This document shows, in pieces, positions 1 to 64,000 of a DNA stretch of 64,000 nt. How positions within the stretch are numbered: the stretch's first letter is position 1; the number at the start of each line of letters is the position of its first letter. The DNA comes from Coriobacteriaceae bacterium. GTDB taxonomy: Bacteria; Actinomycetota; Coriobacteriia; Coriobacteriales; Coriobacteriaceae. Under the pieces are notes generated by a model. The model saw only the letters and a program-made list of their open reading frames with translations, had not been told where the DNA came from and did not search any database. The DNA is taken from positions 15,782 to 79,781 of the forward strand of contig CABIZD010000007.1 of NCBI GenBank assembly GCA_902363125.1. Reading direction: 5' to 3'. The position numbers and the translations under genes were made by a program.

Positions 1-57
1 ACCCCCCCCCCCATCTATGAATCCAAAATCAAGTAATTTGCCGTCGCAACGTCTCCC

Positions 58-648
58 TTACGTTTTGCTGGGCACGTCTAACGGAAGCAGCTCCCTAAAT
101 GTGGAGTCACCCTCGCCCACGTCTACCAGGCACCAGCGCTTATGACGGTCTATCTTCTTTACACGGGCCTCTTGCCCCACCAAGGGCCCCTGTTCTATGT
201 GCAACACGCCGTTTTCTATGCGCGCGACGCTGTTGCGCACCACGTCGTCGTCGTCCAGAACGCTGCGGTACCAGTCCTGTGCGTCGTCCGGCATGGGCAT
301 GTACGCCCGCTCCCTACTGCCAGCGATGCGGCAGCCAAAGCTCAGCTGGGCCAAAGCCCTATCGAGCGCAGCGGCATCGTGCGTGGCGACGAAGAAATAT
401 TCCTTGTACATGGGTTTGGTTTGGAGCGACCAGGCGCCGTCCGGCTTAAACCAGAACTCCTTTTGCATCACAAAAGCGTCCTGCATCAACTCGTGCGGGA
501 TAATGCAGCGGACCTTTTCGCAGGTCTCGCGCTCTTTTCCATGGGGGGTGTGAACCAGATACCAGCGAACGCGGCCGTGCTGGCTGCTGATGGTGGCGCC
601 GTTAAAAGCGCCTGGCAGCTGCTCTTGGCGCCGTGCCGTCTGATCCAT
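58..648 (-). CDS. loaP: NusG-like antiterminator, LoaP/UpxY type
   Basis: A 196-residue NusG paralogue. The NGN domain starts near residue 28 (RWYLVHTPHGKERE) and a KOW-like segment lies near residues 154-172 (GPLVGQEARVKKID). Specialised NusG proteins of this type ride on RNA polymerase and suppress pausing or termination in one long operon, usually for capsule, exopolysaccharide or secondary metabolites. Here the gene points out of the left edge, so the target operon is probably just outside. The start is the ATG preceded by GAGGGGGCG; an ATG 33 nt upstream in frame has no ribosome site. No housekeeping nusG neighbours (secE, rplK) are present, which supports the paralogue reading. The upstream region holds a candidate invertible promoter. 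The family is fairly sure; the loaP symbol is less so. Confidence 0.8.
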   Translation of the reverse strand: MDQTARRQEQLPGAFNGATISSQHGRVRWYLVHTPHGKERETCEKVRCIIPHELMQDAFVMQKEFWFKPDGAWSLQTKPMYKEYFFVATHDAAALDRALAQLSFGCRIAGSRERAYMPMPDDAQDWYRSVLDDDDVVRNSVARIENGVLHIEQGPLVGQEARVKKIDRHKRWCLVDVGEGDSTFRELLPLDVPSKT

Positions 649-732
649 GTTCTCGCCCCCTCTTTTGGCTTTGCGATGCACGCAAATGCAGGGGCGTTTA
701 GAACAGGCTTCTCGCTCGCAGCTAGGCGCAGT

Positions 733-870
733 CGCAAAAGTACAGGTTTTTATAGAGGGGTATGGAGATGTACCTACTAGCAGTACATTTTGCGTAATCT
801 GGGCAAACGCTGATTAATTGCTCGTATAATGTCGTCTGTCGAAAGATACAAAAACCTGTACCTTTTTGCG
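733..870. other. Candidate invertible promoter segment upstream of the LoaP-like gene
   Basis: Perfect 12-bp inverted repeats (GTACAGGTTTTT at 740-751, its complement at 850-861) flank 98 bp. Both arms extend outward with a CGCAAAA block (733-739 and 864-870), offset by two bases. A perfect TATAAT (825-830) lies inside and faces right, away from the gene and towards a strong hairpin terminator. Inversion would move this -10 to about 771-776 on the minus strand, facing the antiterminator gene with a leader of about 115 nt. The repeats and -10 are seen directly; switching is inferred by analogy with invertible promoters of UpxY-controlled capsule operons. No recombinase gene is in the window. 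Confidence 0.55.
800..830 (+). promoter_or_regulatory. Sigma70-like promoter inside the invertible segment
   Basis: TATAAT at 825-830 with a weak -35 (TGGGCA, 800-805) at 19-bp spacing. In the orientation read here it would make only a transcript of about 65-70 nt ending at the next hairpin. Confidence 0.5.
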
Positions 871-873
871 CAA

Positions 874-905
874 CAAAAAAAGCCGCTCAACCAGCGGCTT
901 TTCTT
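874..905. terminator. Bidirectional hairpin terminator
   Basis: Perfect 7-bp stem (AGCCGCT/AGCGGCT) with a 5-nt loop, followed by TTTT on the plus strand and seven T on the minus strand. It would stop rightward transcription from the promoter at 825-830 and backs up the thrS terminator on the other strand. Confidence 0.8.
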
Positions 906-916
906 ATTTCGGCATG

Positions 917-948
917 AAAAAAAGCGACCGCCCTTTGTGGACGGTCGC
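917..948 (-). terminator. thrS intrinsic terminator
   Basis: GC-rich hairpin (GCGACCGTCC / GGGCGGTCGC arms) followed on the minus strand by seven T, 27 bp after the thrS stop codon. Confidence 0.9.
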
Positions 949-974
949 CTTTATTAATTGTTGTAAAGCTTGCC

Positions 975-2738
975 TTAGGCGCGAGTCTTGATCTCCTCGG
1001 TCACCTTGGCAACAAACTCGTCAACGCTCATCTGAACGGTCTCGTTGGAGCGATCGCGGACGGAGATGTTGCCGGCCTCGACCTCCTTCTCGCCCAGAAT
1101 GAGCATGTAGGGCACGCGGTCGATGCTGCGGGCCTCGCGGATCTTGTAGCCGATCTTCTCATCGCGATCGTCGCAGACCACGCGAATGCCGGCCTCCTCC
1201 AGCTTGGCGCACACCTCGTGGGCGTAGTCGCGGCTCTTCTCAGAGACGGGAAGTGCCTTGACCTGCACGGGAGCCAGCCAGGTGGGGAACTTGCCCGCAA
1301 AGTGCTCAATCAGAATACCAATGAAGCGCTCGATGGAGCCAAAGCACACGCGGTGCAGCATGATGGGGCGCTTCTTGGTGCCGTCAGCGTCCACGTACTC
1401 CAGGTCAAAGTTGAGCGGCATCTGGAAGTCGAGCTGCACGGTACCGCACTGCCAGGTACGGCCGAGCGAATCCTCCAGGTGGAAGTCGATCTTGGGGCCG
1501 TAGAAGGCGCCGTCGCCCTCGTTGACCTCGTAGTCCATGCCCAGTTTCTCCAGAGCGGTGCGCAGGCCCTCCTCGGCGCGCGCCCAGTCCTCGTCCGAGC
1601 CCATGGAGTCCTCGGGGCGGGTGGAAAGCTCAACATGGTACTTAAAGCCAAACTTTTGGTACACAGAGTCGATGAGGTTGACCACGCCCACGATCTCGTC
1701 GGTCAGCTGGTCGGGACGCACAAACAGGTGGGCATCGTCCTGGTTAAAGCAGCGCACGCGGAACAGACCGTGCAGGGCGCCGCGCAGCTCGTGGCGGTGC
1801 ACCAGGCCAATCTCGCCGGCGCGGATGGGCAGCTCGCGGTAGGAGTGCGGCTTGGAGGCGTACACCAGCACGCCGCCTGGGCAGTTCATGGGCTTAATGC
1901 AGTACTCTTCGTCGTCGATGACGGTGGAGTACATGTTGTCCTTGTAGTGGTCCCAGTGGCCCGAGGTCTTCCACAGCTGCTTGTTCATGATGAGCGGCGT
2001 GGAGATCTCCACGTAGCCGGCCTTGTGGTGGATCTCGCGCCAGTAGTCCAGCAGCGTGTTCTTAAGGATCATGCCGTTGGGCAGGAAGAATGGGAAGCCG
2101 GGGGCCTCGTCGCGCATCATAAAGAGGTCCATCTCGCGGCCGATCTTGCGGTGGTCGCGCTTCTTGGCCTCCTCCAGCATGTGCATGTGCTCGTCGAGCT
2201 CTTCCTTGGTGGCAAAGGCGACGCCGTTGATGCGGGTGAGCATCTTGTTGTCCTTGTCGCCCTTCCAGTAAGCGCCCGAGACGCCGGTGAGCTTAAAGGC
2301 CTTGAGGGCCTTGGTGTAGCAGATGTGGGGGCCGACGCACATGTCGATGTAGTCGCCCTGCTGGTAGAAGGTGATGCGGGCGTCGTCGTCCAGGTCGCCG
2401 ATGTGCTCGACCTTGTACTTCTCGCCGCGCTCCTCCATAAGGGCGATGGCCTCGGCGCGGGGCTTCTCGTACACGGAAAACTTGAGGTTCTCCTTGACGA
2501 TCTTCTTCATCTCAGCCTCGATCGCGGGGAAGTCGTCCTCGCTGATCTTGACGCCCTCGGGCAGGTCGACGTCGTAGTAGAAGCCGTTGTCGGTCGCGGG
2601 ACCGTAGGCAAAGTCGGCCTCGGGATAGAGGCGCTTGATGGCCTGCGCCATGATGTGCGCGGCGGAGTGGCGGATGACGTGCGTGACCTCGTCCTGCGGG
2701 AGCTCGGCCACCGAACCGTCATTGTAGAGTGCCTTCAT
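975..2738 (-). CDS. thrS: Threonyl-tRNA synthetase lacking the TGS domain
   Basis: Cytoplasmic class II aminoacyl-tRNA synthetase that charges tRNA-Thr. The protein is 587 residues, about 50 shorter than the common form, because it starts almost directly at the editing domain: the HSAAH zinc motif is at residues 24-28, followed by the CVGPH motif. The catalytic core is intact, with MNCPGG (zinc cysteine), motif 2 RHELRGALHGLFRVR and DDAHLF. A C-terminal anticodon-binding domain follows. The N-terminal TGS domain is absent, not broken, since the ATG has a good GAGAGGAG site and no coding extension is seen upstream. It has its own promoter and leader hairpin, so it is probably monocistronic. 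Confidence 0.96.
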   Translation of the reverse strand: MKALYNDGSVAELPQDEVTHVIRHSAAHIMAQAIKRLYPEADFAYGPATDNGFYYDVDLPEGVKISEDDFPAIEAEMKKIVKENLKFSVYEKPRAEAIALMEERGEKYKVEHIGDLDDDARITFYQQGDYIDMCVGPHICYTKALKAFKLTGVSGAYWKGDKDNKMLTRINGVAFATKEELDEHMHMLEEAKKRDHRKIGREMDLFMMRDEAPGFPFFLPNGMILKNTLLDYWREIHHKAGYVEISTPLIMNKQLWKTSGHWDHYKDNMYSTVIDDEEYCIKPMNCPGGVLVYASKPHSYRELPIRAGEIGLVHRHELRGALHGLFRVRCFNQDDAHLFVRPDQLTDEIVGVVNLIDSVYQKFGFKYHVELSTRPEDSMGSDEDWARAEEGLRTALEKLGMDYEVNEGDGAFYGPKIDFHLEDSLGRTWQCGTVQLDFQMPLNFDLEYVDADGTKKRPIMLHRVCFGSIERFIGILIEHFAGKFPTWLAPVQVKALPVSEKSRDYAHEVCAKLEEAGIRVVCDDRDEKIGYKIREARSIDRVPYMLILGEKEVEAGNISVRDRSNETVQMSVDEFVAKVTEEIKTRA

Positions 2739-2764
2739 GGGTATGTTTTCTCCTCTCGGATGCC

Positions 2765-2808
2765 TGATGCAAGTGCGTGCGATGCGTTCGGCGTTTTAAC
2801 TTGCATCA
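2765..2808 (-). promoter_or_regulatory. Inverted repeat in the thrS leader
   Basis: Perfect 10-bp inverted repeat TGATGCAAGT / ACTTGCATCA with 24 nt between the arms. It lies between the -10 box and the Shine-Dalgarno sequence, so the leader RNA can form a stem-loop just upstream of the ribosome site. No T-box core was seen. It may be a translational operator or a repressor site. Confidence 0.5.
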
Positions 2809-2835
2809 TTATAGGCAGGTTGCCTTGGTATACAA
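2808..2835 (-). promoter_or_regulatory. thrS promoter
   Basis: On the minus strand a perfect TATAAT (2808-2813) is preceded at 16 bp by TTGTAT (2830-2835). The predicted leader is about 60 nt. Confidence 0.6.
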
Positions 2836-2836
2836 G

Positions 2837-2867
2837 CGCCCGCCGCACCTTAATGGCACGGCGGGCG
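2837..2867 (-). terminator. GC-rich hairpin downstream of the zinc-ribbon gene
   Basis: Nine-base-pair stem (CGCCCGCCG / CGGCGGGCG) between the zinc-ribbon gene and the thrS promoter. There is no T-tract on the minus strand (ATTTT follows on the plus strand), so terminator function is uncertain. Confidence 0.4.
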
Positions 2868-2963
2868 ATTTTCTACGCATGCTTCATCGTGTGGGCGCAA
2901 GGTGTGGGGCGCGCGCGGCTTGCGGCGTGCCCGTGGCTTGCGGCCGGCTCGGCGATGGATGCG

Positions 2964-3395
2964 TTACTGGATGCGAGTTCGGCAGTAGGGGCAGACCTTC
3001 CAGTGCGCATCGAGCGGGCGATGGCAGCTGGGGCATACGTTGCGAACCTGGGTGTCGCACACCGGGCAGACGACGAAGTCCTTCTCGATGGGCGCGCCGC
3101 ACTGCGGGCAGGTGCCGTACTGGGCAAGCTGGCGCTCGCGCAGGGCCATGTCCAGCTCCTGCTCCTCGCGGTCGGACGCATAGGAGTGCGGGCGCAGAAC
3201 CAGGTAGGCGATGAGACCCACAAACGGGATGAGGGCGATGATGCCCCATGCCACGTAGGCGCTGGCGCCGCGGCGGCGAGCGTCGATGAACACATAGACG
3301 ACCGACAGCACATACAGGGCGATGATAAAGCCAACGAAGGCATAGACGACGCCCATAAGCTGCGGCGACATGAGCTCGGAGATGTACTTGGACAT
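2964..3395 (-). CDS. Membrane protein with double zinc ribbon
   Basis: A 143-residue protein of unknown role. Two transmembrane segments occupy roughly residues 13-36 and 48-67. A soluble C-terminus then carries two pairs of zinc knuckles: CPQCG...CPVC and CPSC...CPYC, typical of a double zinc-ribbon (DZR) fold. Such proteins are common and poorly characterised in Gram-positive bacteria; no function is assigned. The chosen ATG has AAAGG nine bases upstream; the frame stays open 45 nt further without a ribosome site. It is transcribed alone. Confidence 0.75.
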   Translation of the reverse strand: MSKYISELMSPQLMGVVYAFVGFIIALYVLSVVYVFIDARRRGASAYVAWGIIALIPFVGLIAYLVLRPHSYASDREEQELDMALRERQLAQYGTCPQCGAPIEKDFVVCPVCDTQVRNVCPSCHRPLDAHWKVCPYCRTRIQ

Positions 3396-3495
3396 TACGG
3401 GAACCTTTCGGAATATTAACAGTCCGGTCAAGTTTACCACGGGGTTTGTTTATATGGGACTACGGCTGGGTACGGGGCTGGCGCGGACACAAACA

Positions 3496-3710
3496 TCTCA
3501 ATCTGTAACAGTTAGGAACGGAATCCGGGTCTAGGTGTTACAGATCGAGACACAGGGGTCCCTCCCCGACTTCAATCTCGATCTGTAACATCTTGGGCCC
3601 CAAAACCCCTCTTACTGTTACAGATCGAGACATTCAAAATCCGCCGGAAGGTTTGTCTCGATCTGTAACATCTAGAACCCAAATCCTCGTCTAACCGTTA
3701 CAGGTCGAGA
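3496..3710. repeat. Array of 15-bp repeats in alternating orientation, exact 40-bp period
   Basis: Six copies of TCTCGATCTGTAACA start at 3496, 3536, 3576, 3616, 3656 and 3696. Copies 1, 3 and 5 are forward; copies 2, 4 and 6 are the reverse complement. Copies 2-5 are identical; copy 1 has one change and copy 6 two. Every spacer is exactly 25 bp and the spacers differ, although those after copies 1, 3 and 5 look like diverged relatives. Each neighbouring pair could fold into a 15-bp stem. It fills the gap between the leftward zinc-ribbon gene and the rightward GlpA-like gene; the rest of 3396-3880 holds no convincing gene. Confidence 0.9.
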
Positions 3711-3848
3711 CGAACGGTTGCCGTAGCTGTCGGCAGACGAGGCCAACATCCGTGCCGGGTCTCCCCTCGCCTGCCGTTGGCGGGTGTTGCAGGGCTGTTC
3801 ACCGCATTGCCGCCGCACTAGGGGCGCGCAGACCGTAGGATGGTTTTA

Positions 3849-3863
3849 TTGACAGCCTGTCAA
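3849..3863. promoter_or_regulatory. Operator-like palindrome before the GlpA-like operon
   Basis: TTGACAGCCTGTCAA, perfect 7-bp arms around one central base, 17 bp upstream of the GTG start. It contains a perfect TTGACA and overlaps the likely promoter or 5' end, so a dimeric regulator could act here. The regulator is unknown. Confidence 0.5.
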
Positions 3864-3880
3864 CTCGTCTGGGAGGCACT

Positions 3881-5335
3881 GTGACAGAAACGTTTGATAT
3901 TGCGATCGTGGGCGCGGGCATCACCGGATGCGCCATCGCGAGGCAGCTCGCGCGGTTTGACCTGTCCATTTGCGTAGTCGAGGCGGCTAACGATATTGCG
4001 CTGGGCGCGTCGAAGGCCAACGGCGGCCTGGTGCACGCCGGCTACGATCCGACACCGGGCACGGTTAAGGCGCAGGTCAACGCCCGTGGCTGCGAGCTAT
4101 ATGGCACGTGGGCCCAGGAGCTGGGCTTTTTGTTTTGCCGCACTGGGTCGATGGTACTGGGCTTTAACGACGAGGACCGCGCGCATCTGGAGCAGCTGCG
4201 GCGCAACGGCTATGTCAACGGTGTGCCCGAGCTGTCAATCGTCGGACCCGACCGCATCCACGAATTAGAGCCACGCGCCAGTGCCGACGCAACGTGCGCG
4301 TTGTGGTGCCCCTCGACTGGGTTTGTCGACCCGTTTGAGGTTGCCATCGCCGCGCTGGAGAACGCTATCGCCAACGGGGCGACGTTTATGCGGTCCGCTA
4401 CGGTGGAAGCGATTGAAGTCGCGAGCTCGGGCGACGACGCGCGCTTTACGCTGGCGACCCCCGCTGGCAACGTGCGCTGCCGCTACCTGATCAACGCCGC
4501 GGGCAACGGCGCCGCCGACATCTCGCATATGGCGGGCGCCGAGGAGTTCCAGATGGTCTGGCGCCAGGGCAACATCGTGGTGCTGGACAAGGAACCGCGC
4601 ACGCTCATGCCGCTCTACCCCGTGCCGACGCCGGTGTCGAAGGGCGTTATCGTGACAGGCACCGTGCACGGCAACACCGTGATCACCGCGACGGCCGCCG
4701 TGCGCGAGCCGGGTGACACGCAGACCTATGCAAGCGATGTGAACGCGCTGCTGACCGGCGCGCACAAGCTAGTGCCCGATCTGGATACGCGACGTGTGGT
4801 GCGCGCATTTGCCGGCGGGCGTCCGGTCATTCAGGGAACGAACGACTTCTTTATTGGACAGTCGGCCGTGGTGCCGGGGCTGTTCCAGGCGGCGGGCATT
4901 CAGTCGCCGGGCGTGGCAAGCGCGCCGGCCATTGCCGAGCGCATGGAGCTTGTGATGCGTGAGGCAGGCGTGGAGCTGCACGAGCGGGCGGACTGGAACC
5001 CAATTCGCCGCGCGCCGGACGACTTTGACCGCGCACCGCTGGCGCGCAAGGAGGAGCTGATCGAGTCCGATCCCGCGTGGGGACAGATTGTCTGCCGCTG
5101 CGAGACGGTGCCCGAGGCCGAGATCGTGGCCGCGATTCGGCGCCGCCCGGGCGCGGTTTCGGTCGAGGGCGTCAAGCGCCGCTGTCGTGCCGGCATGGGT
5201 CGGTGCCAGAGCGGCTTTTGCCAAAGCCGTGTGGTGGCGATTCTTGCCCGAGAGCTGGGCTGTGACCCCAGCGAGGTACTGTTGGAGGATGCCGGTTCTT
5301 GGCTGGTTGAGGGACCGCTGAAGGGGGTGCGCTAG
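3881..5335 (+). CDS. FAD-dependent GlpA-like dehydrogenase with BFD-type iron-sulfur domain
   Basis: A 484-residue flavoprotein. The N-terminal FAD fold shows IAIVGAGITGCAIARQL from about residue 7, followed by a D-amino-acid-oxidase-like (DAO) domain as in glycerol-3-phosphate dehydrogenase or L-2-hydroxyglutarate oxidase. The C-terminus (from about 405) has a BFD-like [2Fe-2S] domain with the CRCE and CRAGMGRCQSGFC cysteines. It heads a compact operon with an NAD/FAD oxidoreductase (1-bp gap) and a DUF1667 protein (3-bp gap), a trio found in many anaerobes and usually called anaerobic glycerol-3-phosphate dehydrogenase. The substrate cannot be fixed from sequence; other 2-hydroxy acids are possible. 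The GTG start has GGGAGG at ideal spacing. Confidence 0.85.
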   Translation: MTETFDIAIVGAGITGCAIARQLARFDLSICVVEAANDIALGASKANGGLVHAGYDPTPGTVKAQVNARGCELYGTWAQELGFLFCRTGSMVLGFNDEDRAHLEQLRRNGYVNGVPELSIVGPDRIHELEPRASADATCALWCPSTGFVDPFEVAIAALENAIANGATFMRSATVEAIEVASSGDDARFTLATPAGNVRCRYLINAAGNGAADISHMAGAEEFQMVWRQGNIVVLDKEPRTLMPLYPVPTPVSKGVIVTGTVHGNTVITATAAVREPGDTQTYASDVNALLTGAHKLVPDLDTRRVVRAFAGGRPVIQGTNDFFIGQSAVVPGLFQAAGIQSPGVASAPAIAERMELVMREAGVELHERADWNPIRRAPDDFDRAPLARKEELIESDPAWGQIVCRCETVPEAEIVAAIRRRPGAVSVEGVKRRCRAGMGRCQSGFCQSRVVAILARELGCDPSEVLLEDAGSWLVEGPLKGVR

Positions 5336-5336
5336 G

Positions 5337-6695
5337 ATGGCGGAATTCAAATCGAGCGCGATTGATTGCGGCGTCGTAGAAGCCGTACAAACGCGAGCCT
5401 TCGACGTGGTCGTTGTCGGCGGCGGACCTGCCGGTATGGCGGCCGCGCTGGCCGCTCATAAGGCCGACGCGCGCGTGGCCATCCTGGAGCGCGAGCAGCA
5501 CCTGGGCGGCATCCTCCGCCAGTGCATCCACCCCGGCTTTGGCCTGTCGCACTTTAAACAGGAGCTCACCGGCCCCGAGTACGCGCAGCGCTTTATCGAC
5601 CAGGTGCAAGCAACCGACATTGCGCTGTTCCTAAACAGCATGGTGATTGGGATTGATTCAGGCGAGCCTACGGAAGACGCAGCACTCCACACCGTCACGC
5701 TCATGAGCCCCGCCGGCATGCTACAGCTCACCGGACGCGCGGTCGTCCTTGCCATGGGATGCCGCGAGCGCACCCGCAGCGAGATCAAGATTCCCGGTAG
5801 CCGTCCCGCCGGCGTGTTTACGGCCGGCCTGGCGCAGCGATACATCAATATCGAGAACCTCAAACCCGGCTCGCGCGCCGTCATCTTGGGCTCGGGCGAC
5901 ATCGGGCTCATCATGGCACGTCGCTGCACGCTCGAGGGGATTTCGGTCGAGGGCGTGTACGAGCTCATGCCGTACGCCAACGGCCTGCGCCGCAATGTGA
6001 AGAACTGCCTGGACGATTTTGGTATTCCGCTGCATCTGTCGACCACGGTCACGCGCGTGATTGGGCACGACCGTGTGGAGGCCGTCGAGGTGAGTCAGGT
6101 CGACGAGCACCTGGCGCCCATTCCGGGTACCGAGCGCATTGTTCCGTGTGACACACTGTTGCTATCGGTGGGCTTGATTCCCGAAAACGAGCTTTCGGTT
6201 GCCGCGGGCGTAGAGCTTGACCCGCGCACGCGCGGCGCCGTGGTGGACCAGAGCCTGCAGACGGGCGTGCCCGGCATCTTTGCATGCGGCAACGTGCTGC
6301 ACGTACACGACCTGGCCGACAACGTGACGACCGAGTCCGAGAGGGCTGGCGCAGCTGCGGCGGCGTACGCGCTGGGTGGCGGAGCCGAGACGGACGCGGT
6401 CGCGGACACGGGCTGCGAGCTCACGGTCTCCCCTGCCGGCAACGCGGGATACGCGCTGCCGGGACGCATTACGGCCGTGGCGCTCACCAAACTCAACTTC
6501 CGAGTGCGCCGGCCAGTCGATGCCGCCCGCGTGAAGATCTTGGCCGACGGCGAAGAGCTATTCGCCGGCAAGGTCCGCGCGTTTAAGCCGAGCGTTATGG
6601 AAAGCTTCCCGCTGTCGGCAAAGGTGATTCAGCGCGCACTCGACCTGGGTGCCAGCGAGATTGTCCTGTCCGTCGATCCCGTTGAGGAGGCATAA
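5337..6695 (+). CDS. FAD/NAD(P)-dependent oxidoreductase of the GlpA trio
   Basis: A 452-residue pyridine-nucleotide-disulfide-type flavoprotein. A first dinucleotide fold is at about residues 23-40 (DVVVVGGGPAGMAAALAA) and a second near 180 (AVILGSGDIGLIMARR). An ILRQCIHPGFG segment follows the first fold. It probably moves electrons between the upstream dehydrogenase and NAD(P) or another carrier. The start codon follows the previous stop by one base, with AAGGGGG within the preceding gene, so the two are translationally coupled. A C-terminal segment of about 80 residues has no assigned domain. Its partner relation rests on gene order and family knowledge. Confidence 0.85.
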   Translation: MAEFKSSAIDCGVVEAVQTRAFDVVVVGGGPAGMAAALAAHKADARVAILEREQHLGGILRQCIHPGFGLSHFKQELTGPEYAQRFIDQVQATDIALFLNSMVIGIDSGEPTEDAALHTVTLMSPAGMLQLTGRAVVLAMGCRERTRSEIKIPGSRPAGVFTAGLAQRYINIENLKPGSRAVILGSGDIGLIMARRCTLEGISVEGVYELMPYANGLRRNVKNCLDDFGIPLHLSTTVTRVIGHDRVEAVEVSQVDEHLAPIPGTERIVPCDTLLLSVGLIPENELSVAAGVELDPRTRGAVVDQSLQTGVPGIFACGNVLHVHDLADNVTTESERAGAAAAAYALGGGAETDAVADTGCELTVSPAGNAGYALPGRITAVALTKLNFRVRRPVDAARVKILADGEELFAGKVRAFKPSVMESFPLSAKVIQRALDLGASEIVLSVDPVEEA

Positions 6696-6698
6696 ACT

Positions 6699-7106
6699 AT
6701 GAGCAACAACGTGACCGAGGCGCTGCAGTTCAACTGCACCACCTGCCCATCCGAGTGCCTCCTGACCGTAGAGGTGGAGCGCGACGCCAATGGCGCCATG
6801 GTGGAAGTGCGCTCCGTAACCGGCAACAATTGCCCGCGCGGCGATAAATTCGCACATCAGGAGCTCACCTGCCCCATGCGCGTGCTCACCACCACCGTAG
6901 CAGTATCTGGCGGCGACGAGGCGCTTCTGCCTGTGCGCGCGGCCGAAGCCATCCCGCTGGCACTCCACGCCCAAGCCATGGCCCTCATCCGAGGCCTAGT
7001 CGTCAACGCCCCCATCCGCATGGGCGACGTCGTGCTGAAGGACCTCCTCAACACCAACATCAACCTAATCGCCAGCATGGACATCGACCCCCGCCTAAGC
7101 AGCTAA
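6699..7106 (+). CDS. DUF1667 cysteine-motif protein, third member of the GlpA trio
   Basis: A 135-residue DUF1667 protein. Cysteines sit in CTTCPSEC (about residues 13-20), NNCPRG (about 48-53) and TCPMR (about 64-68), a pattern suited to an iron-sulfur or zinc site. DUF1667 proteins nearly always follow a GlpA-like dehydrogenase and an FAD oxidoreductase, and here the gap is only 3 bp after GAGG. It is presumed to be a small electron-transfer or assembly subunit. It ends the operon; a long palindrome follows at 7159. Confidence 0.85.
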   Translation: MSNNVTEALQFNCTTCPSECLLTVEVERDANGAMVEVRSVTGNNCPRGDKFAHQELTCPMRVLTTTVAVSGGDEALLPVRAAEAIPLALHAQAMALIRGLVVNAPIRMGDVVLKDLLNTNINLIASMDIDPRLSS

Positions 7107-7158
7107 TTTAGGACGGGGCTCTTTTAGCTACCCCACCATCCACCCCGACCCTCCTCAA

Positions 7159-7221
7159 TTGCGGTGAAATACGGACTGTTTTATGGCTTTAGGCCGCTAA
7201 ACAGTCCGTATTTCACCGCAA
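7159..7221. repeat. Dispersed long palindrome, copy 1
   Basis: Perfect 23-bp arms (TTGCGGTGAAATACGGACTG plus TTT and its complement) around a 17-nt loop. It has no T-tract and lies downstream of the GlpA-trio operon. Further copies are at 8692, 20942 and 57836. Confidence 0.9.
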
Positions 7222-7253
7222 CTTATGAGGGCCGCATGGGATGCAAAGGAGTG

Positions 7254-7302
7254 TCCCAAGGTGCCGGCATAAAAGGAACGTCCCTATGTGCCGGGCTTGG
7301 GA
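7254..7302. repeat. Imperfect hairpin upstream of the M24 peptidase
   Basis: TCCCAAG / CTTGGGA outer arms and CCGGCA / TGCCGG inner arms enclose an A-rich centre with GGAACGTCCC. It ends 33 bp before the peptidase start codon. Function unknown. Confidence 0.4.
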
Positions 7303-7335
7303 TACCATGGTGGCAGCCTAGCGAAAGGATGTTTC

Positions 7336-8424
7336 ATGGCACATGTCGATGACCAGCGTGTGACGCGCGCGCTCGATGCGCTCGAGGCTCAGCACCCCGG
7401 CGCACAGCTGCTCGTAAACGACCCGTGGTCGATTTATTACCTGACCGGCTTTTATGCCGATATGTTCGAGCGTTTTTGCGGCGTGCTGCTCGTGCGCGAT
7501 GCCGAGCCGGTGATCCTGGTCAACGCCCTGCACCAGCTGCCGGAATACGACAATGCCCGCGTTGCCTACCACACCGATACCGATATCGTGACCGATGCCA
7601 TCGCGCGCGAGGTCGATCCGATCAAGCCGCTTGGCATCGATACCGTCATGCGCTCCGGCTTTTTGATGCCCCTCATAGAGTGCCACGCCGCCAGTGAGTT
7701 TTTCCTGGGCGATTTTGCCGTCACCGCCGCACGCACGTACAAGGACGCTACCGAGCAGGAGCTTATGCGCGTGTCCTCGGCTGCCAACGACGCCGTGATG
7801 GCCGATGCCATCAAGCTCGTCCACGAGGGCGTGACGGAGCGCGAAATTGCCGACCAGATGCTCAGTCTGTATCGCAAGCACGGCTGCGAGGGCTTTAGCT
7901 TTCCGCCCATCGTGAGCTTTGGCGCCAACGCCGGCGACCCGCATCATGAACCCGACGATACCGTGCTCAAGCGTGGCGACGTGGTGCTGTTCGACATTGG
8001 CGGTCGCCATCGCAACTACTGCTCGGACATGACGCGCACGTTCTTTTGGGGCGAGCCGGACGAGGAGACGGCACGCATCTACGACATCGTGCGCCGCGCC
8101 AACGAGGCCGCCGAAGCGCTCATCGCACCGGGCGTGCGCATGTGCGACCTGGACCATGCCGCGCGCGACGTGATTGAGGATGCAGGCTATGGGCAGTACT
8201 TTACACACCGCTTGGGACACTCGATCGGCCTGCAGGACCACGAGCCGGGCGACGTCTCGCTGGTCAACGAGCAGGTCGTAGAACCAGGCATGACGTTCTC
8301 CATTGAACCGGGCATCTACCTCCCCGGCAGCACCGGCGTCCGCATCGAGGACCTCGCTCTAGTCACCGAGTCCGGCGTCGAGATCCTCAACGCCTACCCC
8401 CACGATCCGGTCCGCCTAGACTAG
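7336..8424 (+). CDS. M24 family Xaa-Pro aminopeptidase-like protein
   Basis: A 362-residue cytosolic metallopeptidase of the M24 (pita-bread) fold, probably removing the N-terminal residue of Xaa-Pro peptides. A creatinase-like N-domain covers about residues 1-135. The catalytic domain shows the metal ligands in order: DIGG and SDMTRTFFWG (two Asp), HRLGHSIGLQDHEPG (His), FSIEPGIY (Glu) and GVRIEDL (Glu). The start ATG has GAAAGGATG upstream; an earlier in-frame ATG falls within the upstream hairpin and has no ribosome site. It is monocistronic. Exact substrate specificity (Pro-dipeptidase or aminopeptidase P) is not resolved. Confidence 0.9.
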   Translation: MAHVDDQRVTRALDALEAQHPGAQLLVNDPWSIYYLTGFYADMFERFCGVLLVRDAEPVILVNALHQLPEYDNARVAYHTDTDIVTDAIAREVDPIKPLGIDTVMRSGFLMPLIECHAASEFFLGDFAVTAARTYKDATEQELMRVSSAANDAVMADAIKLVHEGVTEREIADQMLSLYRKHGCEGFSFPPIVSFGANAGDPHHEPDDTVLKRGDVVLFDIGGRHRNYCSDMTRTFFWGEPDEETARIYDIVRRANEAAEALIAPGVRMCDLDHAARDVIEDAGYGQYFTHRLGHSIGLQDHEPGDVSLVNEQVVEPGMTFSIEPGIYLPGSTGVRIEDLALVTESGVEILNAYPHDPVRLD

Positions 8425-8427
8425 GCA

Positions 8428-8458
8428 ATGCGGCAAAGGGGCTGTCCCTTTGCCGCAT
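8428..8458 (+). terminator. Hairpin after the M24 gene
   Basis: Arms ATGCGGCAAAGGG / CCCTTTGCCGCAT with a very short loop, 4 bp past the stop codon. The T-tract is missing, so termination is probable but not certain. A related hairpin with a T-tract ends xpt at 58321. Confidence 0.5.
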
Positions 8459-8470
8459 CACATGAATGCC

Positions 8471-8630
8471 GCCACAAAAACGGCCTATCTACTACGTTTA
8501 GCCGGCATGGGTCGACCATACCCGTGTTTTCGCAAAACTGGTAAGCCATCTACCTGCGGTTTTCATTTCGCAATTCTCGGTGTGGTCGGGGGTAGTCGGT
8601 AAAACGTAGTAGATAGGCACATTTCGTGGC
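8471..8630. repeat. 160-bp element with terminal inverted repeats, copy 1
   Basis: Begins GCCACAAAAACGGCC and ends TTTCGTGGC. CTATCTACTACGTTT (8485-8499) is inverted at 8602-8616. It has an internal CATCTACCTGCGGTTTT. It lies between the convergent M24 and folC genes. A second copy of identical length is at 22876. No reading frame is convincing; a MITE or a structured RNA are the main options. Confidence 0.85.
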
Positions 8631-8691
8631 AAGCGAGTCAACTCGGGGCACAGGGCAGCCAAAAAGCCCCGTCCCAAATTGACTGCTTTTG

Positions 8692-8758
8692 AGTTGCGGT
8701 GATATACGGACTGTTTGAGGCTTCTTGCTTGTAAAACAGTCCGTATTTCACCGCAACT
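8692..8758. repeat. Dispersed long palindrome, copy 2
   Basis: 25-bp arms (AGTTGCGGTGATATACGGAC plus TGTTT, and complement) with one mismatch and a 17-nt loop, just past the folC stop codon (folC runs leftwards). With the 160-bp element and the hairpin it fills the gene-free stretch 8425-8772. Confidence 0.9.
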
Positions 8759-8772
8759 GATGTGGGGATGGG

Positions 8773-10116
8773 TTAACGGAGCAGGCCCGCTACTTCGCCG
8801 GCCAGGGTGATGGTGCCGGCTGCTACGAAGGACTCGCCCGCGGCATCGAAGGCAGCGAGGGCCTCGGGCACGCTCGGATATACGCCCGCGAGCTTATCGG
8901 CGTCCACAAGTGCGGCAAGCTCCTCTGCTGGCAGGGCGCGATCGGAATCGGTCTGCGTCACGACCACGCGCGGGAAGGCCGGAATCAGTACGTCGACGAT
9001 GCCCGCCACGTCCTTATCGGCCAGCGCGGCACACAGCAGCGTGGGGCGGTTCTCCACGCACGGATCGATCTCGTCCAGCGCGCTCACAAAGTTTTCGCAG
9101 CTTTGGGGGTTATGGCAGGCGTCGATCAGCTTGAGCGGATCAGTTCCCAGCACATCAAATCGGCCCGGCGTGGGGCAGCCCATAAGCGACGCATCGAGCT
9201 TGTCATGATCGAGCTCGCGACCCAGATACCCCTCGCACAGCATAATCGCGCACGCAGCATTCTGCGGCTGATACGCCGGCTTGACCATGCTCGACGTATA
9301 AATCGCACGCGGCGTAGTGCAGCTAAACTCAACCGTATCGCCCACATGCGCCGGCACCTTGGTCGTGGCATGGCTCACCACCAGCGGCACAATGCCGCAC
9401 TCGCGACAACGCGCATCCATCACGCGCTGAACACTCGCCTCATGCGTGCCCTCACCCAAAACAACCAGGCGCCCAGGCTTAATAACCGCAGCCTTCTCCC
9501 CCGCAATGGCCTCGAGCGTATCGCCCAAAATACGTGTGTGATCGAGCCCGATGCCCGTAATGGCAACGGCAACGGGATCGGTCGCACTCGTAGCATCCCA
9601 GCGTCCGCCCATGCCAACCTCAAGCACGGCAACATCCACCGCAGCCTCGGCAAACACCACAAGTGCAGCGGCCGTCAAAAGGTCAAACGGCGTGATGGTA
9701 TAGGCACGCTCCCCCGCCGCCACACGACGGGCATTCACGCGATGTCCCGCCTCGACAGCTGCTGAAACGCCACGGGCAAAGGCCTCGTCGCTCACGACGC
9801 GTCCATCGACCTCCATACGCTCGGGATAGCGTACCAGCTGCGGCGACGTATACAGCGCGGTCTTGAGCCCCTCGCCTCGAAGGATAGCAGCCGAAAAACG
9901 CGTGGTCGAAGTCTTGCCATTGGTACCGGCAACCTGGATGCAATCAAAATACTCATCCGGACGCCCGAGCTCATCGAGCATATCGACAACCGTCTCAAGC
10001 AAAGGACCAGCATCCCCAGAAATCCGCCCCGTATCAGCAGCCAGCCCAACAGCCTCATCAAACGAAAGCAACTCAAACGAGAACGGCACAGAATACGACC
10101 CAGAACGCTTAGCCAT
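8773..10116 (-). CDS. folC: Folylpolyglutamate synthase / dihydrofolate synthase
   Basis: A 447-residue Mur-ligase-family enzyme that adds glutamate to folates (and probably to dihydropteroate) in the cytoplasm. The ATP-binding loop VAGTNGKTSTTRF is at residues 62-74, with the family's VLEVGMGGRWDATS segment in the central domain and DACHNPQS in the C-terminal domain. The length fits the family. The start is the ATG with GAGGGG upstream; a frame extension of seven codons has no ribosome site. valS lies 280 bp upstream on the same strand, with a large hairpin between, so co-transcription is possible but not clear. Confidence 0.93.
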   Translation of the reverse strand: MAKRSGSYSVPFSFELLSFDEAVGLAADTGRISGDAGPLLETVVDMLDELGRPDEYFDCIQVAGTNGKTSTTRFSAAILRGEGLKTALYTSPQLVRYPERMEVDGRVVSDEAFARGVSAAVEAGHRVNARRVAAGERAYTITPFDLLTAAALVVFAEAAVDVAVLEVGMGGRWDATSATDPVAVAITGIGLDHTRILGDTLEAIAGEKAAVIKPGRLVVLGEGTHEASVQRVMDARCRECGIVPLVVSHATTKVPAHVGDTVEFSCTTPRAIYTSSMVKPAYQPQNAACAIMLCEGYLGRELDHDKLDASLMGCPTPGRFDVLGTDPLKLIDACHNPQSCENFVSALDEIDPCVENRPTLLCAALADKDVAGIVDVLIPAFPRVVVTQTDSDRALPAEELAALVDADKLAGVYPSVPEALAAFDAAGESFVAAGTITLAGEVAGLLR

Positions 10117-10276
10117 AACCCAAAGTCCCCTCAACACAAAAAGAGGCCCGTAATAAACAACGAGCCCCTCCCATTCAAAATATCAGCCAAACACCGCTTT
10201 GCAGCGAGATCAAGGCCACGACCAAGTGGCCCTAACACGCCAGATGCAAACAACCACGTAAACGAACTAGGAGCGG

Positions 10277-10377
10277 CCCGATGCTTTGCTCGCCGCAAGT
10301 TCCGCACGCAAAGGACAGCACTTAATGTACTGTCCGTCTTGCGCAGGACTGTCCGCAGCGGAGAGCAAAGCATCGGG
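10277..10377. repeat. Large intergenic hairpin between valS and folC
   Basis: Perfect 15-bp outer arms (CCCGATGCTTTGCTC / GAGCAAAGCATCGGG) enclose a second stem (GGACAG...CTGTCC) with CACTTAATGTAC at its tip. It sits 20 bp after the valS stop codon and resembles in layout the hairpins at 46591, 47896 and 63468. Confidence 0.75.
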
Positions 10378-10396
10378 ACGCGCCCCCGAGTAAACC

Positions 10397-13093
<2,697 letters not shown>

Positions 13094-13113
13094 ATATCTC
13101 TCCCTGTCCCGCC

Positions 13114-13153
13114 GGGGAGGAATGTAGGCCCGTTAGGGTCTACATTCCTCCCC
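13114..13153 (-). promoter_or_regulatory. Leader hairpin of valS
   Basis: Stem GGGGAGGAATGTAG / CTACATTCCTCCCC with a short inner CCC/GGG pair and a TAAC loop. It ends about 20 nt before the valS start codon, next to the AGGGAGAG ribosome site, and has no T-tract, so it is not a terminator. One arm contains a sequence resembling a ribosome site. Translational control is possible. Confidence 0.55.
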
Positions 13154-13242
13154 TTAGGTATCGATTACTTCAGTCTGATATGACTTCGCTGAGGCTTAAA
13201 CAAACACACAGAATAACACAGGTAGTTGGGGTTATTGCGTAT

Positions 13243-13280
13243 ATATAAAATAGCCTCCGACCGCGGGTGGTCGGAGGCTA
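13243..13280 (-). terminator. clpX intrinsic terminator
   Basis: TAGCCTCCGACC / GGTCGGAGGCTA hairpin followed by TTTTATATA on the minus strand, 25 bp after the clpX stop codon. Confidence 0.9.
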
Positions 13281-13304
13281 TTTGCAAGCACGTTTTTGGC
13301 TGGT

Positions 13305-14711
13305 TTAGCCGTAGATGCGTTGGGGCTGTTCTTCGCCCTTTACGGAGGCTTCGGTCACAACGACCTTGGAAACGCCCTCCTCACTGGGCAGATCGAACAT
13401 TGTCTGCTGCAGCACGTCCTCGCAGATAGAACGCAGGCCGCGGGCGCCGGTCTTGCGGGCGAGCGCCATGCGGGCAATCTCATGCAGGGCCGCATCCTCA
13501 AACTCCAGCTCAACGTCCTCGAGCTGGAACATCTTACGATACTGGCGCACCACGGCGTTCTTGGGCTCGGTCAGAATCGACACCAAGTCGTCCTCGTCGA
13601 GCGCCTGCGTCTGGGTGACGACGGGCGTACGTCCCACAAACTCGGGGATCATGCCAAAGGCGTTGAGGTCCTGCGGGAGCACCTGACGCAGCAGGTCGTT
13701 CTCGTCGACCGAGGTGGGGCCGGCGATCTCGGAGTTAAAGCCCACGCCCTTGTTTCCCACGCGATCGGCGATGATCTTGTCCAGACCCACGAAGGCACCA
13801 CCGCAGATGAACAGGATGTTGGTCGTGTCGATCTGCAGCAGCTCCTGCTGGGGATGCTTGCGGCCGCCGGTGGGCGGAACGCTGGCCACCGTGCCCTCAA
13901 GAATCTTAAGCAGCGCCTGCTGAACACCCTCGCCCGAGACATCGCGGGTGATGGAGAGGTTCTCGGCCTTGCGGGCGATCTTGTCAATCTCGTCCACGTA
14001 GATAATGCCCACCTGAGCGCGCTCAATGTCGCCATCGGCAGCATTGATGAGCTTGAGCAGAATGTTCTCCACGTCCTCGCCCACGTAGCCGGCCTCGGTG
14101 AGCGCGGTAGCGTCGGCGATGGCAAACGGCACCTCGAGGATGCGCGCGAGCGTCTGGGCGAGCAGGGTCTTGCCGGTACCGGTGGGGCCGAGCAGCAGGA
14201 TGTTGGACTTGGCGAGCTCTACCTCGTCCATATCGTCGTTGAACTGCGAGCCCATGCCGTCGTCAAAGGCAGACACCGCAGCGCCGCCCTCGATCACGCG
14301 GCGATAGTGGTTGTACACGGCAACCGACATGGCGCGCTTGGCGTCCTCCTGACCCATAACATAGGCCGAAAGCTCGTCATAGATCTCGTGCGGCGTCGGC
14401 ACATGCGTAATGACCTGGCGGTCGTCCTCGAGCTCAAAGCCCTCGGCCTCGGGGTCCACGGCGGGCTGGGATGCAGCCTGGCCGTGGTCGTTGAGGAAGC
14501 CCGGCAGCTTGCCGTTGCGGGCAGCGTCCATAAAGTCCGAAGCCAGCGACTCCTCAAGGATCTCGGAGCAGGCGGCAACGCACTCGTCGCAGATAAAGAT
14601 GTTGGTCGGACCCTTAACAAGGCGACGAACCTGTCCCTGCTCTTTTCCGCAGAAGGAGCAGCGGATGGGGTTGCCGTTCTCGTCAAAGTTGTCCTGCATG
14701 TTACCTGCCAT
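13305..14711 (-). CDS. clpX: ATP-dependent Clp protease ATPase subunit ClpX
   Basis: AAA+ unfoldase, 468 residues, that unfolds tagged proteins and feeds them to ClpP. The N-terminal zinc-binding domain has Cys18, Cys21, Cys41 and Cys44 (CSFC, CDEC). Walker A GPTGTGKT is near residue 174, Walker [11 protein letters not shown] follows, and the [14 protein letters not shown] loop is present. The preferred ATG (MAGN) lies one base after the clpP stop with GAAGGATG upstream; an ATG nine bases earlier overlaps clpP and another lies 12 bases later. It is last in tig-clpP-clpX. Confidence 0.97.
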
Positions 14712-14712
14712 C

Positions 14713-15333
14713 CTAGGCATCCTTCGCGGCGAGATCTCGCGAGGTGACGATACGGTCGATCAGGCCGTAGTCGAGGGCCTCGGCAGCGGTCAGGTAGTTG
14801 TCGCGCTCGGTATCGGCCTGGACCTTCTCGATAGGCTGGCCAGAGGCGTCGGACAGAATCTGGTTGAGCTCGCGGCGGGTCTTCTTGATCTCCTCGGCCA
14901 CGATCTCAATCTCGGTCTGCTGGCCCTGGGCACCGCCGCTGGGCTGGTGAATCATGACCTTGGAATGCGGCAGGCAGAAGCGCTTGCCCTTGGCACCGGC
15001 CGAAAGCAGCACGGCGGCCATGGACGCGGCCATACCGACGCAGATGGTGGAGACCTGCGGCTTGATGAAGTTCATGGTATCCAGAATCGCCAGGCCGGAG
15101 TAAACCTCACCGCCAGGCGAATTGATGTAGAGCGAGATATCCTTCTCGGCATCCTGGCTCTCAAGATGCAGCAGCTGGGCAACGACCAGGTTGGCGCTGA
15201 CGGAGTTGATCTCCTCGCCCAAGAAGATGATGCGGTCGTTGAGCAGGCGCGAATAGATATCGTAGCTGCGCTCGCCGCGCGGCGTCTGCTCGATAACGTA
15301 TGGCACGAGGGCGGAATCGAACTTAGCGATCAT
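14713..15333 (-). CDS. clpP: ATP-dependent Clp protease proteolytic subunit
   Basis: Serine peptidase of the ClpXP machine, 206 residues. The catalytic serine is in [10 protein letters not shown], the histidine in MIHQPSGG, and the acid in the [18 protein letters not shown] segment. The [15 protein letters not shown] strand is intact, so it is an active type. The chosen ATG (MIAKFD) has GGAG at six bases; three upstream in-frame ATGs are too close to the site or lack one. The 3' end abuts clpX, so the two are coupled. A hairpin separates it from tig. Confidence 0.96.
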
Positions 15334-15372
15334 ACGCATCTCCATTTCTCTCTTGCGGACCAAATTGGTTCT

Positions 15373-15420
15373 AGATAAACGTACGGTGCCCGCATGCTAT
15401 GCATTGGCTGGCACCGTACG
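15373..15420 (-). terminator. Hairpin between tig and clpP
   Basis: Perfect 11-bp arms (CGTACGGTGCC / GGCACCGTACG) followed on the minus strand by TTTATCT. Only about 40 nt separate it from the clpP start, too few for a new promoter downstream, so partial termination or RNA processing within the operon is likely. Confidence 0.5.
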
Positions 15421-15496
15421 AAGCAACCGGATAACCGGCTATTAACTTTACCCCATCACGGGCACATACATGCGCTCGTGGGCAAGGTGGCGAGAA

Positions 15497-16795
15497 TTAC
15501 TCGGCGTCCTTGGCGGTCTCGTCGACCTCGGTCACCTTGGCGTTCTCGACCAGGTGATCGACGGCCTTGGAACGACGGATGGACTCGCGGACGGCAGGCA
15601 TGCGGCCATCGGCGATGAACTCGGCCTTGGAAGCCTCGACGTCCTTGACGCCGGCCTTCTCGAACTCGGCGTTGATGTCGTCCTCGGTGACCTCAATCTT
15701 GAGCTCACGGGCGAGGGCGTCGAGCGCCAGGGACTCACGGGCAACGTCGTTGGCCTGCTTGTGCAGATCGCCGATGAACTGCTCCATGGTCAGACCGGAA
15801 GCGGGCAGCCAGGTGTCCAGGGTCATGCCGCGGGCAGCGAGGTTGGACAGGAAGTTCTGGCCAAGCTCCTCAAAGACGGACTGCTCGTAGTCGGCATCCA
15901 TCTCGTCGAGTTGCAGGCGCTCGGCGAGAGCGGAAACGCAACGGTTCTCCTTCTCGGCCGGGAGGCGGGAAGCCTTGTCCTGCTCGATCTCGATCTTGAT
16001 GGCGTCGCGCATGGCGTCGATGCTGTCGAAGCCAAAGTCGGACTTGACGAGCTCGTCGGTGAGCTCGGGGGTGTTGCGGACCTTGATGCCCTTGACGGTG
16101 ACCTCGACGGTGTGGGTCTCGGCCTCCTCGCCCTCCTCGACCTCGTCGGTCCAGGTGACGGTCTCGACGTCGTCAACGTTAGCGCCGACCAGGGCCTCGT
16201 TGAACTCCTTGGGGTTGCTGTCGCTACCGGCGATGAGCATGCGGCCCTCGGCGGCGAAGTTGTCGGCGTTCTCGACGGCCTTGAGATCGACGGTCACATA
16301 GTCGTCAGCCTCGACAGCGCGACCCTCGACGTCCTCGAAGGTGGCACGGTAGTTGAGGAGCATCTCGACCTGGTTGTTGATCTCGGACTCGGTGACCTCC
16401 GCAGGGGGCATCTCGATCTCGACGGCGTCGAAGGAGGAGAGCTCGGCGGCAGGACGCAGGGAGAACTCGACGGTGTAGGTGTAGTCCTCGTGATCCTTGG
16501 CGAGGTCGAGCTCCTTGTAGTCACCGTTCTTGGTGGGGACGATGTCCAGCTCGTTGAGGACGGCGGGCTCGTTGGCGGCGATCAGGTCGTTGGTGGCCTG
16601 AGCGAGGGTAGCCTCGGCGCCAAGAGCGGAGTCGATGACCGGACGGGGAGCCTTACCGGCACGGAAGCCCGGGAAGCGGTACTTCTTGGCGGTGTCCTTG
16701 TAGGCCTTCTTGATCGCGGCGTCGACGTCGGCGGCCGGGATGGTGACCGTAGCGGTGAGCTTGGCGTCCTTGACGTCAGAAGCGGTGATGTTCAA
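15497..16795 (-). CDS. tig: Trigger factor (ribosome-associated chaperone, prolyl isomerase)
   Basis: A 432-residue chaperone that binds nascent chains at the ribosome exit. The ribosome-binding signature FPGFRAGKAP lies in the N-domain (KKYRFPGFRAGKAPRP), an FKBP-type domain follows (AVEADDYVTVDL onwards), then the helical substrate-binding C-domain. The start is probably a TTG: AGGAGG lies six bases before it and the reading then begins (M)NITASDVKDAKL, matching the family's N-terminus; the ATG 15 nt upstream is part of the ribosome site itself. It is first in tig-clpP-clpX. Confidence 0.95.
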   Translation of the reverse strand: MNITASDVKDAKLTATVTIPAADVDAAIKKAYKDTAKKYRFPGFRAGKAPRPVIDSALGAEATLAQATNDLIAANEPAVLNELDIVPTKNGDYKELDLAKDHEDYTYTVEFSLRPAAELSSFDAVEIEMPPAEVTESEINNQVEMLLNYRATFEDVEGRAVEADDYVTVDLKAVENADNFAAEGRMLIAGSDSNPKEFNEALVGANVDDVETVTWTDEVEEGEEAETHTVEVTVKGIKVRNTPELTDELVKSDFGFDSIDAMRDAIKIEIEQDKASRLPAEKENRCVSALAERLQLDEMDADYEQSVFEELGQNFLSNLAARGMTLDTWLPASGLTMEQFIGDLHKQANDVARESLALDALARELKIEVTEDDINAEFEKAGVKDVEASKAEFIADGRMPAVRESIRRSKAVDHLVENAKVTEVDETAKDAE

Positions 16796-16886
16796 CACGT
16801 TCCTCCTCATACTGCCCAGCTTATCTGAGGTGCTGGTACCTTTATGCAACAAAGAGTCGCGACGGCCGAAGCCGACGCAGATGCGT

Positions 16887-16970
16887 TGGTGCGGGCGAAA
16901 GGACTCGAACCTTCACGGGAATCCCACCAGAACCTAAATCTGGCGCGTCTACCAATTCCGCCACGCCCGC
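16887..16970 (-). tRNA. tRNA-Leu (anticodon TAG)
   Basis: Cloverleaf with acceptor GCGGGCG/CGCCCGC, D-loop AATTGGTAGA, anticodon loop ATTTAGG, a long class II variable arm, T-loop GGTTCGAGTCC and an encoded CCA end. Confidence 0.95.
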
Positions 16971-17060
16971 ATGAGCGCACAGACTAGGAATGATAGCAGA
17001 TACGAACGACAAGCGCACGCGCACGTTTTACAGGCTCACGACCTCACCACGAGTGCGAAA

Positions 17061-17086
17061 GGCGGGGCGAGTTGCCCCGCCCCGCC
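17061..17086 (-). terminator. Hairpin after the molybdo-hydroxylase operon
   Basis: GGCGGGGC / GCCCCGCC stem followed by TTTCGC on the minus strand, 25 bp beyond the stop codon. The T-tract is short. Confidence 0.55.
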
Positions 17087-17110
17087 AATTACGACTTGTT
17101 CGCCGACCCG

Positions 17111-19942
17111 CTACTCCCCCAGCAGAGCCTTCTCCGGCGTGATCGGCAGCGAGCGCACCTGGTGGCCGGTGGCGTGTGCCACGGCCGATGCCACGGCGGC
17201 GAGCGGCGTGTTGATGACGACCTCGCCGATCGATTTGGCACCAAACGGACCTGTCGGCTCGTAGCTCGGCTCAAAGGCCACGCGAATACTGCCGATATCC
17301 AGGCGTGTGGGCAGCTTGTAGCTCATAAAGTTGCCGGTACGCAGACGGCCGCGGTCGTCATGCTCGACAATCTCGTAGAGCGCGTGACCGATACCCTGGG
17401 CAATGCCGCCCTCGGCCTGGACGCGCGCGAGTGCCTCGTTGATCACGGTGCCGCAGTCAACGGCAGCGGCGTAATCCACCACGGTCACCTTGCCGGTGGC
17501 CTTGTCGACCTCGACCTCGGCAATACCGGCCATAAACGGCGGAGGCGAAACGGGCAGGCAGGCAGAGGCATGCGAGGTCAGCGCGTCGCCGCCCGCGATG
17601 TTCTTGACGCACAGGTTGGCAAAGTCGCGCAGCGTGAGGTAGCGGCCGCGCTCACGGGCGGCGCGCTCGTCGGACAGGCGCACGTACTGGCCGTCGAAGA
17701 CCACGTCGGCGGCGTCCACGTCCCACATCTGGGCGGCCTTGGCGCAAATCTTCTCGCGCAGCTCGGTCGCGGCGTTCTTGGCTGCCAGACCCGTCACGTA
17801 CGTGCCCGAACTCGCGTACGAGCCGGCGTCGAACGGCGACACGTCGGTGTTCACGCCGCGCACCACGATGAGCGAGCTTTCAACGCCCAGCTCCTCGGCG
17901 GCAATCTGCGCCAGGATCGTGTCGACGCCCATGCCGTTATCGGTAGCGCCGGTGCCGATGGTAATGAAGCCGTCCTCTTCCAGGCGCATGTCGATGCCGG
18001 CGATGTCGACGTTGGAGATGCCCGAGCCCTGCATGGTGAGCGCGCAGCCCAGAGCACGCACGCGGTCGCCCAGGTCCACAGCCAGCGGCTTGTCGCGCCA
18101 ACCGATCATGTCCATCGCGCGCAACAGGCAGCGATCGAGCGCGCAGGCGTTGAGCTTCTCGTTGTAGTACTGCGGCATGATCTCGCCCTCGCGCACGATG
18201 TTCTTAAGGCGCAGGTCGGCGGGGTCCATGTGCAGCATGTCGGCGAGCTCGTTGACGGCGCTCTCCACGGCAAACTGGCCCTGGGTGGCACCGTAGCCGC
18301 GATACGCGCCGCCGCGGTTAGTGTTGGTGTAGACGGCGTCCCAGCTAAAGCGGCTCGCCTTCACATGGTTGTAGATGGGCAGGCTCTTGTGGCCCGATAG
18401 GCCGATCGTTGTGGTGGCGTGCTCGCCGTACGCACCAGCGTTGGACAGCGTATGCAGGTCGATGGCCGTGATAGTGCCGTCGTTCATGGCGCCCAGCTTA
18501 ACGGTCATCTGCATCTGGTGACGCGAGTTACCCGCGGTGATGGTCTCCTCGCGGGTGTAGCAGCAGTAGCTCGGACGGCCGGTCTGCTGGGTAACGAACG
18601 CCACGAAGATCTCGCAGCAGCCCGTCTGCTTGGAGCCAAAGCCGCCGCCGATGCGCGGCTTAATGACCTGCACCTGCGACTGCGGAATGTCGAGCGACTG
18701 CGCGACCATGCGGCGCACGTGAAAGGGCACCTGCGTGGAGGTGGTCACCGAGATGCGGCCGAACGCGTCGGTCGTCGCGAAGGCGCGGAAGGTCTCCATG
18801 GGCGCGGTCTGCGTGGCCTGGCTGGTGTAGGTGCGCTCAAAGACGATGTCGCTCTGGGCGAAGGCCTCGTCCAGGTCGCCAAAATCGCTGGTACCGCTGC
18901 ACACCAGGTTGCGCGGGACATCGCCGCCCTGCGGGAACATAAAGGTCACGTCGCCCTCGGGGTGGACCACGATGTCGTTATCGAGTGCCTTGGTAAAGTC
19001 GAGCAGCGGCTCGAGCACCTCGTAGTCGACCTTGATGAGCTTGAGTGCCTTGTCGGCAGCCTCCTCGGTCTCGGCAGCGACGATCGCCACCTCCTCGTTT
19101 TGGTAACGGACGAGGTTCTCGAGGATCAGGCGGTCGTAGGGACTCGGCTGCGGATAGCTCTGACCGGCGATAGTAAAGCGGCGCTTGGGCACGTCCTCGT
19201 AGGTGTAGACGCCCACGACGCCGGGCACCTTCAGGGCGCGCGACGTATCGATGGAGCGGATCTTGGCGCGGGCATAGGGGCTGCGCTTGAGTTTGACGAT
19301 GAGCGCGCCGGCGGGCACCATATCGCCCGTGTAGACGGGACGGCCCTCGAGCAGGGCCTTCGAGTCCTTCTTGGGCTGCTTATGGGTGATCTGCTTGTAC
19401 GAGACACCGTCGCAGCTGGTGTCGTTGACCGGCAGCTCGGGCATCTCAAAGCCCACCTGCACACCAGACGCGGTAAGAAAGCGGACGATGGCGCGCAGCT
19501 GGCTCTCGTAGCCGCTGCAGCGGCAGAGGTTGCCGGCCAGCTGGCGCGAGAGCTCCTCGCGCGTGGCGACGAGGCTCGGGTCCTCCTTGGCGGCGCGGGC
19601 GAGCGCCAGCACGTTCATGATAAGACCGGGGGCGCAAAAACCGCACTGCTCGGCGCCTTCGGCAGCCATCGCACGGGCAAGCGCCTCGGACTCGGCCTTG
19701 AGGCCCTCGAGCGTGGTGACGGTGTGGCCCTCTACACGGGCGGCGGGAACCGAGCAGCTCAGCACCGGGTCGCCGTCGAGCCACACCGTGCACAGACCGC
19801 AGTTGGTGGTCTCGCAGGCGCAGCGCACCGACGCGCAGCCCTGCTCACGCAAAAGCGCAAAGAGCATGGTGTCGGGGGCAATCTGAACCTTGACCTTGCG
19901 GCCGTTGAGCGTAAAGGAAAGATCGATGAGTTTGGCAGCCAT
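17111..19942 (-). CDS. Xanthine dehydrogenase-family protein: [2Fe-2S] and molybdopterin subunits fused
   Basis: A 943-residue molybdenum hydroxylase. Residues 1-75 form a plant-type [2Fe-2S] domain (cysteines at 36, 41, 43, 48, 51 and 63), followed by the second [2Fe-2S] domain with QCGFCAPG and LCRCSG. From about residue 190 the Mo-pterin domains follow, with GGGFGSKQTGCCE, GAYRGYGATQGQFAVES and GTVINEALARVQAEGG. In most bacteria small and large subunits are separate genes; here they are fused. With the adjacent FAD subunit the enzyme is complete. The substrate is a purine or other N-heterocycle or aldehyde; it cannot be fixed here. Selenium dependence is possible given the nearby yedF/selD operon, but is inference. 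Its ATG overlaps the FAD gene's stop (TAATG). Confidence 0.88.
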   Translation of the reverse strand: MAAKLIDLSFTLNGRKVKVQIAPDTMLFALLREQGCASVRCACETTNCGLCTVWLDGDPVLSCSVPAARVEGHTVTTLEGLKAESEALARAMAAEGAEQCGFCAPGLIMNVLALARAAKEDPSLVATREELSRQLAGNLCRCSGYESQLRAIVRFLTASGVQVGFEMPELPVNDTSCDGVSYKQITHKQPKKDSKALLEGRPVYTGDMVPAGALIVKLKRSPYARAKIRSIDTSRALKVPGVVGVYTYEDVPKRRFTIAGQSYPQPSPYDRLILENLVRYQNEEVAIVAAETEEAADKALKLIKVDYEVLEPLLDFTKALDNDIVVHPEGDVTFMFPQGGDVPRNLVCSGTSDFGDLDEAFAQSDIVFERTYTSQATQTAPMETFRAFATTDAFGRISVTTSTQVPFHVRRMVAQSLDIPQSQVQVIKPRIGGGFGSKQTGCCEIFVAFVTQQTGRPSYCCYTREETITAGNSRHQMQMTVKLGAMNDGTITAIDLHTLSNAGAYGEHATTTIGLSGHKSLPIYNHVKASRFSWDAVYTNTNRGGAYRGYGATQGQFAVESAVNELADMLHMDPADLRLKNIVREGEIMPQYYNEKLNACALDRCLLRAMDMIGWRDKPLAVDLGDRVRALGCALTMQGSGISNVDIAGIDMRLEEDGFITIGTGATDNGMGVDTILAQIAAEELGVESSLIVVRGVNTDVSPFDAGSYASSGTYVTGLAAKNAATELREKICAKAAQMWDVDAADVVFDGQYVRLSDERAARERGRYLTLRDFANLCVKNIAGGDALTSHASACLPVSPPPFMAGIAEVEVDKATGKVTVVDYAAAVDCGTVINEALARVQAEGGIAQGIGHALYEIVEHDDRGRLRTGNFMSYKLPTRLDIGSIRVAFEPSYEPTGPFGAKSIGEVVINTPLAAVASAVAHATGHQVRSLPITPEKALLGE

Positions 19943-20856
19943 TAGCGCACCTCGCAAGAATCGACGCCGGGCACGCGGCGGCAGGAATACTCGTCCGTGG
20001 CAAACTTAGGAATCTGCACGGTCTCGAGCTCGCGGGCAAGCGAGGCCGAAAGCTCGATGCCGGCGGCACGACGCACGGCCTGAATCGCCAGCGGGGCCGA
20101 GATGCGGCGGCGGTAGTCGGCCGAGCCCCACATGTTGGTGCCATAGCTCAGCGCGCGTACGGACGCGGCCAGGGCGCGAAGCTCGTCCTCGGAAGGCTGC
20201 TCGCCGGTAAGGCCACATGCCTCGCCCTGCAGCAGGGTCGCGCGCAGCGGGCGGGCGCCCACGGTGACATGCCAGCTGTTGTCCCACCAGGCGGCGGTGA
20301 CGTTTAAGGAGGGGAAGTCGGTCGCGGCCTTGCGCACGGCCTCGTAGCTCGCGCGGTAATCGTGCTTGACGACCACGACGTGCTCGATCACGTCGCGCAC
20401 ATAGCCCATGTCCACGAACTCGGCGAGCGGCACACGGCCGGCACCCGTCAGCTCAACATACGAATCGAGCGCCAGGAAAGCCGCGAGCACGTCCGAGAAG
20501 CCAAAGCGGCCGTAGATGCTGCCGCCCACCGTGGCGGTATTGCGCAGCTGCACGCCCACGATATCGTGAACGGCGAACTCGAAAACATTGTTGACAAGCG
20601 CGTTGAGCTCGGCATGGCGCTCGAGCTGGCGCAGGGTGCACATGGCACCGATGCGAAACTCGGTCTCGGTCTCCTCGATCTGATCGAGTCCGCAGGCCGA
20701 AAGGTCAATCGCCGTCGCCACACGACGCGAACCCAGGCGCATCCAGATGCCGCCGCCCACAATCTTGTTGTTGCGGTTCTTCTGCAAGAGCTCATAGGCT
20801 TCGGCCGCGTTTCCAACACGGACGTAGGTACCGAACTTGAGCACGTTCTCCCCCAT
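19942..20856 (-). CDS. FAD-binding subunit of molybdenum hydroxylase (XdhB/CoxM type)
   Basis: A 304-residue FAD-binding protein of the molybdopterin dehydrogenase family. The pyrophosphate-binding segment is near residue 33 (KIVGGGIWMRL), and the second FAD motif is TATVGGSIYGRFGFSD near residue 108. A C-terminal CO-dehydrogenase flavoprotein-like domain follows. It passes electrons from the iron-sulfur clusters to NAD or another acceptor. It is the first gene of the operon and is coupled to the fused iron-sulfur/Mo subunit by a one-base overlap. The ribosome site is GAAGAG, fairly close to the ATG. Confidence 0.88.
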   Translation of the reverse strand: MGENVLKFGTYVRVGNAAEAYELLQKNRNNKIVGGGIWMRLGSRRVATAIDLSACGLDQIEETETEFRIGAMCTLRQLERHAELNALVNNVFEFAVHDIVGVQLRNTATVGGSIYGRFGFSDVLAAFLALDSYVELTGAGRVPLAEFVDMGYVRDVIEHVVVVKHDYRASYEAVRKAATDFPSLNVTAAWWDNSWHVTVGARPLRATLLQGEACGLTGEQPSEDELRALAASVRALSYGTNMWGSADYRRRISAPLAIQAVRRAAGIELSASLARELETVQIPKFATDEYSCRRVPGVDSCEVR

Positions 20857-20941
20857 CTCTTCACTTGTCCAGTACTTTTAAGTGTACCAAACGAGGGGCC
20901 GCAACCTTCCACAGCACAAAAACCTCCCTCCCATCCATAAC

Positions 20942-21004
20942 TTGCGGTGAAATACGGACTGTTTGTCGGGCTTAGGGCGCCCAACAGTCCGTATTTCACC
21001 GCAA
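20942..21004. repeat. Dispersed long palindrome, copy 3
   Basis: Perfect 22-bp arms (TTGCGGTGAAATACGGACTG plus TT and complement) around a 19-nt GC-rich loop. It lies between the gdhA terminator and the molybdo-hydroxylase operon, so in this case upstream of a gene. Confidence 0.9.
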
Positions 21005-21067
21005 CTTAAGGGGCGGCCGGCAGAGGGCCGAGGGAAATGATCCGTTTTCCTCCGTCGCATGCGGATC

Positions 21068-21098
21068 AAAAAAGGCTCCCGGCGTTGAGCCGAGAGCC
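21068..21098 (-). terminator. gdhA intrinsic terminator
   Basis: GGCTCTCGGCTC / GAGCC-GGGAGCC type hairpin with six T following on the minus strand, 27 bp after the stop codon. Confidence 0.9.
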
Positions 21099-21124
21099 TC
21101 ATTACATGCTATGTCAGGCAGGGT

Positions 21125-22480
21125 TTAGCAGACGCCCTGGGCGAGCATGGCGTCGGCAACCTTCAGGAAGCCGGCGATGTTGGCACCCATGACGAAGTTG
21201 CCCTCCTCGCCGTACTCCTTGGCGGTGTCGTCCACGTTGTGGAACATGCCGCGCATGAGCTGCTCGAGCTTGCCGTCGACCTCCTCGAAGGTCCAGGACA
21301 GGTGCTCGGCATTCTGGCTCATCTCCAGGCCGGACACGAGCACGCCACCGGCGTTGGCAGCCTTACCGGGCATAAAGGCGACGCCGTTCTCCTGGAAGTA
21401 GGTCGTGGCCTCGATGGTCGTGGGCATGTTCGCGCCCTCGCCGACCACCTTGCAGCCGTTGGCGACGAGCGCTTGGGCGTCCTCGAGCAGCAGCGTGTTC
21501 TCGCGAGCGCAGGGCAGCGCGATGTCGCAGGGCAGCTGCCACACGCCGCGGCCGTCGCCCTCGTGCCACACGGCGTTGGGCTTCTCGTCAACGTACATAG
21601 CGAGCGTAACGCCCTTGTCGTGGCCGGAGCGCTTCTTGTTGTAGACATGCTCGAGCACGGTGTAGTCGATGCCGTCGGGATCCTCGACCCAGCCATGGGT
21701 GTCGGAGCAGGCCAGCACCTTGCCGCCGAGCTGGGCGACCTTCTGGACCGCGTAGATAGCGACGTTACCGGAGCCGTGAACGACGACGTTCTTGCCCTCG
21801 AAGGACTCGCCGCGGCTCTTGAGGTACTCGTCCACAAAGTAGACCAGACCGTAGCCGGTGGCCTCGGTACGGGCGAGCGAGCCGCCAAAGGAGAGGCCCT
21901 TGCCGGTAAGGACGCCGGTCCACTCGTTGGTCAGGCGCTTGTACTGACCGAACATGTAGGCAACCTCGCGGCCGCCAACGCCCAGGTCGCCGGCAGGAAC
22001 GTCGGTGTTGGGGCCGATGTGGCGATAGAGCTCGGTCATGAAGGACTGGCAGAAGTGCATGATCTCGTTGTTGGACTTGCCCTTGGGGTCAAAGTCGGAG
22101 CCGCCCTTGCCGCCGCCCATGGGAAGGGTGGTCAGGCTGTTCTTGAGGATCTGCTCCAGGCCCAGGAACTTGAGCATGCCCAGGGTGACCGTCGGGTTAA
22201 AGCGCAGGCCGCCCTTGTAGGGTCCAATGGCAGAGTTGAACTCGACGCGGTAACCGCGGTTGACCTGAACCTTGCCCTGGTCGTCGACCCAGGGAACACG
22301 GAACATAACGATTCGCTCGGGCTCGACGAGGCGCTCAAGCAGGGCGGCCTCCTCGTACTCGGGGTGGGCGTCGAGCGCCGGCTGGATGGTGCCGAGGATC
22401 TCGGTCGCGGCCTGGATGAACTCAGGCTGCTCGGGATAGCGGGCCTTGAGCTCGTCGAGAACTTTCTGCGTGTAGCTCAT
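21125..22480 (-). CDS. gdhA: NADP-specific glutamate dehydrogenase
   Basis: A 451-residue hexameric-type enzyme making glutamate from 2-oxoglutarate and ammonium. Substrate-binding KGGLRFNP (near residue 89) and the catalytic-lysine segment PMGGGKGGSDFDPKGKS are present, as is the nucleotide-binding fold (VVHGSGNVAIYAVQK). Length and motifs match the 450-residue NADP-dependent bacterial class. The ATG is preceded by GGAGGAAGC. It is monocistronic with its own terminator. In a gut anaerobe this is a main route for ammonium assimilation. Confidence 0.95.
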   Translation of the reverse strand: MSYTQKVLDELKARYPEQPEFIQAATEILGTIQPALDAHPEYEEAALLERLVEPERIVMFRVPWVDDQGKVQVNRGYRVEFNSAIGPYKGGLRFNPTVTLGMLKFLGLEQILKNSLTTLPMGGGKGGSDFDPKGKSNNEIMHFCQSFMTELYRHIGPNTDVPAGDLGVGGREVAYMFGQYKRLTNEWTGVLTGKGLSFGGSLARTEATGYGLVYFVDEYLKSRGESFEGKNVVVHGSGNVAIYAVQKVAQLGGKVLACSDTHGWVEDPDGIDYTVLEHVYNKKRSGHDKGVTLAMYVDEKPNAVWHEGDGRGVWQLPCDIALPCARENTLLLEDAQALVANGCKVVGEGANMPTTIEATTYFQENGVAFMPGKAANAGGVLVSGLEMSQNAEHLSWTFEEVDGKLEQLMRGMFHNVDDTAKEYGEEGNFVMGANIAGFLKVADAMLAQGVC

Positions 22481-22694
22481 GCTTCCTCCAATGATGGGAA
22501 ACGAAAAATGTCGGTCGCGGCACCCTATGCGCCGCGAACTTTATCGAGTATGGATAATATCGCACTGTTGCAGCAAAGTTTCGCATAAGACAACGAGCAG
22601 ATGTTTCGTTTTGATTACGATGCAGGTAGAAGCGTTTTTGAGCACCTGACGTGCAAAACCCGTGTTTCAAACCTGTTTCGTCCACGTGTTCCAA

Positions 22695-22729
22695 ACCACC
22701 ACAAAGAGGACAGGCACCTTTGTGGCGGT
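22695..22729 (-). terminator. Hairpin after selC
   Basis: ACCGCCACAAAG / CTTTGTGGTGGT stem followed by TTTGG on the minus strand, 13 bp past the CCA end of tRNA-Sec. A weak T-tract makes it a probable, not certain, terminator. I see nothing else between it and gdhA except the gdhA leader. Confidence 0.5.
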
Positions 22730-22742
22730 TGGCGGGATGCGT

Positions 22743-22839
22743 TGGCGGGAACGTATGTGAATCGAACACATCCAAGACGTTTTGCACGCCTCACAACGGT
22801 TTTGAGGACCGCGGGGCCCACCGGAGCCCATCCGTTCCC
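22743..22839 (-). tRNA. selC: tRNA-Sec (selenocysteine, anticodon TCA)
   Basis: A 97-nt tRNA with extended acceptor arm (GGGAACGG / CGTTCCC then GCCA), anticodon stem GCGGTCC-TCA-AAACCG, a very long variable arm and T-arm GTGTTCGATTCACA. These are the marks of bacterial tRNA-Sec, which reads UGA with SelB. It lies downstream of selA and selB on the same strand, separated by a 160-bp repeat element. An in-frame UGA in selD confirms a use for it. Confidence 0.93.
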
Positions 22840-22875
22840 AAACGTGGCGGTATTTTACCAAACGCGCAGTGTCGC

Positions 22876-23035
22876 GCCACGAAAACGGCCCATCTACTAC
22901 GTTTAACCAGCAAGGGTTAACCATACCCACTTTTTCGTAACATCGGCAAGTCATCTACCTGCGGTTTTGTTTTTGCGGTTTTTGAAATGGTCGAGGGTAG
23001 TCACTTAAACGTAGTAGATAGGCAGGTTTTGTGGC
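22876..23035. repeat. 160-bp element with terminal inverted repeats, copy 2
   Basis: Begins GCCACGAAAACGGCC and ends TTTTGTGGC, with ATCTACTACGTTTA inverted at 23006-23019. The internal CATCTACCTGCGGTTTT is shared with the copy at 8471, and both are exactly 160 bp. It separates selB from selC. Confidence 0.85.
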
Positions 23036-23055
23036 GGACAGTGATACGGCAACCC

Positions 23056-25026
23056 CTAACGAAGCGATCTGAGGCCGCCGGCCTCCTTGTCGAGCGTCGT
23101 AAAACGCACCGCATCCAGATGCTCCAAGATGCTGATGGCTCGTTTGCGCGACACGCCTAGGGCCTCGCGCAGCACGCTCGTCGTGGCAGCGCCGCCGTCG
23201 GCCTCGATAGCCGCGGCGACGACCTCACGCGCATGGGCCTCGGCGGCGGCAGACAAGGCAACGTCGCGTTCGATCTTAACGATCGCGCGGTTGAGCGAAA
23301 GCTCGCGCAGGGCACGCGTCATGGTGTCGCGATCGAGCTGCAGACGCTCACCCACCTCGGGCAGCGTCGCCGCACCGAGACCCGCCTCGTCGAGGGCGGC
23401 CACGATGCGCTGGCTCGCCTCGCGCACCACACGTATCGCCGCAGCGGCAGAGTGCGGGTCGAACACCTCGGCACCGTCGACGGTGCACACGCCGCGCGCA
23501 CAGCCCTCGAGAACGAGCGCGGACGCGACGTCTTCGCCCGCTGTCGGCCAGGCGGCATGCGCGACCTCGCCCGGCGTGAAACCCGTCTGCTTGGGCGCGG
23601 CCCCGTGCATGGCGGCCAGCGTGACGGAGAGCGTGGCGAGGGCGGCATCGAGCACAGCGGGGGCGGCATAGAGCTCCTCGGTCGAGCGCTCGGCATGAAG
23701 CGCCACGGCGTCACCCGAGGAAACCGCCCCGTGCAGGAGCGCAGCCGCCTCGGCACCCGAAAGATCGAGAGCACGGGCTGCGGCCGCGGCAGGCACAGGC
23801 AGGCGCCGCAGCCCCAACCATGCGGCAACGGCGGCGGCGCGGTCGTCGGCATCCAGGGCCCCGAGCAGCGCGCACTCGCCCGCGGAGAAGACGCGCGAGC
23901 GGCGGCACCGCGAAAGAAGAACACGACCGCCGCCGATAAGCACCACCGGCGAGAACGCGAGCACAATGAGGCCGTCGCCCGATCGCACGGGAAGGCGCTC
24001 CTCCAGACGGACCTGCACGATGCGGGTCTCGCCAGCCTCAATGGGTCCCTCGCCCTCCATGAGCATGATACGGCCAAGGACCTCCGCCGTACCCGCCATC
24101 ACATGCACGCGCGTACCGGACTCGAAGGGCGCGGGCTTGGTGCCCTCGCGCCCCAGATACGTGAAGCGGGCGATGAGTCTGAGCGTCAAGCCCTCGGCAC
24201 CTGACCCGCAGAGGACCTCGCCGCGCGGAAGGTCGCCCGCACCATCTCCCACGATGTTGAGCGCCGCGCGCTGCCCGGGCAACGCCCGAGGGGTATCGCC
24301 GTGCACCTGAATCGCACGCACGCGGCAGCGCACGCCCGCGGGACTCGAGACGAGCTCGTCGCCCACCGCTACGGGAGCATCGTGAAGTGTGCCCGTGACG
24401 ACCGTCCCAGATCCCTTGATGGTGAAGCAGCGGTCGATGGGCAGGCGCGGGGCCAGACCGGAGCGCACCGGGTGGGATGCGGCATCGGCCAGGAAAGAGT
24501 CGATAGCGGTATCGAGGGCAAGGCGAACGTCCTCGACGCCCACACCCGTGCGCGAAGAAACGGGTACCACGGGCGCATCGGCAAAGACGGTATCGCCGAG
24601 GAAGTCCATCACGTCGAGCTCGGCGAGCTCTGCCGTCTCGTCATCCGCAAGGTCGCGCATCGTGAGCGCCACCACGAGGTGCCTCACGCCCAACAGCTCC
24701 AGCACGTGAACGTGCTCGCGGGTCTGCGGCATCACGCCCTCAACGGCAGAAACAACCAGCAACGCAACGTCCACGCCGGTGGCGCCCTGCACCATGGCGC
24801 GCAGATAGTGCGCGTGCCCGGGCACATCGACCAAGCCGACAAGCTTGCCGCCGGGAAGCTCGAGCTCGCCAAAACCGAGCTCCGTGGTCATGCCTCGGCG
24901 TCGCTCGACCTCCAGACGGTCGGGATTTTTGCCAGTCAGCGCCTCGATAAGGGCCGACTTTCCGTGGTCGACGTGTCCTGCCGTTCCAACGACAACGGGA
25001 CATTCAACAAGCTCGCGCACCGTCAT
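23056..25026 (-). CDS. selB: Selenocysteine-specific elongation factor SelB
   Basis: A 656-residue translation GTPase that delivers Sec-tRNA-Sec to UGA codons by binding a SECIS hairpin in the mRNA. The G1 motif GTAGHVDHGKS is at residues 14-24 and DVPGHAHYLRAM gives G3; EF-Tu-like domains II and III follow. The C-terminus consists of winged-helix domains (ending in a VSRKRAISILEHLDAVRFT segment) that read the SECIS. The start ATG overlaps the selA stop as ATGA, so selA and selB are coupled. A longer open frame upstream overlaps selA and is rejected. Confidence 0.95.
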   Translation of the reverse strand: MTVRELVECPVVVGTAGHVDHGKSALIEALTGKNPDRLEVERRRGMTTELGFGELELPGGKLVGLVDVPGHAHYLRAMVQGATGVDVALLVVSAVEGVMPQTREHVHVLELLGVRHLVVALTMRDLADDETAELAELDVMDFLGDTVFADAPVVPVSSRTGVGVEDVRLALDTAIDSFLADAASHPVRSGLAPRLPIDRCFTIKGSGTVVTGTLHDAPVAVGDELVSSPAGVRCRVRAIQVHGDTPRALPGQRAALNIVGDGAGDLPRGEVLCGSGAEGLTLRLIARFTYLGREGTKPAPFESGTRVHVMAGTAEVLGRIMLMEGEGPIEAGETRIVQVRLEERLPVRSGDGLIVLAFSPVVLIGGGRVLLSRCRRSRVFSAGECALLGALDADDRAAAVAAWLGLRRLPVPAAAAARALDLSGAEAAALLHGAVSSGDAVALHAERSTEELYAAPAVLDAALATLSVTLAAMHGAAPKQTGFTPGEVAHAAWPTAGEDVASALVLEGCARGVCTVDGAEVFDPHSAAAAIRVVREASQRIVAALDEAGLGAATLPEVGERLQLDRDTMTRALRELSLNRAIVKIERDVALSAAAEAHAREVVAAAIEADGGAATTSVLREALGVSRKRAISILEHLDAVRFTTLDKEAGGLRSLR

Positions 25027-26480
25027 CGACGCAAACCCGCCCGCACGGCATCGGCCAACGCGGACGCGCACAGATCAAGGTCGGTATCGTGCAAAAGCGT
25101 GCGAACGTCAAACAGTACCTGGCCATGCTGCACGCGCGTCACGACCGGCGTATCGGGCTCCTGTACCATAGCGCGCTTTAGGCCATCGGCGGACAGGCGC
25201 CCATCGACGGGGCAAACGGCAACGCAAAAAGTTGGGAGCTCGACGGTCGGCAGCGAACCGCCGCCCGGAGCAGACACGCCCTCGACAACCTGCAGCTCCA
25301 CCGCCTCCTCACACTGAGACTCGCGAAGCTTGCGCAGCATGCGGTCATGCAGGCGCTTGGCCTGACGCTCGAGCGGAGCCGGCGCGCCGGAAAGCATGTT
25401 GAGCACCGGGATCTCACGATGTGCCGTATCGGGACCGGCCACATACAGACGCAGGGTGGCCTCGAGCGCCGCGAGCGTGAGCTTACCGGGGCGAAGCGCG
25501 CGCATAAGCGGATGAGAGGCGCAGGCGGCGATTGCCTGGGCGCTGCCGAGGATGATGCCCGCCTGCGAAGCACCGAGCAGTTTGTCGCCCGAGCACGAGA
25601 CGACGTCAACGCCGGCGCCAAGAGACACGGACGTGGGCCTCTCCCCCGCATCGGCGAGTACCCCATCTGCAAGCAAAGCGCCTGAGCCTTGGTCCTCGTA
25701 AAGCAACAGGCCATGTTCATGCGCCAGCGCAGAAAGCTCCGCCACGGAAACCTCCTCGTGGAAGCCCTCGATACGGTAGTTGGAAGGATGGACTTTGAGG
25801 ATCATCGCCGTGTTGGGCGTAATGGCGCTTCGATAATCGTCCAGATGTGTGCGGTTGGTAGAGCCAACCTCGACAAGCTTGGCACCCGAAGCCGCCATGA
25901 TGTCGGGGATGCGGAAGCTGCCGCCCACCTCGACAAGCTCGCCGCGGCTCACGATGACCTCTTTGCCAGCCGCGTGCGCGGCAAGCACCAGCAGCACCGC
26001 GGCGGCATTGTTGTTGACAACCAAGGCGTCCTGCGCCCTCGTGAGCGTGCGCAGCAGGCGTGCGGCATGCTCCTTGCGGCCCCCGCGAGCGCAGATTGAG
26101 ACGTCATACTCAAGCGTGCTGTAGCCTCGGGCGACATCGGTCACCGCCTGCACCGCCGCGGGAGCGAGCGGAGCGCGGCCCAGATTGGTGTGAATCACAA
26201 CGCCCGTCGCGTTGACGGCAGGGCGCAGGGTCGGCAGCGACAGGCGATGGGTCCGCTGCTCAATTGCCAAGGCGAGCTCGCGCTTGTTCCTTGCAGGGGC
26301 GCCGGAGCGAATCGCCGCGCGCTCGGCATCGAGCTCGGCGTCAATCGCCTCGCGTACCATCGTGTCGCCTGCATCGCCAGCAGCCTTCATGACCGGCCAC
26401 TCGGCAAGCAACTCGTGAACGGCGGGAATGGAACGCAGGCGGCCGCGCACCTCGGCAGACATGGATTCGCAGTCGCTCAT
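25023..26480 (-). CDS. selA: L-seryl-tRNA(Sec) selenium transferase SelA
   Basis: A 485-residue PLP-dependent enzyme converting Ser-tRNA-Sec to Sec-tRNA-Sec with selenophosphate. The PLP lysine is in SCSGDKLLGASQAG, and the family segments INATGVVIHTNLGRAPL-like (NATGVVIHTNLGRAPLAP) and DQGSGALL are present. The start ATG (MSDCES) has AAAGG at six bases; the open frame runs 45 codons further upstream without a ribosome site. It is first in selA-selB. The formate channel gene lies upstream on the same strand. Confidence 0.95.
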   Translation of the reverse strand: MSDCESMSAEVRGRLRSIPAVHELLAEWPVMKAAGDAGDTMVREAIDAELDAERAAIRSGAPARNKRELALAIEQRTHRLSLPTLRPAVNATGVVIHTNLGRAPLAPAAVQAVTDVARGYSTLEYDVSICARGGRKEHAARLLRTLTRAQDALVVNNNAAAVLLVLAAHAAGKEVIVSRGELVEVGGSFRIPDIMAASGAKLVEVGSTNRTHLDDYRSAITPNTAMILKVHPSNYRIEGFHEEVSVAELSALAHEHGLLLYEDQGSGALLADGVLADAGERPTSVSLGAGVDVVSCSGDKLLGASQAGIILGSAQAIAACASHPLMRALRPGKLTLAALEATLRLYVAGPDTAHREIPVLNMLSGAPAPLERQAKRLHDRMLRKLRESQCEEAVELQVVEGVSAPGGGSLPTVELPTFCVAVCPVDGRLSADGLKRAMVQEPDTPVVTRVQHGQVLFDVRTLLHDTDLDLCASALADAVRAGLRR

Positions 26481-26561
26481 GAAAAGCCTTTCGACATGTT
26501 CAATAAAAAGCTGGTCCCCCGCGATCGTCATCGGGCAAAAAAATACCGGCGCGCACGCAAA

Positions 26562-26639
26562 AGGGACAGGTCCATTATGGCAGCTCGTGACAAGACGTCG
26601 AAGCACCTCGTCCAAAACCTGCCAAATAAACCTGTCCCT
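26562..26639. repeat. Inverted repeat between focA and selA
   Basis: AGGGACAGGT and ACCTGTCCCT, perfect 10-bp arms 58 bp apart. The interval holds an ATG-led stretch of about 37 codons running past the repeat, without a good ribosome site, so no gene is called. Confidence 0.5.
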
Positions 26640-26664
26640 CTTTGGTCGGTTATGGCTTGGGTCC

Positions 26665-27501
26665 TTAGGCCTCCCTGTTGGCGTAGATAAACCAGTAGCC
26701 CAGCGCCACGATCAGGGCGCCACCCACGATATTGCCCAGCGTGGCGACCGTAAGGTTGAGCGCCAACCCGGCAGCGTTGAGGGCATCGGCGCCGGCGACA
26801 TCGGCTCCATAGCCGCAGGAGTGCATCAAAATGCCCATAGGCAAAAAGTACATGTTGGCAACGCAGTGCTCAAAACCGCAGGCCACAAAGGCGGCAATGG
26901 GCAGCAGAATGCCCACGACCTTATCGACCACGGTCTTGCCGGCGGTACCGATCCATACGGCCAGGCACACAAAGATGTTGCACAGAATGCCGCGGAAGAA
27001 GATGGTGACGGCGTCGATCGTAACCTTACCGGCGGCGACGCTCACCATGGTGTTGGCAACGGCTTCGCCGTTGAGCTTGTAGATAGCTGCCATGTAAACC
27101 AAAAAGACAACGAACAGGGCGCCGACAAAGTTGCCGATCCACACAATCGCCCAAGCCCTGAGCATCTGGATGAGCGTGATCTTGTTGCTCTTAAGCGCGC
27201 ATACCATAAGCGCGTTGCCGGTAAACAGCTCCGCGCCGCAAATAAGCACGAGCACCAGCCCCAGGCAAAAAGCAAGGCCGCCCACAAAGCGCTGGGCGCC
27301 CCAACCAAGAGACGCATCGCTCAGAAAGACCGTGAAGAACAGGCCGCCAAAGGCGATGAACGCGCCGGCAAACATGGCAAGCAAAAAGGCCTTCGAGACC
27401 GGCAGGTTGGCCTTGGTAACGCCTGCGGCCTCGGTCTTCGCCTCGATCGCGGCGGGCGCCAGGCAATCGGAGGTGGGGTATTCCGCCTTACTCTGTGCCA
27501 T
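26665..27501 (-). CDS. focA: Formate/nitrite transporter family channel (FocA-like)
   Basis: A 278-residue inner-membrane channel with six hydrophobic segments, of the FNT family. AGAFIAFGGLFF and GNFVGALFVVFLVY are typical FNT helices, and CGFEHCVANMYFLPMG matches the conserved FEH-xxANMY pore segment. It exports or imports formate or a similar small anion. Its place directly upstream of selA suggests a link to a selenocysteine- and molybdenum-dependent formate dehydrogenase elsewhere in the genome; that is inference. The start MAQSKAEYP has AAGAAG upstream; the longer frame is unlikely. Nitrite cannot be excluded. Confidence 0.88.
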   Translation of the reverse strand: MAQSKAEYPTSDCLAPAAIEAKTEAAGVTKANLPVSKAFLLAMFAGAFIAFGGLFFTVFLSDASLGWGAQRFVGGLAFCLGLVLVLICGAELFTGNALMVCALKSNKITLIQMLRAWAIVWIGNFVGALFVVFLVYMAAIYKLNGEAVANTMVSVAAGKVTIDAVTIFFRGILCNIFVCLAVWIGTAGKTVVDKVVGILLPIAAFVACGFEHCVANMYFLPMGILMHSCGYGADVAGADALNAAGLALNLTVATLGNIVGGALIVALGYWFIYANREA

Positions 27502-27622
27502 GGAAATCACTTCTTTCTTACGATTCGGGACAAACGCTCCTGGTTCATTTGCCCCGCGAGGTCGGACGGTATAAAAATAAACGCGAGCCAAATTAGCATA
27601 TTGGCCTGCGATTATATAGCTT

Positions 27623-27829
27623 GGAGCGGGCGACGGGAAGTCCAAGGATTTGCTTCGCTGCGGGCCTTCGGCCCTTGCGTGCTGCGCTGGAAATGCTCAC
27701 GCATTTTCTCAGCTCCGCACCCTGGCGGGTTCGATTCCCGTCGCCCGGCGCGTAAACGAAAACAGCTCTGATCCCCAAAGGAAACCAAAGCCGTTAAAAC
27801 AATTCTTATGGAGCGGGCGACGGGAATCG
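27623..27829. repeat. tRNA-Gly 3'-end duplications (att-like scar)
   Basis: GGAGCGGGCGACGGGAA at 27623-27639 repeats directly at 27810-27827, the 3' end of tRNA-Gly, and its core CGGGCGACGGGAA recurs inverted at 27735-27747 within a GGTTCGATTCCCGTCGCCCG tail. The segment between also has hairpins (GGGCC/GGCCC; AAATGC/GCATTT). It looks like a scar of integration or rearrangement at the tRNA gene. Confidence 0.6.
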
Positions 27830-27882
27830 AACCCGCGTCATCAGCTTGGAAGGCTGGGGTTCTACCATTGAACTACGCCCGC
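27809..27882 (-). tRNA. tRNA-Gly (anticodon TCC)
   Basis: Acceptor GCGGGCG/CGCCCGC, D-loop region GTTCAATGGTAGAAC, anticodon loop CTTCCAA, T-arm GCGGGTTCGATTCCCGT and encoded CCA end. It is followed upstream by tRNA-Pro on the same strand. Confidence 0.95.
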
Positions 27883-27888
27883 AAGATA

Positions 27889-27965
27889 TGGTCGGGACGA
27901 CAGGATTTGAACCTGCGACATCCTGCTCCCAAAGCAGGCGCGCTACCAAACTGCGCCACGTCCCG
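27889..27965 (-). tRNA. tRNA-Pro (anticodon TGG)
   Basis: Acceptor CGGGACG/CGTCCCG, D-loop GTTTGGTAGC, anticodon loop TTTGGGA, T-arm GCAGGTTCAAATCCTGT and encoded CCA. It lies seven bases from tRNA-Gly, so the two are probably one transcript. Confidence 0.95.
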
Positions 27966-28056
27966 AAGGTGTTGAGCAGCTAAGGTCTAAACCTTGCGTG
28001 TCCCAAAGCGAAGGAAATTATAGGGGAGACTCCCCGCCTGTGCAAGCGACGATACC

Positions 28057-29415
28057 CTAGCTCCTCGAATGTACGACAAACCGACTGTGGAGCAGGCCGA
28101 TCACAAACGCCACCACGGCAACCGGCGCCCACGCGGCTCCAATGTCTGCCAGCGGCAGCGCATCGAACGGCAGCCACGCGCCCGTAAAGAACGCATCGCG
28201 GACCGAGGTAATCACGCTCTGCACCGCGACAACGCCGCCGACCCAGACCCACACCTGCGGATGAGCGTCGCAAAAGCCGTGCACCAGGCCCATCAGTACC
28301 AGCACGATGGCAACGGGATACAAGGCGTTGAGCATGGGCACCGAGAACATAAGAATCACGTCGAGGCCCACGTTGGAGAGCACGCACGAAAACGCTGCGA
28401 ACACAAAGGCGAGAACCGCAAAGGGACGGCGCATGGCCTCCTCAGAGGCCTCCGCTCCCCCTTCGACCACATACGTCTCGCAGAAGTAGCGCGAGCAGCA
28501 GCTGATGAGGCCGATGCACACGTTCATGCAGGCGAGGAAGAAGATGGCGAAGACCACGACCGTGCCGGCAAGCCCAAAATGCATGGAGGCCGAACGGGCG
28601 AGGATGGCGGCGCCGTTGGTAGCGTCGGGCATCACGGTGCCGAGCTGCATACCGGCAAGTCCCAAGCCGCAGTAGATGATGGCCATGAGCACGCCGGCGA
28701 TCACGCCGGAGCGCGAAATCTCGAAGGCCACGCGCTTGTCATCGGTCACGCCCAACTCGTGAATGGTCTCGGCGATGATGATGCCGAAGGCGAGCGATGC
28801 AAGCAGGTCCATGGTCTGGTAGCCGGTCAAGAAGCCTTGGACCGCAGCACCGGCATCATAGGGAGCTTGCGGGGCAGCAGCCGGTCCCAGCGGCGAGATC
28901 ACGGCAGCACCCACAACCAGCACGATGAGCGCGATGAGCGCGGGGCCCGTAATGCGGCCGAGCACGTGTGTGATAACACCCGGGCGCAGTGTGAGCGCAA
29001 ACGCGACGACAAAGAAACCGACGGCGAACACCAGACGCGCCGTGCCGAGCGAGACACCCTCGGGCAGCAACGGTACCAGCATCTCAAACGCCGTGGAGCT
29101 TGTACGCGGAATGGCAAGGCACGGGCCGATGGCCAGATATACTGCCGCAACAAAGAACTCGCCAAACTTGGGATGCACGCGGCTGGCAAGCTCACGCGCC
29201 GTGCCGGCAAGCGCCACGGCGATAAAGCCCATGACGGGCAGGCCGATGGCGGCAATCAAAAAGCCAACCATGGCAAGCGGTGTGGCCGTGCCGGCTTGGA
29301 GTGCCAGCAACGGCGGAATGATGAGGTTGCCGGCGCCAAAGAGCATCGAGAACAGGGCGATGCCGACGGTAACGACATGTTCGGAGCGCAGACCGCGCGG
29401 TGCGGATGAAGGCAT
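28057..29415 (-). CDS. brnQ: Branched-chain amino acid : cation symporter
   Basis: A 452-residue integral membrane protein of the LIVCS family, with about 12 hydrophobic segments, importing leucine, isoleucine and valine with sodium or protons. The N-terminal FSMLFGAGNLIIPPLLA segment and the GPCLAIPRTSSTAFEM segment are diagnostic of BrnQ. The start MPSSAPRG has GAAAGG upstream; 70 further codons of open frame run back over the terminator of the neighbouring giant gene and are not coding. It probably has its own promoter. Two tRNA genes follow. Confidence 0.92.
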   Translation of the reverse strand: MPSSAPRGLRSEHVVTVGIALFSMLFGAGNLIIPPLLALQAGTATPLAMVGFLIAAIGLPVMGFIAVALAGTARELASRVHPKFGEFFVAAVYLAIGPCLAIPRTSSTAFEMLVPLLPEGVSLGTARLVFAVGFFVVAFALTLRPGVITHVLGRITGPALIALIVLVVGAAVISPLGPAAAPQAPYDAGAAVQGFLTGYQTMDLLASLAFGIIIAETIHELGVTDDKRVAFEISRSGVIAGVLMAIIYCGLGLAGMQLGTVMPDATNGAAILARSASMHFGLAGTVVVFAIFFLACMNVCIGLISCCSRYFCETYVVEGGAEASEEAMRRPFAVLAFVFAAFSCVLSNVGLDVILMFSVPMLNALYPVAIVLVLMGLVHGFCDAHPQVWVWVGGVVAVQSVITSVRDAFFTGAWLPFDALPLADIGAAWAPVAVVAFVIGLLHSRFVVHSRS

Positions 29416-29438
29416 AGGCACACCTTTCGGGTCGAAAC

Positions 29439-29468
29439 AAAAACGGGACGGGCAAAATACCCGTCCCG
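29439..29468 (-). terminator. Terminator of the giant surface-protein gene
   Basis: Perfect 9-bp stem (CGGGACGGG / CCCGTCCCG) with a 7-nt loop, followed by TTTTTG on the minus strand, 66 bp after the stop codon. Confidence 0.92.
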
Positions 29469-29533
29469 CAAGTATAAACGCTTGAGCAGGCCAGATGGTG
29501 CAAAGTATCAATCTGATTGCCCCTTTAGAGCCG

Positions 29534-32500
29534 CTACGCGTCAGAGCGACGGCGACGCAGCAGCTCGAGTCCCAGCGCGACAAGTGCAACGGCGCCTGCA
29601 GCGACGGCGACGGCCAATGGCGCACGATCGCCCGTGTCGGCGAGCTGCTGAGCGCTCGACTTGGAAGACTCCTTCTTGCCGGAGTGTTCCGCGCCCGATG
29701 CCTTTGCCTTATCGACCGCAGGGTTATCCGAACTACCGGGGTTTGTCGGATCCTTTGAATCCGGCTGGTCGGAATCGGGCGTTCCGGGCTTTTCCGGCTC
29801 CGGCTTACTCGGGTTGTCAGGCTCAGGCTTATCCGGGTTATCCGGGTCCGGCTTGTCCGGCTGATCAGGCTCCGGTTTGTCGGGCTCGGGCTTGCCCGGA
29901 TCAGGCTGGTCCGGGTCAGGCTGGTCCGGCTGGTCCGGGTCGGGCTTGTCCGGATCGGGAACCACCGGGTCCGGGCCGACAGGCTCCTGCTTCTTCTTCA
30001 CCGTCAGCGTACCGGGCTCAACCGTGACATCGAAGTTCGGGTCGGCGACCGTCGCCCCGATCTGGTACTCGCCCGCCGGGGAACTCTCATCGGCGACGCA
30101 GGAGTACTCGACCTTCACGCCCGAGGTATCAGCCGAGCTCTTTAGGCTCGAGGTAAAGGCGGGATTCATCTCTCCCTCGAAGCGTTCAACATCGTCGACC
30201 TTTACCTTAAGCTTCGCCGGTGAAATCTTGAACTTGCGCGAAGCGGCGCTGATATACCCGTCGCTTCGCAGCGTGGCAACGGCGCGATACGTGCCAGCAT
30301 CGGTCGGGGCCTCACTCGACGAATAGTGCGTGCCGCCCGTCCCGTAGTACCTAACCCTCAGGTCACCTTCGCAGGCCTTGGGAACCCCCGTGACCTTGGG
30401 CGCTTGAGCATCACCGCTATAGACGAAGTTGCCGCCCTCAAATGCAAGCTCGACCCGCTTCGCCTGAACGACTAGAACAAAGTGCGCGGTCACGGTCTTG
30501 CCCTGAGCATCCTTGCACGTGATGTCAAAGGTAGACACTCCGACCTTGGACGGGGTGCCCGAGAGCGTCAAACCGCCCGCTGTGCGGGTAAGCTTAAACC
30601 CGTCGGGGAGCTTAGCGTCGTCCCACGTGTACTCATACGGAGCTTCGCCACCCGCGGCGCCCGAAATCGTCGCGCGATACGTGCTATGCGCACGTGCGAC
30701 CGGCAGCAGACCGCCGTTGAACACAAGGGCATCCCGGGGCACAACGGAAACGACGGCACGATCGCTTTCCACCTGCGTCTCGGTACCAAGGTAGCGCTGA
30801 GTGACGCGGCAGAAATACTCGCCGGCGCAATCGTCATCAAGGTTCTCAATGAGGAGCGTCTCCCCCGTCTCGCCCTCGAGCGCCACGACCTCGCCGCCCA
30901 CCATGTGGAACCATTGATAGGACAGTTCGACATCGGCGACAGAACCCGTGGACGAGGACGCGTGGTCGAGGACGCCCTTGCCCGCCTCGGAAGCAACCGA
31001 GAGCACGACAGCATCGCCCTCGTGGGCGCTTGCATCCTGTGGCTGCGCGATCACCTTCGGAGCGTCCGCTTTCGCAAACTCGAACGTAATCTCGTGCGAC
31101 GCGGTGACGCAACTCAGCGTGACCTCGTACGCTCCGCCCTCATAGTCGGAGATATCGAGATCGATGGCCTTGTCCGAGCCGGCTTCCGTGACCGTCACCC
31201 GCTCGAGGAAGCAGCTCTCGTCGGGCGTCGCCGAGAGCGTCACGTCGCCGCCCGCATCAACGGTGACGGAAGCGTTGTCGACCGAACCGTTGACCGCCTT
31301 TGCCGTCACCTCAAAGCGCTCGGGCTTGTCCGGGTTATCGGGCTCGGGGTTATCAGGGTCGGGATTATCGGGATCCGGCTTGGGGCCCGGATCAGGATTA
31401 TCAGGTTCAGGGTTAGGATCCGGGTCGGGGTTAGGATCCGGATCAGGCTGATCGGGGTCCGGATTGTCCGGATCCGGAACCACCGGGTCGGGATCGACGG
31501 GCTCCCGCTTCTTTTTCACCATCAGCGTTCCGGGCACGACTTCGACATCGAAGTTCGGGTCGGCGACCGTCGCGCCGATCTGGTACTCGCCAGCAGGAGA
31601 GCTCTCATCGGCATCGCAGGAGTACTCGACCTTCACACGCGAAGTGTCAACCGCACTCTCCAGGCTCGAGGTAAACGCTGGGTTCGCCTCTCCCTCGAAG
31701 CGCTCGGCGTCGTCAACCTTCACCTTGAGCTTTGCCGGAGCGATCTCGAACTGGCAGGCAGCGGCACCGATGTAGCCGTGGCTTCGCAGCGTGGCGACAG
31801 CGCGGTATGTGCCGGCATCTGTCGGGGCCTCCGTCGAGGAATATTGCGTACTTCCGGTACCGAAGTACCAGACCCTAAGGTCGCCCTTGCAGACCTTAGG
31901 GGCACCGGAAACTTCGGGCGCCTGCGACGCGCCATTAAAGGTAAAGTCGCCATCCGTGAACGATAGCTTTACGTGCTTTGCCTGGACAACGAGCGCAAAG
32001 CGGGCGGTCATGGCCTCGCCACGAGCATCCCTGCACGTGATATCAAAGGCGGAAACGCCCGTCTTGGACGGGATGCCCGAGAGCGTCAGGCCGCCCGAAG
32101 TACGGGAGAGCTTGAGCCCGTCGGGGAGCTTCGTCTTATCCCATGCGTACTCGTACGGAGCCTTGCCGCCCGCGGCCCCGGCAATCGTTGCGAGGTACGT
32201 GCCGTGCGCGCTCGCTGCCGGCAGCAGGTCGCCGTTAAACACAAGGGTGTCCCACGGCACGACGGAAACGGCGGCACAATCACTGTCCGCTTGCTTCTCA
32301 GTACCAAGGTAGCGTTGAGTGATGCGGCAGAAGTACTCGCCGGCCTGCTCGTCATCGAGGTCCGCGAGCGAGAGCGTCTCCCCCGTCTCGCCCTCGAGCG
32401 CCACGGCCTTGCCATTCACCATGTGGAACCACTGGTAGGAAAGCTCAATCTTGGCAGCGCAACCCGTGGACGAGGCCGCGTGGTCGGCGACGTTCTTGCC

Positions 32501-35500
32501 TGCCTCGGCAGCGACCGAGAGCGCGACGGTATCGCCCTCGTGGACGCTCACGTCCTGCTCCTGCGCGACCACACGCGGAGCGTCCGCCTTCGCAAACTCG
32601 AACGTGACCTCCTGCGATGCGGTGACATCGTTCAGCGTGACATCGTACGCCCCGCCCTTGTAATCAGAAATGTCGAGGTCAACGGTCGCATCCGAGCCGG
32701 CCTGCACGACCGTCACGCGCTCGAGGTAGCAGCCCTCGTCAGGCGTCGCCGTAAGGATCGCGTCCCCGCCCTCAACAACCGAAACCAAAGCGTTGTCGAC
32801 CGAACCGTTGACTGCCTTCGCCGTCACCTTGTAGTGCTCGGGCTTCTTCTTGACCGTCAGCGTACCGGGGTCGACCGCGACATCAAAGTTCGGATCGGTG
32901 ACCGCCGCGTCGATCTGGTACTCGCCCGCCGGAGATTTCTTATTCGCCGAGCAAAAGTACGTAACCTTTACGTCCGAGGTGTCGCAACGGCCCACCAAGC
33001 TGGAAGTAAACTCGGGATTATCCTGGCCCTCAAAGCGCTCGGCATCGTCGACCTTCACCAGCAACTGGGCAGGTGCAACGGAAACAGTCAACTCGACGTC
33101 CTCGGCGGCAAGATAGTTTCGAGACGCCTTGGCATGGGCGACAACACGTGCCGTACCGGCAGCCTTAACCGTCGCGCAGCGTCCCTTAATCGAAACCGGG
33201 CTCGCATCGTCATCGGAATCAACCAGCTCAAAGCTCACGGGAGTCTGGGCAACGTTGTTAAACACAATGGGGTCTCCACCGTAAACACCCGAATAGCTCG
33301 TCGTTCCCGTAATGACCTGGCCTACCTTTGCAATCGAGAACTCGGCGGACTTTTTACCCTGATAGTTGGGGTCAGTCACCGTAACCGTGACGCGGTAGTT
33401 GCCACTGTCGCACGGCTCCAGCGCCGTCGGACCATAGGACGTTCCATCTATACCGCGATAGGCAACGGAATAGGCAGACGCATCAAGGCCGGCAACCGCA
33501 ACCGCCGCACCGTGTCGTGCGCCATCGTATGTCACATCAGACGTCTCGATCGAAATATCGACCGGGGCCTTCTCGATCGCGAAGTCACAGGAGGCATTAC
33601 CGACATATCCCTTGGCATCGAGCGTCGCCACCACACGATACGTGCCGGCATCCACCGGCGCCTGATCCGACGAGTAATGTGTGTCGCCCGTGCCAACATA
33701 GGTCAGTTTGACATCGTCCTCGCAACCCTCGGGCACGCCCGAAAGCTCCGGGGCCTGCGCCGTCGCGTTGTAGGTAAAGGTCTGGCCCTCAAATGCAAGC
33801 GAGGCTTCCTTCGCCTTCACGAGCAGCGCGAAGTGCGCATCGCACTTGTTGCCCAGGTCATCGGTGCACCTAATCTTGAAGCGACGCACACCCGTAGCCG
33901 CAGGCACGCCCGAGAGCACCAAGGTGCCCGATCCGTCATCTGCCAGCGTCAGCTGCATGCCCTCAGGAACCTCAACATCATCCAAGTTATACGCATACGG
34001 TGCCTTGCCGCCCGTAGCGCCGGCAATCTGCGCACGGTATTCATCGTGAGCGGTCGCCACCGGCAGCACACGCCCGTTAAACACAAGCGTTTCTCGGGGC
34101 ACGATGGATACCTTCGCATGTTCGGTATCCGTCTTTGTCACCGTGCCCAGGTAGCTCTGCGTAATGCGGCAGAAGTACTCGCCCTCGTTCTCGCTGTCGA
34201 GCTGGGCAATCGAGATGGCCTCCCCCGTCTCGCCCTTCAGCGCCACCGCCTTGCCACCATCGTCAGACATGCGATACCACTGGTAGCTCAGCTTGACGTC
34301 TGCAGCGGATCCAGATGACACGGCCGCATGGACGCGAACGTTGCGCTCCGCCTCGGCGGCGACCGAAAGCTCAACCGGATCGCCCTCGTAAGCACTCGCA
34401 TCCTGCGGCTGAGCGAGCACCTCCGGAGCCGCAGCCTTCGCGAATTCAAACGTGACCTGCTGCGGAGCACTCACGCCACTCAGTGTGACCTCGTACGCCC
34501 CACCCTTATAGTCGGAAATATCAAGGTCATAGGCATTGCCGGCCGAACCGTCATCACCGGCGTCTTCGGCAACGGTCACGCGCGTCAGGTAGCAGCCCTC
34601 ATCGGGCGTCGCCGAAAGCGTCACCTTACCATCCGCAGCGACCAAAGCAGACTCCGAATCAACCGATCCGTTGACCGCTCGGGCCGTCACCTTGTACTTA
34701 GGCGCCTCCGCAAAGCGCGCCTCGACGGTCATATTGTCCTCGGGGACAAACGTCCAGGTAGCATCCGTGCTCAGCGGCTCATCGCCCAACGACCCGTCGT
34801 CATTGCGTGCATACCACCCATCAAACACATAGCCCGCATCGGGAACGGCAGTCAGGGTCGTGGACTCACCGTTCTCGACTTCGTTGGTCACGGCATAGCC
34901 CAGAGATTCGTCCTCGGAGGAGCCCTCGACGTGTCCGCCCTGACGCGAATCCACCGCCGTAACCGTCATCAACGCCCGCTCATAAACAGCCGTAAAAGTA
35001 CGGTTGCCAAACACTACGCGGTTGATCACCGGCGTAAATCCCACAGGCATGCCGTTCTCGTCGACCCAGTATTTAAACTTCCAACCCTTATGCGGCACGG
35101 TAAACATAATCGCCGCGGAGTGGTAGGAGCCGCCGGTACCAAGCGCAACCATGCTAAAGCCCGCGTCCTTGGGATACGTAGCGACCTGAACATCGCAGCC
35201 CGTCTCGTAGAACACGGCCGTAAGCTGCTTATTCTCCTTTGCGGTACCGATATAGAACGCGCTGTAGCTCACCGTGACACCCGCATCGTCGACCCAATGC
35301 GAGAAGTGGTACTTCTTCCACGGGATCGCGATCGCCATAAACATGTCGCCCCTGTCGTAGGACCTGCTACCGGCAGGAATGCCGTCGACCAGAAGGGCCG
35401 TACCGCGGAAGATGGACGAGCCAGTGACGGTAATGGTCACCTGTCCATCGGATTCGAACTGCGCGTAGTACGTTATGTCCTGCGTGGCGGTCACATCGAG

Positions 35501-38500
35501 GGTCGTCGCGGTCTCGACAATCGAGGTGCCCTCTTTATCGGTGCTCCAGCCCACAAAGCGATAGCCCATACCGGCAACAGCGGTCAGTTCCACCTGATCG
35601 CCCACGGCAAAGCAACCGCTGCCCGTAACACGGCAGCCCCTGTTCGATGCCTTGTCCTTCACCACGACCTCGCCCGTAACGGTCACCTCGTACGGATCGG
35701 CAAACACGGCCTGGAGCTCCAACGCATCGTCCTCGAGCCCCTCGACCATATCCTTGTCGAGCTTAACCCAGCAATGGGCGTCGCAGCTCAGCAGCGACTT
35801 ATTGCCCTCGGCATCCAGGACATACCAGCCGACAAAACGTTTGGTTCCCATAGGCGTAGCATTGAGCTCGACCGTATCACCGAATTGATAGGAGCCCTCG
35901 CCGCTCAGGGTGCCCACGCCATCGTCACTCGCGCTCAAAACGACCTGATAGGACTTAGGCGTAAAGATCGCCGTATAGGTGGCGTCACCCGTGACCTTAA
36001 CGGTATAGTCGGCGTTCTCGCTGACCGTCTCACCCTTATCGTCGATCCAACCCGCAAACGAATACCCAGTGTTGGCGATCGCGCGAAGCGTCGCACGGTC
36101 GCCGGCCTCATAGCCACCAAAGCCGCTCACGGCTCCGCCCTCGGCAGGCGAAGCAACGGTATGTACGACATACGAACCCGACGCAAAGACGGCATAGAGC
36201 GACGTGTCCTCACGCACGGTGAATCGATAGGTTTTCTCGGAGCTCACGCACGTGCCATTCTGGAACCAGCCCACAAAAGCCGTATCCTCGGCGGCAACCG
36301 CACGCACGGTTGCGACCTGTCCGGCGGCATACGTCCCCGTGCCCTCGACCGTGCCCATGCTCTCTTCGCACGAGACGTCCACCGTATATTGTTTTGCCGA
36401 GAACACGGCCTGGAGCGTCGTGTCAGACGTCGGCACCACGTGATAGGTGCCGTCACGGCTTACCACGGCGCCCGAAGCATCGGCCCAATGCTCAAACGCA
36501 TAGCCCGAAAGCGCATGCGCGGTCAGCGTGGCGGCATGCCCCGCCTCGACGGTGCCTGTGCCCTCGACCCAGCCGGCGGCATTCGATTCGACCAGTGAAC
36601 CGGTACCGGAATCGACTACCGTCGTGGCGTCGACTTCATAGCTTTTTGCCATAAAGCGAGCGACGTGCACATGGCTGCGCTCCTGGTGGCAGGTAAACTC
36701 CGCATCGGCAGACTCAAACGTGCCGTCGGCCGTATACCAACCCGTAAAGACATAACCGGGATTGGGCGTCGCCTTCAGGGCAACCTCCGCGCCGCGATCG
36801 GCAAGGATTCGGCTCGCCTTGACGATGCCGCCCTCCGCGGGATCGGCGAGGGGCACGCAGACGGTATCGATAGGAACAAAGGCCGCGGTAATAACGCAGT
36901 GCCCGGTTTTACCGCGAGCTTTGGCAACCAACGTGGTCTCGTGCTTAAGGCTCTTCAGGCGCCCGTTGACGTACCAACCCCAGAACAAATAGCCAGGACG
37001 AGCCTTGGCCGTCAGATGAAGGCTCTCCCCTAATTTGAACGTATCGGTCGTAGGCTTCACCACGGTCCCATTGCACGTCACGGTACCGCCGAGCCATGAA
37101 TCGGCGGTGACGATGACCTCGGGCTTTGAGTCGGTAAAAATCGCGGTATAGGTATCGCTCTTGGTGACCTTGACGACCAGCTCGGCGGTGTCGTACTCCC
37201 TTCCGGAGCCATCCTTCCAATGGTCAAAACGATAGCCATCGTTCGCCTTTGCCTTGAGCATCACCGTATCGCCGTAGCCACAGGTAACAGAAGATGCACC
37301 CGGATGCCCCTCGATCTCAACGGTACCGCGCTCCACAAAGGTCTTTTTTGCCTTCGACGTCACGGTATACGTGTTTTCCTCAAACACCGCACGCACCGTG
37401 CATTCCACGTCCTCGGGATAGAACTCAAGGTAGCTGGGGTCGGTGCCCAAAAGCAGGTCCGTCTTGGCATCGTACCAGCCCTTAAAGGTAAATTGTTTGC
37501 TCGCCTCGGCCGTGAGCTCTATGCTCAGCGTGGCAGGCTCGCCCTTCATGCAATAGCCCTCGCCGTGCACCATATATTTGCCCGCCATGGCCGCGGCAGG
37601 CTCAACGACAACATCCACCTTGCAGGCACGCGTAAACTTCGCCTGGATCACGCAGTCGGTAATGGGCTCAAAGGTATAGGAACGCTCACTCGACACCAGC
37701 GTCGACGTGGTATCCGAGCCGCCGTTGCTCAGGTACCAACCGTCAAAAATATAGCCCTCAGATGGCGTGGCCTCCGCGGTCACGCGCTCGCCCTCGGGAA
37801 CCTCGAGGGCCATGCCAGCAGTCTCGCCGCGCTTCAGCGTAACGGTACCGCCCTCGAGCGGGTCGGCCTCGGCACGCACGGTATGCGTATCTCTGCCGTC
37901 CATCACAGCCTCGATCCGAGCATTGCCGTTAACGCGGTATTCGCAAACTTCCTGCTTGTTGGCAATCGTGATGCCCTGTGCATCGGTTTCGCGCCACTCT
38001 ACAAACCGGTACGTCTTCTCCGGATTGTCGGGGCGCACCTTGGGCCGCATCGTAAACGTAAGGATGTCGCCATCCTTCGCGCGAACCTTGCCATCCACGA
38101 CTGGCATGCCATCGCACAGCACCTCGGCGCTATCGAAGGGATCGGTATTCACCAGAATGGTCTTGTCCGCCTTGCGGAAGCGTGCAACCAAATGGCGGTC
38201 GACCTCGGCCTTGAAGATATACGTGCGCTCGGGTGAAACCTCGATGCCGTCCTCGAACCATCCCACAAAGGCATAATCGGGACCCTCGCTCGCGGTGACC
38301 ATAGCCTGATCGCCACGCGTAATACTCTGCTTTACAGGGCTTGCGGTGCAGCCTGTCGAAAAATCGGCCTGAATGCCATCGGCTTCGGCAACCGCCGTAA
38401 TCTCGACTTTTTTCTCGAAAACGGCCGTCATTTTTACGACCTCGGGCGTCAGGTCCGTGATCGTCATCGTCTTGAGAGGAGATGTCGAGACCTCGACACC

Positions 38501-41500
38501 GTTCTCTTTCCAGCATACGAAGCGATAGCCGGGATTGGCGACAGCCTCGAGCGTGGCGACCGTCCCCTCATAGTGGATACCGCCTCCGGTAACGGCACCG
38601 CCCACCTCGGGCTGCGCGGTGGCAATAATCTCAATCTTATGGTCGCCATGAGGCTTGGGCTTCTTGTGGTCGTCGATGATGTCCTTAATCTCCTTGAGCA
38701 CCTTGGTGCCCACAGCGGCAACATCCTCAATGTTGTCGGCCATACCGATCTCAATCACCGCGTCGGCCGCGATGGGGTCGACAATCTCGCCCAAGCCATA
38801 CATGGTAGCGAGAACGGCCGCAGCCGTAATCGCGGCGATGAGCGCGGCCTTCAGCGCCGCGAGTGACTCGTCGGGGCCAGTCGCCTCACGGAAATGCGCG
38901 GTGTACTGCACATCCCCCTCGAGCACAAACGTATAGGACGGACCATCGTCGCTGGTAAAGACAACGTTGCCGAGGGCATCGGTCGCGTAGTCAAACACAT
39001 AGCCGGGTAACGGGACCGCTACGACCGTTACGCGTGACCCGATGCCGTACAGACCGGTGGAAAGGAACTGTCCGAGCGGCTGCCCGTTCTCATCGACCCC
39101 GTCCACACTCAGGACCACGCTCGCCTGCGGAGCGCAGTAGCGCGGAGTGATCTCGATCTTGGAGTCGCTCTTATCCTCGGACACAGTCGCGTCCGCCTCG
39201 TTCACCGTATAGGTAAAGTCGAGCTGATCGCTCACGGCGTAGGCGTCATCGCCCTCACCCAGATACCAGCCCAGGAACAGCGCGTTATCCGTGACGGCGG
39301 AAACCTCAACCGTCTCGCCGGCATTGCGATAGCAGTTTTGAGCGGTAACACTCAGGTGCGCAAAGTCCTGCGACGAGTCGGTCGCCTGCGCATCGTTGAC
39401 ATGCACCGCATAGTCCTTGAGCTTAAAGCGAGCCTCCAGGGACAGGTCCTTATCTGGCGTAAACGTGCAAACCGCTTCCTTGGAGATGTACTTGCCGGAC
39501 TCGGTGTCATACCAGCCCTTAAACGTGATGTTGTCATTGAGCATCCCCAAAGCACCGGCATCGAGCGTGACCTCGGCACCTGCATCGATCGTCATCGTGC
39601 CGGAAAAATCGGGCAGTTCAACGCCGTCCATCAGTTTGCGTTCGCCTTTATCGATCGTTTGGGCATAGAAGATCTGGAACGATGTCGGTGTGGGTTTCTT
39701 AAGCTGTAGCGTGCCCTTGGTCTGGGTTTCAAAATGTGAATAGCCATCGTCATACACGAGCTTTACGGGTTGTCCGTCCATCGACTCATCGAAGACGTCA
39801 CCGTCGCACGGAGTCGCCGTTAGGTACTCACCCAGTTCTTCCTTTATGAGGGCTTCGTAGTTCCAAATCGAAACAGAATGCGGGTAATCGAGCTCGATGC
39901 TCATGCCCTCGAGCGAAATGGTGTCCCCCGGCTCATAGGTCATGTTGTTGGGATCGCAGGAGATCTCAACGTTCTTGAGCACCTTGCCCACCGGGACGGG
40001 TAGACAGCCGTTGCACCTCTCCCAAACAGCCTTGGGCTCTCCCTTGCTGTACTTCGGAATCATCTTGGCAGGGACCATGACGGTCATGTTGCGCTTGGGG
40101 AACGTGTCGGTATTAATGAGCACCGCATGGTTGCACCCAAAGAACACGGTCTCGAGGTTGGTGCTATAAAACGCCTTTTCCGGCAATTCCTCGATCTTGG
40201 AGTTATATGGCAGCGTCAGCCCGCCGTTCAAGTCGGTGCCGTAGAAGCAGGTGTGGCCAAGCGTTTCGACCGTTGTGTTGCTCTCGAGCCCTGTGGTAGC
40301 AAGGTTCGAGCAGAACCTGAACGCGCAAACGCCAATCGATGTAATGGAGGCATTCTTGTCCAGGCCGGTATCGGTCAGAGCCTTGCAGCCTTCGTAGGCT
40401 CTGTCGGGAATCGATGTGAGGCCGACAACCTTGTCGAGCCCCGTGGACACCAGTCCACTCTCGGCAAACGCGGCGTCGCCCATAGAGCCAATAGTGGCAA
40501 CCTCGTTGATGTTCAAACTCGTAAGCGACTTGCAGCCATAGAATGCCTCTTTCCCGATGGTGCCGATGGTCATACCGGAAAGGCTGATATCGGTGAGATT
40601 CGGGCAGTTATAGAAGGCGTGCAATCCGATTTTGGAAATGGAAGTGTTCTCAAAGCGCACTGAACGCAGATTGGTAGAGTCGGCACAGAGCTGTGCGTCG
40701 ACTTCATCCACCCCGTAATCGACAATCAAATTCGTTACCATTCGACCGTCGACGGAGTTCTCGCGCGGGCTGTTCTCATCGATTTCTACTGTAAGATTTC
40801 CGTTTGCGTCGCACGGATACAGATAGTAGTTGGGCATGAGCTTGGCATACTCGTAGGCCGCCTGCTGCAGGTTGCCCTTGCTGTACGCGACAAGGCGCGT
40901 GTAGCCATCGTCGTACACGAGCTGTATAGGTTCTCCGTCCATCGACTCGTCGAAGACATCACCATCGCAGGGGGTCGCCGTAAGGTATTCGCCGAGTTCT
41001 TCCTTTATGAGCGCTTCGTAGTCGCTATCCATCGTCGAATGAGGATATTGAAATGTGACACTCATGCCCTCGAGCGAGATCTTTTCCCCCGGCTGATAGG
41101 CCATCTTGTCGGGATCACGCGAGATCTCAATCTTTTGGAGCATCTTGCCTACGGGGACGGGCAGGCTACCATTGCAGCTCTCCCAAACCTCTTTAGGGTG
41201 GCCGCTTTCGTATTGCGAAACCATCTTGGCAGGGACCATGACAGTCATGTATTGCTTGGGAAACGTGGTGGAATTAATGAGCACCACATGGTCGCACCCA
41301 AGGTGCACGGTTTCGAACTTAGAGTCAGAGAACGCACGACCCGGCAGTACCTCAATCTTGGAATATAGGGGCAGCGTCAGCCCACCGCTCATATTGGTCC
41401 CGGAGAAACAACCTTCGCGGAGCGTCTTGATCGTCGTATTGTTCTCGAGTCCCGTCGTCGCAAGGCGAGAGCAGTTTTTGAACGCATTAACGCCGATTGA

Positions 41501-42427
41501 TGTGATAGATGTGTTCCCTCCCAGACCGGTATCGGTCAGAGCGCTGCAGCCATTATAAGCGTTCTCAGGAATCGAACTGAGACCAACGACCTTGTCGAGA
41601 CCCGTAGATCGCAGCCCGCTCCAGGCAAACGCGGCATCGCCCATAGAGCCGATGGTAGCAACGTCATTAATGTTCAGGCTCGTAAGCGATCCGCACCCAG
41701 AAAACGCCTCTGTTCCGATGCCCCCAATGGTCATGCCGGAAAAACTGATATCGGCGAGATTCGAGCAACCAGAAAAGGCGTGTAGTCCAATTGAAGAAAT
41801 AGAGCTGTTCTCAAAACGTACCGAGCGCAGACTGGAGGAGTACTCACAAATATATCCGGGGACTCCATCCACTCCGTAATCAACGATCAGGTTGGTCACC
41901 AATTTACCATCGACAGAGTTCTCATACGGGTCGTTTCCATCAATTTCTACCGTAACGCTTCCGCCAGCATCACACGGATACACATAGCCGTTCGGCATAA
42001 GCTTGGCATACTCACAGACCGTTGGGTCCTCATACACGAGGGGATCGACTTCGCTGTCATCGGACGAGGGTTCCGCCGTGGCAACCAAGCTCTTTGTTGC
42101 ATCAGAATCGGTCGCGGAGCTCGAAAGGTCTTGGGCCAAGGTCGACGTGGAAGTGCTGGTATCCGAGCTGGACGATTCGTCCTGAGCGTTATTCGTTTGG
42201 TCGGAAGTTGTGGATAAGCTGCCCTCGCCCGAAGACGACGCGTTATCGACCGCATCGACATCAGCGTCAGAGCTCGAGTCGGTCTCTTGGGCCTCGCTCT
42301 CAACGGCAAGCGCCCCTGCGTCATCGGCATAAGCCGCGCGGGGCGCAAGCGGTATCGAGGTCACGACCATCGCGACCGAAAGATAGACAACCAAAAACCT
42401 ATAGAGGGCAGCAGTGATCCTGTTCAT
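29534..42427 (-). CDS. Giant sortase-anchored BspA-like surface protein (4297 residues)
   Basis: A secreted, wall-attached protein, probably an adhesin. A signal peptide ends near residue 35 (AYADD), followed by a Ser/Thr/Asp-rich segment. Two tandem units of about 388 residues (from about 138 and 525) carry BspA-type leucine-rich repeats. From about 910 to 2570 come some 19 InlB B-like repeats around GYxFxGWY. Three modules start near 2580, 3200 and 3704 with a KVTAKAVNGSVDN-like strand, Ig-like and putative-Ig segments (SYQWFHM, GEYFCR) and MBG-type repeats. Pro-Asp-rich linkers lie near 3642-3702 and 4147-4230. The C-terminus has a LADTG sorting signal, a hydrophobic stretch and RRRR. RBS GAAGG. 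One continuous frame without frameshift. The ligand is unknown. Confidence 0.93.
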   Translation of the reverse strand: MNRITAALYRFLVVYLSVAMVVTSIPLAPRAAYADDAGALAVESEAQETDSSSDADVDAVDNASSSGEGSLSTTSDQTNNAQDESSSSDTSTSTSTLAQDLSSSATDSDATKSLVATAEPSSDDSEVDPLVYEDPTVCEYAKLMPNGYVYPCDAGGSVTVEIDGNDPYENSVDGKLVTNLIVDYGVDGVPGYICEYSSSLRSVRFENSSISSIGLHAFSGCSNLADISFSGMTIGGIGTEAFSGCGSLTSLNINDVATIGSMGDAAFAWSGLRSTGLDKVVGLSSIPENAYNGCSALTDTGLGGNTSITSIGVNAFKNCSRLATTGLENNTTIKTLREGCFSGTNMSGGLTLPLYSKIEVLPGRAFSDSKFETVHLGCDHVVLINSTTFPKQYMTVMVPAKMVSQYESGHPKEVWESCNGSLPVPVGKMLQKIEISRDPDKMAYQPGEKISLEGMSVTFQYPHSTMDSDYEALIKEELGEYLTATPCDGDVFDESMDGEPIQLVYDDGYTRLVAYSKGNLQQAAYEYAKLMPNYYLYPCDANGNLTVEIDENSPRENSVDGRMVTNLIVDYGVDEVDAQLCADSTNLRSVRFENTSISKIGLHAFYNCPNLTDISLSGMTIGTIGKEAFYGCKSLTSLNINEVATIGSMGDAAFAESGLVSTGLDKVVGLTSIPDRAYEGCKALTDTGLDKNASITSIGVCAFRFCSNLATTGLESNTTVETLGHTCFYGTDLNGGLTLPYNSKIEELPEKAFYSTNLETVFFGCNHAVLINTDTFPKRNMTVMVPAKMIPKYSKGEPKAVWERCNGCLPVPVGKVLKNVEISCDPNNMTYEPGDTISLEGMSIELDYPHSVSIWNYEALIKEELGEYLTATPCDGDVFDESMDGQPVKLVYDDGYSHFETQTKGTLQLKKPTPTSFQIFYAQTIDKGERKLMDGVELPDFSGTMTIDAGAEVTLDAGALGMLNDNITFKGWYDTESGKYISKEAVCTFTPDKDLSLEARFKLKDYAVHVNDAQATDSSQDFAHLSVTAQNCYRNAGETVEVSAVTDNALFLGWYLGEGDDAYAVSDQLDFTYTVNEADATVSEDKSDSKIEITPRYCAPQASVVLSVDGVDENGQPLGQFLSTGLYGIGSRVTVVAVPLPGYVFDYATDALGNVVFTSDDGPSYTFVLEGDVQYTAHFREATGPDESLAALKAALIAAITAAAVLATMYGLGEIVDPIAADAVIEIGMADNIEDVAAVGTKVLKEIKDIIDDHKKPKPHGDHKIEIIATAQPEVGGAVTGGGIHYEGTVATLEAVANPGYRFVCWKENGVEVSTSPLKTMTITDLTPEVVKMTAVFEKKVEITAVAEADGIQADFSTGCTASPVKQSITRGDQAMVTASEGPDYAFVGWFEDGIEVSPERTYIFKAEVDRHLVARFRKADKTILVNTDPFDSAEVLCDGMPVVDGKVRAKDGDILTFTMRPKVRPDNPEKTYRFVEWRETDAQGITIANKQEVCEYRVNGNARIEAVMDGRDTHTVRAEADPLEGGTVTLKRGETAGMALEVPEGERVTAEATPSEGYIFDGWYLSNGGSDTTSTLVSSERSYTFEPITDCVIQAKFTRACKVDVVVEPAAAMAGKYMVHGEGYCMKGEPATLSIELTAEASKQFTFKGWYDAKTDLLLGTDPSYLEFYPEDVECTVRAVFEENTYTVTSKAKKTFVERGTVEIEGHPGASSVTCGYGDTVMLKAKANDGYRFDHWKDGSGREYDTAELVVKVTKSDTYTAIFTDSKPEVIVTADSWLGGTVTCNGTVVKPTTDTFKLGESLHLTAKARPGYLFWGWYVNGRLKSLKHETTLVAKARGKTGHCVITAAFVPIDTVCVPLADPAEGGIVKASRILADRGAEVALKATPNPGYVFTGWYTADGTFESADAEFTCHQERSHVHVARFMAKSYEVDATTVVDSGTGSLVESNAAGWVEGTGTVEAGHAATLTAHALSGYAFEHWADASGAVVSRDGTYHVVPTSDTTLQAVFSAKQYTVDVSCEESMGTVEGTGTYAAGQVATVRAVAAEDTAFVGWFQNGTCVSSEKTYRFTVREDTSLYAVFASGSYVVHTVASPAEGGAVSGFGGYEAGDRATLRAIANTGYSFAGWIDDKGETVSENADYTVKVTGDATYTAIFTPKSYQVVLSASDDGVGTLSGEGSYQFGDTVELNATPMGTKRFVGWYVLDAEGNKSLLSCDAHCWVKLDKDMVEGLEDDALELQAVFADPYEVTVTGEVVVKDKASNRGCRVTGSGCFAVGDQVELTAVAGMGYRFVGWSTDKEGTSIVETATTLDVTATQDITYYAQFESDGQVTITVTGSSIFRGTALLVDGIPAGSRSYDRGDMFMAIAIPWKKYHFSHWVDDAGVTVSYSAFYIGTAKENKQLTAVFYETGCDVQVATYPKDAGFSMVALGTGGSYHSAAIMFTVPHKGWKFKYWVDENGMPVGFTPVINRVVFGNRTFTAVYERALMTVTAVDSRQGGHVEGSSEDESLGYAVTNEVENGESTTLTAVPDAGYVFDGWYARNDDGSLGDEPLSTDATWTFVPEDNMTVEARFAEAPKYKVTARAVNGSVDSESALVAADGKVTLSATPDEGCYLTRVTVAEDAGDDGSAGNAYDLDISDYKGGAYEVTLSGVSAPQQVTFEFAKAAAPEVLAQPQDASAYEGDPVELSVAAEAERNVRVHAAVSSGSAADVKLSYQWYRMSDDGGKAVALKGETGEAISIAQLDSENEGEYFCRITQSYLGTVTKTDTEHAKVSIVPRETLVFNGRVLPVATAHDEYRAQIAGATGGKAPYAYNLDDVEVPEGMQLTLADDGSGTLVLSGVPAATGVRRFKIRCTDDLGNKCDAHFALLVKAKEASLAFEGQTFTYNATAQAPELSGVPEGCEDDVKLTYVGTGDTHYSSDQAPVDAGTYRVVATLDAKGYVGNASCDFAIEKAPVDISIETSDVTYDGARHGAAVAVAGLDASAYSVAYRGIDGTSYGPTALEPCDSGNYRVTVTVTDPNYQGKKSAEFSIAKVGQVITGTTSYSGVYGGDPIVFNNVAQTPVSFELVDSDDDASPVSIKGRCATVKAAGTARVVAHAKASRNYLAAEDVELTVSVAPAQLLVKVDDAERFEGQDNPEFTSSLVGRCDTSDVKVTYFCSANKKSPAGEYQIDAAVTDPNFDVAVDPGTLTVKKKPEHYKVTAKAVNGSVDNALVSVVEGGDAILTATPDEGCYLERVTVVQAGSDATVDLDISDYKGGAYDVTLNDVTASQEVTFEFAKADAPRVVAQEQDVSVHEGDTVALSVAAEAGKNVADHAASSTGCAAKIELSYQWFHMVNGKAVALEGETGETLSLADLDDEQAGEYFCRITQRYLGTEKQADSDCAAVSVVPWDTLVFNGDLLPAASAHGTYLATIAGAAGGKAPYEYAWDKTKLPDGLKLSRTSGGLTLSGIPSKTGVSAFDITCRDARGEAMTARFALVVQAKHVKLSFTDGDFTFNGASQAPEVSGAPKVCKGDLRVWYFGTGSTQYSSTEAPTDAGTYRAVATLRSHGYIGAAACQFEIAPAKLKVKVDDAERFEGEANPAFTSSLESAVDTSRVKVEYSCDADESSPAGEYQIGATVADPNFDVEVVPGTLMVKKKREPVDPDPVVPDPDNPDPDQPDPDPNPDPDPNPEPDNPDPGPKPDPDNPDPDNPEPDNPDKPERFEVTAKAVNGSVDNASVTVDAGGDVTLSATPDESCFLERVTVTEAGSDKAIDLDISDYEGGAYEVTLSCVTASHEITFEFAKADAPKVIAQPQDASAHEGDAVVLSVASEAGKGVLDHASSSTGSVADVELSYQWFHMVGGEVVALEGETGETLLIENLDDDCAGEYFCRVTQRYLGTETQVESDRAVVSVVPRDALVFNGGLLPVARAHSTYRATISGAAGGEAPYEYTWDDAKLPDGFKLTRTAGGLTLSGTPSKVGVSTFDITCKDAQGKTVTAHFVLVVQAKRVELAFEGGNFVYSGDAQAPKVTGVPKACEGDLRVRYYGTGGTHYSSSEAPTDAGTYRAVATLRSDGYISAASRKFKISPAKLKVKVDDVERFEGEMNPAFTSSLKSSADTSGVKVEYSCVADESSPAGEYQIGATVADPNFDVTVEPGTLTVKKKQEPVGPDPVVPDPDKPDPDQPDQPDPDQPDPGKPEPDKPEPDQPDKPDPDNPDKPEPDNPSKPEPEKPGTPDSDQPDSKDPTNPGSSDNPAVDKAKASGAEHSGKKESSKSSAQQLADTGDRAPLAVAVAAGAVALVALGLELLRRRRSDA

Positions 42428-42431
42428 AGGA

Positions 42432-42516
42432 ACCTTCCCGCAATTCGCAAAGATACAGAGTCCCAGAGTGGGCCATCATTTCACATTACCCTGTATAAGC
42501 GACAATGCGGGAAGGT
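42432..42516. promoter_or_regulatory. Inverted repeat flanking the start region of the giant gene
   Basis: ACCTTCCCGCA (42432-42442) and TGCGGGAAGGT (42506-42516), perfect 11-bp arms 63 bp apart. The near arm contains the gene's own ribosome site (GGGAAGG). TATACA-like and, on the other strand, TGTATAAG boxes lie between. It could be a leader-RNA stem hiding the ribosome site, an operator, or an invertible segment. Confidence 0.4.
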
Positions 42517-42553
42517 AGCGCAAACGGTTTATCTAAGGGCGCAAAAGGTTGGT

Positions 42554-43696
42554 CTAATCGCAGCTCAAATCGCGCAGAGCCTCAATCGCCATGTCGACTT
42601 CCTCGGCCGTATTGAAGTAACCAAACGAGAACCGAACCACGCCCTGGCGCTCGGTTCCCAGCGCGCGGTGCATGAGCGGAGCGCAATGGGCGCCGGGGCG
42701 CGTCGCAATCCCCCACCCCTGCATGAGCGCGTCCGAAATCTCGGCCGAATCGATATTGCCCACGTTGAGCGAGACGATCGCCGAGCGTGCTGACTGGTCG
42801 AAGGCACCGTAGAGTTTGATTTCCGGAATCTCACGAACACCGGCGAGAAAGCGATCGGCCAGGGCGCGTTCGTGAGTCGCAATCGCTTCAACTCCACCCT
42901 GTGCCTCGATAAAATCAAGGCCTGCGGAAAGGCCCGCTATGCCGTGACCGTTGAGCGTGCCCGCCTCGAGCCGCGTGGGCCACTCCATGGGCTGCAACGC
43001 ATCGAAGCTGTGCACGCCCGTGCCGCCCATGGCCCAGGGCGCCACGTCGACGCCCTCCGCCACGGCCAGGCCGCCGGTGCCCTGCGGGCCCATGAGCCCC
43101 TTGTGGCCGGTAAAGCACACCACGTCGAGCCCCATGGCCTGCATATCGATATGCGCCGTACCGGCAGACTGCGAGGCATCGACGATCACAAGCGCACCCG
43201 CGGCATGTGCCAAGGCCGCCACGCGCGCAATGTCGACCGCGTTGCCGGTCACATTAGAGGCATGCGTCACCACCACGGCACGCGTACCGGGCGTGACCAG
43301 CCGCTCGAGCTCGTCATAGTCGAGCATGCCGTTCGCGTCGCAGCCGGCATGCTCAACGGTCACGCCCCGCTCAGCCGCCAGGCGGTTGAGCGGACGCAGC
43401 ACGGAGTTGTGCTCGAGCACCGTCGTGGCCACGCGGTCGCCGGGGCGCGCCACGCCGTTAATGGCCGTGTTGAGCGCCGCCGTCGAATTGGGCGTAAAGC
43501 ACACATGGTCCGCCCTCGGGCAACCCAAGAGGCGCGCGAGCTTGGCACGGCAGCCGTGAATTGTACGAGCGGCATCGAGGGCACCCGACGTGGCACCGCG
43601 CCCGGCATTGCCGAGCGAGCACATCGCCTGCGTCACGGCATCAATCACCGTCTGTGGCTTGTGCATGGTCGTCGCCGCGTTATCCAAGTAGATCAT
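42554..43696 (-). CDS. Class V aminotransferase, cysteine desulfurase-like (selenium operon)
   Basis: A 380-residue PLP enzyme of the NifS/CsdA type. The N-terminus MIYLDNAATT is typical, the PLP lysine is in CFTGHKGLMGPQGTGG, and VDASQSAGT holds the PLP-binding aspartate. The catalytic cysteine loop is near ATRPGAHCAPLMH. Such enzymes release sulfur or selenium from cysteine or selenocysteine. Here it is the last gene of selD-yedF-DUF3343, overlapping the DUF3343 stop by ATGA, so it probably supplies reduced selenium to SelD or to a molybdo-hydroxylase; that role is inference. No suf or isc scaffold gene is adjacent. Confidence 0.88.
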   Translation of the reverse strand: MIYLDNAATTMHKPQTVIDAVTQAMCSLGNAGRGATSGALDAARTIHGCRAKLARLLGCPRADHVCFTPNSTAALNTAINGVARPGDRVATTVLEHNSVLRPLNRLAAERGVTVEHAGCDANGMLDYDELERLVTPGTRAVVVTHASNVTGNAVDIARVAALAHAAGALVIVDASQSAGTAHIDMQAMGLDVVCFTGHKGLMGPQGTGGLAVAEGVDVAPWAMGGTGVHSFDALQPMEWPTRLEAGTLNGHGIAGLSAGLDFIEAQGGVEAIATHERALADRFLAGVREIPEIKLYGAFDQSARSAIVSLNVGNIDSAEISDALMQGWGIATRPGAHCAPLMHRALGTERQGVVRFSFGYFNTAEEVDMAIEALRDLSCD

Positions 43697-43944
43697 CGCA
43701 CGACCTCCCACATATCGATCACGGTATAGCCCTCGGCGGGAATGCCCGCCGCGGCGAGTTCGCCGCGCAGCAGCCCCTCATCGGCAGGCAGGGCTTTCCA
43801 CGCCAGACCGCATCCGGCAGCGACCTCCCCGGGCACGGGAATCGTGCGCCCGGGAAGGCCGCGCTCGATGCATAGGGACTCGCACCCCATGGCGGCCGCC
43901 GTGGTGGGAAACGTGATGACAAGCGCCGGGCGCTTCTCCCTCAT
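43693..43944 (-). CDS. DUF3343 small protein of the selenium operon
   Basis: An 83-residue cytosolic DUF3343 protein. It begins with a strand and a helix (RPALVITFPTTAAAMGCESL) and contains two cysteines in the first half. The family is found mostly next to yedF, selD and class V aminotransferases in selenium-using anaerobes; its biochemical role is not known. It lies 19 bp after yedF and overlaps the next gene by four bases. The start MREKRP has GGAG upstream. Confidence 0.85.
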   Translation of the reverse strand: MREKRPALVITFPTTAAAMGCESLCIERGLPGRTIPVPGEVAAGCGLAWKALPADEGLLRGELAAAGIPAEGYTVIDMWEVVR

Positions 43945-43963
43945 GGCAACTCCAACCAATACG

Positions 43964-44590
43964 CTACGGGCGCACGACGCGCACGGCCTGTTCCATCTTC
44001 TCCACGATCACGTACATGTTCGTGACCTCGCCTACCGCGAGCTGGTCCTTAATGCCAAAGTGATCGAGGCAGGTACCGCAGGTGAGAATCTCGACACCCT
44101 GCTCCGCCAGGCCCTTCAGGTCATCGAGCACCGGCGAGCCCTCGACGGTGAGCTTGGCGCCGCCGTTGTAGAACAGCATGGTCGAGGGCAGCTCCTCCTG
44201 CTGCGTCACGGCAAAGATAAACGCCTTCATGAGCTTGTGGCCCAGCTCGTCGTCGCCGCGGCCCATGCAGTCGGTGTAGACGGAAATGACGAGCTTGCCC
44301 TTGCCGGCGCTGGCATCACAGAAGGCAGCGCCATCCTGCTCGGGATCGGCCACGGCAACGGCGCCAGAGGTCGCCACGGTCACGTGCCACTCAGCGTCAG
44401 AAACCTTCTCGACCGAGGCCGTGCAGCCTTTCTCCTGCGCCATCTTGGAGATGTTCTTGACGGCGGTCTCGTTGTCGACCGAGGTCACCACAGCACCCTC
44501 GCCATCAAGCTGCTTCAGAGCTTTGAGCGTCTTGACGACGGGCAGCGGGCAGGCATCGCCCATGGCATTGACTTCAATCTTGGAAGACAT
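43964..44590 (-). CDS. yedF: YedF, sulfurtransferase-like selenium metabolism protein
   Basis: A 208-residue protein with two parts. The N-terminal TusA/SirA domain shows MGDACPLPVVKT (residues 10-21) with the reactive cysteine. The C-terminal half is a DsrE/F-like domain with the GVEILTCGTCLDHFG cysteines near residue 165. This layout defines YedF, implicated in selenium handling. It follows selD by 60 bp and precedes DUF3343 by 19 bp. The start MSSKIEV has AAAGGA upstream. A sulfur or selenium carrier role is inferred from the family. Confidence 0.92.
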   Translation of the reverse strand: MSSKIEVNAMGDACPLPVVKTLKALKQLDGEGAVVTSVDNETAVKNISKMAQEKGCTASVEKVSDAEWHVTVATSGAVAVADPEQDGAAFCDASAGKGKLVISVYTDCMGRGDDELGHKLMKAFIFAVTQQEELPSTMLFYNGGAKLTVEGSPVLDDLKGLAEQGVEILTCGTCLDHFGIKDQLAVGEVTNMYVIVEKMEQAVRVVRP

Positions 44591-44650
44591 AGTAAATTCC
44601 TTTCGAAAGGGACCGTCCAGAACAACGGACGGTCGCATAAACGGTTTTCC

Positions 44651-45700
44651 TTAATGCACAACGCGAACGGCAGGACCGCCCGGCACCGCCTCGCACACGC
44701 GACCGATTGTGGCGGCAACGCGCCCCTCGGCATGTAAACGACGCGCAAGCTCATCCACATCCGCCGCGGGCGCCGCGATGAGCAAGCCACCCGATGTCTG
44801 TGGATCGTACAGCGCATCCAACATACCCGGCTCCAGGTCTTCGTCGGCAGCCACACGCGGGCCAAAGAAGTCCTGGTTGCGGTAGGTTCCGGCGGGGATA
44901 ATGCCCAGACGCGCCATGTCGAGCACCTGGTCAAAGAGCGGCACCGCGCCCGACGTCAGCTCAATCTGCACGACCGAGCCCTCGGCCATCTCGCACGCAT
45001 GCCCGATCAGGCCAAAGCCCGTGACATCGGTGCAGCCGTGAAGCTCGAGTCCCTCGGCCAGGCGAATCGGGGCCTCGTTGAGGGTACGCATCGACTCGAA
45101 CATCGGGCCAGCCTCGTCCTGCTCGATGAGCTCGCCCTTAATGGCCGTGGTGATGATGCCCGAGCCGATCGCCTTGGTCAGCAGCAAGACATCGCCCACG
45201 CGCGCGCCGCTGTTGGCGAGCATGCGGTCGAGCGCGACAAAGCCGCTCACGGACAAGCCGTACTTGGGCTCGTCGTCGTTGATGGTGTGGCCGCCCGCGA
45301 TGGAGCAACCCGCCTCGACGCACTTGTCGGCGCCGCCCGCCAGAATCTGCCCGGCAACCTCAACGCCCAGGCAACTGGGGATGCACAGGAGGTTCATGGC
45401 ATGGCTCGGCCGACCGCCCATGGCGTAGATGTCCGACAGCGAGTTGGCCGCGGCGATCTGGCCAAACAGGAACGGGTCGTCGACCATCGGCGGGAAGAAG
45501 TCGATGGACTGTACGAGACCCAGGTTCTCGCCAACACGGAAGACGCTCGCATCGTCGGAGGTATCAAACCCCACGAGCAGGTTGTCGTTATGCACATTGG
45601 GTAAGTCGCCCAAGACCTGGGCGAGGGCTCCAGGAGCCAACTTAGCGGCTCAACCGCTCGCGGCAGTCATAGACGTGAGCTTAATCTGATCGTCAGCCAT
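44651..45700 (-). CDS. selD: Selenophosphate synthase with UGA-encoded selenocysteine
   Basis: SelD, 349 residues, makes selenophosphate from selenide and ATP. Read from the ATG at 45700 (AGAGGAGG site), the frame gives MADDQIKLTSMTAASG, then TGA at codon 17, then AAKLAPGALAQVLGDL. Codon 17 is exactly where E. coli SelD has its essential Cys17, with Lys20 kept, so the TGA encodes selenocysteine; a conventional reading would start about 20 codons too late. A GGCTCC/GGAGCC hairpin starts 11 nt after the TGA and could be the SECIS. ATP-binding segments NDNLLVGFDTSDDASV and AGGHTINDDEPKYG are present. The glycine after the catalytic residue is replaced (U-A-A-K instead of U-G-C-K). First gene of the selenium operon. 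Confidence 0.95.
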
Positions 45701-45770
45701 CGATACCTCCTCTCATCGGTCAATCATTTCCTCCCAGTATACGCATGAATGCAGGCCCACGGCCGATGCA

Positions 45771-46535
45771 TTAATCGAGCGCCTGTGCGCGAATCGCCGC
45801 GCCGATGGCACCGGCAAAGCGGGCCTGGGGCGAGGTGGTCACCGGCGACCCCAGCAGCTCGCCCAACCGTTCCACAACGTAGGCGTTCTCGCACAGACCA
45901 CCGGTCAGATAGTACGGGGCGCCCGCCGCCTGCCCGGCCATAGTGGCCACGCGCGACACGACACTCTCGATCACGCCACGCGCAATGCTCTCGCGCGGCT
46001 CACCGCGACCGATCAGGCTGATAACCTCGCTTTCGGCAAACACCGTGCACATGCTGCTGATCTTGGTGGGTTCGCCGGAACGCGCCAGGTCGGCCATCTG
46101 CTGCTGGGAAATGCCTAGGCGGTCGGCCATGATCTCCAAAAAGCGCCCCGTGCCGGCAGCGCACTTGTCGTTCATGGCGAACTTGGCCACGCGGCCACTT
46201 TTAAGCTGAATGACCTTGGTATCCTGGCCGCCCACGTCAATCACCGTGCCGTGATCGCCAAACAGGCACACGGCACCGGCACCGTGGCAGGTGATCTCGG
46301 TCACGACCTTGTGCGCATAGGGCACCGCAACGCGGCCGTAACCGGTCGCGACCACGCGTACGTCGTCACCCGTCACGTCATAACCGGCTGTAGCGAGCTC
46401 ACAGCGCAGACGCTCCGCCGCATCGACCGACGAAAACCCGGTTGGCTGCACGCACGTCCACGCCACCGAACCCTCCCCATCGACCACGGCAGCCTTAGCC
46501 GCCGTAGACCCGATATCGATCCCGATCCCTATCAT
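45771..46535 (-). CDS. 2-hydroxyacyl-CoA dehydratase activator (HgdC-like ATPase)
   Basis: A 254-residue ASKHA ATPase of the BadF/BcrA/HgdC family. GIDIGSTAAKAAVVDG (from residue 4) binds phosphate; DVGGQDTKVI and the cysteines in NDKCAAGTGRF and SSMCTVFAES fit the [4Fe-4S] cluster that bridges the homodimer. Such activators inject one electron, driven by ATP, into 2-hydroxyacyl-CoA dehydratases. The two upstream genes encode dehydratase-like subunits, so the three form one system. The RBS is AGGAGAG. A large hairpin separates it from the upstream gene. Confidence 0.92.
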   Translation of the reverse strand: MIGIGIDIGSTAAKAAVVDGEGSVAWTCVQPTGFSSVDAAERLRCELATAGYDVTGDDVRVVATGYGRVAVPYAHKVVTEITCHGAGAVCLFGDHGTVIDVGGQDTKVIQLKSGRVAKFAMNDKCAAGTGRFLEIMADRLGISQQQMADLARSGEPTKISSMCTVFAESEVISLIGRGEPRESIARGVIESVVSRVATMAGQAAGAPYYLTGGLCENAYVVERLGELLGSPVTTSPQARFAGAIGAAIRAQALD

Positions 46536-46590
46536 GGCTCTCTCCTAATCAGCAAGAAAATCAAACGATCAGACACTGCTGCGACAACGG

Positions 46591-46702
46591 CCCTCTGGCG
46601 TCTGAGGTGCCCGAGATTCCGAGCGACAAGCCCGACGAAGCGTACTCAAGGTACGCGAGGAGGGTTGGAGCCGGAAGATCGGGTGCCTCAGACGTCAGAG
46701 GG
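46591..46702. repeat. Large hairpin with variable stem, hgd copy A
   Basis: A 24-bp outer stem (CCCTCTGGCGTCTGAGGTGC... with its complement) contains three G-T pairs if read as plus-strand RNA. The inner head has GCGTAC...GTACGC. The right arm overlaps the last three codons of the upstream dehydratase gene. It shares AGGTGCCCGAG and AAGATCGGGTGCC with the copy at 47896. Confidence 0.8.
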
Positions 46703-47858
46703 TTTCGATAAAGGCGGCGATGCGCGTCTCAATCTGGCCCATGTCACCGTTGCTGTAGTCGGTCTCGATCTTCATATACGGAATACCCGCGCCCTCGACA
46801 GCCTCCTGCATGCACGCACTCTCCACGTTAAAGGTGTGGCACGCCTGGAGCACGTTCTCCACTACGCCATCGACGTGATACTTCTCGCACATGGCCAGCG
46901 TATTTTCCATACGGCCGTCGTTGGGCGTCATGACCGAGCAGTTAATGTCCAGGTAGCGGTCTGCGATAGCGCGCAGAATGTCGGGTGCGTCCGGGTCGAT
47001 CATCATGGCAGCCGTGCGCTCGCCCGAGCAATCGTCCATGCACACGACCACGCCGCCGTTGGACTCGATGGTGCGACCGATCTTGTTGATCACGCCGCCC
47101 ACGGGGCAACCGGTAATCAGGATGCGCTTAGCATCTGCCGCGACCGGGCGCTCTCCAGCCTCGTAGGCCTCGCGCAGCTTGGCAACCTTTTGCTCCAGCT
47201 GCTGCGTATAGGCCTCGATATCAAAGCTGAACGTGCCGGCGAACATGGTGCTCATCAGGTCGACGCCGCTCATAGCCGCCGGCTGGTTGGCCTGCAGGGC
47301 GAACATCTCGAGCTGGGCGGCACGCAGGCGATTGCGACGACGGACAGCGGCGCGCAGGTCGTCATCGGTGATCGTAATACCGTAGAAGTTCTCGAGCTCC
47401 TCCTTGAGCAGGCGGCACTCCTCGTACCAGCCTTTACGCTCGTAGGCGCGATCGCGACCCTGCGGAAGATGCAGAATGTGCGTGCGCTTGAGCTCGTTGA
47501 GCAGTTCGTACATCTTCTTCTTGCCGTCGCAGGTGGTCTCGCCGATGATCATGTCGCTAAAGTACGTAAACGGACACTTTTGCGAATAGGCAAAACCATA
47601 CGTAGACTTGATGAGCGGGCACAGGTTTGCCGGCAGCACCTTCTCGGCCTCGGGAATCACCTCGTCGGACGTACCACACAGAGCCACGCTCGAGGCGCCC
47701 GCGGCATCGATAATCTCGAGCGGCGTATAGCTGCACAGATACCCGACAAGACGATTGCCCGCCTGCTTGTAATCCTTAACGCGAATAAACGCGGCCTTGC
47801 GCTGCTCGTTGAACTCCTCAAACGTGGACGGCAACGGCTGCTCAATATTTTCCGACAT
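46695..47858 (-). CDS. 2-hydroxyacyl-CoA dehydratase subunit (HgdB/FldB-like), 387 residues
   Basis: Dehydratase-family iron-sulfur protein. Conserved cysteines occur in [25 protein letters not shown] and [13 protein letters not shown], the usual [4Fe-4S] binding pattern of this family. The C-terminal half resembles the upstream gene product. The start is [11 protein letters not shown] with AGGAG before it; the same frame is open for 120 more codons over the intergenic hairpin, but that stretch has shadow composition and no ribosome site. With the sister subunit it would remove water from a 2-hydroxyacyl-CoA. No CoA-transferase gene is adjacent, so the substrate is unknown. Confidence 0.88.
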
Positions 47859-47895
47859 ATAACTCCTTAACAAACCTTTTAACCAACCAAGGAAA

Positions 47896-47997
47896 CGGCT
47901 TTCCCAGGTGCCCGAGGTTGCCGTGAAAGAGGAGCGTCGCGTACTTTGGTACGCAAGCGACGGTTTGAACAGCAAGATCGGGTGCCTGGGGAAGCCG
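47896..47997. repeat. Large hairpin with variable stem, hgd copy B
   Basis: 20-bp outer arms (CGGCTTTCCCAGGTGCCCGA and complement with three G-T pairs on plus-strand RNA) around a 62-nt head whose tip is GCGTACTTTGGTACGC. It lies between the two dehydratase genes and is related to the copy at 46591. Confidence 0.8.
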
Positions 47998-48012
47998 CCG
48001 GGACGAATAGTC

Positions 48013-49296
48013 CTAAATGGTTTCCAAGAAAGCCTCAATCCTGGTTTGCAGTTGGCCTGCATCCTCGCCGGCGTAGTCGGTCGTGATGTGCATAAATGGA
48101 ATGCCTGCCTCCTCGGCGGCCTTCTCCACGGCAAACGACTCCATCTCGTAGAGCGTGCAGAACTGCAGGGCCACGTCGACGATGCCGTCGGCGTGCAGGT
48201 CCTTGGCCATCTGGACAACGTCCTTCATACGCTGGTCGTTGGGCGTAAAGACGGCGCAGTTGATCTTAAAGTAGCGCTCGGCGATGGCATCGAGCATCTC
48301 GTCAACCGTCTCACCGGACTCGTCGACCAGGTCCTTGTAATAGCGCGAACCCGTGCAGGACTCCTCGCCTACCACAACGCCGCCGGCCTTCTCGATGAGG
48401 TTGAACAGCTTCCAGTTGGGCACGGCCATGGGCGTGCCGGTGTACAGGATGCGCTTGGTCCCCTTGGGCGCCACGCCCTCGCCGGCCTCGACACGCTGCT
48501 CGCACTCAGCCGCCATATCGTTGATGGCCCCGGTCAGACGCGGCGTGTCGTCCATAAAGGCGGCCTGAACGGTCAGCAGGCTGTCGAGACCGCTGATGGG
48601 CGCTGGGTCGGCAGCGCGCGTGGCAGCGAGGCGCTGCAGGGCACGGCGCTTCTCATTGACGGCGTGGATGGCGGCTTTCAGACGCTCAGGCGTAATCGTG
48701 ACGCCGCACTCTTCCTCGATCTTGGCGGCGAGCTTCTTGACCTCGGCCTTCCAGGTCACAAGCGTCGACTCGTCGTGTACGTTGGGAATATCCATGACGT
48801 ACATGTTCTTTTGCGTGGCAAAGAACTCGTAGGCTTTCTTCTTGCCGTCGCAGGTGTTCTCGCCTACCACCAAGTCACTCGACTCAATGTAGGGGCAGAC
48901 CTCGCCCAGCTTAAAGCCGGCAAAGCTCTTGATGAGCGGACAAGTGTTGCGCGGCAAGTGCTCCTCGACCTTGTCGGTCGCCCAATCGGCACCCGAGCAC
49001 AGACCAACGGGAATGCCGTCGCAGGCGAGCACAATCTCCTCGGGCACGTAGACGCAGAAGCTGCCCACGATCTTGGTGGCCTCGCCGGCCTCCTTCTTGT
49101 CGAGCATCTCCTTAATACGGCCGCTGTGGATGTTGGTGGCGACAAAATCCAGGTAGGACGTGGACTTGGGGCGATTGTTCTGCGTCAGGAACATATCGCC
49201 GTACATCTGGCCCACGGCGCCCAGCAGCATGTCGTGGTCGGCAAGATTCATGCCGAGGCTCTCCCACATCGGATGGAAATCGAATTCTTCAGCCAT
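48013..49296 (-). CDS. 2-hydroxyacyl-CoA dehydratase subunit (HgdA/HgdB-like), 427 residues
   Basis: Second dehydratase-family protein, larger than its neighbour. Cysteines sit in [28 protein letters not shown] and [15 protein letters not shown]. The C-terminus ([34 protein letters not shown]) is close in sequence to the downstream gene, so the pair may come from duplication; both could form a heterodimer. It is the first full-length gene of the hgd operon and has a GAGAGGGG site. A leader peptide and about 160 nt of untranslated RNA precede it. Confidence 0.9.
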
Positions 49297-49455
49297 AACG
49301 GTTCCCCTCTCGAACCAAAAACGGATAACAGCGGTATCGATGCACGACGGACGGCGATTGCCCGACCGTGCTCAAACCCGGAATTTTAGGGAACCTGCTT
49401 TGCGGTCGATTATTTAGTTGTGCGTCGTCTCTCCCGGAGCCGTGAACATACCTGC

Positions 49456-49524
49456 TCATATGCGACTCCGAGCCATATACAGGGCGCGCGCGGCAACGCG
49501 GCGAATATATGTCGTCTGCGGCAT
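49456..49524 (-). CDS. Probable 22-residue leader peptide of the hgd operon
   Basis: A short frame starting MPQTTYIRRVAARAL and rich in arginine and alanine. It has the best ribosome site in the area: AAAGGAGG eight bases before ATG. It starts about 24 nt after the predicted transcription start and ends 160 nt before the first dehydratase gene. Such a strong site on a tiny frame suggests a leader peptide or small protein. There is no homology that I recognise. Confidence 0.5.
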   Translation of the reverse strand: MPQTTYIRRVAARALYMARSRI

Positions 49525-49544
49525 GTGCGCACCCTCCTTTACAA

Positions 49545-49556
49545 GTTGAGATCAAC
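49545..49556. promoter_or_regulatory. Operator-like palindrome at the hgd transcription start
   Basis: GTTGAGATCAAC, 5-bp arms around two bases, overlapping the edge of the -10 box and the predicted start. A second palindrome TTATC-N6-GATAA lies upstream at 49634-49649. An FNR-type regulator is conceivable but not shown. Confidence 0.4.
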
Positions 49557-49583
49557 TATATCAACGGTCATCGACCATGCGAA
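49555..49583 (-). promoter_or_regulatory. Promoter of the hgd operon
   Basis: Minus strand TTCGCA (49578-49583), 17-bp spacer, TATAGT (49555-49560). It lies after the mod-operon terminator, so the dehydratase genes form their own transcript. Confidence 0.6.
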
Positions 49584-49677
49584 CACCGTTGACATTCGTA
49601 CGACAGCGTCGTGTGCCGTCGTTTAATAAATAATTATCTTGATTGATAAGAGTTTGTCATTCCTCATTCGGCGAACG

Positions 49678-49716
49678 GCAAAAACAAAGCCGCCGAGGCT
49701 TATATTCCCCGACGGC
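49678..49716 (-). terminator. Terminator of the mod operon
   Basis: GCCGTCGGGG / CCTCGGCGGC hairpin followed on the minus strand by TTTGTTTTTG, 12 bp past the modC stop codon. Confidence 0.85.
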
Positions 49717-49727
49717 ATTACCCGGCG

Positions 49728-50798
49728 CTATCGACAAACCAAATGGATCCTGCTGGCATCAAAATGCATGTGCAGCGTCTCGCCTGCTTGCGGCAGCTCG
49801 TCGACAGGCATGCCCACTTTGTTGACCTTCCACTGCAGGCGCGTCGGCGCATCGGCACGCGGCACATCCAGCAGCAGCAGGCGCTCAAAGCGCGAATCGC
49901 TCACACGGGCCACGTGCAAATCATAGCTGTTGCGACCCCGCTCGGCACGGTTGTCCACATGGAAGTAGCTCGCACGAATACCCAGGTACGCCACGTTATC
50001 GGGAACCTCACGGCCCACGTTGAAGGTCATGCCCCAGTCCAGGGCCTCAACTTCCTGAAGCCCGATCTTGCGCGCGCGGCTCGTATTCTTGCAGCCCGTC
50101 AGGCGCAGCGCAGCCAAGGTTTGCGGCCGGCGGACCACGTCCTCGACGGAGCCGATCTCCTCCACATGCCCGTCGTGCATCACGCAAATGCGCTCGCACA
50201 GGCGGCACGCTTCGTCGATGTCGTGGCTCACATAGAGCACGGTGCGGCTGCATACATCGAACAGGTCAAGCATGTTCTGTTCGAGCGCGCTCTTAAGATA
50301 GGAATCGAGTGCGCTCATGGGCTCATCGAACATAAAGATGCCCGGATGCGCCGCCACCATGCGCGCAAGCGCCACGCGTTGCTGCTGACCGCCCGAGAGG
50401 CGCACGGGGTAGCGGTCGACAAAATCGGCCAGACCGAAAATGCCCAGATAACGCTCGGCGAGCTTTTTGCGCGCGGCGGCGTCACCCGCATCCTTAACAC
50501 CGGCGCAAACGTTATCGGCCACCGTCATGTTGGGAAACAGCTGATAGTTTTGGAACAGCAGGGCGCATTTTCGCTCCTGGGGCGACAGGTTGATACCCGC
50601 CGCCGAGTCAAAAAAGGTCACGCCGTTGACGACGATCTTGCCCTCGTCGGGTGTCTCCACGCCGGCAATGCAGCGCAACGTGCAGCTCTTGCCGCAACCC
50701 GAGGCGCCCAGCAGTGCCACGCGCTCCTCGCCGGCCTCAAGCTGCATGTCGAGCACAAACCCGGGATAACGTTTCTTAATATCCAAAACGAGCGACAT
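49728..50798 (-). CDS. modC: Molybdate ABC transporter ATP-binding protein
   Basis: A 356-residue ABC ATPase. Walker A GASGCGKS (residues 31-38), Q-loop QNYQLFP, signature LSGGQQQRVALAR, Walker B IFMFDEPMSALD and the H-loop SHDIDEA are all present. A C-terminal domain (from about 235) corresponds to the oxyanion-binding MOP region of ModC, though strongly diverged. It powers molybdate uptake with the adjacent permease and binding protein, 3 bp from modB. RBS GGGAGG. Confidence 0.88.
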   Translation of the reverse strand: MSLVLDIKKRYPGFVLDMQLEAGEERVALLGASGCGKSCTLRCIAGVETPDEGKIVVNGVTFFDSAAGINLSPQERKCALLFQNYQLFPNMTVADNVCAGVKDAGDAAARKKLAERYLGIFGLADFVDRYPVRLSGGQQQRVALARMVAAHPGIFMFDEPMSALDSYLKSALEQNMLDLFDVCSRTVLYVSHDIDEACRLCERICVMHDGHVEEIGSVEDVVRRPQTLAALRLTGCKNTSRARKIGLQEVEALDWGMTFNVGREVPDNVAYLGIRASYFHVDNRAERGRNSYDLHVARVSDSRFERLLLLDVPRADAPTRLQWKVNKVGMPVDELPQAGETLHMHFDASRIHLVCR

Positions 50799-50801
50799 GG
50801 C

Positions 50802-52244
50802 CTATCGACCTCCCGTCGAGACGGCGTCATCGCGCATGAGTTCGGCCAGCGCCTCGCGATCGATACGCAAGGCATCACCGCCCACCGGGTCGAGCGAATC
50901 GCCCTGTCCGGCGAGCTCTTTGGCCTGCTTGCGCTCCGCACGGGAGAGACCGCGCTCGCGATACTTTTGAGAATGCGCCGTGTACATGTTGATGAATAGG
51001 ATGACCAGGAAGCTGAACGCTATTACGACCACGACCCAAAAGAGAGCCACCGACGTATTGCCGCCCATCCACTCAAAGTAAATCGCAATGGGAATGGTCT
51101 GCGTAATGCCGGCGTAGTTGCCCGCAAAGAACAGCGTGCAGCCAAACTCGCCCATCGCGCGAGCGAAGGCGAGCACCGTGCCCGCCGCGATTGAGGGCCA
51201 GCCGAGCGGCATCATGAGCTTGGCAAAGATGCGACGTTCGGACCACCCCAAGGTTCGCGCGGCGTCGAGCATCTGCGTGTCGAGGCTATCGAAGGCTCCG
51301 AGCGCCGTGCGGTAGACCAGCGGAAACGACACAACGACAGCCGAAATGACCGCCGCGGGCCAGGTAAAGACGATCGAGATGCCGTGCGCGATGAGCCATT
51401 GGCCCACCCCGGTCGAGCGGCCAAACAGCATGAGGAGCAGAAAGCCGCAGACCGTGGGCGGCAGCACCATAGGAATCGTAAAGACCGAATCGAGCAGGCC
51501 CTTGATGCGACTCGAGGTACCCATAGTCTTCCACGCGGCGAACAGGCCCAGTGCAAAGGCAATCACCAGGGCAAGGCCGCTCGTTTTGATAGACACCCAA
51601 AACGGGCGGTAGTCGATGCCGCCTAAAAAGGAGGCCAGAGAGGTCAAGGGCCCCTGCTCATCCCGCAACACGACAGACGATGCCTCTACCATTTGAGCGC
51701 TATCAAGCCAACGCGCGCCGCCCTTGGCATCACCCGAGGCCGATGCAATCACCACATAGCGGTCCCCATCCGCACCGCGCTCGTCAAAGCCATAGGTATA
51801 ACCGCCGGCATCAAAAGTTGTTTCCGCCGTGACACACCAAGGAAGATCCACGTCCCCCAGCTGCGCACCTCCCATGCAGTTTGCGCTGTCGAGCTTACAG
51901 ACGAGGGCCTTGAGACCCGATACGCACTCGTTGTCCTGCGGATCCAATCCATACTTCTCGACCGCCTTGGGCGATATCCACACCACAACGCGATCGGCAG
52001 CAGGCGCCACCACAAGGTCCACGTCCTCGTCAACGGGAAACCGGTAGCCCTCAGGCTGGCCCTCCATGGCACGAGCGGTCCCCTTGGCCAGCCGCTCAAA
52101 ACCCTCGATCCCATAGGAAAGCCCATGAGCGGTCGCAGCAACCTGGGCCCCGTCCTCAGCGTCCCCAGCAAACGCAAATCCCGGCACCCAGCAAAGCGCG
52201 AAGGTCAAAGCACAGGCGACAAGCATGCGGAATCTATTAAGCAC
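50802..52244 (-). CDS. modB: Molybdate ABC permease ModB with extra N-terminal domain
   Basis: A 480-residue protein, about twice the usual ModB. Residues 1-25 are a signal or anchor segment (MLVACALTFALCW). An extracytoplasmic domain of about 190 residues follows, of no family I recognise, with a DLVVAPAADRVVVWISP stretch. From about 215 comes a standard BPD permease with five to six helices; the EAA-type loop contains AARTLGWSERRIFAKLMMPLGWP. A charged tail of about 55 residues ends the protein. The start is taken as GTG with GGAG at six bases; the ATG 18 nt later lacks a site. Confidence 0.82.
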   Translation of the reverse strand: MLNRFRMLVACALTFALCWVPGFAFAGDAEDGAQVAATAHGLSYGIEGFERLAKGTARAMEGQPEGYRFPVDEDVDLVVAPAADRVVVWISPKAVEKYGLDPQDNECVSGLKALVCKLDSANCMGGAQLGDVDLPWCVTAETTFDAGGYTYGFDERGADGDRYVVIASASGDAKGGARWLDSAQMVEASSVVLRDEQGPLTSLASFLGGIDYRPFWVSIKTSGLALVIAFALGLFAAWKTMGTSSRIKGLLDSVFTIPMVLPPTVCGFLLLMLFGRSTGVGQWLIAHGISIVFTWPAAVISAVVVSFPLVYRTALGAFDSLDTQMLDAARTLGWSERRIFAKLMMPLGWPSIAAGTVLAFARAMGEFGCTLFFAGNYAGITQTIPIAIYFEWMGGNTSVALFWVVVVIAFSFLVILFINMYTAHSQKYRERGLSRAERKQAKELAGQGDSLDPVGGDALRIDREALAELMRDDAVSTGGR

Positions 52245-52312
52245 GAAAAGCTCCAAGCGAATACAAGAACGGAGTGAAACACAAAACGATGGAATTATCG
52301 CGCCAAGCCGCA

Positions 52313-53188
52313 CTACGCGGAAAGCTCAAAGCCGTACTTGGCCCAAATCTTCTGAGCCTTCTTGTTGGTCAGACAGAAGTCGATGAACGCCTTGGCTTCG
52401 TCGGCGTGCTCGGAGCTCTCGGCAACGGCACCCGGATACACGATGGGCTTGTGCGAGTCCTCGGGACACACGAAGGCCTCCTCGATGCCGTCGTAGCGGA
52501 AGATATCGGAGCTGTAGACAAATCCAGCCACGCAGTCGCCCGTGGACACATAGGCGGCGGCGGTACCAACTTTGTCGGCCAGGGCCACCTTGTCGGCGAT
52601 CTCGGGCGCATACTCGCCGTCGTCGCCCTCGGTGCCGGTGTAGAGGCCCACGGAAGCCAGCGCCTGGTTGGCGTACTTGCCGGCGGGGACGGTCTTGGCG
52701 TCGCCGATGGCGATCTTGCCGTCCAGGTTCGCGACGTCGGCGATGGCCTCGATCTTGGTGTCGGAGCCCTCGGCGCGAATAATCACGAGGTCGTTGACGA
52801 ACATGTCCTCACGCGTGTCGGCGTCGACGAGCTCGGCGGTCTCAGCGTCATCCATGGTACCCTTGGAAGCGGTGATGAGCACGTCGACCGTGGCGCCGGC
52901 CTTCATCTGCTCAACGAGGTCGCCGGAGGCCTTAAACTGCGTATCGGCAAAGGTGGTGCCGGTCTGGTCGGTGTAGAGCTCCTGGACCTCGGGAAGGGCC
53001 TTCTCGAGGGAGTTGGCGGCAAAGACCTGCAGCTCGACGGTTTCCTTCTTGGAAGAGGCCTTGGCGGAGCCGGCATCGGATCCGGCCGGCTCGGACGTCT
53101 TGCTGCCCGAGCAACCGGCAAGACCAAGGCCGGCAGCGGCGACAGCAGAAAGTGAGACGAATCCGCGGCGAGAAACCAAATCGAACAT
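52313..53188 (-). CDS. modA: Molybdate-binding lipoprotein
   Basis: A 291-residue substrate-binding protein. A lipoprotein signal ends in LGLAGCSGS (Cys near residue 26), so it is anchored to the outer face of the membrane. The mature part matches ModA: LQVFAANSLEKALPEV, VDVLITASKG, KIAIGDAKTVPAGKYANQAL and the C-terminal FIDFCLTNKKAQ segment. It delivers molybdate or tungstate to ModB. The ATG (MFDLVSRRG) has AAAGGG upstream. A 68-bp gap to modB suits one operon. Confidence 0.92.
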   Translation of the reverse strand: MFDLVSRRGFVSLSAVAAAGLGLAGCSGSKTSEPAGSDAGSAKASSKKETVELQVFAANSLEKALPEVQELYTDQTGTTFADTQFKASGDLVEQMKAGATVDVLITASKGTMDDAETAELVDADTREDMFVNDLVIIRAEGSDTKIEAIADVANLDGKIAIGDAKTVPAGKYANQALASVGLYTGTEGDDGEYAPEIADKVALADKVGTAAAYVSTGDCVAGFVYSSDIFRYDGIEEAFVCPEDSHKPIVYPGAVAESSEHADEAKAFIDFCLTNKKAQKIWAKYGFELSA

Positions 53189-53238
53189 ATTCAACCCTTT
53201 CGGACCTTGTGCCCGGGTACCCCACCGCGGGCTTTAAT

Positions 53239-53300
53239 CTGCAACCAGATTATACTTCTGCGCGAATAATGTTAGTGAGAAATTATTCTCGCCAGAGAAT
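53239..53300 (-). promoter_or_regulatory. modA promoter and operator region
   Basis: Minus-strand TATAAT at 53239-53244 lacks a good -35. Just upstream lie two overlapping palindromes: GAGAA-ATTA-TTCTC (53277-53290) and ATTCTC-GCCA-GAGAAT (53285-53300). The position fits an activator or a molybdate-responsive regulator; the sequence is unlike the ModE site of E. coli. Confidence 0.5.
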
Positions 53301-53341
53301 ATAGTTTCGAGTTAGCGTGCACCTCGGCGTCGCTTCGGCGG

Positions 53342-53378
53342 AAAACAAAGGCGGAGCAGCCGTTTAGGTCGCCCCGCC
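53342..53378 (-). terminator. Terminator of moeA-mog
   Basis: GGCGGGGC / GCTCCGCC hairpin followed by TTTGTTTTC on the minus strand, 13 bp past the mog stop codon. It separates the cofactor genes from modABC. Confidence 0.8.
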
Positions 53379-53391
53379 GCAGGTAAACCGC

Positions 53392-53871
53392 TTAGTTGGT
53401 ATGTCCGCCGCCCGCTGTCATCTGAGCTGCGTGCTCCAGCTGATCTGCTATGGCCTCCCAGCTTTCGCGGGCGGCCTTCGTAGAACCGGGAAAGTTTACG
53501 ACAAGTGTATGACCTCGTTGCATGCAAATAGCGCGCGAGAGCATGGCGCGGCGCGTCTTGGTCATGGAGTACGCACGGATCGCCTCGGCAATACCCGGCA
53601 CATCGCGGTCGCAGACGGCACGCGTCGCCTCGGGCGTCACATCGCGCATCGAAAGCCCCGTGCCGCCGCAGGTGAGCACGACATTGGCGTGACACTCATC
53701 GGCGGCCTCCACGATGGCATCACCAATCTCGCTGACGTCGTCGCGCACGACCACATGTGAGGCGACCGTCCAGCCCTGTGCCTCGATAAGCTCCTCGAGT
53801 GCGGCCCCAGCCTCGTCCTGGGCAAGGTCGCGCGTATCCGAGCACGTCACGATCGAAATCTTCAACTCCAT
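53392..53871 (-). CDS. mog: Molybdopterin adenylyltransferase MogA/MoaB
   Basis: A 159-residue enzyme that activates molybdopterin with AMP before molybdenum insertion. The substrate motif is intact: LTCGGTGLSMRDVTPEAT (about residues 66-83), and the C-terminus has LVVNFPGSTKAARES. Start MELKISIVTCSD with AGGAGG at six bases; 31 more codons of open frame upstream lie within moeA and are not used. It follows moeA by 10 bp. MogA and MoaB cannot be told apart here. Confidence 0.93.
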   Translation of the reverse strand: MELKISIVTCSDTRDLAQDEAGAALEELIEAQGWTVASHVVVRDDVSEIGDAIVEAADECHANVVLTCGGTGLSMRDVTPEATRAVCDRDVPGIAEAIRAYSMTKTRRAMLSRAICMQRGHTLVVNFPGSTKAARESWEAIADQLEHAAQMTAGGGHTN

Positions 53872-53881
53872 AGCGATCCTC

Positions 53882-55144
53882 CTATAGCACCGTTCCCTCA
53901 GGCAGGTCGACACGCACGACATCCACGACGTCGCCCGCCGCAAGGTCGCACGGTCCTTCGTCAATACGCAACAGGCAATTGGCCCGCTGCATCGTGCCGA
54001 GCAGCGCCGAATTCTGCGTCTTGGCCTCGGTCACCAACAGCTCACCGGTCTCGGGGTCGCGCAAAACCGTGGCGCGATCGAAGAAGCGGCGATGCTGTCG
54101 CTTTTTCACGCCATGTGTGAGCGTCGCCTGCTGCACGGGACGCACGCCCTCGGCAAAGCCGCGCATCTTGCGGATCGCCGGACGGGCAAGCATCTCAAAG
54201 CCTACATACGCCGCGGCCGGATTGCCTGAAAGCCCTAGGTAGGGCTTACCCCCGAGCAAGCCAAACGTGATGGCCTTGCCCGGACGCATCGAGATGCGGT
54301 CAAACAGCACCTCGCCCTCGCGCCGGACGAGCGCCGTCACATAGTCGTAATCGCCCGCCGAGGCGCCACCGCTCGTAATGACAAAATCGCACTCTCGCGT
54401 GGCGCGATGTACCAGCTCGGCAATCGCCTGCTCATCATCGGGCGCGATGCCGTAGAACACGGGCTCGGCGCCGGCATCGAGTGCCTCGGCCATCAGCGCC
54501 GAGGAGTTGGAATCGCGAATCTGACCACGCGCCGGTACCTTACTCGGTGCGACCAGTTCCGTGCCCAGCGAGATGATGCCCACACGCGGGGCAGCGTGCA
54601 CCTTCACGCTCGCGTATCCGGCGCTCGCCAGCAGACCCGCGCCCGCCGGAGCCACGACCTCGCCGGCGTGCATCACAACATCGCCGGCATGGGCCTCCTC
54701 GGCAGCAGAGCGAACGTTCTCCCCTACCTTGGCCGGCGCCGAGAACCTCGCTCGCGAGCCCTCGTTGCCGTCACCGTCGAGCACATCGACGATCTCATAC
54801 TTCACCACGGCATCGGCACCTTCGGGTACCGGCGCGCCCGTCATGATGCGGACCGTCTCGCCCGCGCCGATTGCGCCCTCAAACACATGGCCCGCGGCCT
54901 CGTGTCCGATAACGTCAAGCGTCACCGGCGCCTCGTCAGACGCCTGCGTCAAGTCCGCCGAGCGCACGGCATATCCGTCCATAGCGCTGTTGGCAAACGG
55001 CGAGATGTCGATATCGGCCACCGCGTCCTCTGCCAAGGGAAGACCGGCAGCCTGCCACGCGGGAATCTCGACAACTTCGGTGCGATTCACGTGCGACAAG
55101 ACGATCGCCTGTGCGTCCTCCAACGGAATGAGTATCTCTGCCAT
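53882..55144 (-). CDS. moeA: Molybdopterin molybdenumtransferase MoeA
   Basis: A 420-residue enzyme inserting molybdenum into adenylylated molybdopterin. Typical segments: FANSAMDGYAVRS (about residues 50-62), GETVRIMTGAPVPEGADAVV, the central MoCF-binding VITSGGASAGDYDYV, and KPYLGLSGNPAAAYVGFE. The C-terminal domain IV is present. RBS AGAGG; ten further upstream codons are not used. It opens the leftward molybdenum cluster moeA-mog / modA-modB-modC. A TATACT -10 (55203-55208) lies about 60 bp upstream. Confidence 0.95.
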   Translation of the reverse strand: MAEILIPLEDAQAIVLSHVNRTEVVEIPAWQAAGLPLAEDAVADIDISPFANSAMDGYAVRSADLTQASDEAPVTLDVIGHEAAGHVFEGAIGAGETVRIMTGAPVPEGADAVVKYEIVDVLDGDGNEGSRARFSAPAKVGENVRSAAEEAHAGDVVMHAGEVVAPAGAGLLASAGYASVKVHAAPRVGIISLGTELVAPSKVPARGQIRDSNSSALMAEALDAGAEPVFYGIAPDDEQAIAELVHRATRECDFVITSGGASAGDYDYVTALVRREGEVLFDRISMRPGKAITFGLLGGKPYLGLSGNPAAAYVGFEMLARPAIRKMRGFAEGVRPVQQATLTHGVKKRQHRRFFDRATVLRDPETGELLVTEAKTQNSALLGTMQRANCLLRIDEGPCDLAAGDVVDVVRVDLPEGTVL

Positions 55145-55320
55145 ATACACCTCTAGCATGCAGCGGCGCACATCACGGGCGCCGATTCTTTATGTTTATC
55201 TCAGTATAATCCCTCGCCGCCTGCTCAAGACCTGGCCTGCGACCGCGAATACACCTGTCGGTAACGGACGGCGAAACAGAGCCGAAACCAACCTGCCGGT
55301 TTGTCTCGTTTGGCACGTTC

Positions 55321-55326
55321 TATAAT
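55321..55326 (+). promoter_or_regulatory. -10 box of the ClC gene
   Basis: Perfect TATAAT 29 bp before the start codon. The -35 is weak (GTTTGT region). Confidence 0.5.
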
Positions 55327-55355
55327 GCTCGTGTTGCAACCCAAAAGAGGAACGT

Positions 55356-56777
55356 ATGGCTTTTACCGACAAAACCGAAAGCGCAAACGAAACGCAGGAT
55401 CATTCCCAGCCGCTCGACGATGGCGGCTTTTTCTCCCTGAACGACGTCATCACGGCAGGCAGGCATCAGCTCACCCGCTCCGAGCAACTCTTGGCTGCCG
55501 ACACGCGCCGCAACGCCCGCAACCTACTCGCGAGCGCCAAGTTGCTCGTACTCGTCGTCATCGTCTCGGTCGCCATGGGCGTTGCCGCTTGGGCGTTTTT
55601 GGCCTCGCTGAATATCGCCACCGACTATCGCGAGCACCATGCGTGGATTTACGCACTGCTTCCCGTTGTGGGCGTTGCCACCGCATGGGTGTACAAAAAC
55701 CACGGTCTTGCCGCCAAACGCGGTAACAACCTGGTCATCGACTCCGCTCTGGGCACACGCCTCATCCATATGCGCATGGCCGTCCTCACCTTCGTCTGCT
55801 CCACGCTCACGCACCTAACGGGTGGATCGGCCGGTCGCGAGGGAGCCGCGGTTCAGATTGGCGGCACCATCGCCAGCAACATCTCGAGCCTCGCCCACCT
55901 TAAAAAGCATGACCACCACGACCTCATGCTCGCCGGCATCTCGTCGGCCTTTGGCGCCGTATTCGGTTCGCCCCTTGCCGGAGCTTTCTTTGGCATGGAG
56001 ATGTGCTTTATCGGCAAGATCGACTACACCGCGGGCATCTACTGCCTGGTCGCCTCGTTTACCGGCTACTTTACATCACTCGCCCTGGGTACCGAGTACG
56101 AGGCGAATGTTATCGTCAGCGTTCCCAACATGACACCACGGACGGTTGTCATCGTTGTTATCAGCGCCATTATCTTCGGTCTGACGGCACGCCTCTTTGC
56201 CTGGTCAGTTCGAACCGTCAAGAGCCTGTACGGTCGCTTTATCACCAATTATCTCGTTCGCGCACTTATGGGCGCACTCGTGGTTTTGGCCGCCTATGCC
56301 CTTCTCGACGTCTGGGACTACGCCGGCCTTTCCACGTGGCTTTCCGGCGCCGGATTTGCCGGCAACACCACCCTGGCAGACGCAGCCATCAAGTTGGTCG
56401 TCACAGCGCTTACCCTGGGTGCGGGCTTCCAAGGCGGCGAGGTCACGCCCCTGTTTGGCATCGGTGCGGCGCTCGGCGGCTGGATCGGTTGCCTCGTCGG
56501 AATCGACCCCAGTTTTCTGGCGGCTCTCGGCATGCTCGGCGTGTTCTGTGCCGGCCTCAACGTGCCCATCACCACTTGCATGATGGCCATCGACCTGTTC
56601 CACGGCACGGCCGCCGGGTTCTTTGTCATCGTGGCCTTTATCAGCTATCTCGCCGGCGGACACCGCGGCGTTTACCCCGCCCAGCGCATCATCTCACCCA
56701 AGCGCCGTTCGCTTATTGTGGATGAGGGCGGAACGGTAGCGGATGCTATCGAGCGCCACAACGACCTGATAGAGTAG
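55356..56777 (+). CDS. ClC-family chloride channel or antiporter
   Basis: A 473-residue membrane protein with about ten hydrophobic segments. The ClC anion-pore signature appears as GGSAGREGAAVQIGG (near residues 156-170), with the gating-glutamate position in GREG. The FGSPLAGAFFGMEM and GAGFQGGEVTPLFGIGAALGG segments are also characteristic. It moves chloride or fluoride, probably against protons. A cytosolic N-terminus of about 60 residues precedes the first helix. RBS AAGAGG. It is divergent from moeA. Confidence 0.9.
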   Translation: MAFTDKTESANETQDHSQPLDDGGFFSLNDVITAGRHQLTRSEQLLAADTRRNARNLLASAKLLVLVVIVSVAMGVAAWAFLASLNIATDYREHHAWIYALLPVVGVATAWVYKNHGLAAKRGNNLVIDSALGTRLIHMRMAVLTFVCSTLTHLTGGSAGREGAAVQIGGTIASNISSLAHLKKHDHHDLMLAGISSAFGAVFGSPLAGAFFGMEMCFIGKIDYTAGIYCLVASFTGYFTSLALGTEYEANVIVSVPNMTPRTVVIVVISAIIFGLTARLFAWSVRTVKSLYGRFITNYLVRALMGALVVLAAYALLDVWDYAGLSTWLSGAGFAGNTTLADAAIKLVVTALTLGAGFQGGEVTPLFGIGAALGGWIGCLVGIDPSFLAALGMLGVFCAGLNVPITTCMMAIDLFHGTAAGFFVIVAFISYLAGGHRGVYPAQRIISPKRRSLIVDEGGTVADAIERHNDLIE

Positions 56778-56864
56778 ACGTTAGTATTCGCCGTGCAGCC
56801 ACAATCGGGGGCAATTCGACCTGAACGCGACCGCACCGTCACGTCATACGCCGGGAGTCGCCCC

Positions 56865-57827
56865 ATGCACGCAACTGATTTTGGCCGCACGCTCATCATC
56901 GCCAACCCAGCCGCCCAGTCGGGTGCGGCGCGCGAAGTTGCCGAGCGCCTGCAACGCTTTTTGGATATGACCGCGCGCGCATCCCAGTTTGACCTGGTGC
57001 TGACCGAGCGCATGGGACACGCCAAGGAGCTGGCCGCACAGGCTCAGGGCTATCGCACCGTTATCGCCCTTGGCGGCGACGGCGTGATTCACGAGGTCGT
57101 CAACGGGCTTATGACGCAAGAGGAGGGCACCCGCCCCGCCCTTGCCGTCCTGCCCGTGGGCTCCGGCAACGATTTTGCCCAAACGCTCGGCATCGACGAT
57201 TTCTCCGGCAAGGATTTTGGCGCACTGCTCACCTGTGAGCTGCAGCGTCAGGACATCGGGCGCATTCGCTCATGGAACCCCGCAAGCGGCAGCGGCGAGG
57301 CTACCGTTGAGTACTACGACCAGACGCTTTCGGTCGGCATCGATGCCGCCATCGGCCTTGGCACCACCGAGCTACGCAAAAAGACCGGCTTGACGGGCGC
57401 TCCGCTCTACACTCTCTCGGGACTTGAGCAGTTTGGCCTTCGCTATCGCAACTACCCCATGACAGTCAGTTTTGACGGGACGCCCGCCGAGCGCGTGAGG
57501 GCGATCATCATGGCGATTCAGCTGGGTCCTACCTATGGCTCGGGCTATCGCATCTGTCCCGACGCCGACCCCTGTGACGGCATACTCGACGTCTGCTACG
57601 CCTGCGGCCCCGTTCCGCGCGCGGTCGCGCTTCCCATGTTCCTTTCGGCCAAAGATGGCCACCATACCAAGCTGCCACCGGTTCGCATGCGCCGTTGTCG
57701 CCATGCCGAGCTTACCTTTGAGGAGCCCGACTACCCCATCCAGGCCGACGGCGAGCCCGTTGTCGCCTCGCGCATCGAGGTCGACATCCTCGCCGGCGCC
57801 CTCCACGTCTGGCGCCCCACCCGCTAA
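56865..57827 (+). CDS. Diacylglycerol/lipid kinase family protein
   Basis: A 320-residue cytosolic lipid kinase of the DagK/YegS family, phosphorylating diacylglycerol or a related lipid. NPAAQSGAA lies near the N-terminus, the nucleotide-binding GGDGVIHEVVNGLM and PVGSGNDFAQTLG motifs follow, and the C-terminal lipid-binding domain ends with YPIQADGEP. The ATG (MHATDFG) has GGGAG at seven bases; 24 further open codons upstream lack a site. It is 87 bp after the ClC gene, so co-transcription is likely. Confidence 0.88.
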   Translation: MHATDFGRTLIIANPAAQSGAAREVAERLQRFLDMTARASQFDLVLTERMGHAKELAAQAQGYRTVIALGGDGVIHEVVNGLMTQEEGTRPALAVLPVGSGNDFAQTLGIDDFSGKDFGALLTCELQRQDIGRIRSWNPASGSGEATVEYYDQTLSVGIDAAIGLGTTELRKKTGLTGAPLYTLSGLEQFGLRYRNYPMTVSFDGTPAERVRAIIMAIQLGPTYGSGYRICPDADPCDGILDVCYACGPVPRAVALPMFLSAKDGHHTKLPPVRMRRCRHAELTFEEPDYPIQADGEPVVASRIEVDILAGALHVWRPTR

Positions 57828-57835
57828 CCCCACCT

Positions 57836-57904
57836 AAGTTGCGGTGAAATAGGGACTGTTTATGCAGCTAAAGCCGCAAAACAGTCCCTATTTCACCGCA
57901 ACTT
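57836..57904. repeat. Dispersed long palindrome, copy 4, with compensatory change
   Basis: 26-bp arms around a 16-nt loop. Here the stem reads AAATAGGGACTG where the other copies have AAATACGGACTG, and the opposite arm changes to match (CAGTCCCTATTT). It lies between convergent genes. Confidence 0.9.
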
Positions 57905-57913
57905 ACAAGGAGG

Positions 57914-58294
57914 CTATTCGTCGCTGCCCGGTTTGCGTCGGTTGGCCTTTTTAATGGCGTTGAAGCGTTTGTCGTTGAGCCTGCGCTGGCGAGAGCGTTG
58001 AGGCACCTTGGTCTTTACGCGTCGACGCGGTGGACGCCCGCGACGCTCAAGCTCTGCCCTCAGCTTACGCAGACAGCAGCTGCGATTCTGAAACTGACTG
58101 CGGCTCTCACGCGCCGTCACGACAATCCCCGAAGGGATATGTTTCATGCGTACCGCCGAGTCCGTCGTGTTCACGCCCTGTCCGCCCGGACCCGTCGCGC
58201 GAAACACCTGCACCTCGCAATCGCGCGCCAACTCCTCGGCCGACATCTCGGCATAGCGCGCATACTCGCGCCATCCCATCTTGTCCCCATCCAT
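57914..58294 (-). CDS. Class I release factor-domain protein (ArfB/prfH-like)
   Basis: A 126-residue protein with the peptidyl-tRNA hydrolysis domain of release factors: [19 protein letters not shown] (near residues 30-48) with the catalytic GGQ. It lacks the codon-reading domains of RF1 or RF2. The C-terminus is strongly basic ([16 protein letters not shown]), which in ArfB enters the empty mRNA channel. It probably rescues stalled ribosomes. Start MDGDKMGW has GGGGAGG at seven bases. Confidence 0.85.
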
Positions 58295-58314
58295 ATCAAC
58301 ACCTCCCCTCATAC

Positions 58315-58349
58315 AAAAAATGTGACAAAGGGACAGTCCCTTTGTCACA
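58315..58349 (-). terminator. xpt intrinsic terminator
   Basis: Near-perfect hairpin TGTGACAAAGGGAC / GTCCCTTTGTCACA followed on the minus strand by TTTTTTG, 29 bp past the stop codon. Confidence 0.92.
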
Positions 58350-58377
58350 TCGCATACCAATCGCTTGTGTTGCGCGC

Positions 58378-58956
58378 TTAGGCGAAGGTGATCTCGCCGT
58401 TCTCGCAGTCCATATCGGCGATACGCGCCAGGCTCTCAACGCGGAAGCCGCGCTTACGGAGCTTATCGCCGCCGCCCTGGAAGCCCTTCTCAACGGCGAT
58501 GCCAATGCCGGCAACTTCGGCGCCCGCAGCCTCGCAGATCTTAATAAGGCCCTCAAGCGCGCAGCCGTTGGCCAGGAAGTCGTCGATAATCAGGACCTTG
58601 TCGCCCTCGGACAGGAAGCGCTTACCCACAATGACCGGGTACTCCTTCTGCTTGGTAAAGGAGTAGATGGTCGTGGCATACTGCTCGCCGTCGAGGTTGA
58701 TGGACTGCGCCTTCTTGGCAAAGACCACCGGCACGCCGCCAAAATGCTGAGCCGCGATGCAAGCCATGCCAATGCCCGAAGCCTCAATCGTCAGGATCTT
58801 GTTGATCTCGACACCCTCGAACAGTCGGGCCCACTCGGCGCCCATGTGGTCGAACAGCTCAACGTCGCATTGGTGGTTGAGGAAGGCATCAACCTTAAGG
58901 ACGTTACCGGCCTTTACGATGCCGTCATGGCGAATACGATCCTCAAGCTCCTGCAT
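58378..58956 (-). CDS. xpt: Xanthine phosphoribosyltransferase
   Basis: A 192-residue type I phosphoribosyltransferase converting xanthine to XMP. The PRPP-binding loop is [17 protein letters not shown] (near residues 123-139), and the [14 protein letters not shown] and VFAKKAQS segments match Xpt. RBS GAGAAGGGG. It has its own terminator. No purine riboswitch could be seen in the leader, unlike in Bacillus. The purine role fits the molybdo-hydroxylase if that acts on xanthine, but the two are far apart. Confidence 0.93.
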
Positions 58957-59113
58957 GGCGCAACCCCTTCTCGCGGCAACGATACCGCGCGATTAATAAA
59001 CGTTGTTCGATAGTCTACCACGGACCGACCCCCGCCCGTCCCACAAGCCGCATCGCACCACAAACCAGTCTTTTTGGGACGGCGCGAATCGTGGCAGACA
59101 GCCTCCCAACACG

Positions 59114-60418
59114 CTAATGGCGGGCGCGCATCTTCACCAAACGCACCATGGCAAGCGCAAAGCCCACAGCGGCCACAGCCATCAACACATAGAACACCGA
59201 ACGGAAACCAAACAGGAACACATCCGGACGTCCTGCAACAAAACTGGTCACGGCCTCGCCCATCGCCACGCTCATCTGTCCATACAGGATATTCGACGCC
59301 ACCGTAATGCCGAGTGCCATACCCGCATAACGCGCCAGGCTACCCAGACTACCCGCAAAGCCAAGTGCCTCGCGCGGAGCCGAGCCCATGTACAGCGAGT
59401 TGTTGGGGCTCTGGAAAATCGACGTACCGCACGACATAAATGCGACGCAGCACACGATCACAGGGATAGAAGAGTGCTCGTCGAGCGTGCTTACTGCAAA
59501 GAGACCGCACACATACACGCCCAGGCCGACCGCCGTGGGACCCTCGCAGCCAACACGGTCCGAAACCGTTCCCGAAAGCGGGCCGATAAAGGCATTCACC
59601 ATTGGCAGCGCCAAAAAGAGCAATCCGGAAATGTCAGAACCAAAGCCGTGGGCGTCCTGAAAATAGAACGGCAGAATAAACTCGGATGCGCCAATGCCAA
59701 CGAACACGATGAGCATGCAGGCAAGGTTGATGGTGAAGGCCGAATTTGCAAAGCAGCGACGAGCGGCCTCGGCAAGGGGCATGGGACGTTCGCCGGCCTC
59801 TGGCCTAACATGCGGCAGCGTGTAGAGTCCCACGATAAACGAGATCACGCCAATGGGCAGGTTGATGAGGAAGATGCTCTCCCAGGGAAAGCTTGCCACC
59901 AGCATGCCGCCGAGCACGGGGCCACACATCATGCCGAGGGCCACAAAGGTCGCGAGAATACCCATGGCACGGCCTCGTTCGCGCGCCGGAAACGACTCGG
60001 TGATGATACCCATGTTGTTAGCCATGGCCGCCGCGCAACCGATGCCCTGAACAATGCGTGCCAGGATAAGAACCTCAAGCGAGGCCGAAAGGCCGCACAG
60101 CAGCGAACCGACCGAAAAGACGATGACGCCCAACTGGAACACATTCACCTTGCCGCGCACGTCGCCCAGACGGCCAAACGGCAACATAGCCACGCAAGTC
60201 GCAAGCAGATACACCGAACTTACCAGCTGAATGCGATCGAGGCCCACGCCCAGCTCCTTTTGCATCACGGGCAGCGCCACGGTCACGACGGTCGAATCCA
60301 GACACACCATAAACGTCATGATGAGCACGGTGAACAGAATCGCCCACTTGTTCTTGCCATGGGTGTCGCCCTCTAGGACAATGTGCTCGCGGCGCAGCTG
60401 CTCTGCAGTTTTCTCCAT
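59114..60418 (-). CDS. MFS transporter (drug:H+ antiporter type)
   Basis: A 434-residue integral membrane protein with about 12 helices. The N-terminal MVCLDSTVVTVALPVMQ is the DHA motif C-like start, and LPFGRLGDVRGK gives the loop 2-3 MFS motif. A probable exporter of drugs or metabolites; substrate unknown. The start (MEKTAEQ) has GAAAGG six bases upstream; the ATG two codons earlier is too close to the site. It follows metY, but a strong terminator lies between. Confidence 0.88.
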   Translation of the reverse strand: MEKTAEQLRREHIVLEGDTHGKNKWAILFTVLIMTFMVCLDSTVVTVALPVMQKELGVGLDRIQLVSSVYLLATCVAMLPFGRLGDVRGKVNVFQLGVIVFSVGSLLCGLSASLEVLILARIVQGIGCAAAMANNMGIITESFPARERGRAMGILATFVALGMMCGPVLGGMLVASFPWESIFLINLPIGVISFIVGLYTLPHVRPEAGERPMPLAEAARRCFANSAFTINLACMLIVFVGIGASEFILPFYFQDAHGFGSDISGLLFLALPMVNAFIGPLSGTVSDRVGCEGPTAVGLGVYVCGLFAVSTLDEHSSIPVIVCCVAFMSCGTSIFQSPNNSLYMGSAPREALGFAGSLGSLARYAGMALGITVASNILYGQMSVAMGEAVTSFVAGRPDVFLFGFRSVFYVLMAVAAVGFALAMVRLVKMRARH

Positions 60419-60444
60419 ATCCATCCTTTCGAGTGGCCTAACGC

Positions 60445-60493
60445 AAAAAACGGGGCCCCGATCGCCTGCAAACAGCCGCGATTGGGGTCCCGC
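60445..60493 (-). terminator. metY intrinsic terminator
   Basis: CGGGACCCCAATCGC / GCGATCGGGGCCCCG-type hairpin followed by six T on the minus strand. Confidence 0.85.
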
Positions 60494-60559
60494 CTACGGA
60501 ATCGGAACGAAAGGTCACCGAAGCTTTCTGCCAGCATCGGCACCTTGTACGGAGCTAGC

Positions 60560-61843
60560 CTAGCACTGCTCGAGTGCCTGCTCAAGGTCGGCAATCAGAT
60601 CGGCCGTGTCCTCGAGGCCGCACGACAGGCGCACCATGTCGGCGGAGATGCCACAGGCGATGAGCTCCTCATCGTTCATCTGGCGGTGCGTAGCGTTAGC
60701 GGGATGCAGGCAGCAGGTGCGGGCGTCGGCCACATGCGTGGCGATCTGGGCGAGCTTGAGGCTCTTCATAAAGGTCTCGGCCGCCGCGCGACCACCATTA
60801 AAGCCAAAGCTCACAACGCCGCAGGTACCGTTTGGCATGTACTTCTGAGCGAGGTCATAGTACTTGTCGCCCTCCAGGCCCGGATAGCTCACGAAGCGCA
60901 CCTTGGGATGGCTCTGCAGGAACTTGGCAACGGCCAGGCCGTTCTCGCAATGACGCGGCATGCGCACATGCAGGCTCTCGAGCGAGCTGTTCAAGAAGAA
61001 CGCCGCCTGCGGGTTCTGCATGGGGCCAAGATCGCGCATGAGCTGCGCGGTGGCCTTGGTAATGAAGGCGCCCTCGCGACCGAACTTCTCGGCATAGGTC
61101 ACGCCATGGTAGCTCTCGTCAGGCGTGGTGAGACCCGGGAACTTGTCCGCATGGGCCATCCAGTCAAACTGGCCGTGGTCGACGATCACGCCGCCCAGGT
61201 AGGCAGCATGTCCATCCATGTACTTGGTGGTGGAGTGCGTAACGATGTCGGCGCCCCACTCAAAGGGACGGCACATCACGGGCGTCGGGAAGGTGTTGTC
61301 GACCATCAACGGCACACCGTGGTCATGTGCGGCCTTGGCAAAGCGCTCAATATCGAGCACGGCAAGGGCGGGGTTTGCGATCGTCTCGCCAAAGACGAGC
61401 TTTGTGTTGGGCTGGAAGGCTGCCTCGAGCTCCTCATCGGTGCAGTCGGGGGCAACGAACGTGCAGGTCAAGCCCATGCGACCCATGGTGTGGGCGAGCA
61501 GGTTATACGTACCGCCGTAAATGGCAGAGCTTGCGACCACGTGATCGCCGGCACCGGCAACGTTAAAGATCGCGAGGAAGTTCGCAGCCATGCCCGAACT
61601 CGTGAGCATCGCTGCGGTGCCGCCCTCCATCTCGCAGATCTTGGCGGCAACCAAATCGCACGTGGGGTTCTGCAGACGGCTGTAGAAGTAGCCAGACTCC
61701 TCCAGGTCAAACAGCTTGCCCATGTGCTCCGACGTGTCGTACTTCCACGTGGTGGACTGGTAGATGGGCACCTGGCGCGGCTCCGCATCTCCCGGGTGAT
61801 AGCCGCCCTGAACACATGTAGTACCGATAGTCTGCTCGCTCAT
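60560..61843 (-). CDS. metY: O-acetylhomoserine (thiol)-lyase / Cys-Met metabolism PLP enzyme
   Basis: A 427-residue PLP enzyme of the Cys/Met family, cytosolic. The PLP lysine is in ADIVTHSTTKYMDGH, and YSRLQNPT and LTSSGMAANF are conserved substrate or PLP segments. Length and motifs suit O-acetylhomoserine sulfhydrylase, which makes homocysteine from sulfide; a lyase or methionine gamma-lyase role cannot be excluded. RBS AAGGGAG. It is transcribed leftwards away from the C_GCAxxG gene. Confidence 0.88.
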   Translation of the reverse strand: MSEQTIGTTCVQGGYHPGDAEPRQVPIYQSTTWKYDTSEHMGKLFDLEESGYFYSRLQNPTCDLVAAKICEMEGGTAAMLTSSGMAANFLAIFNVAGAGDHVVASSAIYGGTYNLLAHTMGRMGLTCTFVAPDCTDEELEAAFQPNTKLVFGETIANPALAVLDIERFAKAAHDHGVPLMVDNTFPTPVMCRPFEWGADIVTHSTTKYMDGHAAYLGGVIVDHGQFDWMAHADKFPGLTTPDESYHGVTYAEKFGREGAFITKATAQLMRDLGPMQNPQAAFFLNSSLESLHVRMPRHCENGLAVAKFLQSHPKVRFVSYPGLEGDKYYDLAQKYMPNGTCGVVSFGFNGGRAAAETFMKSLKLAQIATHVADARTCCLHPANATHRQMNDEELIACGISADMVRLSCGLEDTADLIADLEQALEQC

Positions 61844-62073
61844 ATCTAGCTCCCTTACCTGGGTTACGTTTTATTCGGTTCACGATACCGCTACCCTGCA
61901 CCCCTCTCAACCCATCCCCAAGGTAGGTTATGGGACAAATTGATTAGGGGTATTTATCTCAAGCCTTGGGCATTTGCTCGATAGATAAAAATGAGGCATA
62001 CATGAAGCTCTCGATGATTACATGCCCCGTCACGGGTACCATAGGCGGGTACACCGTGACCAAGGAGACAACG

Positions 62074-62520
62074 ATGAAGCAGATCGATACCACCCAGCTC
62101 GACACCGCCGCCTGCCAGGCTCAGGCTGCCGAATACCACGCCCGCGGCTTTAACTGCGCACAGGCCGTTGCCTGCACGCTCGCACCTGCCGTCGGGCTCG
62201 ACCCCCAGACCGCCTTTACCCTCACCGAGGGCTTTGGCGCCGGCATGGGTGGCATGACCGAGACCTGCGGCGCCATCTCGGGCGCCGTGGCCATCATGGG
62301 CTTTGTAATGAGCGACGGCATGGAAAACCCCAAGACCAAAGGCCAGACCTACAAGCTGTCGCGCGAGATTGCCAAGCGATTTGGCGAGAAGAACACGACG
62401 ACCGTCTGCGGCACGCTCAAGGGCATCGGATCGGATAAAGGTCCGCTCCGCAGCTGCCCCGGCTGCATCGACGATGCCGTCGAGATCGCCTGCGATGTGC
62501 TAAAGCAGCTCGCCGAGTAA
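62074..62520 (+). CDS. C_GCAxxG_C_C family redox-type protein
   Basis: A 148-residue protein of the C_GCAxxG_C_C family. Cysteines occur as FNCAQAVAC, ETCGAISGA, TVCGTLKG and SCPGCIDDA; the GCxxxxxG helix repeats suggest a metal or redox cofactor site. The function of the family is unknown. The ATG (MKQIDTT) has AAGGAG at six bases. An in-frame ATG 72 nt upstream (62002) with a weaker AGG would add MKLSMITCPVTG and remains an alternative. Confidence 0.85.
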   Translation: MKQIDTTQLDTAACQAQAAEYHARGFNCAQAVACTLAPAVGLDPQTAFTLTEGFGAGMGGMTETCGAISGAVAIMGFVMSDGMENPKTKGQTYKLSREIAKRFGEKNTTTVCGTLKGIGSDKGPLRSCPGCIDDAVEIACDVLKQLAE

Positions 62521-62533
62521 ACGGCAGCAACAT

Positions 62534-62584
62534 AAAACGACGGCCGGCGCGTTTGGGATCCATCCAAAAGAACGCCGGCCGTCG
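62534..62584 (-). terminator. Shared hairpin terminator between convergent genes
   Basis: Perfect 12-bp arms CGACGGCCGGCG / CGCCGGCCGTCG with TTTTATG following on the minus strand. On the plus strand the T-tract is poor, so it mainly serves the leftward gene. Confidence 0.75.
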
Positions 62585-62587
62585 TCG

Positions 62588-63223
62588 TTAGAACTCGGCA
62601 AACTCGGGAGCGCCGACCTCGATCTCCTCGCGCCCCGCCATAAGCTCGCGCATCTTAACGCAAAACGACTCCTGCTCCCCTGCCTTAAACACAAAATGAA
62701 GTGTCACGGCATCCGCGAAATCGGTATCCGAAACCTTGGCACCCGAATCCTGCGCCAAACGAAGCACCTGCTCATACTGCGGATAGGCCACATGCACGTC
62801 AACCGGCACGACGCTTGTCATCTCAACGATCTGCCCTGCCTCCTGAGCCGCGGCCACCGCCGCCTGCGTCGCCGCGGTATAGGCGCGTACCAAGCCACCA
62901 GGCCCCAACAGCGTGCCACCAAAATAGCGCGTCACCACGCAGCAAACATTTTTGAGCCCCGCACCGCGCAGCACCTCGAGCGTCGGCATGCCGCTCGTGC
63001 GGCTCGGCTCACCATCATCGCTCTGGCGCTCGCGCCCATCGACCAAAATCCACGCGGGAACATTGTGTCGAGCGTCGTAATGACGCTTGCGAACCATCTC
63101 GATAAAGGCATTCGCCTCATCCTCGGACTCAATATGGACCAGCTGGGCAATAAACCGGCTCTTGCGGTCCACAAACTCGCCCGAAGCCTCAATATTCGAT
63201 TGCAGAGTAAAATAGCTGTCCAA
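62588..63223 (-). CDS. YigZ/IMPACT family protein
   Basis: A 211-residue cytosolic protein. The UPF0029 N-domain shows SRFIAQLVHIESEDEA and HNVPAWIL, followed by DDGEPSRTSGMPTLEVL and YFGGTLLGPGGLVRAY, which are diagnostic for YigZ/IMPACT. A C-terminal DUF1949-like ferredoxin-fold domain follows. The role in bacteria is unclear; IMPACT in eukaryotes acts in translation stress. The start is one of two consecutive TTG codons after GAGGG; the second gives better spacing. Confidence 0.88.
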   Translation of the reverse strand: MDSYFTLQSNIEASGEFVDRKSRFIAQLVHIESEDEANAFIEMVRKRHYDARHNVPAWILVDGRERQSDDGEPSRTSGMPTLEVLRGAGLKNVCCVVTRYFGGTLLGPGGLVRAYTAATQAAVAAAQEAGQIVEMTSVVPVDVHVAYPQYEQVLRLAQDSGAKVSDTDFADAVTLHFVFKAGEQESFCVKMRELMAGREEIEVGAPEFAEF

Positions 63224-63467
63224 CAAAGTCCCTCAACAGAATAAAGCGCAGCAACAAACAGCCTCAATAATACGGCAAAGACAGTACCGGTAACCCCGGT
63301 AAATAGAACGGCAAAGTCAAGGACCAGGCAAAAACAGCGAGATGCCAAAAACGGAACCGCCGATGATTCCGCCAACGAAAGCAAGAACCCGTCAGCGCGA
63401 GCAAGGTGCCTTGAAAGACGAGATTACAACAAAAAAGAGGGCGTTTATGACCAGGCAAAGAAAGCGA

Positions 63468-63565
63468 GACGGCGTCAGCTGAGTCGATTTGGCCCGAAAG
63501 AGGAGGGAGCACGCCTTATGGCGGCGACCGACGAATGAGCGCCAAATCGGCCAGCTGACGCCGTC
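63468..63565. repeat. Large hairpin with variable stem, downstream of rnpB
   Basis: Outer arms GACGGCGTCAGCTG and CGATTTGGC pair with their complements at 63541-63565. The head has GAAAGAGGAG and ACGCC-TTAT-GGCGG and resembles the head at 47896. It sits 18 bp past the 3' end of rnpB and may end that transcript. The rest of 63224-63582 shows nothing convincing. Confidence 0.7.
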
Positions 63566-63582
63566 GCAGCGTCGACAAGAAA

Positions 63583-63944
63583 GCTGAGTGGGCTTGTAAG
63601 CCGGGTTCTGTCGTGAACGGTCATTTATCTTGTCTGCACGTTACCATGCAGCTCCACGCACGCTACCCGAACGCGGACCGGGCCGGCCCATAGCGTTCCT
63701 ACTCGCGCTTGCTCCGGATGGGGCTTGCCAAGCCGCCGTGTTGCCACGACGCTGGTGGTCTCTTACACCACCGTTTCAGCTTTTCCCTTTACGCCTTGCG
63801 GCGCAGGTGGGAGTCTTCTTTTCTGCGGCGCTTTCCGTCGGATCACTCCGCCCGGCCGTTAGCCGGCATCCCGCCCTCTGGAGCCCGGACTTTCCTCACG
63901 CGTACTGCAAGCAGCACATCGCGCGACCGTCTGGCCCACTCAGC
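63583..63944 (-). ncRNA. rnpB: RNase P RNA, bacterial type A
   Basis: About 362 nt. The 5' end GCTGAGTGGGC pairs with the 3' end GCCCACTCAGC. The universally conserved GAGGAAAGTCCGGGCTCC core is present, as are AGGGTGAAA-type GGGAAAAGCTGAAACGGT and the 3' conserved ACAGAACCCGGCTTACA. It processes tRNA 5' ends. Confidence 0.95.
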
Positions 63945-63952
63945 AGTGCAAG

Positions 63953-63979
63953 AGTGTAGCACACCGTCACCACAGGCAA
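63953..63979 (-). promoter_or_regulatory. rnpB promoter
   Basis: Minus-strand TTGCCT (63974-63979) and TACACT (63953-63958) at 15 bp with TGC before the -10. Predicted start lies at the RNA 5' end. Confidence 0.6.
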
Positions 63980-64000
63980 TGGCACAACACAAGCGTTCGA

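Follow-up and report, generated by a model that had tools for sequence, protein, structure and literature searches.

The probable switch locus and its neighbourhood

The stretch of DNA analysed here, referred to throughout as the window, is 64 kb of a Coriobacteriaceae genome that groups with Collinsella aerofaciens and close species. Its first genes and features, with window coordinates and strand, are:

2..12, minus strand: poly-G tract, G11 on the minus strand (C11 on the plus strand), just downstream of loaP
58..681, minus strand: gene for a LoaP-like antiterminator of the NusG family (GTG at 681 as listed; by eye, ATG at 648 is probably the start)
733..754, plus strand: loaP-proximal recombination site, CGCAAAAGTACAGGTTTTTATA, with a perfect arm at 740-751
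742-743, plus strand: putative 2-bp core AC of the loaP-proximal site, from the site consensus and dyad axis of 44 loci
752..849, plus strand: invertible segment, 98 nt between the 12-mers, in the OFF orientation in the window
825..830, plus strand: TATAAT, -10 element of the invertible promoter, directed away from loaP
847..870, minus strand: thrS-proximal recombination site, inverted, with a perfect arm at 850-861
858-859, minus strand: putative core AC of the thrS-proximal site (GT on the plus strand), from the consensus of 44 loci
878..902, plus strand: terminator-like hairpin between thrS and the switch, predicted to stop OFF-state transcription
975..2738, minus strand: thrS-like ORF, adjoining the switch on the side opposite loaP; the name was given by eye, from the sequence rather than by a family search

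A 12-mer, GTACAGGTTTTT, occupies 740-751 and recurs without mismatch as its complement, AAAAACCTGTAC, at 850-861 after a spacer of 98 nt, and the TATAAT at 825-830 points outward, just as the original prediction had described. The promoter was also said to meet a terminator within 70 bp, and the hairpin at 878-902 does begin 47 nt past the TATAAT (shuffling that stretch gives about 0.7 such sites by chance). By geometry, a TATAAT on the plus strand points away from the loaP-type ORF on the minus strand, in agreement with the view that the switch is OFF in this assembly. There was no sigma-70 promoter match and no recognisable TTGACA-like -35 in the window's segment; TATAAT is present in 17 of the 18 segments (17 relatives and the window). 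The CGCAAAA extensions noted previously around the repeats are real, but they are out of register by 2 nt (CGCAAAA-GTAC versus CGCAAAAAG-GTAC), and on the thrS side the CGC is mostly lost in relatives.

Taken alone, the repeat is weak evidence, because shuffled windows (n = 30) average about 1.2 perfect 12-mer inverted pairs with a spacer of 50-200 nt, and other perfect inverted pairs, longer than 12 bp, also exist in the window. What lifts the repeats above chance is their conservation in orthologous loci, together with the finding of the inner segment in both orientations.

The adjacent gene had been taken to encode a LoaP-type antiterminator. LoaP (NF033641) is indeed the best NCBIfam match of the window protein, but at 86 bits it lies under the cut-off of 125 (five relatives score 79-110), and we therefore call the protein LoaP-like. 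Pfam gave no match to the window protein, and UpxY (NF033644) reached 22 bits, below its cut-off of 100; a profile built from the protein finds NusG chains and structures (best E 7.9e-9), and its predicted structure model has a mean pLDDT of 87. A simple stem search in 9 relatives found no UNCG hairpin upstream of loaP or in the 220 nt behind it, and no Rfam element behind loaP scored above the gathering score in six relatives.

Orientation of the segment in close relatives

Some loaP-like match was found in 84 of the 197 relatives searched, and an orthologue at 88-95% identity is present in 17 of them, which all belong to the same genus; the named loci among these 17 are from C. aerofaciens and close Collinsella, and the genomes compared are different species-level representatives, both isolates and MAGs. 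Both 12-mers are retained in 16 of the 17 orthologous loci, with a spacer of 98 nt in 14, 99 nt in one and 395 nt in one, the last because of an insertion in that locus; the contig of the remaining one, L005, covers the switch only as far as a point within the segment. thrS adjoins the switch in 15 of the 17, which are all the loci whose contig reaches thrS, and the exact 12-mer pair occurs once per genome in the window's clade.

The promoter had been proposed to be invertible and strains had been suggested as the place to look for both orientations, and between genomes both are found: the segment lies as in the window in six of the 17 (L002, L006, L012, L014, L015, L016) and is inverted in 11 (L001, L003, L004, L005, L007, L008, L009, L010, L011, L013, L017), so that window and relatives together make 7 OFF and 11 ON. 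Orientation was taken from the loaP-side part in L001, which carries the insertion, and in L005, which is partial; L014 has an indel and a low ungapped score, and was oriented from a gapped alignment. The outer flanks are fixed and the inner bases beside the repeats move with the segment, which places the exchange inside the 12-mer.

Phylogenetic analysis of loaP and thrS DNA from 18 close sequences (thrS is missing from two rows) gave 5 changes of the orientation label on the best flank tree and 5-6 on bootstrap trees, and well-supported branches alone force at least 2; L015 and L017 are sister sequences with opposite orientation, and the orientations show no clustering beyond that of randomly reassigned labels (a count as low arose in 159 of 500 shuffles). 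The split of 6 versus 11 and the 5 changes on the tree, at least 2 of them forced, make it very likely that the segment has flipped repeatedly in the window's clade; that the locus is a genuine promoter switch, flipped again and again, is likewise very likely. Inversion is presumed to be ongoing within a strain as well.

A family of probable loaP switches

Paired inverted sites were sought upstream of 33 loaP loci at least 40% identical, 30 of them outside the window's clade (some sharing one genome or being close relatives) and 3 of the 17 inside it, with a threshold score of at least 13 of 22, shuffles (n = 200 per locus) scored by the same rule, and core variants picked after inspection of the loci. 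Such sites are present in 32 of the 33, each score being reached by at most 1 of 200 shuffles; L195, a close loaP homologue, has no paired sites upstream. None of 14 distant loaP homologues (26-33% identical) reaches 13, the best score being 12. L151, also a distant homologue, has a recombinase beside it and no sites. The named members of the family are Adlercreutzia, C. ihumii, C. tanakaei and Atopobiaceae MAGs. The distant homologues L139-L146, which lack such a switch, share other upstream palindromes (GTTGTATGTATAACAAC, TATATACAACAT).

A site consensus was drawn from the 44 loci with sites, 29 outside the clade and 15 inside. The central dinucleotide is identical at both sites in 42 of the 44 (L134 and L153 differ), a conservation that is partly by construction because the sites were anchored on the core, whereas the AAAA and TTTT arms are independent of that choice. 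The core is AC, with AG in five loci of family f2 (L135, L136, L158-L160), and dyad symmetry is maximal at this dinucleotide (0.64; next best 0.46).

Nineteen pairs of segments from outside the window's clade were similar enough for comparison, 12 in the same and 7 in opposite orientation; the opposite pairs are L137/L138 (0.87), L149/L194 (0.88), L149/L197 (0.39), L192/L197 (0.45), and L135 versus L158, L159 and L160 (0.51, 0.53 and 0.38). Both orientations of the aligned segments occur in four lineages, namely the window's clade and three others.

The candidate recombinase

Nothing related to the serine enzymes described here was found in the 64-kb window, as had been anticipated. The search for a linked recombinase, suggested at the same time, gave a small serine recombinase immediately upstream of the switch at 15 of 24 loci outside the window's clade, and beside the switch at 0 of 9 loci examined inside it. 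No recombinase was found beside the switch in 9 of the 24; L131 has a partial recombinase only, upstream of the switch, and the contig of L136 starts at the recombinase position, so that this locus is uninformative there.

The window's clade has an unlinked serine recombinase of 200 residues, to which the loaP-linked recombinases are 59-64% identical; it adjoins an RNase-R-like ORF (named by eye) in L108 and L110, the two loci with neighbours listed. Copies 86-100% identical are present in 21 of 43 genus genomes, and 20 of these 21 have the switch (17 with loaP; G007, G011 and G029 with a piece at a contig end), a co-occurrence for which shared ancestry is a confounder because it lies within one clade. 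The exception, G013, has the enzyme and neither a loaP orthologue nor the 12-mer. The unlinked enzyme is the only PF00239 match in G001, G004, G019, G041 and G042, of which two are OFF and three ON. In G039, whose assembly has the switch ON, the recombinase gene is split across two contigs, one ending in a 282-bp insertion element.

PF00239 matches three of the enzymes at 105-116 bits, and all finer families remain below cut-off: the Mpi master invertase (NF009949) at 39, 50 and 52 bits of 272, XisF at 48-55 of 375, and IS607 at 35-46 of 110. For the window-clade enzyme, XisF (55 bits) and IS607 (46 bits) outrank Mpi (39 bits), again all below cut-off. An enzyme tree of 31 rows has the 15 motif-filtered loaP-linked enzymes, the unlinked ones and six others on one side of a branch with 100/100 support, which parts them from three enzymes of another type. 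The switch is likely worked by this serine recombinase family, and the unlinked small serine recombinase appears to be the best candidate enzyme in the window's clade, where it would act in trans.

Were the segment invertible but moved in the window's clade by a resident tyrosine recombinase, or by some other enzyme than the unlinked serine recombinase, candidates would be at hand: PF00589 (tyrosine recombinase) matches occur in 43 of 43 genus genomes, at least 1 to 13 in each among the matches listed, and the serine enzyme is not linked to the switch there. We nevertheless consider this unlikely, since the site anatomy, a dyad with a 2-bp core, suits a serine enzyme, the relatives of this enzyme adjoin the same kind of site in the 15 of 24 loci, and the tree keeps linked and unlinked serine enzymes on the same side of the 100/100 branch.

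Two observations on recombinase genes are recorded here in their own right. A PF00589 frame, mostly of 328 codons, carries one in-frame TAG in at least 11 genus genomes (e.g. G001:C19:4054-4581). L201 and L202 have serine recombinase relatives upstream of ORFs of great length (1052 and 1578 aa), which may encode surface proteins, and a pattern search found one AG-type dyad site each between recombinase and large ORF.

Related motifs and other repeats

When five genomes were scanned with up to 2 mismatches, loaP was the only place with two true sites close together and inverted, and nearly all other matches were the motif AAAAGGGACAGGTTTA/G. The AAAAGGGACAGGTTTA motif, which resembles the switch site, occurs in 17-25 places per genome (G042, G015, G024, G008, G001). 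Upstream of the unlinked recombinase (L108) it forms the palindrome TAAACCTG..CAGGTTTA; the full palindrome was not found in the window, where there is a half-match at 26626.

This dispersed motif, mostly AAAAGGGACAGGTTTA in the five genomes and with one copy directly upstream of the recombinase gene, could suggest that the repeats are operators for a regulator, with the differences in orientation being old and rare rearrangements; the switch sites are themselves dyads, and the same orientation was seen in 12 of the 19 comparable pairs outside the window's clade. Repeats of 12 bp, however, are too short for homologous recombination, which counts against old rearrangements, and both the 5 orientation changes among 18 close sequences, with four lineages affected, and the identity of the cores in 42 of 44 site pairs argue against the operator reading, which we regard as distinctly improbable. 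A chance repeat combined with an assembly artefact is ruled out by the comparison across orthologous loci and retains a negligible probability: about one perfect 12-mer pair at such spacing is expected per shuffled window, but isolates and MAGs alike keep this pair, at 16 of 17 orthologous loci, its orientation differs in four lineages, and a 98-nt segment fits inside one read.

Several further elements were encountered. The 282-bp insertion element, with 15-bp direct repeats, lies inside the invertible segment of G008 (L001 2286-2567); further copies are in L032 and L040, and incomplete ones at L102 and L118. In G040 (L091-L097) GTACAGGTTTTT occurs nine times, eight times within the context TCAGTTTGGTACAGGTTTTT, and one pair of the copies is inverted 87 nt apart; the switch-type recombinase family is absent from G040 at E 1e-20. 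In the window, 8483-8618 and 22892-23019 are two copies of an element of about 130 bp with inverted-repeat ends CTATCTACTACGTTT or close to it, one copy adjoining a tRNA-Sec gene, possibly a miniature mobile element; at 3501-3670 a TGTTACAGATCGAGACA-like sequence and its complement alternate in a cluster.

The polysaccharide operon and its poly-G tracts

A polysaccharide operon had been presumed to lie beyond the window. It is found behind loaP in relatives, but was not seen in this genome: in the relatives the first gene encodes an initiating-type sugar transferase (L032, from its sequence), followed by glycosyltransferases, a polysaccharide pyruvyl transferase, UDP-sugar enzymes and a Wzy_C protein. 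Pfam matches were obtained for 8 of 10 operon proteins tested, and none for two flippase-like ones; gene content varies among genomes. Given this linkage of loaP to polysaccharide genes, the switch likely acts on a surface polysaccharide operon via the LoaP-like protein, which would antiterminate that operon, with capsule on or off as the presumed outcome.

The C11 tract at 2-12 is the sole G/C run of at least 8 within the 64-kb window, and the equivalent tract has 4-11 G in the 17 relatives. Across 39 loci (348 kb) there are 22 G/C runs of at least 8. Twelve of them follow loaP by no more than 200 nt; among the remaining ten, nine are G runs at distances of 0.7-12 kb behind the gene. A tract just behind loaP is present in L132, L133, L149, L150, L153, L154, L192 and L194, and in several lineages outside the clade it lies some 12-14 codons after the likely ATG of the first gene. 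Reading frames were examined in 16 of 24 loci, four of which were uninformative: the tract keeps the sugar transferase in frame in L131 (G5), L150 (G8), L152 (G5) and L197 (G5) and leaves it out of frame in L132 (G9), L133 (G10), L153 (G10), L154 (G9) and L192 (G11), whereas in L149 and L194 (both G10) the frame depends on the ATG chosen. A TTG start that would make the tract coding in the window's clade is not conserved; given the uncertain start codon, the tract may be part of the leader in that clade. The variable poly-G tract is a possible second, slippage-type switch.

A proposed mechanism and its relation to known systems

We propose, with good confidence, that the locus is a phase-variable promoter switch in which a serine recombinase flips the loaP promoter of a polysaccharide operon. 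A small serine recombinase would bind the two inverted dyad sites, of the type AAAA(G)GT-AC-ASSTTTT, and cut at the 2-bp core, inverting the roughly 98-114 bp between them. In the ON orientation, that of 11 of the 17 relatives, the promoter would read into loaP, and LoaP would let RNA polymerase read through a long polysaccharide operon starting directly behind loaP; in the OFF orientation, that of the window, the promoter would run into the terminator before thrS and loaP would stay silent.

A broader proposal, which we judge about as likely to hold as to fail, is a two-tier random control of polysaccharide loci in Coriobacteriia. The recombinase would flip the promoter of the LoaP-type gene, turning the whole operon on or off; slippage in poly-G tracts, located at the beginning of the sugar transferase gene and further along the operon, would alter the set of genes in frame; in the C. 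aerofaciens group the enzyme would have been relocated and act in trans.

Capsule switching in Bacteroides fragilis uses the Mpi serine invertase, invertible promoters and UpxY antiterminators, and gut invertons have reportedly been surveyed by Jiang et al. in 2019 and Chanin et al. in 2024. The parallel with Bacteroides drawn in the original prediction holds for the working scheme: an invertible promoter, a NusG-paralogue antiterminator heading a surface-polysaccharide operon, and a serine recombinase. It does not extend to the proteins; the antiterminator here is LoaP-like and not UpxY (20-41 bits across the LoaP-like proteins where matched, cut-off 100), and at 39-52 bits against 272 the three enzymes scored are not Mpi by cut-off. 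The window's clade has one exact 12-mer pair per genome, and other lineages often have the enzyme beside the switch, in further distinction from B. fragilis. We found no report of an invertible loaP promoter in the literature searched, mainly open main texts without supplements.

According to the available text on Bacillus velezensis, LoaP there is likewise a specialised NusG paralogue beside a long biosynthetic operon, but in Bacillus it targets antibiotic operons via a UNCG hairpin, and no such hairpin was found at the loci searched here; in that text "phase varia" has 0 occurrences and "invert" two (PMC12691694). In Eggerthella lenta, a related gut bacterium, the accessible part of a preprint describes megabase inversions of capsule clusters with loaP, in which inversions of about 2 Mb are bounded by a 16-bp repeat and the breakpoints yielded no recombinase gene (PMC13174815). 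There too inversion alters the link between loaP and capsule genes, but the element described here is a flipping promoter of about 100 bp, with a different repeat and a linked recombinase family. A survey of gut invertons gives a median of 14 per genome in Actinobacteriota; these are short, as is the Collinsella segment, and the main text has no "Collinsella," "LoaP" or "NusG," although its supplementary tables may list such loci (PMC11892184).

Collinsella and its relatives are common in the human gut, and their surface variation is sparsely described in the literature searched. A conserved on/off switch would offer a testable and specific explanation for cells differing in phage sensitivity, immune recognition and colonisation, and the scheme of an antiterminator with an invertible promoter, known from Bacteroides, would gain a parallel in another phylum. 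With the site consensus and the enzyme family, the orientation of such switches may be read from existing genomes and reads.
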